This document shows positions 1-64,000 of a DNA stretch of 64,000 nt, in pieces. Below the pieces are notes generated by a model. It had not been told where the DNA came from. It did no database searches and was given only the letters and a program-made list of their open reading frames with translations. Position 1 is the first letter of the stretch, and every line of letters begins with the position of its first letter. The stretch covers positions 248,001 to 312,000 of the forward strand of contig JAAXCW010000002.1 in NCBI GenBank assembly GCA_013036095.1, read 5' to 3'. Source of the DNA: Vulcanimicrobiota bacterium (GTDB lineage Bacteria > Vulcanimicrobiota > Vulcanimicrobiia > Vulcanimicrobiales > Vulcanimicrobiaceae). Position numbers and translations under genes: made by a program.

Positions 1-1667
1 TCGTAGGCCGTCGCCGAGGCATGCGCAGCCGCGTTAAGCAAATCTTCTTCTTCGCTATCGATCGGCTCACCATTGACGTGATTGCCATACAGCACGACGG
101 CGATTACGCGCCGCCCCACCGTCACCGGCAACCCGAATGCGGGCCTGGCGTCTCCTGCGGGCACCGCGACGCGCGTGCGCGGCACGTCATCAAAGTGAAC
201 ACCGCCGTGTGACGATCGCGCAAAGAGAACAAGCGGGTCGTCCGGATCTAGACGCTCGGCTCCGCCCTCCCAATCGCGAGCCGCGGTAAGCACGAACGCG
301 CCATTCTCGGCGCGGAACAATGCCGCGGATGCGAGCTGCAACGCGCCGGCAATTTCATCGCAGAGCAGCGTTTCAATCGTTTCGATTCTTTCGGTGAACG
401 GCAGCGCGCGCGAAATATGCCGCACGCGCTCAAACGCGCGATGCCGGCTCGCAAAAAAGACGCGCTCGACAAAACGGTCGATTCGCCGATGCAGGCCGCG
501 CAGCCAAAAGCTAAAGGCAACCGCTACCGCTACTTCAAAAAGTGTCGCCAGCCGCGCATCTTGCAATCGCCGCGCGAAAAACCAATCGACGACGGCAAGC
601 AGCGCAACCGGAATTGCGGTGAGCGCACCGTAGACGATCGCGCGCCCGCCGAAGATGCGGACGTCGATGATGCGGCCTCGCACAAGCGCGTACGCAAATG
701 CGAACGGCGCCGGATTGAAAAGCGTCAGGTAGGATGGCCAGAGCACGGTTGTGCGCAAAACCTGACCGATAAAGAATATTCCGAGTATCCCCAGGTACAC
801 CGCGAGCGCGACGGCCACCCAGCGCATGCGAATCGTCTCGGCGCCGCGCGCGCCCCAATAACGAGCCAAAAAGGCAGCCGCTCCCAGAAAATACGTGAAC
901 CAGACGAACGAGACGAACAGATTGTAGGGCAGATCGTTTTCACCATCGATAAACGCGACGGTGTAAAAGTGCCCGTAGTACAGTGCAAAGCAAAGCATTA
1001 TTATCGCCGGCACGGCGCGGTCTACAATCCGCCAGCGGCCTAAGGGTTCACCGGTTGGAAACCGCAGACACAGTACAAGGTAACCCCAAGTCTGAAATAA
1101 GGGCAGGAGCGTCGCGGCGAATGCAGCCAGCGGCTCCGCCCAACGCGGAACGGCATGCAGCCAGGCGGTGTTCGCAAACGGGCCGGTCATCGCAAAACAA
1201 AATATCATGAACGCGAACGACAGCTTCGTTCGCGAAGCAAAATAAAATGCGCATCCCAGAATAATGTAGACCAGCGTCGCGACCACCTCGGCCAAGTCGA
1301 GAACCAACAAACCAGTGGATATAGGCGGCGGGCGCGGCGCAAGAAGCGTGACGCCCATCGGCCGGCCGGCACGAACAATGTGAAGCGGCGTCGGGACGCC
1401 GGAGCGTAAATGCCCCGAACGTATCCAGATGCGCATCGTCCAACCCGCGCGCGCATAATCGATGCGATCTCCCGGCAGCAAACCCGCGCGAGCCGCCGGA
1501 GTTCCGGGCTGAACGGCTTTCACAATGCCGGTCGGATAGTCGACTACCGCTCCAATCGGCGCGGGATTTAATCCCATGAAGTTGCCGCTGTCCAGCAACA
1601 ACTGCACGACCGGAAATGACAGCGCGAACGCAGCTGCCAAAATAACCCAGATTCTCGCCCCGCGCAA
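1..1667 (-). CDS. Membrane PDZ/GAF sensor, probably N-terminal part of a histidine kinase (partial)
   Basis: An open frame on the minus strand runs without a stop from a TTG at 1667 to the left edge, about 555 residues. TTG is preceded by GGAAAG ten bases upstream and lies 18 bp after the xdhA stop. Residues 1-20 form a membrane segment. A PDZ-like segment follows (VKAVQPGTPAARAGLLPGD, about 40-60), then seven or eight hydrophobic segments to about residue 370. A linker (RRIDRFVERVFFASRHRAF) leads into a GAF-like region that ends in VIAVVLYGNHVNGEPIDSEE near the edge. TM-PDZ-multi-TM-GAF resembles ComP-like sensor kinases. The kinase domain itself would lie outside the window, so a diguanylate cyclase or phosphatase output is equally possible. 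Signal and target are unknown. Confidence 0.7.
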   Translation of the reverse strand, partial: MRGARIWVILAAAFALSFPVVQLLLDSGNFMGLNPAPIGAVVDYPTGIVKAVQPGTPAARAGLLPGDRIDYARAGWTMRIWIRSGHLRSGVPTPLHIVRAGRPMGVTLLAPRPPPISTGLLVLDLAEVVATLVYIILGCAFYFASRTKLSFAFMIFCFAMTGPFANTAWLHAVPRWAEPLAAFAATLLPLFQTWGYLVLCLRFPTGEPLGRWRIVDRAVPAIIMLCFALYYGHFYTVAFIDGENDLPYNLFVSFVWFTYFLGAAAFLARYWGARGAETIRMRWVAVALAVYLGILGIFFIGQVLRTTVLWPSYLTLFNPAPFAFAYALVRGRIIDVRIFGGRAIVYGALTAIPVALLAVVDWFFARRLQDARLATLFEVAVAVAFSFWLRGLHRRIDRFVERVFFASRHRAFERVRHISRALPFTERIETIETLLCDEIAGALQLASAALFRAENGAFVLTAARDWEGGAERLDPDDPLVLFARSSHGGVHFDDVPRTRVAVPAGDARPAFGLPVTVGRRVIAVVLYGNHVNGEPIDSEEEDLLNAAAHASATAY

Positions 1668-1684
1668 CCCGATTTAGCTTTCCA

Positions 1685-3880
1685 CTAGGGGACCGACAAT
1701 TCGTAGCCGGCCTTCTCCGCCGCCGCAATCGCCGCGAGAACGCGCTCAGGCGTAAACGGGAGCTGCGTTACCCACGCACCGGTCGCGGCGTGAATTGCGT
1801 TCGCGACGGCCGCTGCGAACGGAACGAGCGGCATCTCCGCCACGCCGCGCGCGCCGAACGGCCCGTTCGGATCCGCGAGTTCCATGATCACCGGATAAAC
1901 CTCCGTCGGCATGTCGAGCGTCGTCGGCAAGAGATAGTTGCTAAAGTGAGGCGTGAGAATTCTCCCGTCCTTGCACTGGAAATTCTCCGTCAGCGCATAA
2001 CCGACGGCTTGCGCTAAGCAGCCTTCGATCTGTCCTTCAACTTGCTGTTTGTTGATGGCGCGGCCGACGTCGTGCACGCTGATGATGCGCAGTACGCGGA
2101 CCAAACCGGTCGCCGTATCAACTTCGACCTCAACGGCCTGCGAAACGTAGCCGTAATTGAAATGCGGAAAGCCTTTGCCGGTTTCCGGCTCCAGCGGTGT
2201 GGTTTCCGCGGGGCGGAATTGCACCGTGGCCTTTGCATCGTTGCCGGGGAATTTCTCGAGCGCCGCCGTTGCCGCGTCTTTGACCGCGCGGCCTCCCATG
2301 AACGTCATGCGCGAAGCTGAAGCGCTGCCGGCGTTGGGCGACTCACGACTATCTTCCGCAATCAGCTCGATGCGATCGAGCGGCACGTTGAGCGTCGCCG
2401 CGCAAACCTGGCGCATAACCAAATGCGCGCCCTGTCCGCATTCGGCCGCGCCAATCCGCAGCACGACGCGCTCGATCTCTTTCTCGCCGTACAACTCAAC
2501 GGTCGCCGTCGCCTGATCGGGAAAGCCGAATGAATAGCCCACGTTCTTGATCCCCGAAGCCAGCCCCACGCCCCGCCGCAGCTTGTCATCCTGAGCGCGC
2601 GCCCCGTTTGTCTTAAAACGCGCCTGCATCTCGGCGACACATCGCTCGAGTACCGGTAACGCACTCACGCCTTGTGGCAGCGCGGTTTGCGTCGCGGTGA
2701 AGCTGCCTTCGCGATACATATTGCGCCGGCGGATCTCAACCGGGTCCATGCCAAGCGCCAAAGCCAGCCTTGTGACCATGGACTCCGCCGCGAAATGCGC
2801 CTGCGGTAAACCGAAACCGCGGAATGCGCCGCACGGCACGTTGTTTGTGTAAACGACGTATCCGTCAGTCGCGACGTTTTCGATCTCGTAGGTCCCCGAA
2901 GCGCCGACCGTCGCCCCCTTGAGCACTTCGACGCTCGTGCTTGCATAGGCGCCGCCGTCGGCCAGCAACTCCGTTTGCGCCGCGACAATTTTTCCGTCTT
3001 TGTTCGCAGCCCACTTGGAGCGAATAAAATACGGATGCCGCTTTTGATGACCGACGATTGACTCTTCGCGGTTCCATACCAGCGCCGTAGGCCGCTTCAG
3101 CTTCCACGTCGCCAGCGCCAGCAACGGCTGCACGATTAAGTCCTCGCGGCCGCCGAACGCGCCGCCGATCTTCGCGTACCGGATCACGACGTCGTCCTCG
3201 GCGAGCTGCAGCATCTTGGCGATCTGGCGCCGGTCCTCGTGCAGCCATTGTCCGGCCGTCTCGACGACGAGCTTCTCGCCCTCGTAATACGCGATGCCCG
3301 CGTCCGGCTGAAGATACGCGTGCTCTTGCCACGATGTCGAAAACTCTTCTTCCACAACAACGTCCGCGGACGCAAACGCTGCGTCCACGTCGCCCTTCCG
3401 AATGCGAACGTGTCCGAGAATATTATTCTCGCGATCTGCATGCACTAACGGCGCGTCCGATTCCATTGCAGCGCGCGCATCGGAAACGATCGGCAAGTCC
3501 TCGTATTCCACGTGCACGAGCTTGGCAGCGGTCTCCGCCGCCTCGACCGTTTCCGCGGCGATCAGGGCAACGCGGTCGCCGACGAAACGCACCTTGTCAT
3601 CGCAGAGCAGCGGTTGGTCATCTTCGATCAATCCGAAACGATTGTATGGGACGTCGGACGCCGTAAATACGGCGAGCACCCCCGGGTGAGCCGACGCCGC
3701 CGACGTATCCACCGAAACGATCCGCGCGTGTGCGCGATTTGCGAAAACCGCTTTGAGCTGCACCATCTCCGCGCGCACCAGATCGGCCGGATACATGGCG
3801 GCGCCGGTAACTTTACCGAACGCATCCGGCCGCGGCACGGCTTGCCCAATCAATTCGCTATCGCGGCGCGCTTGGTTCAC
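1685..3880 (-). CDS. Molybdenum hydroxylase large subunit, xanthine dehydrogenase family
   Basis: A 731-residue molybdopterin-binding catalytic subunit of the xanthine dehydrogenase/aldehyde oxidase family, which hydroxylates heterocycles or aldehydes with water as oxygen source. Family signatures are present in order: GGAFGGRED, CGAFRGFGLPQAHF, AAECGQGAHL, and GPFGARGVAEMPL, whose Glu (about residue 682) is the expected catalytic base. The GTG start at 3880 abuts the TAA of the upstream FAD/Fe-S gene, so the two are translationally coupled. Substrate cannot be read from the sequence. The neighbouring pyrimidine operon makes xanthine or another nucleobase plausible, and CO is unlikely because no AYRCSFR-type active loop is seen. 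Near residue 430 it carries a short GARAQDDKL stretch encoded by a copy of the dispersed repeat. Confidence 0.92.
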   Translation of the reverse strand: MNQARRDSELIGQAVPRPDAFGKVTGAAMYPADLVRAEMVQLKAVFANRAHARIVSVDTSAASAHPGVLAVFTASDVPYNRFGLIEDDQPLLCDDKVRFVGDRVALIAAETVEAAETAAKLVHVEYEDLPIVSDARAAMESDAPLVHADRENNILGHVRIRKGDVDAAFASADVVVEEEFSTSWQEHAYLQPDAGIAYYEGEKLVVETAGQWLHEDRRQIAKMLQLAEDDVVIRYAKIGGAFGGREDLIVQPLLALATWKLKRPTALVWNREESIVGHQKRHPYFIRSKWAANKDGKIVAAQTELLADGGAYASTSVEVLKGATVGASGTYEIENVATDGYVVYTNNVPCGAFRGFGLPQAHFAAESMVTRLALALGMDPVEIRRRNMYREGSFTATQTALPQGVSALPVLERCVAEMQARFKTNGARAQDDKLRRGVGLASGIKNVGYSFGFPDQATATVELYGEKEIERVVLRIGAAECGQGAHLVMRQVCAATLNVPLDRIELIAEDSRESPNAGSASASRMTFMGGRAVKDAATAALEKFPGNDAKATVQFRPAETTPLEPETGKGFPHFNYGYVSQAVEVEVDTATGLVRVLRIISVHDVGRAINKQQVEGQIEGCLAQAVGYALTENFQCKDGRILTPHFSNYLLPTTLDMPTEVYPVIMELADPNGPFGARGVAEMPLVPFAAAVANAIHAATGAWVTQLPFTPERVLAAIAAAEKAGYELSVP
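2585..2603 (+). repeat. Left end of TCATCCTGAGC repeat inside xdhA
   Basis: GTCATCCTGAGCGCGCGCC matches the left flank and start of the palindrome of the dispersed repeat described at 3887-3932, but no right flank follows. It lies in frame in the catalytic subunit gene on the opposite strand and encodes GARAQDDK. It looks like a decayed or partly deleted copy. Confidence 0.6.
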
Positions 3881-5335
3881 TTATCGTGTCATCCTGAGCG
3901 GGCGCTCTTGAGCGCCCCGGTCGAAGGACTCGTGACCCATTTGCGTCGCGGCTTGCTGCATCGCGTCGAGAATTTTGCGGTAACCGGTGCAACGGCAAAT
4001 GTTTCCGCTGATCGCGGTTTGATGCTGCGCAAGCGTCGGCGTCTCACGCTCTTGCAAAAGTTTGGCGCCCGCCATCAACATACCGGGTATGCAGAAACCG
4101 CACTGCACGGCGCCGCGCTCGATGTACGCCTGCTGCAGCGGATGCAGCGGCTTACCATTGTGGCTGGCCGCCAACCCTTCAATGGTCACCAGCGCGTGCC
4201 CGTGCGCCTGGGCGGCCGGAACTAAGCACGACATCACCGCCTGCCCGTCGACCCAAACCGTGCACGCGCCGCACTCTCCCTCGGCGCAGCCTTCCTTCGA
4301 TCCGGTCAGCGAAGCGTTCTCGCGCAAGGCATTGAGTAACGTCTTGCGGCCGGCGTCGCGCATTTCCGTGCGCTTGCCGTTGATCGTGGAAACAATGGTT
4401 CCCGTGAATTCGGCCACCGTTGGAAGCGCCGGCGCCTCACCGGTGTCGAGCAAAACGTGGCGATCGGGCAAACCTTCCGCGCATGTGCCGGCGGCGATGC
4501 GCTGCAAACTGCGTTCCATCAGCGCGCTGACCGCTAGCCGCCGGTACTCCGCACTTCCGCGCACGTCGCCAATCGGCGAAACATCTTCGAGCACCGCTTC
4601 GGCCGCCGATGCAATGGTCTCCGGACTCAACGCTTTCCCAACCACCGCCGCCTCGGCGTTTTTGGCGCGCACGATTGTCGGCGCCAAACACCCGAGCGCA
4701 ATGCGCGCCTCACCGACCGTGTCATCGAGCGAAACAACCGCCGCCACGCTGATCACCGAGATCGCCTGCGCCCGGCGTAAGCCGAGCTTCAGAAAAATTC
4801 CGCGCTCGTTTTCAGCCAGCGGACGCACGCGAATTTCGCGCAGGAGCTCGTCCGGACGCATCACCGTCTGGCGGAAGCCGGTAAAAAACTCGGCAATGTT
4901 GATGACGCGCTCGCCGTCAACGCTTTGCAACACGATTTCGCCGCCCATCGCGATCAGCGGAACGATCGTATCGTTCGCCGGCGAAGCGGTCACCAGGTTG
5001 CCCGCGATCGTCGCGCGCGTGCGAATCTGCGGTGCGCCGACTTCAACGCAGGCTTGCACGAGCGGCAGCGCACGCTGCGCGCACTCGGGCGATGCGAGGA
5101 CGTCGTTGTGCGTCGCGAGTCCGCCTATAGCGATCCGCTCGCCTTCGTCGCGCACGTATTTCAGCTCGCGCAGCTGCGTTATATCGATCAGCGTCTGCGT
5201 CGGCTTCACGCCGCGCTGCAGCTCGACCAGCACGTCGGTGCCGCCCGAGACGATGCGCGCCGCCGCTCCGTATTCGCGGAGCAATGCCAGCGCCCGCGCT
5301 ATCGAACGCGGCTGAAAGTACTGCTGCCACAGCAT
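3881..5335 (-). CDS. Fused FAD-binding and 2Fe-2S subunit of the molybdenum hydroxylase
   Basis: The protein of 484 residues joins two subunits that are usually separate genes. Residues 1 to about 285 are the CoxM/XdhB-type FAD domain (RIVSGGTDVLVELQ, TIAGNLVTASPANDTI). Residues about 315-466 are the CoxS/XdhC-type domain with two 2Fe-2S clusters (CAEGECGACTVWVDG; CGFC and GNICRCTGYRKIL). It passes electrons from the molybdenum site to FAD and then to an acceptor. The order FAD then Fe-S is the reverse of eukaryotic xanthine dehydrogenase. The last 18 residues (GHESFDRGAQERPLRMTR) are encoded by a dispersed repeat that also lies against the stop codon. ATG at 5335 faces xdhC, so the two transcription units diverge from almost no intergenic DNA. 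Confidence 0.92.
   Translation of the reverse strand: MLWQQYFQPRSIARALALLREYGAAARIVSGGTDVLVELQRGVKPTQTLIDITQLRELKYVRDEGERIAIGGLATHNDVLASPECAQRALPLVQACVEVGAPQIRTRATIAGNLVTASPANDTIVPLIAMGGEIVLQSVDGERVINIAEFFTGFRQTVMRPDELLREIRVRPLAENERGIFLKLGLRRAQAISVISVAAVVSLDDTVGEARIALGCLAPTIVRAKNAEAAVVGKALSPETIASAAEAVLEDVSPIGDVRGSAEYRRLAVSALMERSLQRIAAGTCAEGLPDRHVLLDTGEAPALPTVAEFTGTIVSTINGKRTEMRDAGRKTLLNALRENASLTGSKEGCAEGECGACTVWVDGQAVMSCLVPAAQAHGHALVTIEGLAASHNGKPLHPLQQAYIERGAVQCGFCIPGMLMAGAKLLQERETPTLAQHQTAISGNICRCTGYRKILDAMQQAATQMGHESFDRGAQERPLRMTR
3887..3932 (+). repeat. TCATCCTGAGC repeat, GGGCGC palindrome type
   Basis: The copy has left flank TGTCATCCTGAGC, a palindrome GGGCGCT-CTTG-AGCGCCC (3900-3917) and right flank GGTCGAAGGAC. 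It overlaps the 3' end of the fused FAD/Fe-S gene on the other strand and supplies its C-terminal residues. Confidence 0.85.
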
Positions 5336-5369
5336 GACGGTCGGACTTCACCGGGCCCCCGTTGAAGCC

Positions 5370-6479
5370 ATGCGCATGCAAGAACTCCTCGGGCAGATCC
5401 GCCGCCTTCAGGAGGCCGGGGAAAGCGTCGCTTTGGCGACGCTCGTCAACGTCCTGCGTTCGGCGCCGCGCGACCCCGGAGCGGTCATGGCGATCTCGTC
5501 GGCCGGCACGCTGCTTGGTTCGATTAGCGGCGGCTGCGTGGAGTCGGCCCTGGCGCAAGAGGCCGCGGCCGTGTTGCGCGACGGGCATCCGCGCCTCGTG
5601 GAATACGGCCTTTCCGATGCCGACGCGCAAGCCGTGGGGCTGAGCTGCGGCGGAACGCTGAGCGTCCTCCTGGAGTCACTCAATCCGGGCGAAACCGCGG
5701 CCGTCCAACGCCGGCTCACGTCTGAAAACCTCGTGGCCGAAACGATCCGGCTCGACGATTCCGGACGCGCGAACCGCCTCTTCCTTTTTGAAGACTCCGT
5801 ACTCGGCTCACTTGGAAATTCGCGGCTCGACGACGTCGTCGCCGCCGAAGTGCGCGCTTCGATCGCGGGCGACGCCACCGAGATTCGCATGCTCGGCGAT
5901 GAAGGCGAACCGCACGGTGACGTTCGCGTCTTCATTCACCGCGTGCTGCCCAAACCGCGCATGTACATCTTCGGGGCGATCGATTTCGCCCATGCGATGG
6001 TGCGCGTAGCCAAATTGCTCGGATACGATGTCACGCTCTGCGACGCGCGCCCTGCTTTTGCGACGCCCGAGCGCTTTCCCGAGGCCGATCGCGTCGTGGC
6101 CGCATGGCCTGATGATTTCTTGCGCGAATCGCCCGTCGACGACCGCACCGCGATCGTCGCTTTGACGCACGATGAGAAATTCGATATTCCGCTCATTCGC
6201 GCGGCGCTGCAAACAAACGCCGGCTACATCGGCGTGATGGGAAGCCGGCGCACGAACGAACGGCGCATGTCACAATTGCGTGAGTTGGGCCTTGCGCCCG
6301 AACAATTAGCGCGCTTAAACGCCCCCATCGGGCTCGATATAGGAGCGCGTACGCCCGAAGAGACGGCGATTGCCATTGCCGCGGAAATCGTGGCATTGCG
6401 CCACGGACGTGAAGGCGGAAGACTGACGGCCGGCAGCGGCCCGGTGAGAGGACATTGGAAGTCACCGCAGTTGTCCTAG
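5370..6479 (+). CDS. XdhC-family molybdenum cofactor maturation protein
   Basis: The protein of about 369 residues belongs to the XdhC/CoxF family, which binds molybdenum cofactor, helps sulfurate it and inserts it into molybdenum hydroxylases. The N-terminal XdhC domain has SISGGCVESALAQEA and GLSCGGTLSVLLE. The C-terminal Rossmann domain has MYIFGAIDFAHAMVRVA, DARPAFATPERF and GVMGSRRTNERRM. ATG at 5370 (MRMQELLGQIRRL) is chosen, although the frame is open to an ATG at 5334 that would overlap the divergent gene. It sits back to back with the hydroxylase genes and overlaps mocA by 25 bp, so it is almost certainly dedicated to that enzyme. Confidence 0.9.
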   Translation: MRMQELLGQIRRLQEAGESVALATLVNVLRSAPRDPGAVMAISSAGTLLGSISGGCVESALAQEAAAVLRDGHPRLVEYGLSDADAQAVGLSCGGTLSVLLESLNPGETAAVQRRLTSENLVAETIRLDDSGRANRLFLFEDSVLGSLGNSRLDDVVAAEVRASIAGDATEIRMLGDEGEPHGDVRVFIHRVLPKPRMYIFGAIDFAHAMVRVAKLLGYDVTLCDARPAFATPERFPEADRVVAAWPDDFLRESPVDDRTAIVALTHDEKFDIPLIRAALQTNAGYIGVMGSRRTNERRMSQLRELGLAPEQLARLNAPIGLDIGARTPEETAIAIAAEIVALRHGREGGRLTAGSGPVRGHWKSPQLS

Positions 6480-7015
6480 CGGCGGGACGTTCGTCGCGGA
6501 TGGGCGCGCAGAAACTCTTGATGGACGTACGCGGCGTTCCGATGCTCGACCGCGTGCTCGATGCCTGCCGCGATTTTGAAACGATCGTCGTAAGCTCGCC
6601 CGAAGTGACGCCGCACATTCGCCTGCGCCCGCGAATGAAGATTATCCAAAACACAAGGCCGGAGCTCGGTATGGCACATTCGTTTGAGATCGCCAACGGC
6701 GCGGCGCCTCCCGAACACGCACTCTTAGTTTTTCTCGGCGACAAACCGCTGGTCACCACGACCCTCGCGAGCACCATCGCCAAGCGCGCGCAAGAATCAC
6801 AGGCCGATGTCTGCTTTCCCGAACGTGACGGCGTCGGCGGCCATCCGGTGTATTTTTCGCCACGCGCGAGAACGCGGCTCGAGGTTACCACCGGAGACTC
6901 ATTACAAAGTTTGCGTGACGATCCGGAGCTCTCTCGTGTGGGCGTGCCTATTGATGACGAGGGCGCGTATGACGACGTCAACGATCCCGCCCAACTTAGA
7001 ACTATGAACGCCTGA
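6455..7015 (+). CDS. mocA: MocA-like molybdenum cofactor nucleotidyltransferase
   Basis: A 186-residue MobA/MocA-type nucleotidyltransferase. The N-terminal signature LAAGRSSRMGAQKLLMDV and the later FLGDKPLVT and GVGGHPVYFSP match enzymes that attach CMP (MocA) or GMP (MobA) to molybdopterin. Proximity to a xanthine dehydrogenase-family enzyme, which uses the cytosine dinucleotide cofactor, favours CTP. The TTG start at 6455 follows GAGAGG at a good distance and lies inside the 3' end of xdhC, which indicates translational coupling. The symbol is assigned by family and context, and specificity for CTP over GTP is inferred. Confidence 0.82.
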   Translation: MEVTAVVLAAGRSSRMGAQKLLMDVRGVPMLDRVLDACRDFETIVVSSPEVTPHIRLRPRMKIIQNTRPELGMAHSFEIANGAAPPEHALLVFLGDKPLVTTTLASTIAKRAQESQADVCFPERDGVGGHPVYFSPRARTRLEVTTGDSLQSLRDDPELSRVGVPIDDEGAYDDVNDPAQLRTMNA

Positions 7016-7025
7016 AAAACGGGAG

Positions 7026-7031
7026 TATAAT
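7026..7031 (+). promoter_or_regulatory. Possible -10 box for a leaderless or near-leaderless transcript
   Basis: TATAAT ends six bases before the ATG at 7038, the spacing expected if transcription starts at the start codon. No convincing -35 is seen. GGGAG just upstream could instead act as a distant ribosome site, so this is only a candidate. Confidence 0.35.
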
Positions 7032-7037
7032 GAACGC

Positions 7038-7685
7038 ATGATTATGCTTGCAGCTCTCGCGTTGCCGGCCTTGCTCACTCCTCAGGTGCACCCCGGCCAG
7101 CAGCTTCACTATCAGACCACGTGGACTTCGGTGATGAACAGTCCCCAAGCGGCCGGCACCAAGCCGGAACCCGTCCGGAGGACCTATACGGTCAACGTCT
7201 CAGGCGCATCGGGCGGCCAGCTTTCCTGGACGCAGCAGTATAACGCCGCAGCGGAACCGCTGCTCAAATTTTCAAGCGATGCCTCGGGTGAAGTTGTGGA
7301 TCGGAACAATCAAAAAGCATCAGGCGTACCGGACTTCGTGTACAACGCATCGCTGCTCGGGCACCCGCCCGAAGCTCTGCAGCCCGGCGTCAGGTGGACG
7401 AATGCAATCCGGCAGCCCGGGTCCGATGCGTTTTGGACGAGCACGGTCGAGGAAGTAAACGCCGCCACCGGAGTCGTTCGCTTGCGCCTGAGTTTTCAAA
7501 GTCAGGGCGCGCGCGGCTTCCAGGGCGATAAATCAATCCAGGATGAGCGTGAGGATGGTGAAGCCGTCTTCGTCCATGGCGTCATGACCAAGCTTGCGCT
7601 GCAAGGCCGCGAGACGACCACCACGGCTCAATCGCGCATCGTCCAAGCGGTCGCAATCGACACACAGCTGGAAAACGCGATTTAA
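7038..7685 (+). CDS. Secreted protein of unknown function
   Basis: A 215-residue protein that I do not recognise. It begins with a short hydrophobic signal-like segment (MIMLAALALPALLTP) and continues as a polar, beta-rich chain with no cysteines. There is no catalytic motif. It stands between mocA and the pyrimidine operon and is read in the same direction, 22 bp after mocA and 36 bp before the dehydrogenase start, so it could share either transcript. Its own -10-like TATAAT lies just upstream. An exported beta-sandwich protein is the most one can say. Confidence 0.6.
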   Translation: MIMLAALALPALLTPQVHPGQQLHYQTTWTSVMNSPQAAGTKPEPVRRTYTVNVSGASGGQLSWTQQYNAAAEPLLKFSSDASGEVVDRNNQKASGVPDFVYNASLLGHPPEALQPGVRWTNAIRQPGSDAFWTSTVEEVNAATGVVRLRLSFQSQGARGFQGDKSIQDEREDGEAVFVHGVMTKLALQGRETTTTAQSRIVQAVAIDTQLENAI

Positions 7686-7721
7686 CGGCCTCGGGAGCCC
7701 TTGAGCGGCTCCGCGGCGAAG

Positions 7722-9239
7722 ATGGCCCGCATGCAAGCTCCCGTAAGAACCCGGACGATTACCCATTTCATCGGCGGAAAGCCCTACGGCGACGATTCCG
7801 CGCGCTTCGGCGACGTGTACGATCCGGCGTTGGGAGAGGTGCAGGCGCGTGTCGCCTTTGCCGACCAAGCAACCGTCGATCTCGCGGTGCAAGCCGCCAA
7901 GACTGCGCAAGCCGCCTGGGGCCGCACGCCGCTCGGAAAACGCGCCGAGATCTTCTTCGCTTTCCGCACGCTGATGAAAGAACACGCGACGCAATTCGGC
8001 GAGATCTTGGCAAGCGAACACGGCAAGATCGTCAGCGACGCCGAGGGAGAAGTTGCGCGCGCATTAGAGGTTGTGGATTTCGCCTGCTCGCTCACGCATC
8101 TGCTCAAGGGCGAGTTCAGCGAGAACGTCTCGACGACGATCGACACCTATTCGATGCGTCAGCCCGTCGGAGTCTGCGCCGGCATCACGCCGTTTAATTT
8201 CCCGATGATGGTTCCGGTGTGGATGTTCGCGATTTCCATCGCATGCGGCAACGCCTTCGTATTGAAACCATCCGAGCGCGATCCGTCGGCCTCGTTGTTG
8301 ATCGCGGACTTGCTCAAGCGCGCCGGATTGCCCGACGGCGTCTTCAACGTCGTCAACGGCGACAAGACCGCGGTCGATGCGCTGTTGACGCATCCCGACG
8401 TCAACGCGATCAGCTTCGTCGGCTCGACGCCGATCGCGAAGTATATTTATTCGACAGCCGCTGCGCACGGTAAACGCGTGCAAGCGCTGGGCGGCGCCAA
8501 AAATCATATGGTCGTCATGCCGGACGCGGATCTCGATTCCGCCGCCGACGCGTTGGTTTCCGCCGGCTACGGCTCTGCGGGACAACGCTGCATGGCCATC
8601 TCGGCGTCGATCACCGTGGGCGACACCGCCGACGCGCTGATGAGCCGCATAAAAGACCGTATCGGCAAACTCAAAATCGGCCCGGGCTTCGACCGCGGCA
8701 ACGATATGGGACCGGTCGTCAACGCGGCCGCGCGCGATCGCATTCTCGATTACATCAAGCAGGGCGAAGCCGCCGGCGCGACGCTGGTCGTCGACGGACG
8801 CGATTTCCGCGTGAGCGGCTACGAGAAGGGTTTCTTCATCGGTCCGACGCTCTTCGACAACGTTACGCCGAAAATGTCGATCTACTCCGACGAAATTTTC
8901 GGTCCGGTGCTCGTGAACACGCGCGTCGGCTCGCTCGACGAAGCGCTGCAGATGCTCCGCGACAATCCTTACGGCAACGGAACGTCGATCTTCACGCGCA
9001 GCGGCGCGGCGGCGCGCCGTTTCCAAAGCGAGGTTGAAGTCGGCATGATCGGCATCAACGTGCCCATCCCGGTTCCGGTCGGGTATTACAGTTTCGGCGG
9101 ATGGAAAGCGTCGCTCTTCGGCGACCTGCATATCTACGGTGAAGACGGTTTCCGTTTCTACACGCGCGGAAAGGTCATCACGTCGCGCTGGCACGACTCC
9201 AACGCCGGCGTGAATCTCGGGTTTCCTACGCATAAATGA
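7722..9239 (+). CDS. mmsA: CoA-acylating (methyl)malonate-semialdehyde dehydrogenase
   Basis: A 505-residue aldehyde dehydrogenase of the MmsA/IolA type, which oxidises methylmalonate or malonate semialdehyde with NAD and CoA to propionyl- or acetyl-CoA. Visible marks are GVCAGITPFNFPMMVPVW, the catalytic Cys in GSAGQRCMAIS, SDEIFGPVL and the family-typical C-terminus from YYSFGGWKASLFGD to RGKVITSRW. ATG at 7722 is chosen over the upstream TTG at 7701. Its stop overlaps preT by 4 bp. In this operon it would consume malonate semialdehyde (from uracil via beta-alanine) and methylmalonate semialdehyde (from thymine via beta-aminoisobutyrate), the last step of the route. Confidence 0.92.
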   Translation: MARMQAPVRTRTITHFIGGKPYGDDSARFGDVYDPALGEVQARVAFADQATVDLAVQAAKTAQAAWGRTPLGKRAEIFFAFRTLMKEHATQFGEILASEHGKIVSDAEGEVARALEVVDFACSLTHLLKGEFSENVSTTIDTYSMRQPVGVCAGITPFNFPMMVPVWMFAISIACGNAFVLKPSERDPSASLLIADLLKRAGLPDGVFNVVNGDKTAVDALLTHPDVNAISFVGSTPIAKYIYSTAAAHGKRVQALGGAKNHMVVMPDADLDSAADALVSAGYGSAGQRCMAISASITVGDTADALMSRIKDRIGKLKIGPGFDRGNDMGPVVNAAARDRILDYIKQGEAAGATLVVDGRDFRVSGYEKGFFIGPTLFDNVTPKMSIYSDEIFGPVLVNTRVGSLDEALQMLRDNPYGNGTSIFTRSGAAARRFQSEVEVGMIGINVPIPVPVGYYSFGGWKASLFGDLHIYGEDGFRFYTRGKVITSRWHDSNAGVNLGFPTHK

Positions 9240-10570
9240 GCGAACAGCTCGGCGCATCGATCCACAAACCGCTTTCCGAGATCGAAGTAACGATCGAAGC
9301 GAACCGCTGTTTGTATTGCTATGATGCGCCCTGCATGAACGCATGTCCCACGCACATCGACGTCGCGTCGTTCATTCAAAAAATATCGACCGGCAACGTT
9401 AAGGGCAGCGCCAAGACCATCATGGAAGCCAACGCGATGGGCGCGAGCTGCGCGCGCGTCTGTCCGACTGAAGAGCTCTGCGAAGGCGCCTGCGTCTATA
9501 ACGAGGCGGGCGATTCACCGATTCGCATCGGCGATCTGCAGCGCTACGCGCTCGACTACGTCGCCGCGCGTGATATCCAACTCTTCGAACCCGGTCCCGA
9601 TACCGGCAAGCGCGTCGCCATCATCGGCGGGGGACCAGCCGGTCTCTCGACCGCGCGCGATTTGCGCCGGTTCGGCCACGCCGTCACGATTTTCGAGGCG
9701 AAGGATCAGCTCGGCGGCCTGAACACCTACGGTATCGTGCCGTTCCGGCTTTCGGTTGAAACCGCGCTCTGGGAGGCCGAACAAGTCGTAAAGCTCGGAC
9801 TCGACGTCCGCACCGGCGTGCGCGCCGGATTCGACATAACGCTCGAGCAGTTAGTGAAAGATTTCGACGCCGTCGTCTTGGCGTGCGGCATGGGCAATGT
9901 GCCCAAACTCGGCATCGAAGGCGAAAAATTGGAAGGCGTTTGGGATGCGCTCGACTTCATCGAGCGCGCCAAACTGGGCCTGCCGATACCCGATCTTGGT
10001 GAACGCGTCGCCGTTATCGGCGCCGGCAATACCGCAGTAGATGCGCTCACCTGCGCCAAACGGCTGTCGATCGCGCGCGGGAAAGAAGCGCGCGTCATCT
10101 GCTATTACCGCCGCGGCGCCGAACAAATGACGGCATACCAATTCGAGTACGACTTCGCCAAGGAAGAGGGCATCGAGTTCCGCTTCTTCTGCGCGCCCAC
10201 GCGCGTCATCGGCCAGAACTTGCATGTCAACGCGGTTGAATTCGTCCGCACGAACCTCGAAACGCAGGGCGATCGTGAGGTCGTCACGCCGATCGCCGGA
10301 ACCGAGTTCACCGAGCCCGTCGATACACTGATTTCAGCGATCGGCCAGAGCCGCCTGATCGAAACGTTCGAACGCTTAGGTATCGCGCACGATTTCGGCG
10401 TCGTGAAAGTAGACGACTCGCTGCAAACGTCGCGCCCGGGCGTCTGGGCCGCGGGTGACTGCATCTTTGAAAAAGGCATGCGCGAAGCCATGGTCGTCGA
10501 GGTGGCGCAGCAGGGCAAACTGGCGGCGCAATCGATCGACGCCTATCTCAGCGCGAAAGTACCGGTGTAA
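9236..10570 (+). CDS. preT: NAD-dependent dihydropyrimidine dehydrogenase, flavin/Fe-S subunit
   Basis: A 444-residue protein matching PreT, the electron-input subunit of bacterial dihydropyrimidine dehydrogenase and equivalent to the N-terminal half of the mammalian enzyme. The N-terminal Fe-S region has CLYCYDAPCMNACPT and GASCARVCPTEELCEGAC. An FAD fold (AIIGGGPAGLSTARDL) and an NAD(P)H fold (AVIGAGNTAVDA) follow, with the C-terminal GVWAAGDCIF typical of the glutamate synthase small-subunit family. It overlaps mmsA by 4 bp and its TAA shares a base with the preA ATG. Together PreT and PreA reduce uracil and thymine to the 5,6-dihydro forms. Confidence 0.93.
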   Translation: MSEQLGASIHKPLSEIEVTIEANRCLYCYDAPCMNACPTHIDVASFIQKISTGNVKGSAKTIMEANAMGASCARVCPTEELCEGACVYNEAGDSPIRIGDLQRYALDYVAARDIQLFEPGPDTGKRVAIIGGGPAGLSTARDLRRFGHAVTIFEAKDQLGGLNTYGIVPFRLSVETALWEAEQVVKLGLDVRTGVRAGFDITLEQLVKDFDAVVLACGMGNVPKLGIEGEKLEGVWDALDFIERAKLGLPIPDLGERVAVIGAGNTAVDALTCAKRLSIARGKEARVICYYRRGAEQMTAYQFEYDFAKEEGIEFRFFCAPTRVIGQNLHVNAVEFVRTNLETQGDREVVTPIAGTEFTEPVDTLISAIGQSRLIETFERLGIAHDFGVVKVDDSLQTSRPGVWAAGDCIFEKGMREAMVVEVAQQGKLAAQSIDAYLSAKVPV

Positions 10571-11835
10571 TGAATATGGCAAACCTACAAAGTAACCTCG
10601 CCGGAATTAAAAGCCCGAACCCGTTTTGGCTCGCGTCGGCGCCGCCGACGAACAGCGGCTACCAAGTCATGCGCTCGTTCGAAGCCGGCTGGGGCGGCGC
10701 GGTATGGAAAACGCTCGGCACGCCGATTACGAACGTCACCTCGCGTTTTGCGGCCCTCGACTACAAGCAAAACAAGATCATCGGCTTGAACAACATCGAA
10801 CTGATCACCGATCGCCCGCTCGACGTCAACCTCAAAGAGATCGCCGAATGTAAGAAAGCCTTCCCGGATCGCACGATCATCGCATCGCTCATGGAAGTCT
10901 GCGAGCAAAAAGCGTGGCACGAACTCGTGAAGCGCGTGCAAGAAGTAGATATCGACGGTTTCGAGCTCAACTTCGGCTGCCCGCACGGCATGAGTGAGCG
11001 CGGCATGGGATCGGCCGTCGGTCAGCACCCCGATCTGATCGCGCAAGTTGCCGAGTGGACCAAAGAAGTCGCTCGCGTTCCGGTTATCGTGAAGCTGACT
11101 CCGAACATCACCGACATCCGCTTCGGCGCGCGCGCGGCGTCGGAAGGCGGCGCCGACGCGGTCAGCCTCATCAACACCATCAACAGTTTGATCGGCGTCG
11201 ATCTCGAAACGTGGAATCCCGTTCCACACGTGGACGGCAAGAGCAGTCACGGCGGATACTGCGGACCGGCCGTCAAGCCGATCGCGCTGAACATGGTCAA
11301 TGAATGCGCGCGCGATCCGCAAGTGACGATTCCGATCTCGGGCATCGGCGGCATCGAAACGTGGAAAGACGCGGTCGAGTTTTTGCTCCTGGGCGCGAGC
11401 AACGTGCAAGTCTGCACAGCGGCGATGCACCACGGCTTCCGCATCGTCGAAGACATGATCGACGGCCTCAACAATTACCTCGACGAGCGCGGGCTTGCGA
11501 GCGTCCAAGATCTCGTCGGCGGCGCGGCCAACCGCATCACGACCTGGGAAAATTTGAACCTCAACTACAAAATCGTCGCGCGCATCGACCAAGATAAATG
11601 CATCCACTGTAATAAATGCTACGTCGCGTGCGAAGATGCCGCGCACCAGTGCATCGACCGGCTGATCAACAATGGTTCGAGCACGGTCGTCGTCGACGAA
11701 CAAGAGTGCGTCGGCTGCAACCTCTGCCAGATGGTCTGCCCCGTCGAAGACTGCATCGAAATGGTACAAATCGACACCGGTCTGCCCTCCGAATCCTGGA
11801 AAGAGCGCAGCCTGCGCCTTGAAGCGTTAACGTAA
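10570..11835 (+). CDS. preA: NAD-dependent dihydropyrimidine dehydrogenase, catalytic subunit
   Basis: A 421-residue PreA subunit. Residues 1 to about 310 form the FMN barrel of the dihydroorotate dehydrogenase family, with SPNPFWLASAPPTNSGY and the active-site loop ELNFGCPHGMSERGMG containing the catalytic Cys. The C-terminus is a two-cluster 4Fe-4S ferredoxin domain (CIHCNKCYVAC and CVGCNLCQMVCP). It receives electrons from PreT and reduces the C5-C6 double bond of uracil or thymine. It is coupled to both neighbours by 1-bp stop/start overlaps (TAATG). Confidence 0.94.
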   Translation: MNMANLQSNLAGIKSPNPFWLASAPPTNSGYQVMRSFEAGWGGAVWKTLGTPITNVTSRFAALDYKQNKIIGLNNIELITDRPLDVNLKEIAECKKAFPDRTIIASLMEVCEQKAWHELVKRVQEVDIDGFELNFGCPHGMSERGMGSAVGQHPDLIAQVAEWTKEVARVPVIVKLTPNITDIRFGARAASEGGADAVSLINTINSLIGVDLETWNPVPHVDGKSSHGGYCGPAVKPIALNMVNECARDPQVTIPISGIGGIETWKDAVEFLLLGASNVQVCTAAMHHGFRIVEDMIDGLNNYLDERGLASVQDLVGGAANRITTWENLNLNYKIVARIDQDKCIHCNKCYVACEDAAHQCIDRLINNGSSTVVVDEQECVGCNLCQMVCPVEDCIEMVQIDTGLPSESWKERSLRLEALT

Positions 11836-13223
11836 TGGGGACGCTCATCCACGGCGGTACCGTCGTCACCGCGACCGATACCTACGACGCTGACATTTTG
11901 ATCGACGGTGAGACGATCGTCACGATCGGCAAAGACCTCGACAAGGGCAAGCACGAGATCGTCGACGCAAGCGACGCCTTCGTTTTTCCGGGTGGCATCG
12001 ACCCGCACACGCATTTCGACATGCCTTTCGGCGGAACGGTCACCGCCGACGATTTCGAAACCGGCACGCGCGGCGCCGCGATGGGCGGCACGACCACGGT
12101 TGTGGACTTTGCGCTGCACACGCGGGGCGACTCGCTGCAGAACGCGCTCGACAAGTGGAAAGAAAAAGCGGCCGGCAAGGCCGTCATCGATTACGCCTTT
12201 CACTTAACGATCGCCGACGGCCGCGACGAAACGATGGCCGAAATCCCCAAGATGATCGCTGCCGGCGTCAACTCGTTCAAAGTGTTCATGGCCTACAAGC
12301 ACGTGCTCTATGTTGACGACGAGACGATCTTCAAGACGCTCCAAGCCTGCCGCGACGCCGGCGGTTTAGTGCAAGTGCACGCCGAGAACGGCGACGTGAT
12401 CGAGGTGATCACCAAACAAGCCTTGGCCGAAGGCAAGACCGAGCCGAAATGGCATGCGCTCACCCGCCCCGTGGAATGCGAAGGCGAGGCGACCCATCGC
12501 GCCATCCGCTTGGCCGAGATTGCCGGCGCCCCGCTCTACGTCGTCCACGTCAGCAGCGCGATGGCCGCCGACGCGATCAGCGACGGCCGCAAACGAGGGT
12601 TGCCCGTCTACGGCGAAACCTGCCCGCAATATTTGGTCTGCGATTTCACCGATTACGAGCGGCCGGATTTTGAGGGCGCGAAATACGTGTTATCGCCGCC
12701 AATTCGCGAAAAATGGAATCAAGCCGTCTTGCTGCGCAAGCTCAAGAATATGGAACTGCACAGTTTTGGCTCCGACCACTGCTCGTTCAACCTGTGCGGA
12801 CAGAAAGACCTGGGCAAGAACGATTTTTCGAAAATCCCCAACGGCGCACCGACGGCTGAAGACCGCCTTGCGATCCTCTGGCAGGTAGGCGTCAATAGCG
12901 GCGTGCTCGGCCCGAATCAATTCGTCGCGCTCTGCTCGACCAATCCGGCGAAATTCTTCGGCCTGTTTCCGCGCAAAGGCACGATCGCGGTGGGCAGCGA
13001 TGCCGACGTCGTGGTCTGGGATCCGAAGAAAAAGCGGACCATCTCCGCCAAAAATCATCATATGAACGTGGACAACAACGTCTTCGAAGGGATGACCGTC
13101 GAAGGCCGTCCGCGCTACGTCTTCTCACGGGGCAAGATGGTTGCCGACGGAGATACGTTTACCGGCGCCAAAGGCGCCGGTAAACATCAGAAGAGCGCGC
13201 GTTACTATCCTGTAGCTATCTAG
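11835..13223 (+). CDS. hydA: Dihydropyrimidinase
   Basis: A 462-residue cyclic amidohydrolase that opens dihydrouracil or dihydrothymine to the N-carbamoyl beta-amino acid. Metal and active-site motifs are visible: GGIDPHTHFDMPF, the region of the carboxylated lysine in NSFKVFMAYKHVLYVDD, VHAENGD, VVHVSSAMAADA and GSDHCSFN. It starts at the ATG that overlaps the preA stop. A 13-bp perfect hairpin lies in its last 70 bases. Its TAG stop shares the CTAG at 13220-13223 with the stop of the convergent CVNH gene. The operon resumes 688 bp later with beta-ureidopropionase, which would take its product. Confidence 0.94.
   Translation: MGTLIHGGTVVTATDTYDADILIDGETIVTIGKDLDKGKHEIVDASDAFVFPGGIDPHTHFDMPFGGTVTADDFETGTRGAAMGGTTTVVDFALHTRGDSLQNALDKWKEKAAGKAVIDYAFHLTIADGRDETMAEIPKMIAAGVNSFKVFMAYKHVLYVDDETIFKTLQACRDAGGLVQVHAENGDVIEVITKQALAEGKTEPKWHALTRPVECEGEATHRAIRLAEIAGAPLYVVHVSSAMAADAISDGRKRGLPVYGETCPQYLVCDFTDYERPDFEGAKYVLSPPIREKWNQAVLLRKLKNMELHSFGSDHCSFNLCGQKDLGKNDFSKIPNGAPTAEDRLAILWQVGVNSGVLGPNQFVALCSTNPAKFFGLFPRKGTIAVGSDADVVVWDPKKKRTISAKNHHMNVDNNVFEGMTVEGRPRYVFSRGKMVADGDTFTGAKGAGKHQKSARYYPVAI
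13157..13185. repeat. Perfect 13-bp hairpin at the end of the dihydropyrimidinase gene
   Basis: GTTTACCGGCGCC, loop AAA, GGCGCCGGTAAAC. It lies within the coding sequence 36 bases before the hydA stop and just beyond the 3' end of the convergent CVNH gene. No T-run follows on either strand, so it is not a standard terminator. It could limit read-through between the converging transcripts or protect the preA-hydA message. Confidence 0.6.
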
Positions 13224-13753
13224 TACCCGCGGTAGACGCAGCGCAGTTGGCCGTTGACATTTCCGATGTCATCGGTCGAGCGGCACTGGCTGATATCCAG
13301 ATACGACGTTACCGACTGCCCGTTGGCGGCGGTGCATGTTGCCGTCAAGGTGCTGCCGTTGAGCTGAGCGTTCGTGCAGCTCTGCGCGTAAGAACCCGCC
13401 GGCAGTCCACCCGAATAATTCTGGCGGTACAATCCGCTACGACCTCTTCCATAACGTCCGCGGCCGCGGCCGTACATGCTGCCGTTGCGAACGCAAGAGA
13501 GCTGGCCGTTGATATTGCCGATGTCGGCGTTTGCGCAGGCATTGACTGCGATGCTCGTCCGCACGCGCTGGCCGCTGTTATTCGTGCAGTTGGCCACCAG
13601 CGTGTTGTTGCGAACGCGAGCGTTGATACAGGTCGATTGGTACGATCCTGACGGAACCGCTCCCGTTCCGTACATTTGAGCCGACGCTCCGCCCGTTGAG
13701 GCTGCCGAGAGAGCAAGCGCGGCTCCCAAGGCAAGTGCTGAGATTCGATACAT
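13220..13753 (-). CDS. Secreted two-domain cyanovirin-N homology (CVNH) protein
   Basis: A 177-residue exported protein. ATG at 13753 follows a strong GGAGGAG ribosome site and starts a clear signal peptide (MYRISALALGAALALSAAS...). The mature part has two copies of a CVNH-like unit: GSYQSTCINARVRNNTLVAN...ADIGNINGQLSC and GSYAQSCTNAQLNGSTLTAT...DDIGNVNGQLRC, joined by a Gly/Arg/Tyr-rich linker. Each unit has the Cys pair and the IGN-NGQL-C ending of that lectin-like family. It lies antiparallel inside the pyrimidine operon and its stop overlaps the hydA stop. A carbohydrate-binding role is inferred from the family, and no link to pyrimidine use is evident. Confidence 0.8.
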   Translation of the reverse strand: MYRISALALGAALALSAASTGGASAQMYGTGAVPSGSYQSTCINARVRNNTLVANCTNNSGQRVRTSIAVNACANADIGNINGQLSCVRNGSMYGRGRGRYGRGRSGLYRQNYSGGLPAGSYAQSCTNAQLNGSTLTATCTAANGQSVTSYLDISQCRSTDDIGNVNGQLRCVYRGY

Positions 13754-13793
13754 TGGGTCTCCTCCGTGTTCGATAGAAGTGCTCATCCACACG

Positions 13794-13812
13794 TTCCCAA
13801 GTTTGCTGGGAA
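13794..13812. promoter_or_regulatory. Dyad TTCCCA-N7-TGGGAA between CVNH and beta-ureidopropionase genes
   Basis: A perfect 6-bp inverted repeat with a 7-base spacer lies in the only non-coding gap of the pyrimidine operon, 41 bp upstream of the CVNH start and 100 bp upstream of the next operon gene. The 13754-13911 stretch holds no other gene. It is a candidate operator for either direction. Confidence 0.4.
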
Positions 13813-13911
13813 ATGGCCGTGAAGGGCGAAACCAGTCCGGAAGCAACGTGGCGCTCTCTACAGGCGCAACGCGATGGTGTGTCATGGCGCCCCAGTCGAA
13901 CGGAGAAACCT

Positions 13912-14796
13912 TTGGAATCGAAAGTGACGATCGGCCTGATCCAGGCCCACCACGATACCGACGGCGCGCAGCCGGTCGCCGTACATATGAAAGAGGCGAT
14001 CGATAAGCACGTCAAGATGATTCACGAGGCCAAGAAGAAAGGCGCGCAGATCGTTTGCCTGCAAGAGCTCTTTTACGGTCCGTACTTCTGCACCGAGCAA
14101 ACAACGAAATGGTATGAGGCCGTCGAGCAGATTCCGGACGGCCCCACGACCAAGCTCATGCAAGACCTTGCGAAAGAACTCGGCATCGTTCTCGTCGTTC
14201 CGATGTACGAGGAAGACTTCGCCGGCGTCTACTACAACACGGCCGCGGTCATTGACGCCGACGGAAAATATCTCGGCAAATACCGCAAGCACCATATTCC
14301 GCAAGTGCAAGCCGGTCCGGCCGGCTGCGGATTCTGGGAAAAGTATTATTTCCGCCCCGGAAACCTAGGCTACCCCGTATTCGATACCGCGTTTGCAAAA
14401 GTCGGCGTCTACATCTGCTACGATCGCCACTTTCCCGAAGGCGCGCGCATGCTCGGATTACATGGCGCCGAGATCATCTTTAACCCGTCGGCCACCGTCG
14501 CGGGGCTTTCCGAATATCTTTGGAAGCTCGAGCAGCCCGCGCACGCCGTTGCCAACGGCTACTACGTCGGCGCGATTAACCGCGTCGGCGTCGAAACGCC
14601 CTGGAACATGGGCGAATTCTACGGACAGTCGTACTTGGTTGACCCGCGCGGCAACTTCGTCGCCGTCGGCAGCCGTGATAAAGACGAGGTCGTTATCGGT
14701 GTGATGGATCGCAATCTGATTACCGAGGTGCGCAACACCTGGCAGTTCTATCGCGACCGCCGTCCCGAAACGTACGACGATCTCGTCCAGGTCTAG
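13912..14796 (+). CDS. Beta-ureidopropionase / N-carbamoyl beta-amino acid amidohydrolase
   Basis: A 294-residue nitrilase-superfamily enzyme that hydrolyses N-carbamoyl-beta-alanine (or its beta-aminoisobutyrate homologue) to the amino acid, CO2 and ammonia. The catalytic triad is visible as Glu52 (CLQELFYG), Lys126 (KYRKHHIP) and Cys169 (YICYDRHFPE). TTG at 13912 is chosen because GGAGAAACC precedes it and the protein then begins MESKVTIGLIQ. The frame is open further upstream but that part looks non-coding. It follows the CVNH gap and is one base before the permease start, so it continues the pyrimidine operon. Confidence 0.9.
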   Translation: MESKVTIGLIQAHHDTDGAQPVAVHMKEAIDKHVKMIHEAKKKGAQIVCLQELFYGPYFCTEQTTKWYEAVEQIPDGPTTKLMQDLAKELGIVLVVPMYEEDFAGVYYNTAAVIDADGKYLGKYRKHHIPQVQAGPAGCGFWEKYYFRPGNLGYPVFDTAFAKVGVYICYDRHFPEGARMLGLHGAEIIFNPSATVAGLSEYLWKLEQPAHAVANGYYVGAINRVGVETPWNMGEFYGQSYLVDPRGNFVAVGSRDKDEVVIGVMDRNLITEVRNTWQFYRDRRPETYDDLVQV

Positions 14797-14797
14797 G

Positions 14798-16306
14798 GTG
14801 AAAGCGACCGCAACGCAGCTGCGCGTGGGCGACGTCGTCGTCCTCACCGACGCCGCGCACCGGGAAGCCGAGCAGAACCATTCCATGTGGAATGAAGACC
14901 TGCGGCCGTGCACGCTCGCCGAACACTCGTGGCCCGGGTCGAAATTCGCCTCGCTGTGGATCGGTATGTGTCTGTGCATTCCCACCTACACGCTGGCCGG
15001 CAGCATGATCTCGATCGGCATGAATTGGTGGGAAGCGGTCCTGGCGATCTTCCTGGGAAGCGTCATCGTGCTCACCGCGATCCTCTTCGTCGCCCACGCC
15101 GGCACGAAATACGGCATACCGTATCCGGTCTTTGCGCGCTTATGGTTTGGAACGCGCGGCGCGCACATTCCGGCGCTGGCGCGAGCGCTCATCGCCGCGG
15201 GCTGGTTCGGAATAAACTCCTGGTTCGGCGGTCAGGCGCTCGACGCGATTCTTTCCACCGTGCTGCCGGCATGGCGCGGCCTGAGCGTACATTGGGGCGA
15301 CTACCCGGAACACACGTGGCTTGCGTTCGCCTTGTTTTGGCTGCTAAACGTTGCGATCGCAATGCGCGGCGCGCAAGCGATCGGACGGCTCGCGCAGATT
15401 GCCGCGCCTACGGTTGGGATTGCGGCAATCGCTTTGCTTGCATGGGCGGCTCACGCCGCCGGCGGGTTTGGCCCGATGCTGGCGGCGCCCGCAAAAATAC
15501 ATGGCGGGCAATTTTGGAGCCAGTTCCTGCCGTCGGTCGTCGGCGTGATCGGTTTCTGGGCGACGCTCGCACTCAACATTCCGGATTACACGCGCTACGC
15601 GCGCACGCAGCGCGGACAAATGCTCGCACAGATTCTCTCGATGCCGCTCGCGATGGCCCTCTTCTCGTTCCTGGGCATCGCGGTCACGTCGGCGACGGTG
15701 AAGATTTTCGGAACCGCCGTTTGGAACCCGGTCGACTTGATCGAGAAGTTTCCGCTGGCGGTGATCGTCATCGCGGGCGTCATCGTGATCCTGTCGTCGG
15801 TCACGATCAATGTCGGCGCGAACGTCATGGCGCCCGCGCGGGCGTTCGAAAACCTGTGGCCGCGCTACATCAACTTCGCAATCGGCGCCGTACTGACCGG
15901 ACTGCTCAGTCTGGTGCTGCAGCCGTGGCGCGTGCTGGAAACTTCCCAGACATACGTTTTTCTCTGGCTCGGCACATACGGACTCATGCTGGGCGCTTTC
16001 GATGGAATCGCGATTGCCGATTACTGGCTGGTGCGCAAGCGCCGCCTCGATCTCGCGCAGCTCTATAGCCCGCGCGGCGTTTATGCCTACGCCGGCGGCT
16101 TTAACCTGCGGGCGGTCGTCGCGCTCGTCGTGGGCTGGGGCGTCGCGCTCGCTGGGTTTTACGTCACGCCGATCCATTTCTTGTGGAGCGGAGGCTGGAT
16201 CTTCAGCCTGTTGGGCGGGTTGCTCGCTTACTGGCTGCTGATGCGCGGGGACCGCTCGGTCATCACCGAAGAACAATTTAACGCCATCACCACGGAGGCT
16301 CGCTAA
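14798..16306 (+). CDS. NCS1-family nucleobase permease
   Basis: A 502-residue transporter of the NCS1 family (cytosine, uracil, allantoin, hydantoin importers). About twelve hydrophobic segments are present, with the family-typical N-terminal W-x-N/D-W region (LAEHSWPGSKFASLWIGMCL) and GWFGINSWFGGQA. It would work as a cation symporter in the inner membrane. GTG at 14798 begins one base after the beta-ureidopropionase stop, and the TAA overlaps the next ATG. Placement inside the pyrimidine operon points to uracil, thymine or the dihydropyrimidines as substrate. Confidence 0.92.
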   Translation: MKATATQLRVGDVVVLTDAAHREAEQNHSMWNEDLRPCTLAEHSWPGSKFASLWIGMCLCIPTYTLAGSMISIGMNWWEAVLAIFLGSVIVLTAILFVAHAGTKYGIPYPVFARLWFGTRGAHIPALARALIAAGWFGINSWFGGQALDAILSTVLPAWRGLSVHWGDYPEHTWLAFALFWLLNVAIAMRGAQAIGRLAQIAAPTVGIAAIALLAWAAHAAGGFGPMLAAPAKIHGGQFWSQFLPSVVGVIGFWATLALNIPDYTRYARTQRGQMLAQILSMPLAMALFSFLGIAVTSATVKIFGTAVWNPVDLIEKFPLAVIVIAGVIVILSSVTINVGANVMAPARAFENLWPRYINFAIGAVLTGLLSLVLQPWRVLETSQTYVFLWLGTYGLMLGAFDGIAIADYWLVRKRRLDLAQLYSPRGVYAYAGGFNLRAVVALVVGWGVALAGFYVTPIHFLWSGGWIFSLLGGLLAYWLLMRGDRSVITEEQFNAITTEAR

Positions 16307-17598
16307 TGCAGTTGCTCAAGAAAAAGAACGCCGACCGCGCGAAGAAGCACATCTTCGCCGCGCAGCAGACCTATTACGAGCAGCCGCTGACGCTCACCGG
16401 CGGTCACGGCACGCGCGTCCGCGATGACGAAGGCAACGAATACCTCGACGCATTTGCCGGCATCGCGACCAACACGGTCGGCTACGGCGATACCGAGGTC
16501 GCGCAAGCGGTCGCAGAGCAGGCAAAAAAACTCATGCACGTCTCGACGCTCTACTTAACCGACGAGATGCTCGACCTGGCCGAAAAAATCTCTGATATCG
16601 CGCCCGACGGCATGACGAAAACCTTCTTCTCCAATTCCGGCTCGGAAGCCAACGAGATGGCGGCGCTCATTTCACGCCTCTCGAAAAATTCCACGGATTT
16701 TCTGTCGCTCGAACAAGCCTATCACGGCCGCACGCTCTACACCGTCGCGCTCGCCGGCCAAAGCAACTGGCGTAATTTCGGTCCGTTTACGCCGCACGTG
16801 GCATTCGTGCCGAGCCCGTATTGCTATCGCTGCCCGCTCGGGATGACCTATCCTTCGTGCGGCATCGCCTGCGCGAAGGCCGCCAAACGCGTTATCGAAA
16901 CGCAGACCAACGGCAACCCGGCCGCGATGATCGCTGAAACGATCGCCGGCGTCGGCGGCATCATTACGCCTCCCGACGAGTACTTCAAAGTTTTGAAAGA
17001 GACGCTCGAACCGTTCGGCACGCTATTTATCGCCGATGAAGTGCAAACGGGCTGGGGACGCCTGGGCGACGGGATGTTCGGCATCACCGGAACCTACGGC
17101 GTCGTACCGGATATCATTACTTCCGCCAAAGGTTTGGCGAGCGGAATGCCGATCGCCGTCACGATCACGCGTCCCGAACTCGCGGATGTTTTTAAAGGCC
17201 CGCATATCAATACGTTCGGCGGTAACGCGCTCTCGACGACGGCCGCTCGCGTCACCCTGGAAGTCATCGAAAAGCGCGACCTGATCGCCAATGCGAAACG
17301 CCAGGGCGAAAAACTCTTGGCCGGCTTGCGCGATCTGCAAAAACGCTTCCCGCTGATCGGCGACGTGCGCGGACACGGCCTCATGATCGGCGTGGAACTC
17401 GTGCTCGATCAAACCACGAAAGCCTATGCGCCGAACGAAGCGACGCGGATGCTCGAGGAGATGCGCAAACGCAAGGTCCTGATCGGCAAAGGCGGGCGTT
17501 TCGGGAACGTGCTGCGCATTCAGCCGCCGCTGATTTTCGATGACAACGATACGACCGAGTTTCTTAAGGCCTTCGAAGAGTCGCTCGCCGCCATTTAG
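16306..17598 (+). CDS. Class III aminotransferase, likely beta-alanine / beta-aminoisobutyrate transaminase
   Basis: A 430-residue PLP enzyme of the class III (omega-amino acid) group, close in pattern to AGXT2-like transaminases. Marks are NSGSEANEMAALI, AYHGRTLYT, the D-E-V-Q motif in LFIADEVQTGWGR and the PLP lysine in ITSAKGLASGMP. A cysteine-rich stretch PYCYRCPLGMTYPSCGIAC also matches that group. It would convert beta-alanine and beta-aminoisobutyrate to the semialdehydes used by MmsA at the head of the operon. Start and permease stop overlap by one base. Confidence 0.9.
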   Translation: MQLLKKKNADRAKKHIFAAQQTYYEQPLTLTGGHGTRVRDDEGNEYLDAFAGIATNTVGYGDTEVAQAVAEQAKKLMHVSTLYLTDEMLDLAEKISDIAPDGMTKTFFSNSGSEANEMAALISRLSKNSTDFLSLEQAYHGRTLYTVALAGQSNWRNFGPFTPHVAFVPSPYCYRCPLGMTYPSCGIACAKAAKRVIETQTNGNPAAMIAETIAGVGGIITPPDEYFKVLKETLEPFGTLFIADEVQTGWGRLGDGMFGITGTYGVVPDIITSAKGLASGMPIAVTITRPELADVFKGPHINTFGGNALSTTAARVTLEVIEKRDLIANAKRQGEKLLAGLRDLQKRFPLIGDVRGHGLMIGVELVLDQTTKAYAPNEATRMLEEMRKRKVLIGKGGRFGNVLRIQPPLIFDDNDTTEFLKAFEESLAAI

Positions 17599-17606
17599 GG
17601 CTAAAA

Positions 17607-18344
17607 ATGCGAGCGCTCGCCGGATTCGCACTTCTGTTCGCCCTGCTTTCAGTAGACGTTTACGGTGATGCGGGCGTTCGAATTAACACGCAAGGGCCGT
17701 TTACCGACGTCGGCGTCTGGATGTATCGCACCGACGACGGCAAGTTTCGAAATGGGCCCGGAGTAAAGGGAACCAATGAATCGCTGATCATGCCGTCGCC
17801 GACCCCACAGTACGGCGAAGCGCTTGTTGCAATCACGCATATACATCATCCACGCGACAGAATGGGGTATCCGGTTCACGTCTCGCTCATTGAAAAAGCC
17901 TTTGCCAACGTTCACAAAGTGCAGCTTTATTCGAGCGGCAGCGACGATATGATGTGGGCGTACACGGCTGGAACGCCTTTTGGACAGGAACACGGTGAGA
18001 GTACCGGCTCTGCGCGCGCTGAGGCACCCGAGAGTTATAAAATGACGGGACCCTTTCCAGGAAACCAGCCGTTGCCGGCACCGTACGCTGACGCAGTCGC
18101 GTACCTCAAGAACGCCTTAGGAAGCATTGAAAACATGCCCACGGCGCAGAAAGATCTCTCAAACTATGTGGTGCTTTTTTCCGAAACCGACGCGGTGATT
18201 TGGATGGAAATCGCGCCCGTGCCGGCGGCGGGCGAGGATGTGCACCTCGGGTGTCAGATGCAGAACGGGCGAGACATGGTCTTTGGTTATGAGAAAAACG
18301 CCGCAGCCGGCAAGCATGGCGGCCCGTGGCTGCAGTGCTTCTAG
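17607..18344 (+). CDS. Secreted protein of unknown function
   Basis: A 245-residue protein with an N-terminal signal segment (MRALAGFALLFALLSVDVYG). I do not recognise the fold. It has no obvious active-site motif and only one pair of cysteines near the C-terminus. It begins nine bases after the aminotransferase stop and is read in the same direction, so it may be the last gene of the pyrimidine transcript. It converges on the retropepsin-like gene, leaving 10 bp between the stops. Confidence 0.6.
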   Translation: MRALAGFALLFALLSVDVYGDAGVRINTQGPFTDVGVWMYRTDDGKFRNGPGVKGTNESLIMPSPTPQYGEALVAITHIHHPRDRMGYPVHVSLIEKAFANVHKVQLYSSGSDDMMWAYTAGTPFGQEHGESTGSARAEAPESYKMTGPFPGNQPLPAPYADAVAYLKNALGSIENMPTAQKDLSNYVVLFSETDAVIWMEIAPVPAAGEDVHLGCQMQNGRDMVFGYEKNAAAGKHGGPWLQCF

Positions 18345-18354
18345 GTGGACCGTC

Positions 18355-19554
18355 CTAAATCAGATCCCTTAACGTCAGCGACTTCGTCACGCGCAAGCCG
18401 TTACGTTCGAGCACGAGTCGGACGACGGTACCGGCCGCCGCATACCACGCGTTGTGCAAGCCGTTCGCGCCGAGATCCGCGGGCGATTGCCCGTTGACGG
18501 AGAGAACGAAGTCGCCCGCCATGATGCCCGCTTGCGCGGCGGGACTGTTGGGAACGACGCTGGCGACGCTCCACTGGGCGCCCTGCGGCAAAACGCTCAG
18601 GCCCGCGCGGTTGTAGACGAACGGTGTAGAAAACGCCGCATTCGGAAGCAGGTACAGTTTACTGTCGGGCACGTCGAGCGTCACCGTGAACCGCTTCAGT
18701 ATCTCGGCGCCGATGTTGCCGGCAAGGTCCGATTGAGCAAATACGCCGCCGCCCGGCCCCGCGACTGCGACGAGCAAATCGTGCAGCTGCACATTTCCCA
18801 CCTGAAAGGTCCGCCCGCGTCCGATATTGCCCATGAGCACGCCTCCGACGCCGCGCCCGATCTCCACCGCTAACGTTTTATGAAACTCTTTGTCGAGACC
18901 CGAGCTCTGCGCGAACGCTTGCGTCACGGTCAATGAACCGCCCGAGCCGGCGTCAACATCGAAGCTGCCGGAATGTCCGTTGATCGTCGCCGAAATGTTT
19001 GGAATCGCTCCGCGGCGCATCGCGAGGGCAACTTCCGTAGCGCCGTTCGGCGCGGTGAAAGCGGCCGGCTGCGTGAAGATCAGCCGCGAATTCGCGTAAT
19101 CGATAGAAACGATCAGCTTCCCGAAAATCTCTCGCCCGATAATGCCGCCATACGGCACGCCTTTGAACGGGCTCACGAGCGCAAGCGTTGGAAGCACGAC
19201 GAACGCGCCGCCCTTGTATGATACACCGCCGAAATCGATCTCCGGCACCTGCACGATGCCGACGTCGCTTACCGCGCTACCCGCCCCGCCGAGCCGCGCG
19301 TGTCCGATCACGGGCAGCGCCAATGTATCTTCCGCAGCCGGCGAAAGCGACGCGGCGCCGCCGGTATCGAAAATAAAAGCATACGGCTTGCCGTCCACGG
19401 TCGTCTGAATGAAGATGTGATTTCCCGAGAGCGTGAACGGAATCGTGGTCGTGCCCGAAAGCGAAAGGTCTCCGGACGCCAGCTGCGCGGCAGCGGGTCG
19501 CGTGCTCGCGGCGCACAACAGCAAAAGAACGACGGAAAAAAAACGGCGCATCAT
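18355..19554 (-). CDS. Exported retropepsin-like aspartic protease with C-terminal PDZ domain
   Basis: A 399-residue exported protein. After a signal peptide (MMRRFFSVVLLLLCAAS) comes a clan AA aspartic protease-like unit with FIFDTGGAASLSP. A second unit has FDVDAGSGGSLTV, where the expected DTG is DAG, so the second half-site departs from consensus. The C-terminus is a PDZ domain (VVPNSPAAQAGIMAGDFVLSVNG). ATG at 19554 overlaps the upstream stop (ATGA), so the pair is co-translated. Proteins of this build are often annotated as PDZ-containing aspartyl proteases, though proteolysis is not certain given the altered motif. Confidence 0.75.
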   Translation of the reverse strand: MMRRFFSVVLLLLCAASTRPAAAQLASGDLSLSGTTTIPFTLSGNHIFIQTTVDGKPYAFIFDTGGAASLSPAAEDTLALPVIGHARLGGAGSAVSDVGIVQVPEIDFGGVSYKGGAFVVLPTLALVSPFKGVPYGGIIGREIFGKLIVSIDYANSRLIFTQPAAFTAPNGATEVALAMRRGAIPNISATINGHSGSFDVDAGSGGSLTVTQAFAQSSGLDKEFHKTLAVEIGRGVGGVLMGNIGRGRTFQVGNVQLHDLLVAVAGPGGGVFAQSDLAGNIGAEILKRFTVTLDVPDSKLYLLPNAAFSTPFVYNRAGLSVLPQGAQWSVASVVPNSPAAQAGIMAGDFVLSVNGQSPADLGANGLHNAWYAAAGTVVRLVLERNGLRVTKSLTLRDLI

Positions 19555-20189
19555 GGCAGAATATACCCCGTCGGACACGACCCGGTTTCAGCTTTTATCC
19601 TGAGTATCGGGTGGAGCTCGATGCCGTTCGGAGCGACTCCCGTCTGGCCGTGCAGTACGTCGAAAAAGCCGATACCCGTTAGCTTCGCGACAAACTTGCC
19701 GCTAAATTTCTTGAGCCCGCCTCCGGCCGGGGCAGCGCCGAAACACTTGGTGAACGCGGTGCGGACGGCCGAGATCTGCGCCGCGCGTCCGCTCGCGATG
19801 ACCGTCGAACATTTGGGATCCGGTACTTCGCCGATCAGCGTATGCGCCGGATGCGCCGGGTCGGCGAGCACGACGTGTAAGTCGCGGTCGGCTTCCTCTT
19901 TAAAACCAACGAGCAACGCCGAAACCGTGTACTCCGTTTTTTCGACCGGCGCATAGCGGCTCGTGTCGTTGTTTTTGTTGAACGCGGCGGGAACCGAAAA
20001 CGCGCGCAGTTGAGTGACCGTGGCCGCGATCGGCGCTGAGCTGACCTGCGCGGCGCCGGCGTCGTCGAGCGTCTTGATGTGCCAGCGCTCGGTGCCGCAG
20101 TGCGAAAGCGGATTGAGCGCGACGGCTGGCTGGGCCGGCGCCGCAGAAAAAGCCACCATAGCCGCGAGCACTACTGCGGAACGCTTCAT
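19551..20189 (-). CDS. Secreted protein of unknown function, coupled to the retropepsin-like gene
   Basis: A 212-residue protein starting at ATG 20189 with a signal peptide (MKRSAVVLAAMVAFSAAPAQ). The mature region has four cysteines and a long beta-rich stretch (TEYTVSALLVGFKEEADRDL, FVAKLTGIGFFDVLHGQTGV) that could bind a ligand or nucleic acid, but no known domain is evident to me. The frame is open to 20513 but that extension is arginine-rich and overlaps the next gene. Its TGA overlaps the start of the downstream protease gene by 4 bp. Confidence 0.6.
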   Translation of the reverse strand: MKRSAVVLAAMVAFSAAPAQPAVALNPLSHCGTERWHIKTLDDAGAAQVSSAPIAATVTQLRAFSVPAAFNKNNDTSRYAPVEKTEYTVSALLVGFKEEADRDLHVVLADPAHPAHTLIGEVPDPKCSTVIASGRAAQISAVRTAFTKCFGAAPAGGGLKKFSGKFVAKLTGIGFFDVLHGQTGVAPNGIELHPILRIKAETGSCPTGYILP

Positions 20190-20194
20190 GCCGC

Positions 20195-20548
20195 CTATTT
20201 CAGCAGCTTCACCGCCAGCTCTTCGAATACGTCGTACGCGCTCTCGCGTGCACTGATCGTGCCGCGCATGCTTGGGGACGACGTCGCCGCGTGCAGCCGC
20301 GCGGCGAAATTCGCCCGCGTCGCGGCTTCGAGTTCCCCAAAATCGGCATAGCCTGCTTGCTCGGCCGCGGCTTCGCTGGCGTCGTACATACGCTTGACCA
20401 GAGAACGTTCGAGGTCGGAGCGGCAGCCGTCGCTGCAGTAGAGCGGAACGGCACACGCCTGCATGGCGTCGAGGCTTCGGGCCTGAGGAATCGGGCCCGC
20501 GCACCACAGGCAAGGGATGAAGCCGAGATTTGCGCGCTCGTCACCCAC
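20195..20548 (-). CDS. Small protein with a cysteine-rich zinc-ribbon-like N-terminus
   Basis: A 117-residue protein from GTG 20548. The first 50 residues contain PCLWCAGPIP and, after a spacer, PLYCSDGCRSDLE, a four-cysteine layout that could bind zinc. The rest is a helical, acidic tail. It is 5 bp upstream of the secreted gene ending at 19551 and downstream of the LuxR-type regulator, all on the minus strand. Function unknown. Confidence 0.5.
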   Translation of the reverse strand: MGDERANLGFIPCLWCAGPIPQARSLDAMQACAVPLYCSDGCRSDLERSLVKRMYDASEAAAEQAGYADFGELEAATRANFAARLHAATSSPSMRGTISARESAYDVFEELAVKLLK

Positions 20549-20583
20549 ACCCGTAGGTTAGTACGGAAGTACTGGTCTTCCTC

Positions 20584-22110
20584 CTAGGCTCGTTTGTGCG
20601 ACCGGAAGAGACCGGCCAGCTGGGTCCGGTTGGTAACGTTGTAGGTCCGGAACAGCTGCGCGATGTGATTACGGACGGTATACGGGCTGCGGCCAAGCGC
20701 CTTTGCAATGCCCGCATTACTTTTGCCCTCGAGCAGCAAGTCGAGCACGCGCCGCTGGGCCTTTGAAAGCAGCCGGCTGTCAACGCTCGCGTCGCTGGCG
20801 TCGGCAATCTTGCGCGCAACCCAACTCTTGGGCCACGGCGCGATCTTCTGACGAGCTTCGACCAGCCACGCCGGTGCGCCGGTCGCACGATACAACGCCA
20901 GCGCGCAAACCGCCGTCCGCCACCCGTAATGGAACGCATCGAAAGTTTCGCGCGCTTCGGAAAGCATGACGATTGCTTCTTCTTTTTCGCCGAGCTCGAG
21001 CATCGCTTTACCGGCCGAATACGCAGCAAAGGCTCGCGTGCGAGGATCGTCGTCGTACGAGATCCCCACCATAACGGGCGTATGCAGCGAGCGGAATTGC
21101 GCGAGATATTTTTGCGAAAGTGCCGGATCGGTCGTCGCAAAAAGTTCAGCCAAAACGAAAAGTGACGATCGTTCTTCACGCTGCGTCTCCGACCAAGAAA
21201 GATGCTGCGCGATCTCGTGCGCTTCATGGAGCACGTCCTGCGCAAAAGTACGCTCGCCGGTGTTTCGGGCGAGATAGGCGCGATCGGTCAAGCACAGCAC
21301 GCGCCAGTGCTCCGAGGGCGCCAACGCCGAAGCCGCGCGGAAGGCGCGGAACGCCGCCAATTCGTCGCCTTGCAGCGCATCGATCCAGCCGATGTAGCGC
21401 TGCGTTTGAAATTGCTCCAGGCGCGTGCCGGCAGCCCACTTCATGGACGCGTAGACCTCTTTCACGCGAGAGGCTTCCCGAGCAAGCGGTAATTCGCGGA
21501 CCAACAAACTCAGCGTTCGGAGCGCTTTGGCGCGGTAGTATTCGTCCGGATTGCTCGACTCGCCCAGCACGTCTAACGCCCGCATGAGCTCGCGCACTTG
21601 CTTGTCGGTGTCGCGACGCCGAACCGCAATCCATGAAAGCAACACGTGTGCGCGCGCGCGATTATTCGGCGAGGCGTCCTGGAGCCCGCGTTCCATCAAA
21701 CTTTCGCTTTCGCGGTGTTCGTGTTCCAACCACGCGCCCAAACCCTTATAGAAAATCGCGTCTGCGTGCAATTGCGTCCCGGTCGTGGTTTTTTCTAGTG
21801 CGCGATCTAAACGCAAGCGCCCGGTCAAGTAATCGTTCGTGTGCCCGTAGGCGGCGCCAAGAAGAATATCGCGCTCGATCTCGGACTCTGGATCTTTTGT
21901 TTTCAGCCCGGTCAGCTGCTCGATGATCTCCACATAGCGCTGCTCGCGAAAATCAATCCGCGCCGTTAACAAAGCGGCTCGAACGGGATCGCCGGCGCCG
22001 AGCTCGTCCAAAAGACGCCGGCAAGCCGGGTAGTCCGCCGCCAGGAAGGCAGCGTTAAAGCCGTCTTCATTGAACCGCGCCTTGCGGCTCGACCGTTTGG
22101 GTGTAGCCAT
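20584..22110 (-). CDS. LuxR-type transcriptional regulator with long TPR-like N-terminal region
   Basis: A 508-residue protein. Residues about 440-500 form a LuxR/GerE helix-turn-helix (SKAQRRVLDLLLEGKSNAGI, GRSPYTVRNHIAQLFRTYNV). The preceding 430 residues are helical with TPR-like repeats, as in the C-terminal sensory parts of MalT/LAL regulators, but no ATPase P-loop is seen, so it is a short relative. The ATG at 22110 is held inside a 13-bp hairpin and a further dyad lies upstream, which suggests control of its own translation and transcription. Targets are unknown. Confidence 0.8.
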   Translation of the reverse strand: MATPKRSSRKARFNEDGFNAAFLAADYPACRRLLDELGAGDPVRAALLTARIDFREQRYVEIIEQLTGLKTKDPESEIERDILLGAAYGHTNDYLTGRLRLDRALEKTTTGTQLHADAIFYKGLGAWLEHEHRESESLMERGLQDASPNNRARAHVLLSWIAVRRRDTDKQVRELMRALDVLGESSNPDEYYRAKALRTLSLLVRELPLAREASRVKEVYASMKWAAGTRLEQFQTQRYIGWIDALQGDELAAFRAFRAASALAPSEHWRVLCLTDRAYLARNTGERTFAQDVLHEAHEIAQHLSWSETQREERSSLFVLAELFATTDPALSQKYLAQFRSLHTPVMVGISYDDDPRTRAFAAYSAGKAMLELGEKEEAIVMLSEARETFDAFHYGWRTAVCALALYRATGAPAWLVEARQKIAPWPKSWVARKIADASDASVDSRLLSKAQRRVLDLLLEGKSNAGIAKALGRSPYTVRNHIAQLFRTYNVTNRTQLAGLFRSHKRA

Positions 22111-22138
22111 GATGCGGCGGGAAGACCCGCCGCATCAT
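22109..22138. promoter_or_regulatory. Hairpin holding the start codon of the LuxR-type regulator
   Basis: On the plus strand ATGATGCGGCGGG, loop AAGA, CCCGCCGCATCAT, a perfect 13-bp stem. On the minus-strand transcript its 3' arm contains the ATG of the regulator (22110). Folding would hide the start codon. On the plus strand the stem is followed by CCTTTTGG, too weak for a confident terminator. Confidence 0.55.
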
Positions 22139-22144
22139 CCTTTT

Positions 22145-22164
22145 GGTAGTATCTTAGTACTACC
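22145..22164. promoter_or_regulatory. Dyad GGTAGTA-N6-TACTACC upstream of the LuxR-type regulator
   Basis: A perfect 7-bp inverted repeat with 6-bp spacer lies between the lipoprotein stop (22172) and the regulator start (22110). Its size and place fit an operator, possibly for autoregulation. Confidence 0.45.
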
Positions 22165-22171
22165 CTGCGTG

Positions 22172-22372
22172 CTAGGGTGTGGGCGTCGGATCGGGGCAGC
22201 CCGATTCCGGGCAGTTGCTCGACGGCCCGCCGCCGTTGTCTCCCGCTTTTTGGACCAGCGGCGGCTTCTGCTGCTGCGTGGTAAGCGGAACAAGCGTGGA
22301 ACCCTTAGACGTGCACGCCTGCAGCGAGCAAGCGAGGGCTGCGAGGCACAGGGCCCCGAGTAGATTTTTCAT
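22172..22372 (-). CDS. Small lipoprotein
   Basis: A 66-residue protein starting at ATG 22372 after AGAAAGG. The N-terminus MKNLLGALCLAALACSLQAC ends in a lipobox-type LQAC, so the Cys at residue 20 would be lipidated. The remaining 46 residues are low complexity, with Gln, Pro and Gly runs, a Cys pair (NCPESGC) and a PTPTP end. It precedes the LuxR-type regulator on the same strand. Function unknown. Confidence 0.6.
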   Translation of the reverse strand: MKNLLGALCLAALACSLQACTSKGSTLVPLTTQQQKPPLVQKAGDNGGGPSSNCPESGCPDPTPTP

Positions 22373-22483
22373 AGTAACCTTTCTGGCACGAGAAGTGCCG
22401 GGGAAGGTGTACTGGTACGAAAAACCTACTGCGAAGCCTTGAAAATGACCCAAAGCGAAGGGGCCTACAGACAGGAGGGCGCG

Positions 22484-22783
22484 ATGTTAAGCAGCTTCCC
22501 GATGAACGGTTTTGTCCCAATCAAGGACGCCGGTAAAGCCCGGACTTTTTACGAGGGTGTGCTCGGCTTTGAGCTAGTCAGCGACAACGAATTCGTCGCA
22601 ACGTATCGCTCTGGAGCGCATTCGTGACGTCGTCACCGAGCTGACAAAACGCGGTGTCACGTTCGAGCGCTTCAACATCGAATGGATGAAGCAAGACGAG
22701 CTTGGGTCTGGGAGAGTCCGGACGGAAGCGTCGCCTGGTTCAAAGATCCCGACGGAAACACGCTCTCAGTCTCGGAGCACTAA
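22484..22783 (+). pseudogene. Broken VOC/glyoxalase-family gene
   Basis: A good ribosome site (AGGAGG) and ATG at 22484 begin a glyoxalase-fold protein (MLSSFPMNGFVPIKDAGKAR, then FYEGVLGFELVSDNEF). The frame stops at 22625. The rest of the family pattern continues in two other frames: RDVVTELTKRGVTFERFNI and WMKQDELG, then WESPDGSVAWFKDPDG and NTLSVSEH ending at 22783. About 20 residues between the halves are also missing. At least one deletion and a second frameshift are needed, so the gene is inactive. A repeat copy lies immediately after it. Sequencing error could explain one shift but not the missing segment. Confidence 0.8.
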
Positions 22784-22796
22784 CCTTTCCAATAGT

Positions 22797-22856
22797 GTCA
22801 TCCTGAGCTTGTCGAAGGACCCTGAGCAGCGACCGAAGGGAGCGAGTCGAAGGGCC
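22797..22856 (+). repeat. TCATCCTGAGC repeat, short-palindrome tandem form
   Basis: GTCATCCTGAGCTTGTCGAAGGAC is the minimal form in which left and right flanks meet. It is followed by CCTGAGCAGCGACCGAAGGG and AGCGAGTCGAAGGGCC, a second degenerate unit. It fills the gap between the broken VOC gene and msrB, which converge. Confidence 0.85.
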
Positions 22857-22864
22857 GGGGCCGC

Positions 22865-23275
22865 CTATTCGTTCGGCTTAAAGTTCAACGAAAGCGAGTT
22901 GATGCAGTAACGCGTTCCTTCCGGCCCGGGACCGTCATCGAAGACGTGACCCAAATGCGAGTCGCAGCGTTTGCAGCGGACTTCGACGCGATGCATGCCG
23001 AGCGTATCGTCGTCTAGGAGCCGAACGTTTTGCTGTTCCTCGGGACGCGTAAAGCTCGGCCAACCGCAGTGCGATTCGAATTTTGAATCGGACTTAAACA
23101 GCGGGGCTCCGCAGGCGCCGCACGTATACATCCCTTCGTCGTCAACGCTCAGCAGCGACCCCGTAAACGGACGTTCCGTACCGGCCTCGCGCAGAATGTG
23201 ATAGCGCTCGGAACCGAGCTCTTTCCGCCACTCCTCTTCCGATTTTTGAACCTCGGGCGACGTATCGTGTTTCAT
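22865..23275 (-). CDS. msrB: Peptide-methionine (R)-S-oxide reductase
   Basis: A 136-residue MsrB, which reduces R-methionine sulfoxide in proteins using thioredoxin. The zinc site is visible as two CxxC pairs (TCGACGAPL and CKRCDSHLG). Substrate-site motifs are SKFESHCGWPSF and GHVFDDGPGPEGTRYCINS, the Cys of RYCINS being catalytic. Length and layout are normal. Its ATG overlaps the Uma2-type gene stop by 4 bp (ATGA), so the two are co-translated, a pairing that has no obvious functional logic. Confidence 0.95.
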   Translation of the reverse strand: MKHDTSPEVQKSEEEWRKELGSERYHILREAGTERPFTGSLLSVDDEGMYTCGACGAPLFKSDSKFESHCGWPSFTRPEEQQNVRLLDDDTLGMHRVEVRCKRCDSHLGHVFDDGPGPEGTRYCINSLSLNFKPNE

Positions 23276-23826
23276 ATCTGATCCAACTCCGCAAAGATGA
23301 GGTCAACATCGAATTGCAGCCACGGCAGCGCCCGATGCGTGAAGCGATCGCCGGCCAAATACTCGCGCATTCCGTCAGCCGCGTGCGCGATGATGCGGCG
23401 CGTCTTCGGGTCGACGTCCAAGGCAAGGACCGAACCCGTCGCGAGATAGCGCGCAATTTTTTTGGCGAGATAGCGCAGGTCGTCGGAAGGCGAACGCACT
23501 TCGACCGCCAGCTCGGGTGAGACCGGCGGCTTCTCGCGGCCTTTTCCGGTTAATTGTTCGCGGCGCTCTCGGCTGAGAAACGCGACGTCAGGAACGAACT
23601 CGGTTTTCTTCGTGCCCGCGATAGCGCCGGGGTCGAAGCGTACTTCCGAAACCACAAATCCACGGTCCCCGGCGCAGGCCTTGATCGCCGTAGCAAGCGC
23701 AATTTGGACGAGCCCGTGACTCAGTTTCGGACTCACCTTGGGGTAGGGCCGGCCGTCGAGGTACTCGATCTCCGGCTTGTCGCGCATTGTCGTCGCCATG
23801 CTCTGCATCTCACATGATACCATCAC
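23272..23826 (-). CDS. Uma2-family (DUF820) PD-(D/E)XK nuclease-like protein
   Basis: A protein of up to 184 residues with the Uma2 pattern: KLSHGLVQIALATAI, FVPDVAFLSR, PELAVEVRSPSDD and AKKIARYLATGS, which give the D-(E)xK-type core of restriction-endonuclease folds. The family is very common in multicopy in some phyla and its role is unsettled. Several start codons compete (23826, 23811, 23802). It ends in an overlap with msrB and lies downstream of a strong hairpin terminator. Confidence 0.85.
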   Translation of the reverse strand: MMVSCEMQSMATTMRDKPEIEYLDGRPYPKVSPKLSHGLVQIALATAIKACAGDRGFVVSEVRFDPGAIAGTKKTEFVPDVAFLSRERREQLTGKGREKPPVSPELAVEVRSPSDDLRYLAKKIARYLATGSVLALDVDPKTRRIIAHAADGMREYLAGDRFTHRALPWLQFDVDLIFAELDQI

Positions 23827-23858
23827 GCGCTAGCCCCCGAATGGAGAGGAGTGAAAAG

Positions 23859-23884
23859 AAAAAAGGCGCCGGGGCGCCTTTTCA
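23859..23884. terminator. Bidirectional rho-independent terminator
   Basis: AAAAGGCGCC-GG-GGCGCCTTTT forms a G+C-rich stem bounded by A and T runs on both sides. On the minus strand it ends the transcript of the 23902-24093 gene before the Uma2/msrB unit. Confidence 0.8.
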
Positions 23885-23901
23885 AGTGATCGTGACGAGA
23901 T

Positions 23902-24093
23902 TTAGGTAAGCGCGCCTTCTTTAATGCCCGAGCGAATTTGACTGCGCAGCTCGGGCGTATCTTCGTGCTTGTGCACTTTCACGGCATGATCGGCCGCGAC
24001 GTTTACGAGTTCGTCTTCCGTGTCGGCCGCGATGGCAACTGTGCAGTTGCTTTCGCTTGGAAACTCGCGGCAATCGATGAATTTACGAGCCAT
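23902..24093 (-). CDS. Small DUF1059-like protein
   Basis: A 63-residue protein starting at ATG 24093 behind GGAAAGGGG. The sequence begins MARKFIDCREFPSESNCTVA and continues with a short helical region containing HAVKVHKHEDTPELR. This matches the small DUF1059 family (two Cys in the N-terminal half, His in the helix). Function unknown. It is monocistronic, with a terminator directly downstream. Confidence 0.65.
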   Translation of the reverse strand: MARKFIDCREFPSESNCTVAIAADTEDELVNVAADHAVKVHKHEDTPELRSQIRSGIKEGALT

Positions 24094-24158
24094 AGTGACC
24101 CCTTTCCACATTGTGGACCTGAAAGGTACCGCCCGCCGGGACCGGGCTCCTCCAGCCT

Positions 24159-25265
24159 TTAAAGGGGCAGCAACTTCCGTGCTTGGGGCGTGTCCTGATA
24201 CTCGACAGTCAGGATCGCGCGCATGTGCGTACGAGCCGAGTTAGCGTCCGGCGTGCCGATTCTTCCGAGCGTGGTATACATGTCGAAAAGCAGCTGCGGC
24301 AGATCGCGGTCGCGGGGATAGACTTTGTGCATGTCGTCGATCGCGGTGGCGATCTGCACGGCCGCGCCACTTTCTTGAGTCGTGTAACCGTAACCGATCA
24401 TGAAGTTGACGCGCTTGAGCTCGTTTTGTATGCCTAAGATGGACATGCCCATGGGGCCGAAATACTCGTCTGCCGGTGCGAGCGTCGTTAAATAGACGTC
24501 GTGCGGCTGCGACTTGACGCTGGCGATGAGCGGGGGCGCGTTGGTCAACCGCAACCGGTTGAGCACGCTCTGCGCATTGGCTTGGTCACCCTGCGTGTAG
24601 CCTTCCGCACCGGCAGCCGCGTTGCGCACGGCATTCAAGAAAGCCGGCCCCCAGGTCGACGGCAGATTCGCGATCGGAAACGTTGCCTGGTTGGCGTGTG
24701 CGAAAGCCAAACTGCGCCACGACGCATCGGCGCTAATCAGGTAGCCGCGCCAGTTCGCTTCGACGCGTTCCAGTTGAGCGTTCGCATCATGCGGGTATGC
24801 CTGCAGCAGCGCGGTGGCGTCTTCGTCGGCGAACTGCGCGAGCGCGATCGGATCCTCGAGGGCACCGACGCGTGCCAGCAGGTCTTTGGCTTTGGCCTGT
24901 TCCGCGCGATCCGGATTGTTCTTCTGAACGTAAAGGGCCGCCTCGCGCACCCACCACGGTACGGCTTCGTGATTGATGAGCGGATCGTAATGCAGAGCCG
25001 ACGCCATATCGACCGTCAGCTGCGCCAAATTGGCGTATCCGGGATCATTGGGCATCTGCAGCGAGTACGCGCGGCCGGCGTTAAAAATCGTCGAGAGGTA
25101 CTCTTGCTGGTTGTAAAAAGTCCAGCCTTGCGCGCTGCCCTTTTCGAAGGCGGCTTTCATCTGCGCGAAGAGCTTGGCGGGATCCGCCATGAGCGCCGCA
25201 TCTGCCCGCAAGGGCAAGACAAGTGCAAGCAGCGCCAACACTGCCATCCTCACGCTAGCCATCAT
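24159..25265 (-). CDS. Secreted helical-repeat protein of unknown function
   Basis: A 368-residue protein with a signal peptide (MMASVRMAVLALLALVLPLRADA) and an all-helical mature part with TPR-like spacing of Ala, Leu and Tyr residues. No catalytic motif or cysteine cluster is seen. Its start overlaps the purP end by 11 bp on the same strand, so it is read from the purine transcript, but nothing in it suggests a part in purine synthesis. Confidence 0.6.
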   Translation of the reverse strand: MMASVRMAVLALLALVLPLRADAALMADPAKLFAQMKAAFEKGSAQGWTFYNQQEYLSTIFNAGRAYSLQMPNDPGYANLAQLTVDMASALHYDPLINHEAVPWWVREAALYVQKNNPDRAEQAKAKDLLARVGALEDPIALAQFADEDATALLQAYPHDANAQLERVEANWRGYLISADASWRSLAFAHANQATFPIANLPSTWGPAFLNAVRNAAAGAEGYTQGDQANAQSVLNRLRLTNAPPLIASVKSQPHDVYLTTLAPADEYFGPMGMSILGIQNELKRVNFMIGYGYTTQESGAAVQIATAIDDMHKVYPRDRDLPQLLFDMYTTLGRIGTPDANSARTHMRAILTVEYQDTPQARKLLPL

Positions 25266-26271
25266 TTAACACCATTCCCAGCTTATTACTGGAAATGGCG
25301 TTTTTGAGTTCCCTGGCAATCCGGCGCCCGGTCGACATGGGCTCCGAGTAATTCAGGTACGAGTACGGCGAGCCGTCGATAAAAAGATTGGTTCCCGCCA
25401 CAATGCGCGCAGAGATTTCCATCACGAAAAATTGCATGTCCGGCGTGATGATCGTCTCGATGCAAAAGGCGCCAAAGAGCCCTTTTGGACCGCAGATCTC
25501 CTTACTGACGCGTACCACCGCCTCGCCCATGCGGTACGCCTCCGCCAGCATTGATTCGCGCAGCGAGACCGGCGAGTTGCCGACCACCACATAGGAAGGG
25601 CTCACGTCCATGCCCTCTTGCGCCGCTGCCGGAATGCGACCGAGTGAGTCGACGTTGGTTTCATACCGGCGGTCCATACTCATGATCTCGAGCCGGTCTT
25701 CCAGCGGCGAATAAAAGTAATGCACGTAGAGCGGAACGCCGACGATGTATTCCTGGATGATGTGCTCTTCCTTCAGGTGCGCCGCGCGCGTTTCAAAATC
25801 GGCGGTATCGCGGATGAACATGTAGCCCTTGCCGCCCTGCGCCCCGTAAAGTTTCACGATGACCGGACGGTCGATGTCGTTGCCGGTCTGAAATTGGCGC
25901 GGCAGCGTGAGTCCCGCGCGCGAAAGCCATTGGCGCTGCAACTCGCGGCTGGCCTCCCAGTCGAGCACCGCTTTATTTCCGAAATACGGAATCGTCATGC
26001 GCTTATGTTCGTCGAGCGAAAGATAGGCCACGAACGAACCGTGAGGAACGATGATAATCTTGCGTTTTTCGAGCTGGGGCATGAGCGTTGGAAAATCTTG
26101 GTAGCGGTCGATGCCGATGACTTCATCCACGAAACGAAACGACCGGTAGAGCGCTTCGGTGTCGCGGTTGGCAATCGCGAGCGTCGCAAATCCTTCGTCG
26201 TGTGCGCCTTTTAGGATTTGCAGCGCCGAATGTGATCCGAGCGTTGCAATAGTGTAGGGCAGCTCGGGCAT
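25255..26271 (-). CDS. purP: PurP-type formate-dependent FAICAR synthetase
   Basis: A 338-residue ATP-grasp enzyme. The whole chain follows archaeal PurP: TIATLGSHSALQILKGAHDE, IIVPHGSFVAYLS, VIVKLYGAQGGKGYMFI, IQEYIVGVPLYVHYFYSP, MDRRYETNVDSLGRIPA, SPSYVVVGNSPVSLRES and VMEISARIVAGTNLF. PurP makes FAICAR from AICAR, ATP and formate, replacing the formyltransferase half of PurH. The ATG shares a base with the purS-like stop, placing it inside the purine cluster. The family is mainly archaeal, so its presence here suggests transfer. Some bacterial homologues may have other substrates. Confidence 0.88.
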   Translation of the reverse strand: MPELPYTIATLGSHSALQILKGAHDEGFATLAIANRDTEALYRSFRFVDEVIGIDRYQDFPTLMPQLEKRKIIIVPHGSFVAYLSLDEHKRMTIPYFGNKAVLDWEASRELQRQWLSRAGLTLPRQFQTGNDIDRPVIVKLYGAQGGKGYMFIRDTADFETRAAHLKEEHIIQEYIVGVPLYVHYFYSPLEDRLEIMSMDRRYETNVDSLGRIPAAAQEGMDVSPSYVVVGNSPVSLRESMLAEAYRMGEAVVRVSKEICGPKGLFGAFCIETIITPDMQFFVMEISARIVAGTNLFIDGSPYSYLNYSEPMSTGRRIARELKNAISSNKLGMVLNDG

Positions 26272-26690
26272 TACGTGATGGCGCGTTCGATGGCCGGATT
26301 ACAGAGCAGTTTCTCAACCGCTTCTTTGAGCGTCGCAGGCCGAACCGGCGTCCCCGACTTGTCGAACAGCCGCCATCCCACGTGGTGAACCGCTGCGGCC
26401 GATGCGTCGGGCGCGACCGCATGCGTCGCGGCTATCGTGGAAACCCAAGCTTCCCCGGTTTGCGGGGTAGGCGAATCGCGTAATTCCAAGGCGTGCTTAT
26501 TCGGGTTGAACAACGACTCGTTCCGTTGTACGCTGGCCGCCACGTCAGCGCCCGATGCGGGACCGGCGAATTGCCAGATGTCGGCGCGTTCGACGCGATC
26601 GACCTCGACGCCGAGCCGGCGCAAAGCCGTCAGCGCGCTGAACGCGGTATTGTCGGGAATCTTCAGTTTAATGGCGACGGTGTGCAGCAC
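26271..26690 (-). CDS. purS: PurS-like subunit of FGAM synthase
   Basis: A 139-residue protein that resembles PurS, the small partner that joins PurL and PurQ. The N-terminus (HTVAIKLKIPDNTAFSALTA, LRRLGVEVDRVERADIW) and the C-terminal KLLCNPAIERA match PurS, but it is about 55 residues longer than usual, with an inserted stretch (about 45-115) rich in Ala. Position among purP, purQ and purL supports the assignment. GTG at 26690 is used and its ribosome site is weak. The TAA overlaps the purP ATG. Confidence 0.65.
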   Translation of the reverse strand: MLHTVAIKLKIPDNTAFSALTALRRLGVEVDRVERADIWQFAGPASGADVAASVQRNESLFNPNKHALELRDSPTPQTGEAWVSTIAATHAVAPDASAAAVHHVGWRLFDKSGTPVRPATLKEAVEKLLCNPAIERAIT

Positions 26691-26735
26691 GGTAGTGCCC
26701 GAGGATACCCGCCGCCGCTTGCGGTACCCTGCAGG

Positions 26736-27002
26736 ATGATACGTTTCAACCCTTGGGCTCTAGCACTCGCGTTTGGCGTAGCCAAAGCCGTGGTGGCCGC
26801 CACTGCCTTGGCTCCGCTTTCGTGGATGATGCGAGATACATTCCTGGGACATCTCCCGTTCGGCATGTCCGCAATGACGACAGCCTACATCGCAACATCC
26901 CTGGTTTCGAATTTTGTGGGTGGGGTGATCGCCGGCGGCTTGTTCGCGCTGATCTACAATAAAATAGCGGACACAACCGCAACTCGTGCCGCGCAGCCGT
27001 AA
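26736..27002 (+). CDS. Small membrane protein
   Basis: An 88-residue protein with ATG at 26736 and two hydrophobic segments (PWALALAFGVAKAVVAATAL and SLVSNFVGGVIAGGLFALIY). The N-terminal NPWALALAFG recalls small DUF5676-type membrane proteins, a weak match. It lies on the plus strand between the divergent purS-like gene and the convergent purQ gene, and its TAA is one base from the purQ stop. Confidence 0.6.
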   Translation: MIRFNPWALALAFGVAKAVVAATALAPLSWMMRDTFLGHLPFGMSAMTTAYIATSLVSNFVGGVIAGGLFALIYNKIADTTATRAAQP

Positions 27003-27003
27003 T

Positions 27004-27768
27004 TTACGATAGGGCCTTAGCAAAAGCGCGGAAAAGCGTCGCGCCGCCGGATGGCGCAAGAATGTCCTTGCCTACCGCGCGATGCGGGTGATTAAAATTC
27101 CACGCGTCGCGCTCCGGGTGTGGCATGATGGCTAAGACGTTGCCCTTCTTGTTCGTAAGTCCGGCGCAACGTAACGCGGAGCCGTTCGGAACGGCCGCGT
27201 CGTTGACGCCCCCATCCGCATGCGCATACACGAACGTAAGATGTCCACCCGACGTTATTTCTTCTAAATGCTCTGGAGTCGCAACCAGGCGACCTTCGCC
27301 GTGGGCCGCCCACGCCGGAATGATGGCATCACTTGGAAGCGCCGCGGTGATCGCGCAGCGCGACGGATTCCCCGAAAGTTTGATATGCACGTGCTTGCAC
27401 ACGAATTTCCCGCTGGGCGCGTTACGCGTGAAGGCGGCGGTCGGCCTGCGAACCGCCCCGGTTCCCGGAACGAGTCCGGCTTCCAAAAGAATCTGAGCGC
27501 CATTGCAGATGCCCAGCACAAGTTTGTCTTTGCCGGCCGCTTCGATCACATAATCCATCATCGGATCGTGCGCCGGAATCGCACCCGCGCGCACGCGATC
27601 TTCGTAGGCGAAACCGCCCGGAAGTACATACGCGTCATATTTTGGAAGTGACGCCGCTTTGCTCCAATGCACGCTTTCCGCATCGAGTCCAACGTCGCGG
27701 CAAATGCGAACCGTTTCGGACTCGCTATTCGTACCGGGAAATATCAGCACCGCAATCCTCGCAGTCAT
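27004..27768 (-). CDS. purQ: FGAM synthase glutaminase subunit
   Basis: A 254-residue class I glutamine amidotransferase that supplies ammonia to PurL in the fourth step of purine synthesis. Marks are IAVLIFPGTNSE, VLPGGFAYEDRVRAG, the nucleophile in LGICNGAQIL and the His-Glu pair in IMPHPERD. ATG at 27768 overlaps the purL stop (ATGA), so the open frame above it is not used. It is about 25 residues longer than short PurQ proteins such as that of Bacillus. Confidence 0.93.
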   Translation of the reverse strand: MTARIAVLIFPGTNSESETVRICRDVGLDAESVHWSKAASLPKYDAYVLPGGFAYEDRVRAGAIPAHDPMMDYVIEAAGKDKLVLGICNGAQILLEAGLVPGTGAVRRPTAAFTRNAPSGKFVCKHVHIKLSGNPSRCAITAALPSDAIIPAWAAHGEGRLVATPEHLEEITSGGHLTFVYAHADGGVNDAAVPNGSALRCAGLTNKKGNVLAIMPHPERDAWNFNHPHRAVGKDILAPSGGATLFRAFAKALS

Positions 27769-29900
27769 GCGTATATCCCAGCGAGCGGCTTTCGCCACGC
27801 AACACGCAGTTCGTCCAGGTCAAAGGACCGGCCGCCCGAAGCGATGTCAACTTCGCCGTCGATATCCGCGATGGTCGTAACGCCTATATGCCGCCAATCT
27901 TCGCTCGAAAGCGTCCGGTTTGCGAAGCTCTCAAACGCCTCAGCCTCGGCGGCCTCGATTAACCAACCTTTATGATGCGCTCCAGGCTCAAGCCCCGCAT
28001 CTAGTTCCACGCCGAAATCATTTCCGGAAGCGAAAGCCATCTGCGCGGCCGCTGCGAAGAGTCCCTCATCTCCAACAGCCCGCACCGACAGTATCAACCC
28101 GCCTCGTATCGCGCCGAGTACGGCAGCGCTCCGCTTGCTCTCCGCTGCAAGCGTCGCCGCGCCCTCGCGAGCTCCGATAAAGTACAACGCTGAGTTCGGA
28201 TGTTTTAGCGCCGGGGTTACGACCTTCCCAACGTCGTCGACTACGCCGACGCAGCCGATTATCGGCGACGACGGTATCGCCGTTCCGGATCCCGCTTCGT
28301 TGTAGAGACTCACATTGCCGGATACAAAGGGCAGTTCCAGCGCTTTGGCTTCGTCCGAAAGTTCCGCAACGGCGTTAACGAGCTGCGCATAATGCTCTTC
28401 GTTGTTCGGGTTGCCGAAATTGAGACAGTCCGTCAAACCGATCGGGCGCGCGCCGACTGCCACGACCTTCCGCGCCGCCTCGACGACGCTCCCGCCGACG
28501 CTTAGAGCGACTCCGATCGACGCGCCCGGGAGAGGCGCAATCACCCCGGCATCCGCATATCCGCGCGGAATAACCGTTCTGCCGCGAACGACCGCATCGT
28601 ATTCCTGATAAAGCGGCTCACGCGAACAGACGTTTATAGAAGCCAATGCCTCGCTCAACGCGGCGTTGCGACCGGCTTTGTCATCCTGAGCAGCCCCTCG
28701 CTCATCGAGCGAGGGCGTAGTCGAAGGACGGAGCACCTTCTCATCTGAGATCGCACCCGTCAGAAAATCAATCGGCACGTCCATGACGATTTCGCTGCCG
28801 TGCCGCATGACGTAGCGTTTTTCAGCCTGCACGGCGCCGATGACGTTTGCACGCGCGCCGCGAGCAATCTCGGGAAGCGAAAACTCCTCATTATATATGC
28901 GCAGAACGTCGGGGGTCACATCGCCGGGAAGAACCCAGCACAACCGCTCTTGCGTCTCGCCGACGGCGATGACTTCCGGCGGCAGGTTCTCGACCGCAAC
29001 GTTGACATCGTCGAGATCGATAATCGCGCCCAAGCCGCCGGCGGCGCATAACTCCGCGGTGCAGCCCATAATGCCGCCTGCGCCGAGGTCCTTGAATCCG
29101 GCGGTGATCTTGTTCTCGCGTAAATACTCAAAGACCCGATAACTGGCGCGCATAATAACATTTTTGAGAAACGGATCGGGCACCTGAACCGCGCTCTTGT
29201 TGGCCTCTTGGTTATCTTCTTCCAAAGTCAACGACGAAAACGACGCGCCGCCGAATCCGCTTGCGTCGGTCGCTTTGCCGACGAGCAGGATGTCCCAGCC
29301 CCCGGAGCCTTCCGGCGCGCGTGAATGAATGATCTCATGTTCTTTCACGAGACCAAGCGCGATCACGTTAACCACGCAATTATCGTTAAAACCGCCGTCG
29401 AAATACACGTCGCCGGCGATATTTGGAACGCCGATCGCGTTGCCGTACGCGGCGATGCCGTCAACGACTTGCCGCGCCACATAACGTTGGTGCGACTGCG
29501 GATCGTCAACGTTGCCGAAGCGCAAGCAATCCGCCAGCGCGATGACTTCGGCGCCCATGCATAGCACGTCGCGCACGATACCGCCGACTCCGGTTGCCGC
29601 GCCTTCGAACGGAACGACCTGCGAAGGATGGTTGTGTGATTCGTGGGCGATCACGATGCCGTACCGCTGGCCATCGTGTTCGCCCAAATGCAGAATGCCC
29701 GCGTCCTCGCCCGGGCCGAGCACGACGTTGGGCCCGGTCGTCGGGAGTTTTTTGAGCAAATGGCGGCTGCTCTTGTACGAGCAATGCTCGCTCCACTGCG
29801 CATCGAACGCGTAGAGTTCGACCGTCGTCGGATCGCGTCCCAAGCCCTCGGCGATGCGGCGCAATTCGTCAGGCCGCAAAGCCACAACGGGCTTAGCCAA
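27765..29900 (-). CDS. purL: FGAM synthase large subunit (PurL, small-type)
   Basis: A protein of about 711 residues, the PurS/PurQ-dependent type of PurL that converts FGAR to FGAM. Seen are DAQWSEHCSYKSSR, AHESHNHPSQVVPFEGA, TGVGGIVRD, DLGAGGIMGCTAEL and LTDCLNFGNPNNEEH. The start is uncertain: TTG at 29900 overlaps the purC stop by 8 bp, while GTG at 29885 is an alternative. About residue 400 a repeat copy inserts STTPSLDERGAAQDDKAG between two conserved blocks, apparently tolerated because the frame stays open. Confidence 0.93.
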   Translation of the reverse strand: MAKPVVALRPDELRRIAEGLGRDPTTVELYAFDAQWSEHCSYKSSRHLLKKLPTTGPNVVLGPGEDAGILHLGEHDGQRYGIVIAHESHNHPSQVVPFEGAATGVGGIVRDVLCMGAEVIALADCLRFGNVDDPQSHQRYVARQVVDGIAAYGNAIGVPNIAGDVYFDGGFNDNCVVNVIALGLVKEHEIIHSRAPEGSGGWDILLVGKATDASGFGGASFSSLTLEEDNQEANKSAVQVPDPFLKNVIMRASYRVFEYLRENKITAGFKDLGAGGIMGCTAELCAAGGLGAIIDLDDVNVAVENLPPEVIAVGETQERLCWVLPGDVTPDVLRIYNEEFSLPEIARGARANVIGAVQAEKRYVMRHGSEIVMDVPIDFLTGAISDEKVLRPSTTPSLDERGAAQDDKAGRNAALSEALASINVCSREPLYQEYDAVVRGRTVIPRGYADAGVIAPLPGASIGVALSVGGSVVEAARKVVAVGARPIGLTDCLNFGNPNNEEHYAQLVNAVAELSDEAKALELPFVSGNVSLYNEAGSGTAIPSSPIIGCVGVVDDVGKVVTPALKHPNSALYFIGAREGAATLAAESKRSAAVLGAIRGGLILSVRAVGDEGLFAAAAQMAFASGNDFGVELDAGLEPGAHHKGWLIEAAEAEAFESFANRTLSSEDWRHIGVTTIADIDGEVDIASGGRSFDLDELRVAWRKPLAGIYA
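28679..28731 (+). repeat. TCATCCTGAGC repeat captured inside purL
   Basis: Left flank TTGTCATCCTGAGCAG, palindrome CCCTCGCT-CATCG-AGCGAGGG and right flank TAGTCGAAGGACGG. It is a full-length copy with a palindrome unlike the other copies, in frame on the opposite strand within purL. Confidence 0.85.
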
Positions 29901-31095
29901 AATTGGGAGGCGGCGGCGCCGTCTGCATGTTGAGCGCGGCATCGGCTTGCAGCACCGCCGAGCGCATGTTGGTCTGCACCATCAGCGTGCGGCCGAACAT
30001 CACGGTATCTTCCAAGCCCAGCACTTTGGCGCACTGCAGGGCGACGGCACCCGGCTCTTTGCCGCTCGCCTCAAACACGGGAGCACTTGTAGTGCCCTCG
30101 ATGACCGCGTGCAGTGCGCCGTCCGGACCGGAAACCGTAACGTACACCAACCGCGCGAAACTCGCATCGTGCTGTTGAATGAGCTGCAGCACGAAGCCCG
30201 GCGTTTTCGCGGCGCTCGCGACGTGACGCACGATCGGCAAACCCAGTTGTCCCAACGCTTGCGAGAGCGCGTTGACTTCGGCCGTCTGCTCAGGCTTCTC
30301 GGCAAAGATCGCGATCATACCCGGACGCATCACCGGAAAGTTTCCCGCCATCTCGGTCACTTGCTCGTACGCGCTTTTCACGTAATTGAGCGCTTCATCG
30401 TCAACTTTTTCCAAGTTGCGGTAAATCTGTTTATCGAGCATCCGGTCTTCGCGCCCGCCCGGCCAAATGCGCCACGAGTCGTTGTCGATGACGTCGGCAA
30501 TCACGAGCTGCCCCTGATTCTCACCACCCGCCAGCCTGCCAAACTCTAGTTTTAAGTCGACGAGCATCACGTCGCGCTTGCGCCACGCGTGCGCCAATAT
30601 CTCAAACGTGATGCGCGCAATCTCGCTCATCGCCGCAATTTCGGGCGGCTGCGCTATGTTGCGCGAGACGATTTCGTCGGGCGTAATCAGCGGGTCGTGA
30701 TTGGCGTCGTCCTTCACGAAAAATTCGAGCATCCGCGGAACGAGAATTGCACCACGCTGCATGCCGGGATTGCGCTTTACGAGCGAACCGGCCGCTACGC
30801 CGCGCACGACAACTTCAAGCGGAATCATGTTGCAGCGCCGCACGAGCATTTCGTTTTGGTCGTCGTCTTCGCCGCCGCTCAGATAGTGTGTGGGCAAACC
30901 GCACAGATTCAGGAGCCGGAAAACGCGCGCCGTCGTTTGCGCCGCTAAGCGGCCTTTCCCGGGGATTTCGTTGCGGCGCGCGCCGTCGCCGGCGCTGATC
31001 GCGTCGGTTTGCTTCACTACCGCAACGTCCGGCTGCCCCGGGCTCTCGTAGAGCACTTTGGTCTTGCCGTGCGCGATCTCGATACCTTTATTCAT
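29893..31095 (-). CDS. purC: SAICAR synthetase fused to a degenerate PurE-like domain
   Basis: A 400-residue protein. Residues 1 to about 250 are SAICAR synthetase: IEIAHGKTKVLYESPG, MIPLEVVVRGVAAGSLVKR, MLVDLKLEFGRL, VIADVIDNDSWRIWPGG. Residues about 260-390 follow the fold pattern of PurE (AIR carboxylase): a first strand MIAIFAEKPEQ, then VRHVASAAKTPGFVLQLI where PurE has SAHRTP, then VSGPDGALHAVIEGTTSAPVFEA and QTNMRSAVLQADAAL. The phosphate-loop serines and the active-site His of PurE are absent, so this half is probably not a normal carboxylase. The domain order is the same as in vertebrate PAICS. It lies between purB and purL. Confidence 0.88.
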   Translation of the reverse strand: MNKGIEIAHGKTKVLYESPGQPDVAVVKQTDAISAGDGARRNEIPGKGRLAAQTTARVFRLLNLCGLPTHYLSGGEDDDQNEMLVRRCNMIPLEVVVRGVAAGSLVKRNPGMQRGAILVPRMLEFFVKDDANHDPLITPDEIVSRNIAQPPEIAAMSEIARITFEILAHAWRKRDVMLVDLKLEFGRLAGGENQGQLVIADVIDNDSWRIWPGGREDRMLDKQIYRNLEKVDDEALNYVKSAYEQVTEMAGNFPVMRPGMIAIFAEKPEQTAEVNALSQALGQLGLPIVRHVASAAKTPGFVLQLIQQHDASFARLVYVTVSGPDGALHAVIEGTTSAPVFEASGKEPGAVALQCAKVLGLEDTVMFGRTLMVQTNMRSAVLQADAALNMQTAPPPPNFG

Positions 31096-31102
31096 TTCCT
31101 AC

Positions 31103-31170
31103 CTGTCATCCTGAGCGGGCGCCATGTGGCGCCCCGGTCGAAGGGCGGCCGAGCGAAGTCGAGGCCTGCG
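31103..31170 (+). repeat. TCATCCTGAGC repeat, GGGCGCC type with extended right end
   Basis: CTGTCATCCTGAGC, palindrome GGGCGCC-ATGT-GGCGCCC, then CGGTCGAAGGGCGG and CGAAGTCGAGGCCTGCG. It overlaps the 3' end of purB on the other strand and supplies its last 20 or so residues and the bases of its stop codon. Confidence 0.85.
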
Positions 31171-32563
31171 CCGGAAACGGCTCGAGCTTTTCGATCCGCT
31201 CTGCAAGCGCAAGTGCACGCGCCTCGGCGCTGCCGGTGTGACCGGACGGTTCCAGCATCCGCCGGATTTCCGCGGGATCGAGCCGGCTGGTGAGTTCCGG
31301 TTCTTCGGCCAGCAGACTCCCGAGCGGGTTTTCCTTACCCTGCGCGATTGCGCTCCACGATTGCATCGCAGCGGTGCGCAGCACTTCGTGCACCGCTTGG
31401 CGGTCGCCGCCGGCGCGCACGGCTTCGAGCAGCACCGATTCCGTGCCGGCGAACGGACCGTATGTGCGCAAGTTATCGGCGATGCGCTTGCTTTCAATCG
31501 TCAGCCCGTTCACAACTTTGATCGCGAGTTGCACGATCTCATCGGTGCAGAGCAGCGCTTCCGGCAAAATCGTGCGTCTGTTCGCACTGTCGTCGAGCGT
31601 CCGTTCCAAGTAATTCGTCGCCGCGTTCTGCCAGGCGACGTCGGCGTATGCCGGAAGCAGACGCGCAAGCGATCCGATGCGTTCGCATAAAATTGGATTA
31701 CGCTTGAACGGCATCGCGGAGCTGCCGACCTGCTTCTCCGCGAACGGCTCGTGAACTTCGCCGAACTCCGGTGAGCTCAGTATCCGTATGTCGGCCGCGA
31801 ATTTGGAAAGAGAAGCACCGATTCCCGCAAGCGCGCTCAACAACAGAAAGTCGAGCTTGCGCGGATACGTCTGCGTACTGATCTCGCGCGCGCTCAATCC
31901 GAACCGATCGAGCACGCTTTTCTCCATTGACGCAGCCCAGCCGCTGCCGTTAAGAAGCTGCTCATATGACGCCGCCGTGCCGACGGCCCCGCGCATGCCT
32001 TTGGCGGTGAGATTCTCGAAGGCAAAACGCAGTGCCGCATCGTCGATCAGCAAGTCTTGCGCGTAAACGGCGAACCGGTAGCCGGCAGTGGTCGGCTCCG
32101 CCGGCTGCAGATGCGTAAACGCCATGCACACCACGCCGGAGTTCTCGCGAATGCGCGTGGCAAATGCGCGCAACAGATCCCCCAGTGACGCGCCGATCAT
32201 CGCTACCGCGCGCCGCAGCCGGTACGTCTCGACGGTATCTTCGATATCCATCGAGGTCGAGCCGAGATGCAGCTTTCCGCCGCCGGTTTTTGCCTGCGAA
32301 GCAAAGACGCGGATCTCCGCCATCAGGTCGTGATGAATCTCGCTTTCAATCTTTAACGCCGCATCGACGTCGACGTCGTCCACGTGCGCGCGAATATCCG
32401 CGACTTCCTCAGCGGTCACCAATCCGTACTGCGATTGGGCTTCGGCCAACGCTAGCCAAACCTGACGCCACAGCCTGCGCCGTTCGTGTTCAGAAAAAAG
32501 CGCGCGCAGCTCGGCGCGCCCGTATCTCCAAGAGAACGGGGACGCGTAAGAATCGTAGGTCAT
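31106..32563 (-). CDS. purB: Adenylosuccinate lyase
   Basis: A 485-residue fumarase/aspartase-superfamily lyase acting on SAICAR and adenylosuccinate. Signatures: KTGGGKLHLGSTSMDIEDT, AFTHLQPAEPTTAGYR and the mobile loop GSSAMPFKRNPILCERI. ATG at 32563 overlaps the holA stop (ATGA), so the arginine-rich upstream extension of the frame is discarded. The C-terminal tail after EKLEPF (PAQASTSLGRPSTGAPHGAR) is translated from the dispersed repeat and is not part of the family fold. Confidence 0.93.
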   Translation of the reverse strand: MTYDSYASPFSWRYGRAELRALFSEHERRRLWRQVWLALAEAQSQYGLVTAEEVADIRAHVDDVDVDAALKIESEIHHDLMAEIRVFASQAKTGGGKLHLGSTSMDIEDTVETYRLRRAVAMIGASLGDLLRAFATRIRENSGVVCMAFTHLQPAEPTTAGYRFAVYAQDLLIDDAALRFAFENLTAKGMRGAVGTAASYEQLLNGSGWAASMEKSVLDRFGLSAREISTQTYPRKLDFLLLSALAGIGASLSKFAADIRILSSPEFGEVHEPFAEKQVGSSAMPFKRNPILCERIGSLARLLPAYADVAWQNAATNYLERTLDDSANRRTILPEALLCTDEIVQLAIKVVNGLTIESKRIADNLRTYGPFAGTESVLLEAVRAGGDRQAVHEVLRTAAMQSWSAIAQGKENPLGSLLAEEPELTSRLDPAEIRRMLEPSGHTGSAEARALALAERIEKLEPFPAQASTSLGRPSTGAPHGARSG

Positions 32564-33543
32564 GCGGTGCTGGAACGTTTCGCGCCCAGGCCGGCCAGTT
32601 CCGCGGTCAAGAGTTCGACCGCCAGCTCGGGGTCGTCGATCCGGCCCGTGACGATGGCGTCGAACGCGCCGATCGCGCGCTCGAACGCGCGCCGCGCGCG
32701 TTGCTCGCCGACGCGGGCCGCGATCGGTCCGAGCGCCCGCGAGCGCCACGCGGAGCGGCCCGTCAGCTGACCGCCGCGTGCGAGTTCCCAGAGCAGCCCG
32801 CATTCGGTGGCCGCCGCATAGACGAGCGGAACGCCCGCCGCGCGATCGCTGGAAAACATTTCGTGCGCGATCGCCAGCGCTTCGGCGACGCGTCCTTCGA
32901 CGAGCGCACCCGCGTACTTGTACGCTTTGGGATCTTCAATAGAGAGCGTTTCTTGCTCGAGATCCGCAAACGTGATCTTCTTTCCGGCAAGAGCCAGCTT
33001 TTGCAGATCATTGCGAATCGCTGCAAGATCCGCGCTGCTGCCGGCGAGCGCTCCAATGACGCGCGGCTCGGCCGTCGCTTTGAGTTCCGCGAGCGTTTCT
33101 TCAACGAAGCGTTTGCGCACGTCGTCGTTCGCGGTTGTGTCGACACGCACCGCACTGCGTCCGGCCATCGCGCCGAAGGGCTCGGGGCGCTGCGCGCGCG
33201 GCGAAAGCAAATCGCAGATGACCAGCGTGTTCCCCTCCGGCACGCCTTCGGCGACACTCCAAATGTCGCGCCGTATCGCGGTCTTGAGCGTTTGCGCATC
33301 GGTTATCACGATAAGCCGTGACGTGGCCAAAAATGGCATCGCCTGCACCGCTTCACGCAGCCTGCTCGTGTCGTCGAGATCGCTTGCGGGAAAGCGGTCG
33401 AGATTCAGGTCGCGCGTTTCGTCGGGAAGGACGCGATCGATCACGATGTCCAGTGCGCGCTCCGCGAGTACGCGCTCGGTGCCCTCGATGATTGCGAGCT
33501 TGCCGATCGCGGGCTGCTTATCGACGAAATCGTAAAACTTCAC
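32560..33543 (-). CDS. holA: DNA polymerase III delta subunit
   Basis: A 327-residue HolA-type clamp-loader subunit: GTG start 33543 followed by KFYDFVDKQPAIGKLAIIEG, then the N-terminal domain (FLATSRLIVITDAQTL) and the central and C-terminal helical domains (SADLAAIRNDLQKLALAGKK, ALVEGRVAEALAIAHEM). It opens and loads the sliding clamp. The open frame above 33543 looks non-coding. It diverges from the glycosyltransferase at 33601, so the shared promoter region is under 60 bp. Confidence 0.85.
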   Translation of the reverse strand: MKFYDFVDKQPAIGKLAIIEGTERVLAERALDIVIDRVLPDETRDLNLDRFPASDLDDTSRLREAVQAMPFLATSRLIVITDAQTLKTAIRRDIWSVAEGVPEGNTLVICDLLSPRAQRPEPFGAMAGRSAVRVDTTANDDVRKRFVEETLAELKATAEPRVIGALAGSSADLAAIRNDLQKLALAGKKITFADLEQETLSIEDPKAYKYAGALVEGRVAEALAIAHEMFSSDRAAGVPLVYAAATECGLLWELARGGQLTGRSAWRSRALGPIAARVGEQRARRAFERAIGAFDAIVTGRIDDPELAVELLTAELAGLGAKRSSTA

Positions 33544-33600
33544 GCCCGGCGGTCTTCGGCAGGCCGTAAAGACGCGCCTCGCCAACCCCGCGCCAACACG

Positions 33601-35016
33601 ATGATTCGATTGCCTCGCGCGGCGCTACTGATCGTTGCGGGAATGGCAGCCTTCCGCATTGCCGTGGCGTCGCATATTCCGCTCACCGAAGACGAATCGT
33701 ACTATTGGGCGTGGAGCCGCCACCTGGCGCTTGGATACGTCGATCATCCTCCGATGGTGGCCTGGCTCATTGCGCTGACCGCGCCGTTCGGATCGAGCGA
33801 GCTGGCCATCCGTTTGCCCTTCATCGCGTGCGAAGCGTTCGCGGCAATCGCGCTGGGCTATACGGCGATAGTGCTGACGGGTAACGCGCGCGCGGGCGCC
33901 GCGGCCGCCGTCATTTTCGCGCTCATCCCGCAAACGCGCATGATTATCGGTGAGGCTCTGCCCGACGGTCCATATCTCTTGTTCTGGTCGCTCTCGCTGC
34001 TTTTCGCTGCGCGCGCCGCGTCGCGTATGCGGACGGCGGACATGATTCTCTTAGGAATATCTCTTGCCGGAGCACTGCTCTCGCGCGCTTTTGGTTTCTC
34101 GCTCCTGACCGGAGTGCTCATCTTCTCTCTTCTGCCTGCCCAGGGGCGCATGTGGAGGCAAGGTTTTTGGATCGCGCCCGTCATTGCAGTCGTTCTCTAT
34201 ATGCCGTTCGTGTATTGGAATGCGACGCACGGCTGGGTAAATTTCAGCTTCACGATCTATCGCGAAGCCTACGAAAACTTCAGCGCGGCGCACCTTCTGG
34301 TGCTTTCCACGTTCCGCTTCGCGCTCGAAGCGGCAGCCTTTCTGATCGCTACCTACCTTTTGACGGTCCGCCGCCGCTACGATTTGTTGGCGTGCACGGC
34401 ATTGCCGTTACCGCTGCTGTTAATCGTGCTCTCGTTTTTCGAAGGCGTCGAATCGTATTGGCTCTTGGGGCCGTTCGCATCGCTTTGCGTCGCGCTCGGC
34501 ATCGCCTACGCGAACTTCCCGCTGCTCTGGAAGCGGCTCGCCGCAGCGGTCTGGATTGTTCCGGCGGCTTATGCGATGTTCGTCGTAACGCTGCTGTCTT
34601 TGCCGCAGCCCGTTCAAGCGTCCCTATTGCGCGCGTCGAACGAGAAGCCCAAGAGTTTGTTTTACTCGGCAGTTTACGCCTACGCTCCGCTGGCGCGCGA
34701 CGTTCGGGGTCTGCTAAAAAACGGCAACGCGATCGTCATGACCGATAAATTCGAAATCGCATCGGAGCTGCTCTATCAAGGCAACATCGAATCGACGGTC
34801 GTTTCGGGCATCGGTCGCAAGCAGTGGGCGATGTGGCAGCGAGGCTCCGGTCCGGCCCGCTACTTGGTGGTATTGAACGAGCCGCCCGGCCGCGATCCCG
34901 CCGTCATGCGGTCCGTTGCAAAAGAGTGTTCGGCCATTCATGACGGTCCGACATTGCGTTACGCGTTTGCCGGGCCGCCGGTCACAATGTTCTATACGAA
35001 ATGGTGCGATCGCTAA
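33601..35016 (+). CDS. ArnT/PMT-type membrane glycosyltransferase
   Basis: A 471-residue integral membrane protein with about ten to twelve hydrophobic segments. The first extracytoplasmic loop has the acidic motif of lipid-linked-sugar transferases (PLTEDESYYWAWSRHLALG, then YVDHPPMVAWL), as in GT83/GT39 enzymes. It would move a sugar from a polyprenyl phosphate carrier to a lipid or protein at the outer face of the inner membrane. ATG at 33601 is close to the divergent holA start. No pathway partner is adjacent, so acceptor and sugar are unknown. Confidence 0.85.
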   Translation: MIRLPRAALLIVAGMAAFRIAVASHIPLTEDESYYWAWSRHLALGYVDHPPMVAWLIALTAPFGSSELAIRLPFIACEAFAAIALGYTAIVLTGNARAGAAAAVIFALIPQTRMIIGEALPDGPYLLFWSLSLLFAARAASRMRTADMILLGISLAGALLSRAFGFSLLTGVLIFSLLPAQGRMWRQGFWIAPVIAVVLYMPFVYWNATHGWVNFSFTIYREAYENFSAAHLLVLSTFRFALEAAAFLIATYLLTVRRRYDLLACTALPLPLLLIVLSFFEGVESYWLLGPFASLCVALGIAYANFPLLWKRLAAAVWIVPAAYAMFVVTLLSLPQPVQASLLRASNEKPKSLFYSAVYAYAPLARDVRGLLKNGNAIVMTDKFEIASELLYQGNIESTVVSGIGRKQWAMWQRGSGPARYLVVLNEPPGRDPAVMRSVAKECSAIHDGPTLRYAFAGPPVTMFYTKWCDR

Positions 35017-35032
35017 GGAGTATCGCCAGTAA

Positions 35033-35080
35033 TGTCATCCTGAGTAGAGTTCGCATAGCGAACTCGTAGTCGAAGGACGC
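35033..35080 (+). repeat. TCATCCTGAGC repeat, GAGTTCGC palindrome type
   Basis: ATGTCATCCTGAGTA, palindrome GAGTTCGC-ATA-GCGAACTC, right flank GTAGTCGAAGGACGC. It fills the space between the 3' ends of the convergent glycosyltransferase gene and the small gene at 35084. Confidence 0.85.
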
Positions 35081-35083
35081 GTG

Positions 35084-35518
35084 CTACGATGGCAGGTCGG
35101 CGCACGCAAGAAAACGTGAATGACGCGGATCGCGCAGATCCAGCAGCAACAGATGACCAGATCGCGGCATCGAGAAGGCGGTATTCGCTCTTAGTCCGCC
35201 GTCGAGAACCCAATCCTTTGGCGAGATGACGATAAGGCCCGCGCCAAGCGCCGATGCGGAACACGTGCCGCCCGAAAGAATCATCTCGTATCGCCTGTCG
35301 TGAAATTTGGGAAAATGAGCCGTAAGCTTCCCATTCTCCAGAATCACGCCACCGAAAGACGCAAATCTTAGGTACGATTTCGCAGTTGTGCCCGTAACCC
35401 TCGGCGCCTTGACAAACGCGGCCAAAACAAACGCGGCCAAGCAGCATAACAAAAGGCGAAGCGCCTCGTTGGAGGCGCTTCGTTCGATGGTCTGCCGGGT
35501 TTGAGCCACTGCTGCCAC
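35084..35518 (-). CDS. Hypothetical membrane-anchored or secreted protein
   Basis: If translated from GTG 35518 or 35509 the product has about 144 residues: a polar start, one hydrophobic segment (ALRLLLCCLAAFVLAAFV) and a 95-residue beta-rich domain (YLRFASFGGVILENGKLTAH, PRSGHLLLLDLRDPRHSRF). No family recognised. Its 5' part overlaps a perfect 11-bp hairpin (35457-35482) and one arm of a long inverted repeat, so the true start may be lower or the gene may be relict. Confidence 0.4.
   Translation of the reverse strand: MAAVAQTRQTIERSASNEALRLLLCCLAAFVLAAFVKAPRVTGTTAKSYLRFASFGGVILENGKLTAHFPKFHDRRYEMILSGGTCSASALGAGLIVISPKDWVLDGGLRANTAFSMPRSGHLLLLDLRDPRHSRFLACADLPS
35457..35482 (-). terminator. 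Hairpin, possible minus-strand terminator
   Basis: CGAAGCGCCTC, loop GTTG, GAGGCGCTTCG gives an 11-bp perfect stem. Read on the minus strand it is followed by CCTTTTGTTA, a modest T-run. It lies downstream of the tRNA-like inverted-repeat arm at 35575-35634 and would end a transcript coming from it, but it also falls in the possible 35084-35518 frame. Confidence 0.45.
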
Positions 35519-35634
35519 TTTACCATACCATCGCTCACCGCTCAAGGCGGTCGCTGGAGCGCGCGGGGATCGAACCCGCAGCACCAAAGTGGCTGAAACC
35601 CGGCGTCGACACCATCGAAGCGCCCCAGCGTGAT
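35472..35634. repeat. Imperfect inverted repeat with a tRNA-like right arm
   Basis: The left arm on the plus strand (35472-35515) and the right arm on the minus strand (35634-35580) share GCGCTTCG, ATGGT and GCCGGGTTT(G/C)AGCCACT, about 40-45 bp each with small gaps. On the minus strand the right arm continues into GCGGGTTCGATCCCCGC, a perfect T-arm, and its ends GCTGGGGCGC and GCGCTCCAGC pair over 10 bp like an acceptor stem. No proper anticodon stem can be folded and CCA is not encoded. It could be a tRNA relic, a structured RNA or a small mobile repeat. Confidence 0.5.
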
Positions 35635-35645
35635 ACATTCAGGCG

Positions 35646-36764
35646 CTAGCCGCTCGATAACAAGGCGCTCATATTCGGACGGAGCTGCAAATCGGGAACC
35701 GACTCGCCGTAAGGCGGTCGCAGTACACCGTATTCCGTTACGAACGCTGTGATGAGATGATTTGGCGTAACGTCGAACGCCGGGTTGTACGCGTCGGCGC
35801 ACGGAAGCGCGGTACGCGTTTCACCGAAGCCCCCAACCTCGTCCGCCGATCGTTCCTCGATGGGAATATCGCGGCCGGTAGCGAGATCGAAATCGAACGT
35901 CGAACGCGGCGCCGCGACGTAAAACGGAATACGATGATGCGCCGCGAGGATTGCTAAACCATACGTGCCGATCTTGTTCGCCGTGTCGCCATTGCGCGCG
36001 ATCCGGTCGGCGCCGACGATGACGAGATCGATTTCCTTGCGCTGCATGGAAATCGCCGCCGCCGAATCGACGACGAGCGTTGCATCCACGCCCTCTTGCG
36101 CAAGCTCGTAATACGTCAGTCGCGCGCCTTGCAAGAGCGGGCGCGTCTCTCCCACAAAAACGCGCGGGCGCTTTCCGGCGCGCGCTGCAAAAAAAATCGC
36201 TCCGAGCGCCGTACCCCCGCCGGCGGTCGCTAGCGAGCCGGTGTGGCAGTGCGTGTAGATCGTCGCGTCGCGTCCGATGAGTTCGGCCGCCGCCTCGGCA
36301 ATGCGGCGGTCGGTTTCACGCTGCTCGGCGTGGATCGCCTGCGCTTCGGCAAGCATATCGTTCGCGCTCAGGACCCGCTCGATCGCCCAGCGCAAGTTCA
36401 CGGCCGTCGGACGCGCCTCGCGTACCCGCGCGACGGCGGCTCGGAATGTCGCCTCGTCGGTAATCTGCGAACGCAAAAGAGCGACGCCGTAGGCCCCGAA
36501 GACGCCGATGCACGGCGCCCCGCGCACCGCCAGCGTTCTTATCGCGTCTTCGAGTTCTTCGGGGGAAACGGCCCGTCGGACGATCGTCTCGTGCGGCAGC
36601 GAACGCTGATCGACATATTCGACCGCGTCGCCGGCCCAGCGAACGGCTTCCGGTGTCTGGACCGTTAGACGGACGCCGCCGGCGCGTGCGCGGTATAGCA
36701 CGTGCGGCAGTAGACCGGCCGATCGCCGCGGGGTTTGAACGGCACCGTTGTGTTGGTCCCGCAT
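35646..36764 (-). CDS. mtnA: Methylthioribose-1-phosphate isomerase-like protein
   Basis: A protein of about 372 residues of the MtnA/eIF2B-alpha family, which isomerises methylthioribose-1-phosphate in methionine salvage. Motifs: RTLAVRGAPCIGVFGAYGV, the catalytic Cys region YTHCHTGSLATAGGGTALG and the catalytic Asp in GADRIARNGDTANKIGTY. Homology begins near LTVQTPEAVRW, but no ATG, GTG or TTG lies close. The first in-frame ATG is 36764, 100 bp inside the upstream zinc-ribbon gene. Either the protein has an extra N-terminal stretch or a non-standard start is used. No other methionine-salvage gene is nearby. Confidence 0.85.
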   Translation of the reverse strand: MRDQHNGAVQTPRRSAGLLPHVLYRARAGGVRLTVQTPEAVRWAGDAVEYVDQRSLPHETIVRRAVSPEELEDAIRTLAVRGAPCIGVFGAYGVALLRSQITDEATFRAAVARVREARPTAVNLRWAIERVLSANDMLAEAQAIHAEQRETDRRIAEAAAELIGRDATIYTHCHTGSLATAGGGTALGAIFFAARAGKRPRVFVGETRPLLQGARLTYYELAQEGVDATLVVDSAAAISMQRKEIDLVIVGADRIARNGDTANKIGTYGLAILAAHHRIPFYVAAPRSTFDFDLATGRDIPIEERSADEVGGFGETRTALPCADAYNPAFDVTPNHLITAFVTEYGVLRPPYGESVPDLQLRPNMSALLSSG

Positions 36765-36955
36765 TGCGCGCAGACCGCCTCGAAACTCGGGCGGTTTCCG
36801 GCGCCGCCCGCTCCGGGGGCTTTGCGGGATTGACGGCACTCGCGGCAGCGCTGGGGTTCGTTTTGAAACCCTTTTTCGGCGTAGAATTGCTGGTCACGAG
36901 CCGAGAAAACAAAATCCCGACCGCAGTCTTTACAGGTGATGTTTTTGTCTTCCAA
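36665..36955 (-). CDS. Double zinc-ribbon protein
   Basis: A 96-residue protein with two four-cysteine zinc ribbons: CKDCGRDF...CRECRQSR (residues 8-41) and CAQCGTNTTVPFKPRGDRPV followed by YCRTCY (about 62-88). This CxxC layout is that of the probable zinc-ribbon/CxxC motif family found next to cold-shock and translation genes in several phyla. It lies 42 bp after ribH and overlaps the start region of mtnA. Nucleic-acid binding is a guess from the fold. Confidence 0.75.
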   Translation of the reverse strand: MEDKNITCKDCGRDFVFSARDQQFYAEKGFQNEPQRCRECRQSRKAPGAGGAGNRPSFEAVCAQCGTNTTVPFKPRGDRPVYCRTCYTAHAPAASV

Positions 36956-36997
36956 GGGACGGCCTCCGACGAAGTAGCAGGGGCTTGGTATCCGCCC

Positions 36998-37459
36998 TTA
37001 GCGCGCGGGAACCCTTGTGTCCGAGGGGATACGCAACAGCGTTGCCGCGGCGATTGCGGCGTGGTAGCCTTTGTCGCCGCGCTTGGGATCCGCACGGAAC
37101 TCCGCCTGCTCAAGCGTGTCGGTCGTCAGCACGCCGAAGCCGATCGGCACGCCGGTCGCGAGCTGCACGTCCATGATGCCGCGCGCCGCTTCGCCCGCCA
37201 CGTAATCGAAATGGGCGGTCTCCCCCCGCACCACCGCGCCGAGCGCGACAATCGCATCGGCTTGGCCCCCGGAAATTGCGCGGCTGGCCGCCAGCGGCAA
37301 TTCGAAACATCCCGGTACCGCGTACGCGCGAATATGTTCTTCGCGCACATTGCAAGCATGCAGTGCGCGGCGCGCGCCCGCCTCAAGCCACTCGGCGATC
37401 TGCGGATAGAAGCGCGCAGTAATGATGACGAACCGCTTCCCCTTACAGTCAGGCGCCAT
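36998..37459 (-). CDS. ribH: 6,7-dimethyl-8-ribityllumazine synthase
   Basis: A 153-residue RibH, which condenses the pyrimidine from RibD with dihydroxybutanone phosphate from RibB. The core is visible: VPGCFELPLAASRAI, IVALGAVVRGETAHFDYV, and PIGFGVLTTDTLEQAEFRAD, with the usual His in the TAHFDYV helix. Its ATG lies 11 bp inside the end of ribBA, so the two are translationally coupled. Confidence 0.95.
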   Translation of the reverse strand: MAPDCKGKRFVIITARFYPQIAEWLEAGARRALHACNVREEHIRAYAVPGCFELPLAASRAISGGQADAIVALGAVVRGETAHFDYVAGEAARGIMDVQLATGVPIGFGVLTTDTLEQAEFRADPKRGDKGYHAAIAAATLLRIPSDTRVPAR

Positions 37460-38849
37460 CCAACATGTGCCCCATCTTGTTGCGCTTCGTCTGCATGTAG
37501 CGCGTGTTAAACTGCGTGTGCTCCGTCTGCAGCGGAACGCGGTCGACGATTTTCAGGCCGTAGCCCTCCAGTCCGAAGATCTTGCGCGGGTTGTTGGTGA
37601 TGATGCGCATCTCTTTCACGCCGAGGTCGGCTAAGATCTGCGAGCCGATCCCGTAGTCGCGCTTATCGACCGGCAGCCCGAGCGCGATGTTGGCCTCGAC
37701 CGTGTCTGCGCCTTGATCTTGCAGCTCGTACGCGCGCAGTTTGTTAGCAAGCCCGATGCCGCGTCCTTCCTGACGCAGGTACAAGAAGACGCCGCGACCT
37801 TGCTCGGCGATGATGCGCATCGCCGCATCGCGCTGCTCGGCGCAGTCGCAGCGGATCGAATGCAGGGCGTCGCCGGTCAAACATTCGGAATGAACGCGGA
37901 CCGGAATATTTTTCCCGTCGCCGATGTCACCCATGACCAACGCTACGTGCGTGTTCTTGTCGACGCTGTTTTCGTAGGCGTAACCCGTCCATTTGCCAAG
38001 CGGCGTCGGCAGCGTGAATTCGGCGATACGGTGCAACAGTTTTTCGGTCCGCCACCGGTAGGCAATCAAATCTTTGACCGTGATGAGTTTTAAGTCGTGC
38101 TTCTTGGCAAAGGCAATCAGCCCGTCGAGACGCTCCATCTTGCCGTCATCGGCCATGATCTCACAGATGACGCCGGCCGGATACAAGCCCGCCAAACGCG
38201 CGAGGTCGACGGCAGCCTCGGTTTGTCCGGCGCGCACCAGCACGCCGCCGTCGCGTGCGCGCAAGGGAAATGAATGACCCGGACGCAGCAGATCCGACGG
38301 CTTGGTCGCCGGATCGAGTAGCGCCGCGATCGTCGCCGAGCGATCGTGCGCCGAAATTCCCGTGGTGGTGCGCCCGCGGGCTTCGACTGAAACCGTAAAC
38401 GCCGTTTCGTGCAGCGCGCTATTTTCGGAAACCATCTGCGGCAAATGCAGCTCGTCCAAACGCCTGCCGATCAGCGGCACGCAGATCAGGCCGCCTGCGT
38501 GTTTGCGCATGAAGTTGATCGCCTCGGGGGTCACCATCTGCGCGGCCATGACCAGGTCGCCCTCGTTCTCACGATCCTCATCGTCGAGCACGATGACCAT
38601 CTTGCCGGCGCGGATATCGCGGATAGCGCCTTCGATGGAATCGAAGGGCGAGGACTCTTCGAGCGTGCCGTTCAGCTCCGGCAGCACCTGGGTGAGCTTC
38701 TGCAGCGAGCGGTAGGACGGCTCGCGCTGACCCGACTTCAGATAAGAGATAGCGGACTCGGTCAAACCGCTGCGGTCGGCTAATTCTACGGCATTCAGGC
38801 CCGCGGCCGCCATGGCCGCGTTCAGTTCATCTGCAAAGGGGGTCACCAA
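37449..38849 (-). CDS. ribBA: RibBA with an N-terminal XRE-type helix-turn-helix
   Basis: A 466-residue fusion. Residues about 5-57 are a Cro/C1-type HTH (LNAVELADRSGLTESAISYL, KSGQREPSYRSLQKL). Residues about 66-265 are DHBP synthase RibB (VIVLDDEDRENEGDLV, HETAFTVSVEARGRTTTG, LRPGHSFPLRAR). The rest is GTP cyclohydrolase II RibA with its zinc Cys triad (CLTGDALHSIRCDCAEQRDA) and LRQEGRGIGLANKLRAYELQ. It therefore makes both riboflavin precursors and may bind DNA. TTG at 38849 or GTG at 38846 can start it. A dyad overlapping the promoter lies just upstream, and no FMN riboswitch is seen. Confidence 0.95.
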   Translation of the reverse strand: MVTPFADELNAAMAAAGLNAVELADRSGLTESAISYLKSGQREPSYRSLQKLTQVLPELNGTLEESSPFDSIEGAIRDIRAGKMVIVLDDEDRENEGDLVMAAQMVTPEAINFMRKHAGGLICVPLIGRRLDELHLPQMVSENSALHETAFTVSVEARGRTTTGISAHDRSATIAALLDPATKPSDLLRPGHSFPLRARDGGVLVRAGQTEAAVDLARLAGLYPAGVICEIMADDGKMERLDGLIAFAKKHDLKLITVKDLIAYRWRTEKLLHRIAEFTLPTPLGKWTGYAYENSVDKNTHVALVMGDIGDGKNIPVRVHSECLTGDALHSIRCDCAEQRDAAMRIIAEQGRGVFLYLRQEGRGIGLANKLRAYELQDQGADTVEANIALGLPVDKRDYGIGSQILADLGVKEMRIITNNPRKIFGLEGYGLKIVDRVPLQTEHTQFNTRYMQTKRNKMGHMLDGA

Positions 38850-38852
38850 CCC

Positions 38853-38884
38853 AGCCTACGGGCCAGACTTAACAGTTGTCAAGT
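38853..38884 (-). promoter_or_regulatory. Promoter and operator-like dyad of HTH-ribBA
   Basis: On the minus strand TTGACA (38882-38877) is followed after 18 bases by TAGGCT (38858-38853), which ends six bases before the GTG at 38846, the spacing of leaderless promoters. The dyad ACTTGACA-AC-TGTTAAGT (38884-38867, one mismatch) covers the -35. Its size suits a dimeric XRE-type regulator, and the HTH of RibBA itself is the obvious candidate. Confidence 0.55.
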
Positions 38885-39017
38885 TCAGGCCCTCCACCAC
38901 CCGGTTTACGTCCTGAGAACGGGGGCTTAGCCCAGCCGGGGATCGGCCCGGGACCATGGGCCGGAAGACCTATAGCCGCTTGGTTTTGTGCCGATAGTAA
39001 GTTCGGGGGTTATTGGT

Positions 39018-39188
39018 GTGGAGCAACGCAGTAATCACGTAGCGGTCATCTTTTTCGCTCTTGGAGTGCTCATTGGCGCCCTGAGCGTGCTGTTCGTCGC
39101 CCGCAATAACGCGGTTGCCCACGAGCAACTCGTGAGCAACCGCTGCAGTGCGCAGGCCTGTCAGACCGGCGCCTTACCGTTTTGGTAA
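39018..39188 (+). CDS. Small single-pass membrane protein
   Basis: Fifty-six residues from GTG 39018: a short polar start, one membrane helix (VAVIFFALGVLIGALSVLFV) and a tail with two cysteines (NRCSAQACQTG). It stands alone on the plus strand between ribBA, which diverges, and a secreted gene that converges with 2 bp between stops. Function unknown. Confidence 0.5.
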   Translation: MEQRSNHVAVIFFALGVLIGALSVLFVARNNAVAHEQLVSNRCSAQACQTGALPFW

Positions 39189-39190
39189 CG

Positions 39191-39820
39191 CTACTTCAGT
39201 AGCGTGGTAATGATGCCGGCGCCGCCGACGTAAACGCCGACGACCTGGCCGATCGCGATCTTATTTCCGTTGAGCACGTTGCTCAGCGACAGGTTGACGG
39301 TATTGCCGTTGAGCGCGTTGTTAAGCGCATCGGAAATATTGATGTTGGCGATGATGTTGAGCAAACTGCCGAGCAGTCCCGATGTCGCAGGCGCCGGCGA
39401 AGGCGTCTGTGCGAGCGCGTCGCCGAGCGTCACCGGTTCGTACGCAACGGCGGCCGACGGAATCTGCGAGGTACGGATCAGCCGGTGCAACGTCGTCGGC
39501 ACGTGCTGTACGCGAAGGTTCGCGAACTTGACCTTTTTCAGCTTCCGCAGCGACGAGATCTCCTGCGGCATGTGCGTAAGCCCGTAAGTCACTTGCGCGA
39601 GTGACAGGTTGCCCGCGGCGATCTTCTTGATCTGACCGTTATGCTTGCCGGGGTTAGCCGTCGCGGCCGGATGCGCGGTCGCTTCGGGCGCGCTCGTGGT
39701 TACGGGAGCCGGAGCCATCGTGGCCTGCGGACTGGGCGCGGGGGTCGTCTGCGCCCAGGCCGGAGATGTGCTTGCCGCCAACAGCGCGGCGATGAATGCG
39801 TAGATCACTCTATTTTTCAT
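39191..39820 (-). CDS. Secreted protein, downstream member of a tandem paralogue pair
   Basis: A 209-residue exported protein: signal peptide (MKNRVIYAFIAALLAASTSP then AWA), a Pro/Ala/Thr-rich linker (QTTPAPSPQATMAPAPVTTS), a basic middle region (LRKLKKVKFANLRVQHVP) and a C-terminal hydrophobic Asn-rich domain (DALNNALNGNTVNLSLSNVL, KIAIGQVVGVYVGGAGIITT). The next gene upstream has the same layout. No family recognised. The C-terminal repeats of Leu-Asn spacing suggest a beta or solenoid surface structure. Confidence 0.7.
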   Translation of the reverse strand: MKNRVIYAFIAALLAASTSPAWAQTTPAPSPQATMAPAPVTTSAPEATAHPAATANPGKHNGQIKKIAAGNLSLAQVTYGLTHMPQEISSLRKLKKVKFANLRVQHVPTTLHRLIRTSQIPSAAVAYEPVTLGDALAQTPSPAPATSGLLGSLLNIIANINISDALNNALNGNTVNLSLSNVLNGNKIAIGQVVGVYVGGAGIITTLLK

Positions 39821-39832
39821 GTTCGCCTCCGC

Positions 39833-40432
39833 TTAGTTGATGATTGTGGTGATGATGCCGCCGCCGTTGATGAATAACCCGACGACTTGGCCGATTCCAA
39901 TCTTATTGGCATTGAGCACGTCGTTGAGCGACACGCTGACATTGTTGCCATTGAGAATGTTGTTGAGCGCATTGGTCACGACGACGTTTGCGAAGATGTT
40001 CAGAAACGGGTTGCTTGACTGCGCCAGCGCATCGTTCAGACGGAACGAAGGCTCGTAGGCTTGCTGAGAACGCCACGTCTTGACTTGCGGCACAAGCGAC
40101 GCGGGGATCTTATAGAAGCGCAAGTTCGAGTAGCTGACCTTTTTCATCGCTTTGAGTTTCGCAAGCTCTGACGACTGATGCGTAACGGCATATTTCACTG
40201 ACGAAACCGGCAAAACGCCGCTCAGCATCTTCTTGAGCTTGTTGAGCAGCCCGCGCTTCGCCGGCGGCGAGGTCGCCGTCGAGTGCATGGGGGTCGGCGT
40301 TACCATCGGTCCTGAAGGAGACGGGGCCATGGTTGCTTGCGGGCTCGGCGCCGGCGTCGTTTGCGCAGCGGCGTTGGTGGCGAGGGCCATAACCAGAGCC
40401 GCCGCTCCGAGCGAAAATAGAAGCTTCTTCAT
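39833..40432 (-). CDS. Secreted protein, upstream member of the paralogue pair
   Basis: A 199-residue protein starting at ATG 40432 (GGAGA lies about ten bases upstream, and an in-frame ATG at 40441 is too close to it). It has a signal peptide (MKKLLFSLGAAALVMALATN), the same QTTPAPSPQATMAPSP linker, a basic region (MKKVSYSNLRFYKIPASLV) and the same C-terminal pattern (NALNNILNGNNVSVSLNDVL, KIGIGQVVGLFINGGGIITT) as its neighbour 12 bp downstream. The pair arose by tandem duplication. Function unknown. Confidence 0.7.
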   Translation of the reverse strand: MKKLLFSLGAAALVMALATNAAAQTTPAPSPQATMAPSPSGPMVTPTPMHSTATSPPAKRGLLNKLKKMLSGVLPVSSVKYAVTHQSSELAKLKAMKKVSYSNLRFYKIPASLVPQVKTWRSQQAYEPSFRLNDALAQSSNPFLNIFANVVVTNALNNILNGNNVSVSLNDVLNANKIGIGQVVGLFINGGGIITTIIN

Positions 40433-40517
40433 TAAAGTCATTCTCCGTTGTGCAACTGGTGAGGGATTTCCACGGAACTTGTACCCGCCTAACGGCCCGT
40501 TGCCCGCCCGGACGGCC

Positions 40518-41525
40518 TTAGTGAAAAAGCGAGGGCTCGAACGTGACGATGGGCTTGAGGATTTCCGACCGCTGCAGTGCGGCGTATGCCCTTGGCGCCT
40601 CCTCCAGCGGGTAGTAGGTCGCGCCGATCCGCTCGGCCGTAACAACGCCTCGCTCGATGAGATCCAGCGCGGCGCGCGTGTCCGGCGGACCGCAGGAATA
40701 GCTTGGAACGAAACGCAGATCGCGAAAATACAGGTCGTTCGGATCGAACGTGAATGGTACGCCGGGGTCGTGCGGCGTGAACATCACGACCGTACCGCCC
40801 GGCGCGGCAGCCGCAAACGCATTGCGCAGGGCCTCAGGCGAACCGGGGCCGCAAATCACCACGTCGGCGCCGGAGAACGGTTGCTCCGGGCTCAGCGCGC
40901 GAATGCCCAGCGAACTTGCGAAGCTGCGCCGCGAGGCGATGAAATCGCTGCCTACAACCTGGGCGCCTTGCGCCTGCGCGGCCAGTCCGTGCATCAGCCC
41001 CATGACGCCCAGACCGATCACGAAAAGCGTATCGCCTTCCCGTAGTCCGCCCCGGCGCAGCGATTTCATCACGCAGGCTAGCGGTTCGACAAGAGCGCCG
41101 TCGGTGAACGGCAACTCCACCGGTAATTTCAGCGTATCGCGCAAATTTTCGCGCGGCACGCGAAAATATTCGGCCAGAGCGCCCGGGTCGATCTTGGTCG
41201 CGCGCCAGGTCGCGCACTGGACGTACTCTCCGCGCGCGCAAGCGCGGCACTCAAAACACGGCGCGTGATGATGCACAAAAACGCGGTCGCCCGGGGAAAA
41301 CGCCTCGTTCTGCGACTCGACCACTACGCCGGCCGGCTCGTGTCCGAGCACCAGCGGCGCCTTGCGGCGGATGTACCAGCCCATGACGTCGCCCGTGCAG
41401 ATACCGGCGGCACGCGTCTGCACCAGGACTTCGCCTTCGCCGATCGCCGGCACGTCGCGTGTTTCGATGCGAATGTCGTCAACGTCGTACAGTACCGCGG
41501 CGCGCATTTTTTCCGCGCGCTTCAC
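40518..41525 (-). CDS. Zinc-dependent alcohol dehydrogenase family protein
   Basis: A medium-chain dehydrogenase of up to 335 residues. The catalytic zinc site is AAGICTGDVMGW and LGHEPAGVVVE, the structural zinc cysteines are CFECRACARGEYVQC, and the NAD(P) fold is LFVIGLGVMGLMHGLAAQAQ. It resembles sorbitol/threonine dehydrogenases, but the substrate is unknown. GTG at 41525 overlaps the stop of the neighbouring dehydrogenase (GTGA), though ATG at 41507 is also possible. The two consecutive paralogues look like a two-step or two-substrate oxidation unit. Confidence 0.88.
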   Translation of the reverse strand: MKRAEKMRAAVLYDVDDIRIETRDVPAIGEGEVLVQTRAAGICTGDVMGWYIRRKAPLVLGHEPAGVVVESQNEAFSPGDRVFVHHHAPCFECRACARGEYVQCATWRATKIDPGALAEYFRVPRENLRDTLKLPVELPFTDGALVEPLACVMKSLRRGGLREGDTLFVIGLGVMGLMHGLAAQAQGAQVVGSDFIASRRSFASSLGIRALSPEQPFSGADVVICGPGSPEALRNAFAAAAPGGTVVMFTPHDPGVPFTFDPNDLYFRDLRFVPSYSCGPPDTRAALDLIERGVVTAERIGATYYPLEEAPRAYAALQRSEILKPIVTFEPSLFH

Positions 41526-42535
41526 GGCGTCACCGCGAACTTTATGCCTTCGCCGTTCTTGAGCCGTTCGAAAACGGTCGCGATCTCTGCGAGCGGAACG
41601 GTTTGGGTGATCAAAGGCAGCGGGTCGATCTTCTTTTCCACCAGCAAGTCGCGAGCGCGTTTGACCGCCGCCGGTGTAAAGTGGAACGGACTAACCAGCC
41701 TTATCTCGTCATAGTGCAGGCGCGAGGCGGTGAATAGCGCCTTGGCATCGGCGGGCAACCCGCCAAAAAACGAGACGGTGCCTCCGCGCCGCGCCAGATC
41801 CGGCGCAGCTTCCCATACCTCTTCGCGGCCGGTGCATTCGATCACGACGTCGGCACCCCGATCGCGCGTGCGTTTGCGCACTTCTTCACCGATGTTCCGG
41901 CTGCGCGCGTTGATCGTGTCTATGCCGAGGTCGCGTGCGATTTTTAACCGGGCTTCCCGCCGCCCCGCCAGCACCACCGTTGCGCCGCTTTGCCGCAAGA
42001 GCATGGCATGCAGCAAACCGAACCCGCCATCGCCGATAATCAGGACAGTATCGTCGGCGCGGCAGTTGAGCAGGTCGAGCGAATGCACGACGCAAGAAAG
42101 CGGTTCGAGAAACGCCGCGGTAGCGTACGAAAGATCGGACGGCTTCGCATAGCAGTTGCGCTTGACGATGCGTTCGGGAATCGCGATGTACTCGGCATAG
42201 GCGCCCAGGATCATCGTCGGCATGATCGTCTCGCAGAGCTCTTCCTGGTTGCGCTGACACCAATAACATTGGCCGCACGGCGCCGTATGCACGCACATGA
42301 CGGCGTCGCCGGCGGAGAAGCCGTTGCTGTCCCCGGCCGCCACGTCGCCCGAAAACTCATGGCCGAAGGGTGTGGGCATCGGCATGCGTGGATGGCCGCG
42401 GCGAAACGCCTTGAAATCGGTGCCGTCGGTCAACGCGGTGCGCACGCGTACGACCAAACCTCCCGGAGGCGGTGCCGGGACGGGCACATCCTGCAATTCG
42501 ATCGCACCCGGGCGCAAAAGCACGGCGGCCCGCAT
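41522..42535 (-). CDS. Zinc-dependent alcohol dehydrogenase family protein
   Basis: A 337-residue medium-chain dehydrogenase starting at ATG 42535 (MRAAVLLRPGAIELQDVPVP). Zinc-site motifs: FGHEFSGDV, structural cysteines CGQCYWCQRNQEELC, and the nucleotide fold VLIIGDGGFGLLHAMLLRQS. The first catalytic Cys position is Thr/Asp (RTALTDGTDFKAF), so the catalytic site differs from the classical Cys-x-x-Asp. It lies between the thioesterase and the second dehydrogenase in the ribD-ribE chain, and substrate is unknown. Confidence 0.86.
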   Translation of the reverse strand: MRAAVLLRPGAIELQDVPVPAPPPGGLVVRVRTALTDGTDFKAFRRGHPRMPMPTPFGHEFSGDVAAGDSNGFSAGDAVMCVHTAPCGQCYWCQRNQEELCETIMPTMILGAYAEYIAIPERIVKRNCYAKPSDLSYATAAFLEPLSCVVHSLDLLNCRADDTVLIIGDGGFGLLHAMLLRQSGATVVLAGRREARLKIARDLGIDTINARSRNIGEEVRKRTRDRGADVVIECTGREEVWEAAPDLARRGGTVSFFGGLPADAKALFTASRLHYDEIRLVSPFHFTPAAVKRARDLLVEKKIDPLPLITQTVPLAEIATVFERLKNGEGIKFAVTP

Positions 42536-42549
42536 TGTCTTCGAAGCGA

Positions 42550-42987
42550 TCAATCGAGTTCTTCCAGACAAGCCATCAATGCGTCGCGAATCTCTTGCGG
42601 AAACGGCCGGCTCTTATGCGAGCTGCGGTCGATGCAAACGACCGTCACGTCCATCTGCGCGCCGGCTTCCCCCGTGCGCTCGTTGTGCATGACGGTTTTC
42701 CATTTGACCGACGATGTTCCGACATGGTAAATGCTTGTCTTGAGCGTCAGCCAATCTTCCATCGCCGCGGGTTTGAAGTAATCCGCCACCACGTGCACGC
42801 GCGGAAACCAAATGTCGTATTTTTCGAAAACCTCGCTGTACGGGAAACCCAGTTCTCGGAAAAAATCCATCTCGGCGCGTTCCACCGCGCGCTGATAGGC
42901 CGCGAAATACATGATGCCGGCGATGTCAACGTCGGCCCACTGCACCAGGACGCGGCTTTCAAAGCTGCGCCCTCCGATCTCGCTCAC
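42550..42987 (-). CDS. YbgC/FadM-type acyl-CoA thioesterase
   Basis: A 145-residue hot-dog-fold protein. The 4-hydroxybenzoyl-CoA thioesterase pattern is visible in VQWADVDIAGIMYFAAYQRA, whose Asp is the usual catalytic residue, followed by WFPRVHVVADYFKPA and KTSIYHVGTSSVKW. It would hydrolyse acyl-CoA esters. GTG at 42987 overlaps the ribE stop (GTGA), so it is co-translated with riboflavin synthase, possibly by chance of operon order. Confidence 0.88.
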   Translation of the reverse strand: MSEIGGRSFESRVLVQWADVDIAGIMYFAAYQRAVERAEMDFFRELGFPYSEVFEKYDIWFPRVHVVADYFKPAAMEDWLTLKTSIYHVGTSSVKWKTVMHNERTGEAGAQMDVTVVCIDRSSHKSRPFPQEIRDALMACLEELD

Positions 42988-43568
42988 AATTGAACCGCGT
43001 ATCGTGCGATCGGATCGGCTTCGAGGTTGACGAGCTCTCCGGCCGCGCGCCGGCCGAGCGTCGTCCGCGCCATCGTTTCGGGAATCAGCGCGACTTCGAA
43101 CCAGTGACTCCCGGCGGCCGCGACCGTAACGCTCACCCCGTCCACACTCACGAAGCCTTTTTCGCGAACAAAGGGCCGGAGATTGTGCGGCAGTTCGATG
43201 CGTAGCCGCGCGCCTTGTCCTTCGGGCACGATTGCCAGAACTTTGCCGGCCGCGTCGACGTGCCCGTAAACGAAGTGTCCGCCCATCCGGTCGCCCGCGC
43301 GCAGCGCGTATTCCACGTTGACGACATCGCCTTTGCGCGCGCCGCAGAGAGCCGAACGCGCGAGCGTCTCGGGAACGACGTCGAAAGCGACAACGTTATG
43401 GTCGATTGCGGTGACCGTCAGACAGACGCCGTTGATCGCGATCGAATCTTTGGGTTCGACATCTTCGTCAGACGCGTTTTCGCAACGCACGCGCAAACGA
43501 AGGCCGCCCGCAGCGGCGGGCGCCACGTCTTCTACCGTACCGTTAAACGAAATGATACCGCTAAACAT
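42984..43568 (-). CDS. ribE: Riboflavin synthase alpha subunit
   Basis: A 194-residue two-barrel riboflavin synthase that dismutates two lumazines to riboflavin. Each half carries its signature: MFSGIISFNGTVEDV with DSIAINGVCLTVT, and the interdomain GGHFVYGHVDAAGKVL with FVSVDGVSVTV. The ATG overlaps the end of ribD by 8 bp. It is placed apart from ribBA-ribH, which lie 4-6 kb away on the same strand. Confidence 0.95.
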   Translation of the reverse strand: MFSGIISFNGTVEDVAPAAAGGLRLRVRCENASDEDVEPKDSIAINGVCLTVTAIDHNVVAFDVVPETLARSALCGARKGDVVNVEYALRAGDRMGGHFVYGHVDAAGKVLAIVPEGQGARLRIELPHNLRPFVREKGFVSVDGVSVTVAAAGSHWFEVALIPETMARTTLGRRAAGELVNLEADPIARYAVQL

Positions 43569-44655
43569 GGTGCGGGATGATGCCCGAGATAAGCGCGTCC
43601 GCGCCGATCTGCTCGACGCGATCGATCTGCAGCCGCAGGTTGGCTAAAGCGCTCGTCGTAAATGCGGCGACGGCCGAGGCGCCGCGCAAAAAACGCGGAG
43701 CGATGATCCAATGGAAACGATCGACGAGTCCTTCCTCAAGAAGATGGCCGGCCACAGTGGGGCCTCCTTCGCACAAGAGGCTTGTTATTCCGCGCTCGCG
43801 CAGCGCGCGCAAAGCGGCGGCGAGGTTCAGGCGATCGGAACCGGCTTCGCCGCAGTAGAGAATATCCGCGGTTTTCTCTAACTGCGCGAAACGGTCGCGT
43901 AACCCCGCCGGCGCGAGCACTATGGTCTTGGCGTAACCTTTCTCGGTCTTAAAAACGGCACTCCCGGAGTCGACCGGCGCGGACTCGCAGATCACGACGC
44001 GCTCGTACTCGCGCAATCGTTTGTGTGTTGGACGCACCGTCAGCTGCGGATTATCGATCCGGACCGTGCCCGCGCCAACGGCCGTCGCGTCGTGCGCGAT
44101 GCGCAACTCGCGGACGAATTCGCGCGCTTCTTCTCCGGTCAGCCATTCTTGCACGCCCGGATGCGACGCGATGAACCCATCGAACGAAACGGCCAGTTTC
44201 AGCGAAACGTAGGGACGGTGCGAGCGGATCGCACGCGCAAACGGTTCGATCAACGCATCCGCGCGCGGTTCGTCAAGTACGTCCACGGCGATCTTTCGTT
44301 CCTGAAGGCTCGCTATGCCCGCGCCGTTGGTTTGCGGGTTGGGATCGTGCGCGCCCGCGACGACGCGAGCGAGGCCCGCTTTCGCGATCGCACCGGTGCA
44401 TGGCGGCGTTAACCCCGTATGATTGCACGGCTCCAGCGAGACGTACAGCGTCGCGCCGCGCGCACGTTCGCCGGCGCTTGCGATCGCGTTGATTTCCGCA
44501 TGTGCCTCGCCCGCGCGATGATGGTAACCTTCGCCGACGATCGTTTCGCCGCGCACGAGCACCGCGCCGACCGGCGGGTTGGGCGACGTATTCCCAACGC
44601 CCCGTTCGGCGAGTTCGTATGCGCGATCCAGAAACAGACGATCGAGCCGGTCCAT
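43561..44655 (-). CDS. ribD: Bifunctional riboflavin deaminase/reductase
   Basis: A 364-residue RibD. The N-terminal deaminase has the zinc site HAEINAI and PCNHTGLTPPC, and TSPNPPVGAVLV. The C-terminal reductase has PYVSLKLAVSFDGFIA and LLCEGGPTVAGHLLEEGLVD. It carries out the second and third steps from the GTP cyclohydrolase II product. ATG at 44655 (MDRLDRLFLDRAYELAERGV) is chosen. The open frame above it is read through a dispersed repeat and is not coding. It diverges from comF. Confidence 0.93.
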   Translation of the reverse strand: MDRLDRLFLDRAYELAERGVGNTSPNPPVGAVLVRGETIVGEGYHHRAGEAHAEINAIASAGERARGATLYVSLEPCNHTGLTPPCTGAIAKAGLARVVAGAHDPNPQTNGAGIASLQERKIAVDVLDEPRADALIEPFARAIRSHRPYVSLKLAVSFDGFIASHPGVQEWLTGEEAREFVRELRIAHDATAVGAGTVRIDNPQLTVRPTHKRLREYERVVICESAPVDSGSAVFKTEKGYAKTIVLAPAGLRDRFAQLEKTADILYCGEAGSDRLNLAAALRALRERGITSLLCEGGPTVAGHLLEEGLVDRFHWIIAPRFLRGASAVAAFTTSALANLRLQIDRVEQIGADALISGIIPHHV

Positions 44656-44687
44656 GCCCGGCGCATGGTTCGGGGCCCCGCTCGCGG

Positions 44688-44762
44688 TGTCATGGCGAGC
44701 GGGCGCCATAAGGCGCCCCGGTCGAACCGCGGCCGAGCGAGCGCAGCGAGACGAGGCCCGCG
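44688..44762 (+). repeat. Diverged TCATCCTGAGC repeat between ribD and comF
   Basis: TGTCATGGCGAGC (changed left flank), palindrome GGGCGCC-ATAA-GGCGCCC, CGGTCGAACCGC, then a second palindromic part GAGCGAGCGCAGCGAGAC and the tail GAGGCCCGCG shared with the copy at 58138. It fills the divergent promoter region of ribD and comF. Confidence 0.75.
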
Positions 44763-44792
44763 AGAGCTTGCCGTCCTGCGCCAAGCGCGTGA

Positions 44793-45392
44793 ATGTACCG
44801 CGTGGTGTTTAGGAAAGTGTTGGACTTCGTCTTCCCCCCGCAATGCGGCGGATGCGAGCGGATCGGATCGGGCCTCTGCGACACATGCCTGCCGCCCGGC
44901 GTTCCATTGGAGCGAAGGCTGCCAACGCTAACCGTGCGGGCGCTGGGATTATACGACGGCGCGCTTCGCCGGGCGATACTCGCGCTAAAAACCGGTCGCC
45001 GCGACGTCGCCGAAGCGTTCGCGGTAAGAATGAGCTCGCACATTCCGACCGGCGCGATCGTCGTGCCCGTGCCGACGACCGCCGCGCGGCGCCGGCAGCG
45101 CGGCTTTGACGGCTGCGAGCTCATCGCGCTCATCGCGCGCCTCGCGTGCGAAGCACGCGTCAGCGCCGGTTTGGTGCAAGTGCGTGGTGAAACGCAGCGT
45201 GGACGCAGCCGCGAAGCGCGGCTTACGCACCGTCAGCGTTTTCGCTGGCGAGCACCCCACCTCGACGGTACGCGCGTTATATTGCTCGACGACGTCGTCA
45301 CCACCGGGGCGACGCTTGAATCGTGCGCCGCGACGGTGCGCGCTGCGGGCGGGATAGTCGAGCTTGCCATGACGCTGGCTAGCGTCGGGTAA
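44793..45392 (+). CDS. comF: ComF-family phosphoribosyltransferase-like protein
   Basis: A 199-residue protein of the ComF family involved in DNA uptake. The N-terminal four-cysteine zinc motif (FPPQCGGCERIGSGLCDTC) is followed by the phosphoribosyltransferase fold with VVPVPTTAARRRQRGFDGCE and the PRPP loop VILLDDVVTTGATL. Length is normal. It is alone on the plus strand and its last 14 bases overlap the end of the convergent hydrolase gene. No other competence gene is in the window. Confidence 0.9.
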   Translation: MYRVVFRKVLDFVFPPQCGGCERIGSGLCDTCLPPGVPLERRLPTLTVRALGLYDGALRRAILALKTGRRDVAEAFAVRMSSHIPTGAIVVPVPTTAARRRQRGFDGCELIALIARLACEARVSAGLVQVRGETQRGRSREARLTHRQRFRWRAPHLDGTRVILLDDVVTTGATLESCAATVRAAGGIVELAMTLASVG

Positions 45393-46221
45393 ACTCGAGC
45401 ACGGCCTCGATGAACTGATCACGGCGCGTGATACTTGCCAAGTGTCCCGCGCCGTGTAACGTGCACAGCGACGCTTGCGAAAAGGATTCGCGGAGCGCTT
45501 GGCGCTCGGCCGGCGTAAAGGCAGTGTCGTTATCGGATTCGATGATGAGCGTGCGCCCCGTATACCGGGGGCGGTCATCGAGCCGGAGTGAATCCTCGAC
45601 GCAGGCGCCGAGATTGGCGATACCGCGTTGGCCGACGCGCTCGAGTTCGTCGCGGCCAAAGTACTCCAGCCAAAAATCGCGATCGGGATGCCCGTGCAAC
45701 AGCCGCTTCACCCGTGCGCCGAGCACCGTCACGACGGCCTTGCGCGGAAGATGCTGCGCCGACGAAAGTGCCATTCGAACCATGCGCGCGCGCCGCGCCG
45801 AGTAGCGCGCCGTGTTTGCCAGGATCAGCCCTTTGACCCGCTCGGGAAACGCCGACGCGTAAGCGCGCGCGAAAATCCCGCCGAGCGACTGACCGAGCAG
45901 ATAGCATGATGTGATTCCCGCACCTGCCAGGATCGTCTGCAGCCCCGTAACCGCGTCCGCAACGCGCGCTAGCGTTGCCGGGCACCCGACCGAAAGTACG
46001 CGCGTGTGCTTTTCAAAGCGATCCATCAGATGAAACTGCGATTCCGCGCTGCCGCCGGCGGCCGGCAGCAACACTAACGCCGGCTCGCCGCTGCCGCCAT
46101 CGATAACCTCCCACGCGTGCTCGCCAATAAGGTGCGCGCGCCTTGCGTGAGAGGCTCGAAATTCACCCAGCAACTCCCGAGCGCTACTCGTTGGCGACGA
46201 TCGCATTTTCCAAAACCGCAT
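45379..46221 (-). CDS. Alpha/beta hydrolase
   Basis: A 280-residue alpha/beta-hydrolase fold protein. The nucleophile elbow is LLGQSLGGIFARAYA (Ser), the likely acid lies in IIESDNDTAF and the His in LHGAGHLASI. The oxyanion region is LLPAAGGSAES. Substrate unknown. ATG 46221 lies 38 bp inside the sugar nucleotidyltransferase gene, and ATG 46206 is an alternative. It ends the long minus-strand chain that starts with the glycosyltransferase at 56562. Confidence 0.82.
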   Translation of the reverse strand: MRFWKMRSSPTSSARELLGEFRASHARRAHLIGEHAWEVIDGGSGEPALVLLPAAGGSAESQFHLMDRFEKHTRVLSVGCPATLARVADAVTGLQTILAGAGITSCYLLGQSLGGIFARAYASAFPERVKGLILANTARYSARRARMVRMALSSAQHLPRKAVVTVLGARVKRLLHGHPDRDFWLEYFGRDELERVGQRGIANLGACVEDSLRLDDRPRYTGRTLIIESDNDTAFTPAERQALRESFSQASLCTLHGAGHLASITRRDQFIEAVLEFTRR

Positions 46222-47155
46222 CCGGCGCGACTGCGTAGTTCATCCCGACGATCGTGTCGCGCACTATCGCGCGCGCGCCGATTCGCGACCCTTGCCAAAT
46301 AATGGAACGCTCGATCTGCGCGCCGTCTTCCACCTGCACATCCTCGCCGATGACGCTGAAAGCGTCAATGCGCGCGCTCTTGGCTACTTTGGCGCGCCGG
46401 CCGATCCATGTGCTGCCGTCTGCGGAGATGCCGGGCATCCTCAATCTCCCCGTCAGAACGTCGGCGGTCGCGGCGCGGTATTCGGCGGGCGTGCCGATGT
46501 CGTGCCACTGCGCGCCGCGCGCATCGAATCCATAGAACGCTGCTCCGGCTTGCTGCAGCGACGGAAACACGTCTTTTCCAAAATCGTAAAACTCGTTTGC
46601 GGGAATGTGGTCGAAAATTTTCGGCGTAAAAACATAAATGCCCGTGTTCACGAGTTTGCTGCGCTCGGTGCCTTTGGCGGGCTTCTCTTGAAAACCGGTA
46701 ATCTTATCCGAAGCATCCGTCACGACGACCCCGTATTGATCGACTTCCTCACGCTCCACCAGGCCGATGGTAGCGAGGGCGTTTTTTCCCTTGTGGAAGG
46801 CGACGACGCGGTCGAGCGGCATGTCAGTTAAATCGTCGCACCCGATGACGACGAATGAATCGCCGCTCAAAAACCATTGCATCTGCTTGACGGCGCCGGC
46901 GCTGCCAAGCAGCTCCTTTTCGTGCAAGTATTCGATGCGCGCGCCGTATGCCGACCCGTCGCCAAGCGCCTCGACGATCATCTCTGCAAGATAGTGCACG
47001 TTGATCGCGATCTCGTCGAATCCGTACGATGTGAGATACTGAATCAAGTGAACGGCGTTGGGTGATCCCACGACCGGTACGAGCGGCTTGGGCACTTGTT
47101 TGGTCAGCGGATAAAGCCGCGTGCTCAGACCGCCGGCCAAAATCATCGCGCGCAC
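46184..47155 (-). CDS. Sugar-1-phosphate nucleotidyltransferase
   Basis: A 323-residue NDP-sugar pyrophosphorylase: MILAGGLSTRLYPLTKQVPK (signature and phosphate loop), IGCDDLTDMPLD, the substrate loop ITGFQEKPAKG, and a C-terminal left-handed beta-helix of hexapeptide repeats (GRRAKVAKSARIDAFSVIGE). It makes an activated sugar, most like mannose-1-phosphate guanylyltransferase or glucose-1-phosphate transferases. GTG at 47155 shares a base with the upstream TAG. It pairs with the WecG/TagA-type transferase just before it, suggesting an envelope or exopolysaccharide role. Confidence 0.88.
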   Translation of the reverse strand: MRAMILAGGLSTRLYPLTKQVPKPLVPVVGSPNAVHLIQYLTSYGFDEIAINVHYLAEMIVEALGDGSAYGARIEYLHEKELLGSAGAVKQMQWFLSGDSFVVIGCDDLTDMPLDRVVAFHKGKNALATIGLVEREEVDQYGVVVTDASDKITGFQEKPAKGTERSKLVNTGIYVFTPKIFDHIPANEFYDFGKDVFPSLQQAGAAFYGFDARGAQWHDIGTPAEYRAATADVLTGRLRMPGISADGSTWIGRRAKVAKSARIDAFSVIGEDVQVEDGAQIERSIIWQGSRIGARAIVRDTIVGMNYAVAPDAVLENAIVANE

Positions 47156-47895
47156 TACGTTCTCCCGCGCGCGAAGCGGTTGCGGACGTTTTCACCGGCT
47201 ACCAGGAGCACGAAGTACGGAAGCGCGAGCTGGCGCCGCCAGCGCTGCGGCTGCGTCACCAACCGGTAAAGCCATTCAAGATGCGCCCGCCGCCAGCCGT
47301 CCGGCGCGCGCCGCACATTCCCGCTGATGACGTCGAAGGAGCCGCCGACGCCGATTCCCACGCCGCAGCCCGTCTGCGCCAAATGTTCCGAGAGCCAAAA
47401 CTCTTGTCGGGGAAAGCCCATGCCGGCAAAGAGAATGCGTGCGCCGCTCGCGCGGATGGCGTCTGCTACATTCGAAGACTCGGCGTCGCTGAAGTAGCCG
47501 TCACGCGCACCTGCGATCTCGAGTCCCGGGTGTCGCGATCGCAGCGTATCAGCCGCGCGCTGCGCAATTCCAGGAGCTCCGCCCAGTAAATAGACCGGGA
47601 GGCTTTCCTCGGCCGCGCGCGCGCAGACGTGCTCGATCAGATCGACGCCGGCAACTCGCTCGCGCAGCTTGGCCCCGCGTGCACGCGCCGCGCCCAGTAA
47701 TCCTACCGTGTCGCAGAGTGAGAGCGCGCTGGCATTTACGACCGCGCGATACTTCTCGTCGCGTCGCGCGTAAACGACCATTTCCGTTCCCAGGGTAACG
47801 ACTTGTGCACCCGCTCCTTCGCGCGCATAGCGCAGAACAGCGTCCGTGGCCTGATCGGAATCGATTGGGTCGAGTTTACACCCGAGAATAATCAT
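47155..47895 (-). CDS. WecG/TagA/CpsF-family glycosyltransferase
   Basis: A 246-residue GT26 enzyme that adds N-acetylmannosamine or a similar sugar to a polyprenyl-linked acceptor. Motifs: CKLDPIDSDQATDAVLR, VTLGTEMVVYARRD, RVAGVDLIEHV, VYLLGGAPGIAQRAADTL, FAGMGFPRQEFWLSEH and GVGGSFDVISGNVRRAPDGW. ATG at 47895 lies within the last codons of dapA, so it is coupled to it. The preceding open frame to 47946 is ignored. It works on the cytoplasmic face of the membrane. Confidence 0.9.
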   Translation of the reverse strand: MIILGCKLDPIDSDQATDAVLRYAREGAGAQVVTLGTEMVVYARRDEKYRAVVNASALSLCDTVGLLGAARARGAKLRERVAGVDLIEHVCARAAEESLPVYLLGGAPGIAQRAADTLRSRHPGLEIAGARDGYFSDAESSNVADAIRASGARILFAGMGFPRQEFWLSEHLAQTGCGVGIGVGGSFDVISGNVRRAPDGWRRAHLEWLYRLVTQPQRWRRQLALPYFVLLVAGENVRNRFARGRT

Positions 47896-48766
47896 ACTGC
47901 GAAAGCAGCGGCCGAAGATTGCGCGCGAGATGCTCGGGCATCGCATCGAGCGGCAGACGGCATTCGCCTACCGCAAAGCCCAGCTGCTTCATCGCCCACT
48001 TCACCGGAATCGGACTGGTCGTTGCAAACAGCGCATCGATCAGCGGCAAGAGCGATCCATGAATGCGCGCAGCTTCCGCCGCGTCGCCATTCTTGTATGC
48101 GCGCATCATTGCGACGTACTCACGCGAGCACAAATGCGACGCAACGCCCACGACTCCGTCGGCGCCCATCGCCAGGCATGGGAGAAACAAATGGTCGTCG
48201 CCGGCCCAGAGGGTAAATCCGGGTTCCCGGTCGCGCAGGATAAAGCCGATCTGCCGCAGATCGCCGCTGGACTCTTTCACGCCCACGATGTTTTTGTGCG
48301 CGCGCGCCAGTTCGAGCAGCGTTTCGGGCAGCATGTTGATGCCCGTGCGGCCCGGGATGTTGTAGATGACGATCGGCAGCACGGTCGCTTGGGCGATTGC
48401 GCCGAAGTGCGCGATCATGCCGCTCTGCGGCGGCTTGTTGTAGTAAGGAACCACGGCCAAAATGCCGTCCGCGCCGGCTTTCTCGGCGGCTTTCACCGAA
48501 CGCACGGAGTCGCGCGTGTCGTTGCTGCCCGCATTGGCAATCACGGCCGCGCGGTCGCCGAGTTCGTCCTTGACCGCCGAAAACAAGCGCAGGCGCTCGT
48601 CGGGCGTCATCGTCTGGCCCTCGCCCGTTGAGCCGGCAACCACCAATCCGTCGTTTCCGCGTTCGACAAGCCAGGAAGCCACGCGCGCTGCCTCGCGGTA
48701 ATCGACTTCGCCGCCGCCGTCGAACGGCGTAATCATGGCGGTCACGATCGCTCCGAGCTTCTTCAT
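47876..48766 (-). CDS. dapA: 4-hydroxy-tetrahydrodipicolinate synthase
   Basis: A 296-residue DapA condensing pyruvate with aspartate semialdehyde. Signatures: GSTGEGQTMTPDER, AVVPYYNKPPQSGMIAHF, the catalytic Tyr region IVIYNIPGRTGINM and the Schiff-base lysine in IVGVKESSGDL. Its ATG overlaps the lysC stop by 4 bp. It is the last diaminopimelate gene of the dapB-asd-lysC-dapA run. Confidence 0.95.
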   Translation of the reverse strand: MKKLGAIVTAMITPFDGGGEVDYREAARVASWLVERGNDGLVVAGSTGEGQTMTPDERLRLFSAVKDELGDRAAVIANAGSNDTRDSVRSVKAAEKAGADGILAVVPYYNKPPQSGMIAHFGAIAQATVLPIVIYNIPGRTGINMLPETLLELARAHKNIVGVKESSGDLRQIGFILRDREPGFTLWAGDDHLFLPCLAMGADGVVGVASHLCSREYVAMMRAYKNGDAAEAARIHGSLLPLIDALFATTSPIPVKWAMKQLGFAVGECRLPLDAMPEHLARNLRPLLSQYDYSRV

Positions 48767-50001
48767 GTGGTAACCGTCTTTTCGTCCGTGCCCGCTTTGT
48801 CATCCTGAGTGGCCAAATGGAACTCATCGTGTACGGCTTGCTCGGCGCGCGCGGCGTCATCGGAGGGAATGAGGATCGAAACCGTGATGTTGCTGTCGGT
48901 GGCATGAATGATTTCAACGTTCGCCGCCGAGAGCGCTGAGACGATGCGGTGAATGACGCCCGGCTCGTAGCGCATGCCTTCGCCGACGACCGAAAGCTTC
49001 GAGCATGCCTCTCGGACCCGCACGGCCACATTGAGGTCGCCCAGCAGTTTGCGAATATCTTCGCCTCGGTCGCCTTCAACGACAAACATGACGCCGGCCT
49101 GATTGATCGTCACCTGATCGATGGAAATGTTCGCTGACGCCAGGCGTTCGAACATGTGCATCTCGACTTGCATGCGGCGCTGCCGATCTTCGATGTCGCC
49201 GCGAATAGCGCGGATCCAGGTCACGCGGCCTGACGCCGTAACTCCCGTGACCGGTTTGCGCGGCTCGAGCCGCGCGTCGACGACGGTGCCTTCTCCGGTC
49301 GCCAAGCTGCGAATCGCGTACGGCATGCGCATGCGCTGCGCGTAGTCCGCCGCCTTGTGATGCATGATTTTCGCGCCGTGCTGGGCGAGTTCGGTCATCT
49401 CTTCGAGGCTCGCTCGATCGATCGTGTGCGCGCCGTTCACCCGCCGCGGATCGGCGGTCATCGCGCCCGCAACGTCGGTGTAGACGTCAATGCGCTCCGC
49501 ATCGAGCGCATGCCCGAGCGCGATTGCCGTGAGGTCGGTGCCGCCCCGCCCCAGCGTCGTGATCTCGCCGTTTTCGCTGATGCCCTGAAAGCCGGCGATG
49601 ACGGGAACTTTCTTCGCCTCAAGGACCTTGCGCACGCGCTGCGGCTCGACGCGTATGATCGTCGCGTCGCCGTGCACGTCGTCGGTGATTATTCCCGACT
49701 GCGCGCCGCTGAGCGCCACTGCCGCGATGCCGTCACTTTCCAATTCGCTCGCGAGAACCGCGGCCGAGATAAGTTCACCCGACGCCAGCAGCATATCCGC
49801 GTTCGGGCCGCTGCGCGCGTCGCCGATGAGTGAGAGCAGCGAGTCGGTCGCGTACGGTTCGGGCGCGCGACCCATCGCGGAAACGACGGCGACCGGAGAT
49901 TCTCCGCGCTCCAACGCTTCGCGTATTCGCTCAACGGCAATGCGGCGCGTTTCAGGCGACGCAACCGAGGTGCCGCCGAACTTCAGCACAGCGACCTTCA
50001 T
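48763..50001 (-). CDS. lysC: Aspartate kinase
   Basis: A 412-residue monofunctional aspartokinase: MKVAVLKFGGTSVASPETRR, GFQGISENGEITTLGRGGTD, and C-terminal tandem ACT domains (SIDQVTINQAGVMFVVEGDR, KLSVVGEGMRYEPGVIHR) that usually bind lysine or threonine as feedback inhibitors. ATG at 50001 overlaps the asd stop. The final residues (ATQDDKAGTDEKTV) read through a partial dispersed repeat. Confidence 0.95.
   Translation of the reverse strand: MKVAVLKFGGTSVASPETRRIAVERIREALERGESPVAVVSAMGRAPEPYATDSLLSLIGDARSGPNADMLLASGELISAAVLASELESDGIAAVALSGAQSGIITDDVHGDATIIRVEPQRVRKVLEAKKVPVIAGFQGISENGEITTLGRGGTDLTAIALGHALDAERIDVYTDVAGAMTADPRRVNGAHTIDRASLEEMTELAQHGAKIMHHKAADYAQRMRMPYAIRSLATGEGTVVDARLEPRKPVTGVTASGRVTWIRAIRGDIEDRQRRMQVEMHMFERLASANISIDQVTINQAGVMFVVEGDRGEDIRKLLGDLNVAVRVREACSKLSVVGEGMRYEPGVIHRIVSALSAANVEIIHATDSNITVSILIPSDDAARAEQAVHDEFHLATQDDKAGTDEKTVTT
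48799..48813 (+). repeat. Left half of a TCATCCTGAGC repeat at the lysC 3' end
   Basis: TTGTCATCCTGAGTGG, with no palindrome or right flank after it. It encodes TQDDK in the aspartokinase tail, the same peptide other copies encode in xdhA and purL. Confidence 0.6.
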
Positions 50002-50912
50002 CTTGGCCCGCGCGCGATCAAAAGTTCCAATATCTGCACGGCATTGGTCGCCGCGCCTTTGCGCAGCTGATCGCCGACGACCCACATTTGAAAGTGCCGC
50101 TTGTCGTCGCCGGCGTAACGTAACCGGGCAACGTGCACATCGTCCGTGCCCTCAACCTCGCGCGGCGTGACAACGCCTTCGCGGTGCAAGACAACGCCCG
50201 GCGCGCGCTCCAGCGCTTGCGCGAGCGCTTCTACCGGAGCCTCGCATTCCGTTTCAAAAAACACCGCCTCGGAGTGTGCCGTACGCACAGGCACGCGAAC
50301 AGTCGTCGCATATAATGGAAGCGAGGGAAGATCCAGAATTTTGCGCGTCTCGTCGCGCACTTTCGTTTCTTCGCCGCTGTAGCCGTCATCGCCGAACTCG
50401 CCGATCAGCGGCACGACGTTTCGAATGAACGCACCCTTACCCGCGTCGAACTCCTCTAGCGGGCCGCGCCCCGCGCCGCTGACGGCTTGGTACGTCGCAA
50501 CGTTGACCAATTTCAACCCAACCGTATCACGAACCGGCGCCAGCGCCATGCACAAAATAATTGCCGTGCAATTCCCTACCGGAAAGAGACGGTGATCCGG
50601 AAGAATCGACGCAGCGTTGATCTCGGGCACGACCAATGGCACGTCCGCGCGCATCCGGTAGGTGGAACTGTTGTCGATCACAACTCCGCCGCGCTCCAGA
50701 ATCGGCGGCACGAACTGCGAACTCGCCTCATCCGATCCCGCAAAGAAGACTGTATCGAACGGCTCCAATGCTTCGCTCGACGTTTCCAGGACGCCGTTGC
50801 GCGCATGTGACGCGAACAAACCCAAGCGTTCCGCCGGGATCTTCCGCTCACGCAACACCTGTACGATCGTTTCACCGACCGCTCCGGTCGCTCCAACTAC
50901 GGCGATGTTCAC
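49998..50912 (-). CDS. asd: Aspartate-semialdehyde dehydrogenase
   Basis: A 304-residue enzyme that reduces aspartyl phosphate. The N-terminal NADP motif is MNIAVVGATGAVGETIVQVL, the active-site Cys is in FPVGNCTAIILCMAL, and the substrate region has TYQAVSGAGRGPLEEF. It is somewhat shorter than the usual 330-340 residues. A repeat copy separates its start from dapB upstream, while its stop overlaps lysC. Confidence 0.95.
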   Translation of the reverse strand: MNIAVVGATGAVGETIVQVLRERKIPAERLGLFASHARNGVLETSSEALEPFDTVFFAGSDEASSQFVPPILERGGVVIDNSSTYRMRADVPLVVPEINAASILPDHRLFPVGNCTAIILCMALAPVRDTVGLKLVNVATYQAVSGAGRGPLEEFDAGKGAFIRNVVPLIGEFGDDGYSGEETKVRDETRKILDLPSLPLYATTVRVPVRTAHSEAVFFETECEAPVEALAQALERAPGVVLHREGVVTPREVEGTDDVHVARLRYAGDDKRHFQMWVVGDQLRKGAATNAVQILELLIARGPR

Positions 50913-50917
50913 CTAAT

Positions 50918-50952
50918 TGTCATCCTGAGCGGGCGCCACAAGGCGCCCCGGT
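50918..50952 (+). repeat. TCATCCTGAGC repeat, GGGCGCC type, between dapB and asd
   Basis: TTGTCATCCTGAGC, palindrome GGGCGCC-ACAA-GGCGCCC, then CGGTGCGA, a truncated right flank. It lies in the only non-coding gap of the dapB-asd-lysC-dapA chain. Confidence 0.8.
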
Positions 50953-50956
50953 GCGA

Positions 50957-51643
50957 TCATAACTTGAGCCCAACCTCTAAAGATTTAAGCGAACGCACGT
51001 AGCGAATCGCCGCAATAATGCCCGGCGCGAACGACTCGCTCGAAAAAGAGTCGTGACGGATCGTGAGCAGCTCGCCTTCGTTTGAGAACAGCACTTCCTG
51101 ATGCGAAAGCAGCCCCTTCATGCGGATGCTATGGATCGGAACGTCGGCGCGGCCCCCGCCCACATGAATGCGATCCGCCGTCGCCGATGCGGTACCACTT
51201 GGCTTATCGCGCTTATCCGCGCGGTGCATTTCCACGATTTCAACCGATGGAAAAAACTTCGCGGCTTGTTCGGCAAAATTCATCATAAGGATTGCGCCCA
51301 TCGCAAAGTTCGGAACGATTAGCGCGCCGGTTTTGTGCCGCTCGCAAAGCTTTTCTAATTCGGCCCGCTCAGCGGCATTCCACTCGCTCGATCCGACGAC
51401 CGGCGAGATACCGCGCTCCACGGCGGCGCGCGCGACGGCCTGCGTCACCGGACGCGGCGTAAAGTCCACGACGACATCAGGTTTGCGCTGGTCGAGCAGT
51501 TGCTCGACGTTATCGTAGATCCCGATCGATTGATCCGCGGAGCGCGCAAAACCACCGGCAAATTCTAAATCCGGCTCCCTCTTAATCGCCTCGAACGCGA
51601 GGCGCCCCATGCGGCCTTGAACGCCGGAAACCGCAACCTTCAC
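50957..51643 (-). CDS. dapB: 4-hydroxy-tetrahydrodipicolinate reductase
   Basis: A 228-residue DapB: KVAVSGVQGRMGRLAFEAI (nucleotide fold), VVVDFTPRPVTQAVARAAVE, GALIVPNFAMGAILMMNF and the active-site region EMHRADKRDKPSGTA, where the classical H-H-x-x-K-x-D is reduced to H-R-A-D-K-R-D. It is short for the family (260-270 residues are usual). GTG at 51643 overlaps the stop of the upstream membrane gene (GTGA). Confidence 0.92.
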   Translation of the reverse strand: MKVAVSGVQGRMGRLAFEAIKREPDLEFAGGFARSADQSIGIYDNVEQLLDQRKPDVVVDFTPRPVTQAVARAAVERGISPVVGSSEWNAAERAELEKLCERHKTGALIVPNFAMGAILMMNFAEQAAKFFPSVEIVEMHRADKRDKPSGTASATADRIHVGGGRADVPIHSIRMKGLLSHQEVLFSNEGELLTIRHDSFSSESFAPGIIAAIRYVRSLKSLEVGLKL

Positions 51644-52152
51644 CCGGTGGTCTTCGGTGTGTGGCGCTCGAGCCACTTTGCCGCGTCCCGCGCCAGGATC
51701 TCGGCGTTTTCCCATGCCAGCGGATCGTTTCGCTTTTCCCGCAAAGCAGCGATGGCCGGCCCGAGTATCCGCCATGCGCCAACGATTCTCGTGCTTCCAA
51801 TATCAAAAATCGCTTCGCCGTTCACCAGGCCATGCTTGATATACGTTCCCACCAGTTCGAAAACCATCAGCACTTGGTGCTCACGATGAGAAGCGGCCGA
51901 GTTTTTCAGCGGTGTGAAAAAATCTTCGCGAAATTGCGGATCTTCGTTAAACTGACGCTCGAAGTCAGATCGTAGAAAACGCAGACCTTCCAAGAAATCG
52001 GCCGTGCTGAACATCTCGGCGACGCGCACGACGCCCTCGAGCTGCGTTGCTCGTCTCAGTTCAGAAAGCTGAACGAGGCCAACAGCCACGGTCGCGAGGA
52101 TCACGACGCCGGTAAAGAGCGTCGCGAGCGCGGAAACGGCCTCCCAGCTCAC
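51640..52152 (-). CDS. Single-pass membrane protein, DUF4760-like
   Basis: A 170-residue protein with one N-terminal membrane helix (ATLFTGVVILATVAVGLVQL) and a helical cytoplasmic part (FSTADFLEGLRFLRSDFERQ, EHQVLMVFELVGTYIKHGLV). It resembles small DUF4760-type proteins. A paralogue with the same layout lies at 59547-60155. It is coupled to dapB downstream. Function unknown. Confidence 0.65.
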   Translation of the reverse strand: MSWEAVSALATLFTGVVILATVAVGLVQLSELRRATQLEGVVRVAEMFSTADFLEGLRFLRSDFERQFNEDPQFREDFFTPLKNSAASHREHQVLMVFELVGTYIKHGLVNGEAIFDIGSTRIVGAWRILGPAIAALREKRNDPLAWENAEILARDAAKWLERHTPKTTG

Positions 52153-52159
52153 GCTGGGG

Positions 52160-54316
52160 CTAGAGCTTCTCCAGCGGCGCGTATTTCAGCATGACCATTT
52201 TTTGGCCGACGTTGGGGAAATCGATCGTCACGAGACCATCGCCGCCGGCGCCGATGACGCCGGAGATCTTGCCTTCGCCCCATTTCGGATGGCGGACGCG
52301 ATCGCCCGACTGCAGATTCATTTTGATGCCGGCGCCCGCCGATTCGTGAATCGCGACCTCGCGCCAGCGCCCGCCCGAAGGCCGCGGCAGCGCGATGCTG
52401 CCCAGCATCTCGATGTTGGGCATCTCTTCCAGAAAACGCGACTTCGGATGCGCGAATGTATTGCCGTAGAGCGTGCGGCGCTCAGCATAAGAAAGAAAGA
52501 GCCGGTTCATCGCGCGCGTTACGCCAACGTATGCTAGACGGCGTTCTTCTTCGAGTTCGGTCATATCGACCAGCGCGCGCGAGTGCGGAAAGACGCCCTC
52601 TTCCAAGCCGGTCAAAAAGACGTTTGGAAATTCCAGGCCTTTGGCGGAATGCATGGTCATCATCGTGATGTACGACGCCGAATCGTCGAGCGTGTCGAGG
52701 TCGCTGATCAGCGCGACGTTTGCCAGGAAGCCCGCGAGCGTCGCTTCCGGATCGCCCGATTCATACTCGCGAGCAACGCCCACAAGTTCCTCGAGATTCT
52801 CCATGCGCGTGCGCGAATCGGGTGTGTCCTCGTTGCGCAGCTCGCGCAAGTAGCCGGACTCTTCCATCACCGCGACCAGCAGGTCGGCGATGGTAAACTC
52901 TTCGAGACGCGAACGCAGTGATTCGATGAGTTCCGCGAAGCGCTCGAGCTCACGCGTCTTCTTGGGAACCGCCTTCTTCAGCAGCTCTTTATCAAAAATT
53001 GCCTGCCCGACGGGGACTTTTGCGGCGTCGGCGGCCGTTACGAGGCTAGCAAGCGTTTGCGACCCGATGCTGCGGCGCGGCACATTGACGATCCGCTTGA
53101 ACGCAATGGCGTCCGAGGGGTTGTCGATGTAGCGCAGGTAGGCGATAACGTCTTTGATTTCGGTGCGCGCGTAGAATCCGACGCCGCCGATGACGCGGTA
53201 CGGAATGCCTTCGGCGATAAACGCTTCCTCGAACACGCGCGACTGCGCGTTGGTGCGGTAGAGCGCCAGGAAGTCACTGTACGAAGCGCCTTCGCGCACG
53301 AGCTCCTTGACTTTTTCGACAACGTAGCGCGCTTCGGAGCGTTCCGTGTCGGCGGCGAACGCCGTGATCGGCTCGCCCGCGTCGCGGCTGGTGAAAAGTT
53401 TCTTTGGAGCGCGGGTCTTGTTGTTGGCGACCAGCGCGTTTGCCGCGTCGAGAATCGTCTGCGTGCTGCGGTAGTTCTCTTCCAGCGTAAAGACTTTCGC
53501 GCCCGGGAAATCTTCCTCGAAGCGCAGGATCATCTTATAATCGCTGCCGCGCCACGAGTAGATCGACTGGTCGTCGTCACCGACGACGGTGACGTTGCGG
53601 TGCTTCTCGCCCAAGATCGCGATCAGTTTGTACTGCGCGAAGTTGACGTCTTGATACTCGTCGACCATGACGTACCGGAAACGGTTTTGCCATTTGGTGC
53701 GCGCGGTCTCATCTTTTTCGAAGAGGTCGATCGTGCGAACGATCAGGTCGTCAAAGTCCAGGCTGTTCGATTCCGAAAGCCTGCGCTGATACTCTTCGTA
53801 CACGTTGGCGTAGCGCTCGCCCAAGAACGACGTGTTGCGCTCGTGGTATTCTTTGGGCCAGACCAGCGCATTCTTCGCTTTGCTGATCTCCGCCAAGCAC
53901 GCTCCGGGTGTGGTTTGACGTTCGTCGTAGTCGAGATCGGTCAATATCTCGCGGATGACCGTGCGCTGATCGGCGTCATCGATGATGGCAAAGTTCGAAG
54001 CAATTCCGGCGCGCGAACCTTCGCGGCGCAAGATGCGCACGCACATCGAATGAAATGTGCCGACCCATAAGTCGCGCGCGGGCGCGCCGACCATGCGTTC
54101 CAAGCGCGTCTTCATTTCGCCGGCGGCTTTGTTCGTAAACGTGACGGCCAGAATTTGATCCGGCGAAACCTCGAGCTCGTCGAGCAGATACGCAATGCGG
54201 TGCGTCAGCACGCGGGTTTTTCCGCTGCCGGCACCGGCAAAAATCAAACACGGGCCATTGGTATGTCGGACGGCGGCCGACTGGACGTCGTTGAGAGCAT
54301 CGGTTTCCAGGATCAT
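52160..54316 (-). CDS. pcrA: PcrA/UvrD-type DNA helicase
   Basis: A 718-residue superfamily 1A 3'-5' helicase in excision repair and replication restart. Motifs in order: the Q-motif LNDVQSAAVRH, Walker A IFAGAGSGKTRVL, VTFTNKAAGEMKTRLE, motif II FRYVMVDEYQDVNFAQ, motif III VVGDDDQSIYSWRGSD, motif IV FTLEENYRSTQTILD, motif V TMHSAKGLEFPNVFL and motif VI LAYVGVTRAMNRL. The C-terminus has the PcrA-type Tudor-like domain (RVRHPKWGEGKISGVIG). It is coupled closely to the gene upstream. Confidence 0.95.
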   Translation of the reverse strand: MILETDALNDVQSAAVRHTNGPCLIFAGAGSGKTRVLTHRIAYLLDELEVSPDQILAVTFTNKAAGEMKTRLERMVGAPARDLWVGTFHSMCVRILRREGSRAGIASNFAIIDDADQRTVIREILTDLDYDERQTTPGACLAEISKAKNALVWPKEYHERNTSFLGERYANVYEEYQRRLSESNSLDFDDLIVRTIDLFEKDETARTKWQNRFRYVMVDEYQDVNFAQYKLIAILGEKHRNVTVVGDDDQSIYSWRGSDYKMILRFEEDFPGAKVFTLEENYRSTQTILDAANALVANNKTRAPKKLFTSRDAGEPITAFAADTERSEARYVVEKVKELVREGASYSDFLALYRTNAQSRVFEEAFIAEGIPYRVIGGVGFYARTEIKDVIAYLRYIDNPSDAIAFKRIVNVPRRSIGSQTLASLVTAADAAKVPVGQAIFDKELLKKAVPKKTRELERFAELIESLRSRLEEFTIADLLVAVMEESGYLRELRNEDTPDSRTRMENLEELVGVAREYESGDPEATLAGFLANVALISDLDTLDDSASYITMMTMHSAKGLEFPNVFLTGLEEGVFPHSRALVDMTELEEERRLAYVGVTRAMNRLFLSYAERRTLYGNTFAHPKSRFLEEMPNIEMLGSIALPRPSGGRWREVAIHESAGAGIKMNLQSGDRVRHPKWGEGKISGVIGAGGDGLVTIDFPNVGQKMVMLKYAPLEKL

Positions 54317-54323
54317 TAAGAGT

Positions 54324-55433
54324 TTATTCGCCGCCTGTGGATAAAGCGCCTATAATAGCGCGTCCGGTCCTTTCTTTACGGTCCGGTAATGCGGCGAGCG
54401 AATAAGCCGCCGATAAATACGCCAGCGTCGATTCGGCCCCCATATTAAGGTTGACGGAACTTTCATTGAGGCCGTCCAGGCAGCCGCCGCCGTTGGCCAT
54501 GGCGATTCCGCGGGAATTCCGCCCCAAGTACCAATCCAACCCCAGCTGGGCGGTGTTCACGAACTGGTCGTCGCCCGTCGCCTCGTACGCCGCCAGCGCC
54601 GCGTCCACCAGCGAAACGGCTTCCAACGGCTGCTGCGAGTAGCGCGGCCGTGCTCCGCCGCGCGAATACCAGCCTTCGTTGCCGATCGGCACGAAGACGC
54701 CGTCCTCGATCGTGACGCGATTGTAAAACGCGAGCGAGCGCAGCCCGATCGCCTGCAGATCTGCGTCGCCAAGCGCCGCCCCCGCACGCACCATCGCTTC
54801 GCAGAGGCGTGCGTTGTCGTAGGTCATGATCTCTTCGAACCACTCCCAGTCGCCGGCGCAAGTGGCTTCGAATCGCGCCTTGAGCGCGCCGGCGAGTTTG
54901 CGCAGCGCGTCGCTGTAGGCCGGCAGTTCGATGTCGGCGATGCTCGCATGACACGCGTGCGAGAGCCCGATAATAGCGTAAGACTGGGAGCGCGCGTACT
55001 GCAGCCAGTCGATTGCATTCAACCCTTTGTTGAAGAGCCGCTTGCACAGGCGGCGCCAGGTCGCGCGCGGCGCATAACGCATTCCAAAACCCAGCGCCCA
55101 GAGCGCGCGGCCGACGGAATCGTGCGTTCCGACGCAGTCGAGCCACTGCCTGTCGTATCCCATGAAATTATGGAAGCGTCCATCCGGCAATTGCGCGTCT
55201 TGGAGGAACGCGAGATAGATGGGAGCCAGGCGCAGCGCGTCCGCATCGCGAGGGTCGAGCGCCAGTTTTTGATAGACGACGATCAGCGCGCGCGCGACGT
55301 CATCGGTGCAATAGCCGGTTGCGCGATTCGGAATGTCCTCCGTCGCGTGCTGAATAACGCCCACGTCGTCGCTGAGCGTGATGAGGTGTTCGAGACTAGG
55401 CAGAATGGACGAGCTCCAACTCAGGCGGAGCAA
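54324..55433 (-). CDS. Alpha/alpha-toroid-like protein paired with a glycosyltransferase
   Basis: A protein of up to 369 residues with a repeated helical pattern rich in Trp, Tyr and conserved acid pairs (TGYCTDDVARALIVVYQKLA, FHNFMGYDRQWLDCVGTHDS, DWEWFEEIMTYDNARLCEAM), typical of six-helix-pair toroid glycosidases and phosphorylases. TTG 55433 is the first possible start and overlaps the glycosyltransferase gene by 38 bp. A role in trimming or phosphorolysis of the glycan made by that enzyme is likely but not shown. Confidence 0.7.
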   Translation of the reverse strand: MLRLSWSSSILPSLEHLITLSDDVGVIQHATEDIPNRATGYCTDDVARALIVVYQKLALDPRDADALRLAPIYLAFLQDAQLPDGRFHNFMGYDRQWLDCVGTHDSVGRALWALGFGMRYAPRATWRRLCKRLFNKGLNAIDWLQYARSQSYAIIGLSHACHASIADIELPAYSDALRKLAGALKARFEATCAGDWEWFEEIMTYDNARLCEAMVRAGAALGDADLQAIGLRSLAFYNRVTIEDGVFVPIGNEGWYSRGGARPRYSQQPLEAVSLVDAALAAYEATGDDQFVNTAQLGLDWYLGRNSRGIAMANGGGCLDGLNESSVNLNMGAESTLAYLSAAYSLAALPDRKERTGRAIIGALSTGGE

Positions 55434-56562
55434 GTTCTGCGAACAACCGGCCGTACTCGACGGCGACGTGCGGCCAGGTCATCTGACGGCCGAACCGGTA
55501 CGCCCGCCGCTCGGTTGCGCGGCGCAACGCGTCGTCGTCCAGCAGTGCGCCGACAAGATCGGCGATCGACTTGGCGTCGCGGAACATGCAGAGGAAACCG
55601 CGGTTGTGCGCGAGCAGTTCCTGCGCGTAAAGATACGGCGTGGAGACGATCGCCTTCCCGCAGCCCACGGCGTATGCGAGCGTGCCGCTGACGATCTGCG
55701 TCGGATTCAAATAGGGCGTCAAGTAAATATCGGTCGCTTCCAGATAGCCGACCAGCTCGTCGAACTCCAAATACTTGTCGATCAATTTGACGTTGTACTG
55801 CAGCCCGTATTCCGCGACCAGCGCCTGCAGCGACTCGCGATACGATTCGCCTTCGCGGCGGCGCACGACCGGGTGGGTCTCGCCCAAAATGAGGTAGAGC
55901 ACTTCGGGGTGACGTTTGACCACCTCGCGCATCGCTTCGATCGCGAACTCCAAACCTTTGCCGCGGTTGATCAAGCCGAACGTGGAAACGACCATGCGCT
56001 GACCGATGCCGAACGACGCCTTGGCGGCGTCCGTGTCGCGAAACGGCACGTCGGGCACGCCGTGATGGATCACGCGTAGCCGTTTGGGGTCGATATCGTA
56101 GACGCGCTCGAGCAGGTCGCGACCGGTTTCGGAAAGCGCGACGACCGCGTTGGCGTACCGGCAGATCTCGCGCGTGACGCGCAGCATCGTTTCGTCGGGT
56201 TCCGGCAAAATCGTATGCATCGTCAGCGCGATTGGTTTTTCAATCGCGCGCAGCGCGTCGATCAGCCATTCGCCGCGTTCGCCGCCGAAAAGACCGTACT
56301 CGTGCTGAATGTTGAGCACGCCCGCGGGATGCGCGTTGACGATGGCGGCGATGTCGCTGTAAGATTCGCGGCGGTCCTCGCGCAGGCGCGCGACGACTTC
56401 AGGCCCGTAATGGCGGACTTCGCCGCCGGGCTCGTCGATCGCGATAATTTCAGAACTTGTTCCGTAGGCGCGGTCGAACGATTCGACCGTATCGCGCGTA
56501 AAGGTCGCGATGCCGCACTCCCGGGGTGGGAAGGAGCCCATGAAGAGGGTGCGCGGAACCAC
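55396..56562 (-). CDS. GT4-type glycosyltransferase
   Basis: A 388-residue GT-B glycosyltransferase: [85 protein letters not shown] and the donor-site E-x7-E region. GTG at 56562 follows AAGGAG at six bases. It heads the long minus-strand chain. With the toroid protein it forms a two-gene carbohydrate unit, and donor and acceptor are unknown. Confidence 0.88.
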
Positions 56563-56603
56563 TCCATACTCCTTACTCCGGCTCTTCAGATGGAACGCGA
56601 AAC

Positions 56604-56634
56604 CCGGCAGGGGGAAAGCCGGTGGAACCCCTGC
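56604..56634 (+). ncRNA. Possible pseudoknotted leader upstream of the phosphoesterase gene
   Basis: The 200-bp gap 56563-56763 holds no convincing gene. In it CCGGC (56604-56608) can pair with GCCGG (56618-56622), and GCAGGGG (56607-56613) with CCCCTGC (56628-56634), giving an H-type pseudoknot. The GGGAAA-GCCGGTG-GAA-CC run recalls the core of cobalamin riboswitches, and GGGGGAA is also seen in c-di-AMP ones, but no clear B12 box follows. A downstream hairpin TGCTTC/GAAGCA could be the expression platform. This is a guess from motifs only. Confidence 0.3.
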
Positions 56635-56763
56635 TCGTGCGCGATTTATACCCGTGGACTCTTGCTTCTTAACCCTCAGGAAGCAGCAAAGGTTACAAAG
56701 GCTTGTTCGCTTGGCAGGCGAGCGTCAAGGGGGCAAGCGGCCGCAGCCGCGTATAGCTCCGGC

Positions 56764-58131
56764 GTGAAACTGCTTTTTTTACCGGCCGCGATTCTGGCAG
56801 CCGTCGTCACGATTTTTGCCGTCACGCGCGCGCCGGCGCAAAATGCCGGCAACATTCACAAAATTCGCCACATCGTCATCATCATGCAAGAGAATCGCTC
56901 GTTCGATTCTTACTTCGGCACGTATCCCGGCGCCGACGGCATTCCGGCGGGCGTGTGCATTCCAAATCCGGCAGTTGGATGCAGCAAGCCTTATCATGAC
57001 ACCAACGATCGCGATCAAGGCGGTCCGCACGGACACAACAACGCGATCGGCGATATCGACGGTGGGAAGATGGACGGTTTTGCGCGCCAAGCGCGGCGCG
57101 GCCGCCGCGCGTGCGCGGGCACCGACGACCCGCGCTGCGGCGGTGGTGACGTGATGGGTTATCACGACCGAACCCAGCTCGCCAACTACTGGCGCTACGC
57201 GAGCGACTTCGTGCTGCAAGATCGCATGTTCGAACCGAACGCGTCGTGGAGTTTGCCGCAGCATTTATTTATGGTCTCGGAATGGTCGGCGCGCTGTTCG
57301 CAGCTCGGCGATCCGATGAGCTGCGTGAACGAAGTGCAAAATCCCGACCTTCCGCCCGACTTTGGCCGCAATCCGGGCGCACGCGCACCGGGCCGTCCCG
57401 ATTACCCGTGGACCGATCTCACATACTTGCTGCACAAGAATCACGTCACGTGGGCGTATTACGTAATGACCGGGACGGAACCCGATTGTGCCGACGACGG
57501 CGCGAACTGCCAGCCGCGTCGCCAAAACGTACACACTCCGGGAATTTGGAATCCGCTGCCGTCGTTCGATACCGTGAAACAAGACGGTGAATTAGCCAAC
57601 GTTCAAGACCTGCGCAAGTTTTACACGGCCGCGAAAAACGGCACGCTGGCCAATGTCGTGTGGCTCTGCCCGGCGGGAAAATATAGCGAACATCCACCCG
57701 GGCTTGTCAGCGCGGGACAAGCGTATGTCACCGGCGTCATCAACGCAATCATGCAAGGCCCCGACTGGGACAGCACCGCGATCTTTCTCACTTGGGATGA
57801 TTGGGGCGGCTTCTACGATCACGTTGCGCCGCCGGTGGTCGACAACGACGGCTACGGTTTACGAGTTCCCGGCTTAGTGATCAGTCCGTACGCTCGCCGC
57901 GGCTTCATCGATCATCAAACGCTCAGCCACGACGCGTACGTCAAATTCATCGAAGACGACTTCTTAAGCGGCGCGCGCATCGATCCCAAAACCGACGGCC
58001 GCCCCGACACGCGCCCGTTCGTGCGCGAACGCTATCCGCAGTTGGGCGATCTGCGCCGCGACTTTGATTTCACTCAAGCCCCGCGCCGCCCTGAGGTACT
58101 GCCGGGCGGCATTGTCTGGAACGGGAACTAA
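56764..58131 (+). CDS. Secreted phosphoesterase, phospholipase C / acid phosphatase family
   Basis: A 455-residue exported enzyme of the bacterial phospholipase C and AcpA-like phosphatase family (alkaline phosphatase superfamily). GTG 56764 starts a signal peptide ([20 protein letters not shown]). Family motifs: [58 protein letters not shown] and [19 protein letters not shown]. It would release phosphate or a diacylglycerol headgroup outside the inner membrane. A structured leader may control it. Confidence 0.88.
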
Positions 58132-58137
58132 AGCGGG

Positions 58138-58226
58138 TCAAGCGGGCGCCGTTTGGCGCCCCGGTCGGATGTCATCCTGAGCAGAGTTCGCGGGGCGAAC
58201 TCGCCGTCGAAGGACGAGGCCCGCGA
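58138..58226 (+). repeat. Composite of two TCATCCTGAGC repeat units
   Basis: First a headless unit: CAAGCGGGCGCC-GTTT-GGCGCCC and CGGTCG. Then a full unit: ATGTCATCCTGAGCA, palindrome GAGTTCGC-GGG-GCGAACTC, GCCGTCGAAGGACGAG and the tail GCCCGCG. It lies between the 3' ends of the phosphoesterase gene and the coiled-coil gene. The two units carry different palindromes. Confidence 0.85.
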
Positions 58227-58230
58227 TAAA

Positions 58231-58452
58231 CTAGCGCTGGTCTAAAAGCTGAAAACGCCTCTCGAATACATCGAAGCGTAAGTCGACCGAATCGAATCGC
58301 TTGTTCATGTCGTGCCGGAGCGCACCGAGTCCGTGTTCCACACGCTCAAGGCGCCCTTCGAGCGAATCGATCCGTCCGCCAAGGCCTCCCAAGCCATCCC
58401 GGAGGTCCAGGATTGCTGCCATGAGGTCCGCGGAGGAATATCTCTTCGCCAT
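58231..58452 (-). CDS. Small coiled-coil protein
   Basis: Seventy-three residues with a continuous heptad pattern (LGGRIDSLEGRLERVEHGLG, MNKRFDSVDLRFDVFERRFQ), so it should form a coiled-coil dimer or trimer. No other feature. ATG at 58452 has no ribosome site but lies six bases after TAGGCT, as in a leaderless transcript. Function unknown. Confidence 0.55.
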   Translation of the reverse strand: MAKRYSSADLMAAILDLRDGLGGLGGRIDSLEGRLERVEHGLGALRHDMNKRFDSVDLRFDVFERRFQLLDQR

Positions 58453-58458
58453 CGGCCC

Positions 58459-58464
58459 AGCCTA
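58459..58464 (-). promoter_or_regulatory. TAGGCT box, leaderless-type spacing
   Basis: On the minus strand TAGGCTGGGCCG directly precedes the ATG at 58452. The same TAGGCTGGG precedes the GTG of HTH-ribBA at the same distance, which supports a shared -10 motif of the TANNNT kind. Confidence 0.35.
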
Positions 58465-58505
58465 GTGTACGGTTGTTGCCGAAGCGTTTCCTAGCCGTTG
58501 CGAAT

Positions 58506-59078
58506 TTATGGGCCGTCCGCCTCCACGTTAAGTGAGATGTCGATGCCGTTGCCAACGATGACCGGACCGAAGCTCATGCCCCATTGCGTGCGATCGATCG
58601 AGCCCGTCGCCGCATAAGCGATAATCGAACGCCCGCGCGGTGATTTGCCCGCGCCGACGACGCCGGCGCTCAGCGTAACCGGATGCGTTTGACCATGCAT
58701 CGTGAGATTTCCGACAATCGTGAAATGCTTTGGATCGCTGCCGGTGATCTTCGTGCTTTGGAACGTCATCTTCGGATAGGTTGCAACGTCGAAGTAATGG
58801 CCCGAGCGGATGTCGTTGTCGCGCATGCCGTTATGCGTATCGACGTTCGATGGATCGAGCTCCGCGCTGACCTCAATCGGAATTTGACTCCCGGATGGCA
58901 ACTTGACCACGGCACTTTTCAGCGGAATCGTTCCGACGACCGGAACGATGCCGAAGTGCCGCGCGGTGAATTGCGCGGTTGAGTGGTTGGGGTCGACGCT
59001 CCACGTTTCGGTCGCGGCGAACGCGGTCGCGAACATGGCGGCCGACAAGAGCAAAGTCGAGGTGATGAAGCGCTTCAT
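58506..59078 (-). CDS. YceI-family periplasmic protein
   Basis: A 190-residue YceI-like lipid-binding beta-barrel (lipocalin-like) protein. It has a signal peptide (MKRFITSTLLLSAAMFATAF) and family motifs WSVDPNHSTAQFTARHFGI, MRDNDIRSGHYFDVATYPKM and FTIVGNLTMHGQTHPV. The family binds polyisoprenoids such as quinones in the periplasm and is often linked to stress or electron-transfer genes. It is followed on the same strand by the small coiled-coil gene. Confidence 0.92.
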   Translation of the reverse strand: MKRFITSTLLLSAAMFATAFAATETWSVDPNHSTAQFTARHFGIVPVVGTIPLKSAVVKLPSGSQIPIEVSAELDPSNVDTHNGMRDNDIRSGHYFDVATYPKMTFQSTKITGSDPKHFTIVGNLTMHGQTHPVTLSAGVVGAGKSPRGRSIIAYAATGSIDRTQWGMSFGPVIVGNGIDISLNVEADGP

Positions 59079-59171
59079 CGTCCTAGTTTAGGACGTAACT
59101 CCTGAAATTTCCCTGAAGGGGCGAAGCAGAGCGGACCAAGCAAGCCTAGAAAGTGCCGCTGACCGAGCAAA

Positions 59172-59537
59172 TTAGGACTTCTTGAGCTTGTGCAGCGTAA
59201 CGCTGTTGCCTTCGCTGTCCATAATCATCGCCATACGGCAATTGCTCGTTTCGTGCTCCATCACGACGGGGATGCCGCGCTCTTTCAGCCCGGCGACCGT
59301 GCCGTCGAAATCGGCCACGGCAAACAAATTGCCGTTGCTCGGTTGGAACGGCATCATGCCGCCCCCCGACCACAAACCGAACGTCGTGCCATCGGAGAAC
59401 TCATATTCCGCGCCATTATTGTCCGGATACACCGTCGTCGGTTCCAGGCCCAGCGTGTCGCGGTAAAATGCGATCGCCCGCGCCGCGTCTTTGACCATAT
59501 AAGCGCTTAAGTCCAGTCCCGTAATTTTAGAAGCCAT
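59172..59537 (-). CDS. VOC/glyoxalase-family protein
   Basis: A 121-residue vicinal-oxygen-chelate protein: ITGLDLSAYMVKDAARAIAF, YRDTLGLEPTTVYPDNNGAE, LFAVADFDGTVAGLKERGI and MIMDSEGNSVTLHKLK. It is a single-domain member that would dimerise. The metal-site residues are only partly conserved, so substrate and activity are unknown. An unrelated family member at 22484 is broken. Confidence 0.85.
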   Translation of the reverse strand: MASKITGLDLSAYMVKDAARAIAFYRDTLGLEPTTVYPDNNGAEYEFSDGTTFGLWSGGGMMPFQPSNGNLFAVADFDGTVAGLKERGIPVVMEHETSNCRMAMIMDSEGNSVTLHKLKKS

Positions 59538-59546
59538 GTATTTCCC

Positions 59547-60155
59547 TTAAGGCTCGTTGAGCCACGTTTGTCGTTCTAGTGGATAAGGATTGGTCAGCGG
59601 CATCCGCGCGACGCCGCGCGCGTAGCTGTCCGGGTGCCTCTTCGCCCACTCCGCGGAGACGACCGTGAGGTATTCGAAGTCTTCGAATAAACTCTCTGCG
59701 CCGGTATACTGCCGCATCATCGCGATATAGTTTTTCATCCGCTCCCACGTGTTGGTAACAACCCACCAATAGTTCGCGAGAAAAACATCCGGCGCCACAA
59801 CGCGGTTGCGGACCATGCCGCCGATAAGTTCAAAACTGTTGCCGAGCGCAACCGCGGCCTCCATCAGGTCGACATATCTTTGCGGCACATCGTCCATCGG
59901 CAGCTTCTTGGAAATCCGGTACAAAAAGCGGCGAAACTGCGGATCCTCGAGTTCCCGAGCGAGATCGCCGCCGCGCAGCAGCCGGTTGGCTTTTCGGTGT
60001 TCGTCATCTTCGAGCATCGACCGGAACGACAGAATCGCTTCGATCAAATTCCCCGACCGCATGTGGCGCAATTGGATCACCGCCGCAACAGCCGTCGCTG
60101 CGATCACGACCGCGGTAACGAGCGAGGAAATCGCGGTAACGAGTTCGGGCGACAC
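59547..60155 (-). CDS. Single-pass membrane protein, paralogue of the 51640 gene
   Basis: A 202-residue protein starting at GTG 60155, three bases after the nucleotidyltransferase stop. It has an N-terminal membrane helix (SSLVTAVVIAATAVAAVIQL) and a helical part (AILSFRSMLEDDEHRKANRL, LMEAAVALGNSFELIGGMV) with the layout of the 51640-52152 protein (TM, DPQFR motif, helical tail). DUF4760-like. Function unknown. Confidence 0.65.
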   Translation of the reverse strand: MSPELVTAISSLVTAVVIAATAVAAVIQLRHMRSGNLIEAILSFRSMLEDDEHRKANRLLRGGDLARELEDPQFRRFLYRISKKLPMDDVPQRYVDLMEAAVALGNSFELIGGMVRNRVVAPDVFLANYWWVVTNTWERMKNYIAMMRQYTGAESLFEDFEYLTVVSAEWAKRHPDSYARGVARMPLTNPYPLERQTWLNEP

Positions 60156-60158
60156 GCT

Positions 60159-61241
60159 CTAGCGCGCGCCGATGGGCGCGGAGGGTCCGATGCGCGACCC
60201 TTCCGGCGCGACCGTGCCCGGCTCTACGCGCGCGTCGTGCCCGATGACCGAACCTTTGCCGATTTTTGCGTTCGCGCCGATCGTGGAGCGGCTGGCAATA
60301 ATCGTCTCCTCGATCGTCGCGCCTTCTTCTACCACAACGTCATCCCACAGTACGGAATCTTCGATCGCAGCGCCCGCCGCGATGCGGCAATTCTTTCCCA
60401 GCACGACGTTCGGCCCGACTCGCGCTTCTCGCGCGATCATCGTGCCTTCACCGATATGCACCGGCGCGATGAGATTCGCGCAGTCCGCGTTCGCCGCGCC
60501 GGCTCCGCTGATGCCGGGCTCGACTTCCAGCGGCATGACGCCGCTCAACACGTCGCGATGAACGGTGAGGTAATGCTCCGGCCGTCCGACGTCGATCCAA
60601 TAGTCCTCGGTCGTGTAGGCGTAGAGCCGTTGGCCGTCCGCCAAAATTCTCGGAAACGTTTCCCGTTCGATCGAGACATTTCGCCCGGGCGGAATAAAAT
60701 CCAAAACCTTGGGATCGAGCAGGTACGTGCCGGCGTTAATTTCGTTGGTCGGCTCCGTGCCTTTGGGCGGTTTCTCGATGAATTGTGAGATGCGGCCGGA
60801 TTCATCGTGCACCACGCAGCCGAAAGACGAAGGGTCTTCTACCTTTATAAGGTGCAATACGCCGAGGCCGCCCTTCTCCTGGTGGTAGGCGATCATGGCG
60901 CGCAAATCGAGGCTCGTCAGCACGTCGCCGTTCATCATAAAAAACGGCCCGGTGATGTGCTTTTCGACGTTCTTTATCGCGCCGGCCGTGCCGAGCGGCT
61001 CGTCCTCAATGACATACGTAATCTTCATGTCGAGCCGCGACCCGTCCCCGAAATACTCCGTAATCGCCTGCGGCATGTATCCGGCAGGCAGAATTACGTC
61101 GCGGATCCCCGCTTCATATAAACGCTCGAGCGTGCGCGCCAAGAAGGGCACGCCGACGATCGGAACCATGGGCTTGGGCGTGCCGAAAGTAAGCGGCCGC
61201 AGCCGCGTTCCTTCACCACCGACCAAAATCACCGCTTGCAC
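60159..61241 (-). CDS. Sugar-1-phosphate nucleotidyltransferase with hexapeptide domain
   Basis: A 360-residue enzyme like mannose-1-phosphate guanylyltransferase: VQAVILVGGEGTRLRPLTFG, FMMNGDVLTSLD, ISQFIEKPPKGTEPT, DYWIDVGRPEHYL, and a C-terminal hexapeptide beta-helix (IGEGTMIAREARVGPNVVLG). GTG at 61241 is fixed by a perfect GGAGG six bases upstream. It is a second, longer paralogue of the 46184 gene. The product is an activated hexose for envelope glycans. Confidence 0.9.
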   Translation of the reverse strand: MQAVILVGGEGTRLRPLTFGTPKPMVPIVGVPFLARTLERLYEAGIRDVILPAGYMPQAITEYFGDGSRLDMKITYVIEDEPLGTAGAIKNVEKHITGPFFMMNGDVLTSLDLRAMIAYHQEKGGLGVLHLIKVEDPSSFGCVVHDESGRISQFIEKPPKGTEPTNEINAGTYLLDPKVLDFIPPGRNVSIERETFPRILADGQRLYAYTTEDYWIDVGRPEHYLTVHRDVLSGVMPLEVEPGISGAGAANADCANLIAPVHIGEGTMIAREARVGPNVVLGKNCRIAAGAAIEDSVLWDDVVVEEGATIEETIIASRSTIGANAKIGKGSVIGHDARVEPGTVAPEGSRIGPSAPIGAR

Positions 61242-61291
61242 GCGAAACCTCCGGAGGGGCATCTTCCCTTCAGCGTTACGATGCAAAACGC

Positions 61292-61321
61292 TTGCGCGGG
61301 GCCACCGCAGTTGTGTACGAT
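61292..61321 (+). promoter_or_regulatory. Probable promoter of the tRNA pair
   Basis: TTGCGC, 18 bases, TACGAT, about 16 bases before the tRNA-Gln 5' end. The two boxes agree moderately with the sigma-70 consensus. The 61242-61336 gap otherwise only holds the ribosome site of the divergent gene. Confidence 0.45.
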
Positions 61322-61336
61322 AGGCTGCGCGCACTA

Positions 61337-61407
61337 TCCCCGTTGGTGAAGTGGTATCATTCCTCACTCTGAATGAGGCGTCCGTGGTTCGAATCCATGA
61401 CGGGGAG
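61337..61407 (+). tRNA. tRNA-Gln(CTG)
   Basis: The acceptor stem TCCCCGT pairs with ACGGGGA, the anticodon arm is CCTCA-CTCTGAA-TGAGG with anticodon CTG, and the T-arm contains GGTTCGAATCC. Discriminator is G and the 3' CCA is not encoded. Three bases separate it from the next tRNA. Confidence 0.93.
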
Positions 61408-61410
61408 CGT

Positions 61411-61483
61411 GGCCCTATCGTCTAGAGGCCTAGGACGCCGCCCTCTCACGGCGGTAACACGGGTTCGAATCCCGTTGGGGCTA
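61411..61483 (+). tRNA. tRNA-Glu(CTC)
   Basis: Acceptor GGCCCTA pairs with TGGGGCT (two wobble pairs), the D-arm has the usual GTCTAGAGGCCTAGGAC, the anticodon arm is CCGCC-CTCTCAC-GGCGG with anticodon CTC, and the T-arm is CGGGTTCGAATCCCG. CCA is not encoded. It is followed by a strong terminator. Confidence 0.95.
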
Positions 61484-61488
61484 AGCTA

Positions 61489-61523
61489 AATAATAGCTCG
61501 TTCTAGCGAGCTATTATTTTTTT
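61489..61523 (+). terminator. Rho-independent terminator after the tRNA pair
   Basis: AATAATAGCTCG, loop TTCTAG, CGAGCTATTATT, then a T-run. The 12-bp stem is perfect. Confidence 0.93.
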
Positions 61524-61556
61524 GTGCCAACGGACGCACTCTAGTAAATCTCGCGC

Positions 61557-61904
61557 TCATTTGACAACGTTGACCTTGAGCAGCATGCTCCCGTGACCGA
61601 TTCCGCAGTACACGGCGCAGCGCGCAATGAAACTGCCGAGCCGTTGAGGCGTCACCTCCACGCTCACCGGTTTGCTGCTGATAACGATAACATTGCTTAG
61701 ACCAATCCCCGGGATCGTAATTCCGTGCGTTCCCTGCGTCCCGACGAACACCAATTTCTCCGGCTGATGCAATTTGAGTGTTATCGTGCCCGGCGTGAAC
61801 GCGAAGTTTTTCGCATAAACCGTAATTGACTGTTCGCGCGCCATGGCCGGCGCGTCGAGGATGGATATGAGAGCAAGCGCAAGCGCTAAAGAAGTTATCT
61901 TCAT
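61557..61904 (-). CDS. Exported small cupredoxin with CuA motif
   Basis: A 115-residue exported protein starting at ATG 61904. After a signal peptide (MKITSLALALALISILDAPA) it is one cupredoxin domain resembling the soluble domain of cytochrome oxidase subunit II. The CuA ligand set is complete: His60 (GTHGITIPG), Cys96, Cys100, His104 and Met107 in CAVYCGIGHGSM. It has no transmembrane helices, so it is a free periplasmic or surface carrier. Its start overlaps the large heme/barrel gene (ATGA). It could take electrons from, or give them to, the second CuA on that protein. Confidence 0.85.
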   Translation of the reverse strand: MKITSLALALALISILDAPAMAREQSITVYAKNFAFTPGTITLKLHQPEKLVFVGTQGTHGITIPGIGLSNVIVISSKPVSVEVTPQRLGSFIARCAVYCGIGHGSMLLKVNVVK

Positions 61905-63445
61905 TGTGTCGTACCTTTCGATTCCGTAACGGTTATGGTAAGTGTCATGTTTGGATGCCCGGGACCGCACATAATCGCGCAGTGCAAAACATAGACCCCG
62001 GCTTTCTTCGGAGTTACGTTGACGATGACGCCTGCGCCCGGCTGCATCACGGTGAGCGGGATGCCAAGGTCTGCGGATTGCAAACCGTGCACGCCTTGGG
62101 CGCTAACGAGACGCACTCTCGCCATTTCACCCACGCGAAGTGCGATGGTGTTTGGCGTGAACTTCCAGTTCGATGCGGCAACGATAACTATTGGGTGAGT
62201 CGCTGCCGGTAAGGGCGTCGGACTCACCGCGGTGGCCGTAACAGCCGGATGAACCGCCGGCAGCGGTGTCGCGACGGCCAACTCGCTTACAGCCGGCTCG
62301 GCCACGTTTTGCAACGGCATCGTCCACCACAGCATGTAGCTAAACGTCGGCGATGTATGTTGTGCCATCGCCGACTCCAAATAGACATGCAGATACGGAA
62401 GCACGTGGTAAGCAAAATCGATATTCCCGCTCTGCGTCTGCGTGCCTAAGCCGTCGTTTTGGAACTCTTTGCGGAAGGCGATGAGTCCCTTGTCGCCGAC
62501 GGGTTCGTAGAGTTCGAGCGTTGCGGCGCTACTGCGCGCAGACCCCAGGGGATTACCCAGCACGTCCTGCCCGGCGTTGCTATCGAAGGCCGTTTGATAC
62601 ATCGCAAAGATGCCGGGAAAAGCGCCGACCGGATCCCGCTGGACGTAAGGTGTGAACGACGAATATTGATCGAAGCCGCCCTCAGCCAACGGGAACGAAC
62701 CTCGTGCGCCCATGAGGCCGTATTCGAGCGGTTGTTCCGGATCTGCGTGAGCCAAGCGCCACTGGAACGTCTTCTCAACATCCGGTGAGTACTTTCCGAT
62801 GCCGCTCAGGTCGCCGCCGTCGGCGAAATACCCGGCCTCGATATCTAGGGAGTTCTTTACGTAGGCGAACTTGGAGCCCCAGCGATTCCCGTCGTTCTGA
62901 TACGCGTGTTCGCCGACGACAATTTCAGGCGTCGCAAAACCGGCGATATCAAACCATTGGCTCAGCGGCGACGCGGTCGTTCCAGGCATTTTCCCGACAA
63001 AGAGATGTCCGTTGCGGTGAAAGAGGTTATTGAACGTAATCCAAGCCGTATCAATTCCTCCCGGTTGACCGTCCTGTACGATCCACTGCTGATAATGGAA
63101 GGTTGTGTTTGCATCAAACGCTCCGGCGGCATGCAGCGCGAGATTTCCAAACGCGGTTCTCGGCGAGCTCGTGTCTTGAGCATTGTGCGAAAAATTCGCG
63201 GTTTCACCAAGCCAGAACGGCGTCGAGCGGTGCAGCGTATGGAAGTCCAGTGCGGCGTAACCCGTGCGTTGAACGTAACGTCCATAAGAATTCAAGGCGG
63301 GAACCTGTGTATGACAAACGCTGCATTTCATTCCGTAGGCCTGGGCGAACGGCGGCATCGCGAACGCCGATACGGAGCCCATCAGCGTCAATGTCAAGGC
63401 GGCAACGATCCCGATAGCGGCGGATCTTGTACTGAAACATTTCAT
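61901..63445 (-). CDS. Exported c-heme, predicted beta-barrel and CuA cupredoxin fusion
   Basis: A 514-residue exported protein with three parts. After a signal peptide (1-29) comes a c-type heme site in FAQAYGMKCSVCHTQVPALN (Cys41, Cys44, His45), the start typical of heme-bearing barrel proteins of several phyla. Residues about 60-385 are rich in alternating aromatic strands (TAWITFNNLFHRNGHLFVG, YLHVYLESAMAQHT) and have no long helix, as in outer-membrane barrels. A Pro/Ala/Val linker leads to a C-terminal cupredoxin with all CuA ligands: His453, Cys489, Cys493, His497, Met500 (CAIMCGPGHPNM). No terminal oxidase subunit is nearby. Electron transfer across or at the outer membrane is inferred. 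Confidence 0.75.
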   Translation of the reverse strand: MKCFSTRSAAIGIVAALTLTLMGSVSAFAMPPFAQAYGMKCSVCHTQVPALNSYGRYVQRTGYAALDFHTLHRSTPFWLGETANFSHNAQDTSSPRTAFGNLALHAAGAFDANTTFHYQQWIVQDGQPGGIDTAWITFNNLFHRNGHLFVGKMPGTTASPLSQWFDIAGFATPEIVVGEHAYQNDGNRWGSKFAYVKNSLDIEAGYFADGGDLSGIGKYSPDVEKTFQWRLAHADPEQPLEYGLMGARGSFPLAEGGFDQYSSFTPYVQRDPVGAFPGIFAMYQTAFDSNAGQDVLGNPLGSARSSAATLELYEPVGDKGLIAFRKEFQNDGLGTQTQSGNIDFAYHVLPYLHVYLESAMAQHTSPTFSYMLWWTMPLQNVAEPAVSELAVATPLPAVHPAVTATAVSPTPLPAATHPIVIVAASNWKFTPNTIALRVGEMARVRLVSAQGVHGLQSADLGIPLTVMQPGAGVIVNVTPKKAGVYVLHCAIMCGPGHPNMTLTITVTESKGTTQ

Positions 63446-63945
63446 GAAGGTTTCCCCGAACGGTGCGAACGTTCCAGCTCGTTGAGCTGCTCGTCTGTGG
63501 GACAGGCGTGCTGAAAAGCAACGTGGCGCTTTTTGATGTACACGCGCAGGCGGTCCAGCAAATGATCCATCGTTCCATCGGCGAGCCGCTTGCCGATCAA
63601 TCGATCGAAGAGCCCGCCGGCTAGACCACCCGGGGGTTCGTACGTGCCTTCAAGAGAGAGAATCGAACCCTGAGATTGCGGACGAACCGTAGCGAGGCCG
63701 CGGAACGACGGGAACGCGGACCAGCGTGGCTGCCAGGAGAGTATGAGCGCATCGTGCCCGCGCACCGAGTCAGTCTTATCATCCACGAGTTCGCGTTGCG
63801 TATTCACGTTGACGTTGGTTGACGCGAGCGCTTTCACGCGCAACCGGGGCCTTTCGTCAAAAAAATCGGTGACGTACTCTATGACGCTACTGAACGGCGC
63901 CTCAACTGAGGTCGTGCGGAAAAGACTCGTAACGCGCGGCGCGAT
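63442..63945 (-). CDS. SRPBCC-family protein, start uncertain
   Basis: The minus-strand frame is open from 63945 down to a TGA at 63442 that overlaps the next gene (ATGA). Its sequence (VTSLFRTTSVEAPFSSVIEY, WQPRWSAFPSFRGLATVRPQ, GTYEPPGGLAGGLFDRLIG) fits the START/polyketide-cyclase fold that binds hydrophobic ligands. No ATG, GTG or TTG lies before residue 35 of this frame. TTG 63843 would remove the first strands, and ATG 63961 is in another frame. A sequencing error, a frameshift or a rare start (ATC 63945 after GAGAGTGAG) must explain it. It leads the CuA operon. Confidence 0.6.
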   Translation of the reverse strand: MAPRVTSLFRTTSVEAPFSSVIEYVTDFFDERPRLRVKALASTNVNVNTQRELVDDKTDSVRGHDALILSWQPRWSAFPSFRGLATVRPQSQGSILSLEGTYEPPGGLAGGLFDRLIGKRLADGTMDHLLDRLRVYIKKRHVAFQHACPTDEQLNELERSHRSGKPS

Positions 63946-63972
63946 AGATTCTCACTCTCATTTGAAGCGCGC

Positions 63973-63994
63973 TGTCAACATGCCCGATCGGGCA
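63973..63994 (-). promoter_or_regulatory. Palindrome and -35 box ahead of the CuA operon
   Basis: TGCCCGATCGGGCA (63981-63994) is a perfect 14-bp palindrome directly followed on the minus strand by TTGACA (63978-63973). The -10 is unclear. The arrangement suggests a regulated promoter for the SRPBCC-CuA genes, and the window ends here. Confidence 0.45.
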
Positions 63995-64000
63995 TTCTTT

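Follow-up and report, generated by a model that had tools for sequence, protein, structure and literature searches.

Why would a bacterial operon encode two CuA centers, one of them fused to a c-type heme and a putative β-barrel, and no oxidase? The question arises near the end of the window, the 64,000-nt stretch of DNA analyzed here, which belongs to a 344 kb contig in a draft genome of 2.58 Mb (completeness 97.0, contamination 6.6). The host is described as a soil bacterium. The reading we favor, at a probability of roughly 0.65, is that the larger protein forms an outer-membrane conduit for electron intake, probably from Fe(II), in which the tethered CuA domain hands electrons on, by way of the small CuA protein, to a terminal oxidase.

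The operon lies on the minus strand and, as read from its ORFs, runs from an SRPBCC-type gene through a 514-aa gene to a 115-aa gene. The large product is a cytochrome–porin–CuA fusion of 514 aa (61901..63445, minus strand), delimited by its ORF, an alignment with relatives, and an AlphaFold2 model; the small exported CuA protein of 115 aa (61557..61904, minus strand) is supported by PDB matches, AlphaFold2, and Foldseek. An ATGA overlap at 61904-61901 joins the two genes, just as the initial annotation had stated, and a second at 63445-63442 joins the SRPBCC gene to the large gene. For the small gene we prefer the ATG at 61904 to the start in the ORF listing, a GTG further upstream at 61970; the signal peptides of both CuA proteins were judged by eye. 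Two tRNA genes follow the small CuA gene on the opposite strand. The leading gene (63442..63843, minus strand) is assigned to the SRPBCC family (Polyketide_cyc2-like) by a weak Pfam match (E 8e-4, below the cut-off); 63843 is its sole usual start codon, and homology continues upstream to about 63930 through a stretch that holds no in-frame ATG. The span first proposed for the two CuA genes, 61557-63945, does contain both, but its end also takes in this SRPBCC gene. Comparisons with relatives use two sets of loci: a first set drawn from best matches, a few of them CuA-only and 36 of them with the porin, whose counts lean high because of that choice, and a second set of 38 further loci chosen by the porin alone. 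A relative of the SRPBCC gene lies at most six genes from the porin in 10/36 first-set loci.

Both proteins carry a complete set of CuA ligands, a claim of the initial annotation that motif and PDB matches confirm. The residues are H453, C489, C493, H497, and M500 in the tethered cupredoxin domain of the large protein (residues 419-508; 61922..62191, minus strand; PDB matches, pLDDT, motif, and tree) and H60, C96, C100, H104, and M107 in the small protein. The pattern H-x35-C-x3-C-x3-H-x2-M fits both domains, so that all five ligands are present with a first spacer of 35, as against 34 in the literature motif H-x34-C-x3-C-x3-H-x2-M (PMC6189053, excerpts). With a spacer of 34-36 the motif was found in 56/57 CuA-family genes and 0/727 other genes across the 41 first-set loci. 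By sequence, the PDB matches of both proteins are CuA domains of oxidase subunit II (E 2e-5 for the small protein, E 1e-6 for the large). The AlphaFold2 model of the small protein (pLDDT 85.9) has Thermus ba3 oxidase subunit II as its best Foldseek match (rmsd 1.2 over 90 columns), and the tethered domain is modeled confidently from residue 419 (pLDDT about 90). Because 4hcf, a cupredoxin without an oxidase, scores nearly as well against the small-protein model in Foldseek, the CuA case rests on the ligand set, not on the fold. At the level of sequence, the two proteins read as CuA cupredoxins, each with the full canonical ligand set.

Toward the N-terminus, the large protein has the one CxxCH that had been claimed for it, CSVCH at residues 41-45 (63311..63325, minus strand; sequence and heme-segment profile comparison). 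The closest known counterpart of this end of the protein is Cyc2, the fused monoheme cytochrome-porin of the iron oxidizers Acidithiobacillus and Mariprofundus, which is defined by AXPXFAR[Q/K][T/Y], CXXCH, PXL, and a 16-stranded porin (Keffer et al., PMC8406198, excerpts). The stretch here reads AMPPFAQAY-GMK-CSVCH-TQV-PAL. Like Cyc2, the large protein has a signal peptide (by eye), a lone CXXCH on the N-terminal side preceded by A-x-P-x-F-A, a PXL four residues past the heme site (CSVCH-TQV-PAL), and, in the AlphaFold2 and Foldseek predictions, a 16-stranded porin after the cytochrome. It departs from Cyc2 in the upstream motif, where A, P, F, A, and Y fit and Q and A replace R and Q/K. Because the strict motif is missed at these two positions, we call the protein Cyc2-like, not Cyc2; the R is also missing in 2/6 plasmid Cyc2-type proteins (Acidithiobacillus, Polymorphobacter).

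Profile comparison also ties the heme segment to Cyc2. When a profile built from 25 unfused relatives in the Eremiobacterota was aligned by hhalign with the six plasmid Cyc2-type proteins, the segment matched at E 1.3e-13 (45% identity over 38 columns, signal peptide excluded); a BLASTP match to a Methylocystis plasmid Cyc2-type protein reached 44% over 55 aa, part of them signal peptide. A broad version of the Cyc2 motif occurs in 36/39 first-set porin-family CxxCH proteins versus 0/16 other CxxCH proteins, and a heme site near the N-terminus is kept in 40/40 porin-family frames. Judged by the profile and motif comparisons, the homology of the heme segment to Cyc2 is real. A Cyc2-like gene has been reported earlier in one Eremiobacterota genome, MAG 15 (PMC8357290, excerpts).

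The barrel had been proposed with structure prediction as its check, and prediction bears it out. AlphaFold2, given an alignment of 22 sequences taken solely from the window and from related loci, places 16 strands at residues 77-377 (62315..63217, minus strand; overall pLDDT 72.5), with the heme region poorly modeled (pLDDT under 50 for residues 40-73). Foldseek against the PDB returned a porin as the best match of the barrel model (E 3e-11, TMt 0.66), and the best 50 of 308 matches at E <= 0.001 are porins. A porin profile search of the PDB gave zero matches, and comparison of the barrel alone with the Cyc2 barrel gave no recognizable match (probability 5.9), a further difference from Cyc2. 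Between barrel and CuA domain runs a Pro/Ala/Thr-rich linker (residues 382-414; 62204..62302, minus strand), predicted disordered from a pLDDT below 50. An even strand number in porins leaves both barrel ends on the periplasmic side. With 16 strands, the heme segment and the CuA domain would therefore lie on the same side.

These parts suggest an electron path into the cell. A mono-heme N-terminal cytochrome segment would sit in or under the 16-stranded porin, and the CuA domain would hang by the flexible linker at the barrel's periplasmic end. A reduced donor outside the cell, with Fe(II) or its complexes the likeliest, would reduce the heme; the heme would pass the electron to the tethered CuA, a built-in acceptor, from which it would move by way of the small CuA shuttle to the CuA center of a terminal oxidase—probably the neighboring ba3-type enzyme in many relatives, and one of three aa3-like oxidases in the source genome. 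The CuA proteins would thereby fill the role of rusticyanin and cytochrome c in the Acidithiobacillus pathway. The original proposal of an electron conduit with a small CuA shuttle is supported in outline; its function and substrate, like membrane placement, direction of flow, and carrier order, are what we infer. The potential of a CuA center is near 250 mV. That of Mariprofundus Cyc2 is given as 208 mV, and that of Fe(II)/Fe(III) as near 0 ± 100 mV at pH 7 and 770 mV at pH 2 (PMC8406198, excerpts). Electrons from Fe(II) would run downhill along this path near neutral pH or when organic matter complexes the iron; in strong acid, those from free Fe(II) would not. An Omp85 gene is present in this genome, and Vulcanimicrobium, a cultivated relative, possesses an outer membrane (PMC9758169, excerpts).

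The same conduit may instead take electrons from a donor other than iron, such as Mn(II), Cu(I), or humic and other extracellular reductants, or may detoxify Fe(II) without energy gain; we regard this as unlikely, yet serious enough to weigh. The operon includes no gene recognized as iron-specific, and at the one locus examined for it (G007) the fused gene has a VIT1 Fe/Mn transporter gene nearby. RuBisCO was not found in this genome, which also fits a donor other than iron, but the heme segment resembles that of Cyc2, a proven iron oxidizer in other bacteria (PMC8406198, excerpts). No ba3-type COX1 was found in this genome; its three COX1 genes, all away from the CuA operon, are aa3-like, scoring 653-673 bits against the CtaD model, whose cut-off of 670.75 one gene narrowly exceeds and the other two narrowly miss; the one of their loci that was read carries a subunit II gene of its own together with a bc complex. 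Lacking a ba3-type oxidase, the electron chain here would end at aa3 or another oxidase, and with neither RuBisCO nor a ba3-type oxidase found, lithotrophic growth is doubtful: Growth on this chain would be mixotrophic at most.

Gene neighborhoods in relatives place the porin beside likely electron carriers. A stand-alone CuA gene adjoins the porin on the same strand in 27/36 first-set loci, a set whose CuA counts are incomplete because gene calling missed at least one CuA gene (L058); within 400 nt on the same strand, it is present in 25/38 second-set loci. A triheme cytochrome c lies within 1.5 kb in 17/38 second-set loci. One or both of these carriers are near the porin in 35/38 loci, and the 3/38 with neither include one at a contig end (L103). 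The six plasmid Cyc2-type loci differ in having c-type cytochrome genes nearby in all cases and an annotated CuA gene in 0/6, as counted from incomplete plasmid gene tables.

Oxidases are also found at many of these loci. That the CuA centers stand without an oxidase is correct for this operon, the genome's three COX1 genes being elsewhere, but does not extend to the relatives: A ba3-type COX1 with its CuA subunit lies at most six genes from the porin in 12/36 first-set loci, and a ba3-type-family COX1 occurs in 7/38 second-set stretches. The COX1 protein of one locus (L051) aligns along its full length with subunit I of Thermus ba3 (E 2e-114) and matches one other oxidase (7deg, E 8e-98), its remaining matches being at E 8e-12 or worse. 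Two other genomes carry the fusion intact; one has a ba3-type COX1 within six genes (G007, locus L048), and the other shows no COX1 nearby on its 10.7 kb contig (G003, locus L047). In the source genome, ORF reading of the 8 kb past 64000, where the initial annotation had advised looking for oxidase subunits I and III, recognized neither COX1 nor COX3, and we reject an oxidase locus at the window edge. Neither this counter-finding named in the initial annotation nor its other one, a predicted structure lacking a barrel, came true. Across 59 relatives, 33 have both the porin and a ba3-type oxidase, 7 the porin only, 3 the oxidase only, and 16 neither (Fisher p 1e-6, uncorrected for relatedness). 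Against the conduit reading stand the 7/40 porin-bearing relatives without a ba3-type oxidase and the 3/36 oxidase-bearing relatives without the porin, as do the two departures from the Cyc2 motif, the mismatch of the barrel with that of Cyc2, and the low-confidence heme region of the model.

Related proteins show that the porin C-terminus takes various redox domains, CuA once and cytochrome c repeatedly. L049_01 (L038 in the domain scan, which is the same contig), L077_07, and L078_11 have a cytochrome c domain at the C-terminal end (Pfam E 9e-14, 2e-14, and 3e-16, respectively) and fall at separate places of the porin tree; in the more distant L082_09 a cytochrome c domain (E 4e-11) stands ahead of an additional tail. 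Because this slot holds either CuA or cytochrome c, electron transfer is favored over copper storage, and the cytochrome-c-tethered relatives are the strongest argument for the C-terminal CuA as an electron acceptor.

The same substitution bears on copper handling, in which the CuA domain and the small protein would deliver copper to the CuA site of an oxidase and the porin would admit copper. Such a role would have a parallel in PmoD, a CuA-type protein of unsettled role (PMC6189053, excerpts), and would find ba3-type oxidases close to many relatives' porins. We nevertheless consider it improbable: Cytochrome c takes the place of the CuA tether in sister proteins, the heme site is kept throughout the porin family (40/40 frames, as above), a triheme cytochrome is present and a CuA gene absent within 400 nt at 10/38 second-set loci, and SCO1 was not recognized in ORF reading of this operon. 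Porin–cytochrome conduits can in principle run in either direction, and the protein might hand electrons to acceptors outside the cell. Its partners at many loci, CuA proteins that feed oxidases and an oxidase that reduces O2, make outward flow just as poor a prospect.

The porin is widespread, with a match at E <= 1e-60 in 66/149 genomes of the phylum, the source genome included; the cytochrome-porins of the phylum are mostly without a tether, and the named relatives (n=10) all belong to Eremiobacterota/Vulcanimicrobiota. A search of the 149 genomes for the fusion, a check suggested at the outset, found it intact in 3/149 (the source genome, G003, and G007) and broken in G005; the source genome has two copies, 83% identical, on separate contigs. 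The porin tree groups the CuA-tethered rows in a single clade (100/98) whose sister is the cytochrome-c-tethered L049_01 (100/100 for all five together), and the CuA fusion looks like the product of one event. The CuA tree, which has too few columns to settle many forks, places the tethered CuA inside the stand-alone CuA family and apart from the ba3-type CoxB set (98/80), its own clade being weaker (90/53); read from that tree, the tethered CuA is a descendant of the stand-alone family. The operon's own small CuA protein falls in another clade of the CuA tree (100/100) and is rejected as the fused copy. Direct fusion of the usual neighbors in their usual order is likewise unsupported: The fusion runs porin then CuA, whereas next to unfused first-set porins the CuA gene comes before the porin in 25 cases and after it in 4. 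On sequence grounds we reject the two proteins as plain oxidase subunit II, and that they are ordinary subunit II genes moved out of their operon is hardly credible, since the CuA domains do match COX2 profiles but score 28.5 and 26.6 against the CoxB model, far under its cut-off of 147.7 bits, have no membrane anchor visible by eye beyond the signal peptide, are both separated from the ba3-type CoxB set in the tree, and come from a genome in which the one aa3-like oxidase locus read already owns a subunit II.

Set against known systems, the proposed conduit combines familiar parts in a new arrangement. With oxidase subunit II, above all that of Thermus thermophilus ba3, the CuA domains share the fold and all five side-chain ligands; they differ in that the small protein lacks a membrane anchor and the operon a COX1 partner, in one additional residue between the first His and the first Cys in both proteins, and in the middle position between the cysteines, which is Val/Ile here and Glu, Gln, or Gly in the ba3-type CoxB rows. 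From Cyc2 the large protein is set apart by its C-terminal CuA domain and by having a CuA protein as partner, in place of the c-type cytochromes near the six plasmid Cyc2-type loci. Rusticyanin, a mononuclear blue-copper protein, offers a functional likeness as a periplasmic copper carrier that links cytochrome-porin to oxidase. It has a gene of its own in the rus operon of Acidithiobacillus (cyc2-cyc1-cup-coxBACD-rus), unlike the tethered CuA here (PMC10654088, excerpts). PmoD/AmoD likewise have a CuA-type centre outside oxidases and N2O reductase, but the PmoD CuA is built between two chains with another ligand set, whereas each domain here has the full canonical set (PMC6189053, excerpts).

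A cytochrome–porin–CuA fusion was not found described in the paper listings searched, which exclude subscription papers and preprints, or in excerpts of PMC10654088. The earlier statement that no described system has this build is too broad for the heme and barrel, for which Cyc2 is a known relative, and holds for the CuA tether and the CuA carrier. The new parts are this tether and CuA as a frequent periplasmic partner of the cytochrome-porin across the phylum. We advance more tentatively, at a little short of even odds, the wider proposal of a one-piece uptake protein with a CuA-to-CuA relay to a CuA oxidase, the first CuA periplasmic wire of a chain oxidizing iron or another metal, Eremiobacterota-wide and with a C-terminus that swaps CuA and cytochrome c.

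Beyond a mono-heme outer-membrane porin, the route of electrons through the periplasm is not well established, and its carriers differ from lineage to lineage. Because the acceptor here is physically attached, the step from heme to acceptor could be measured within one molecule. If the conduit reading is true, it would widen the use of CuA past oxidases, N2O reductase, and PmoD. It would also suggest that uptake of electrons from outside the cell, perhaps with oxidation of Fe(II), is common in this little-cultivated soil phylum, which is regarded as living chiefly on organic matter, trace gases, and light.

The run of gene clusters that holds the operon occurs twice in the organism's own genome, on different contigs: once in the window (61557-64000, continuing in L004, a locus of the same genome, to position 20000) and once on contig C1 (locus L046). 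Both copies comprise the small CuA gene, the cytochrome-porin-CuA fusion gene, the SRPBCC gene, two M61 peptidase genes, and a transporter-like gene, and the two fusion copies are 83% identical. At the point where the SRPBCC homologue of the C1 copy begins, the SRPBCC gene of the window lacks an in-frame ATG (63843-63945). The operon is closely followed downstream by consecutive tRNA-Gln and tRNA-Glu genes (61337-61484), which lie on the opposite (plus) strand.

Among the relatives, genome G005 carries a broken fusion copy (L045:4448-5413 and L076) that retains the heme segment in one frame and the CuA domain in another and has lost most of the barrel; an open small CuA gene adjoins it. In G007, one of the genomes with an intact fusion, a gene for a VIT1 family (Fe/Mn) transporter (L048:9324-10025) separates the fusion gene from the ba3-type oxidase. 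Loci L049/L050 (L038/L039), the first of which encodes the cytochrome-c-tethered sister protein, are apparently one contig stretch binned into both G010 and G044, genomes that belong to different families (records RRmetagenome_bin23 and bin22); one of the two bins is probably contaminated.

Triheme c-type cytochromes are encoded near the cytochrome-porin in L067, L070, L073, and L074, and in 18 of the 38 further loci selected on the porin alone (L094-L131); in 10 of these 38, a triheme cytochrome is found near the porin with no CuA gene within 400 nt. The one scanned, from L070, has three Cytochrom_C repeats.

The own genome also encodes a second, distant cytochrome-porin on contig C3 (L082:8697-10490), in which the barrel is followed by a cytochrome c domain and a further tail; its counterpart in G002 (L081) has the same layout. 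Genes for a multicopper oxidase, an ArsP-type permease, and SCO1 stand in a row with the distant cytochrome-porin (neighbor families scanned in L081), and L082 contains genes belonging to the same clusters. These rows perhaps represent another metal-oxidizing set.
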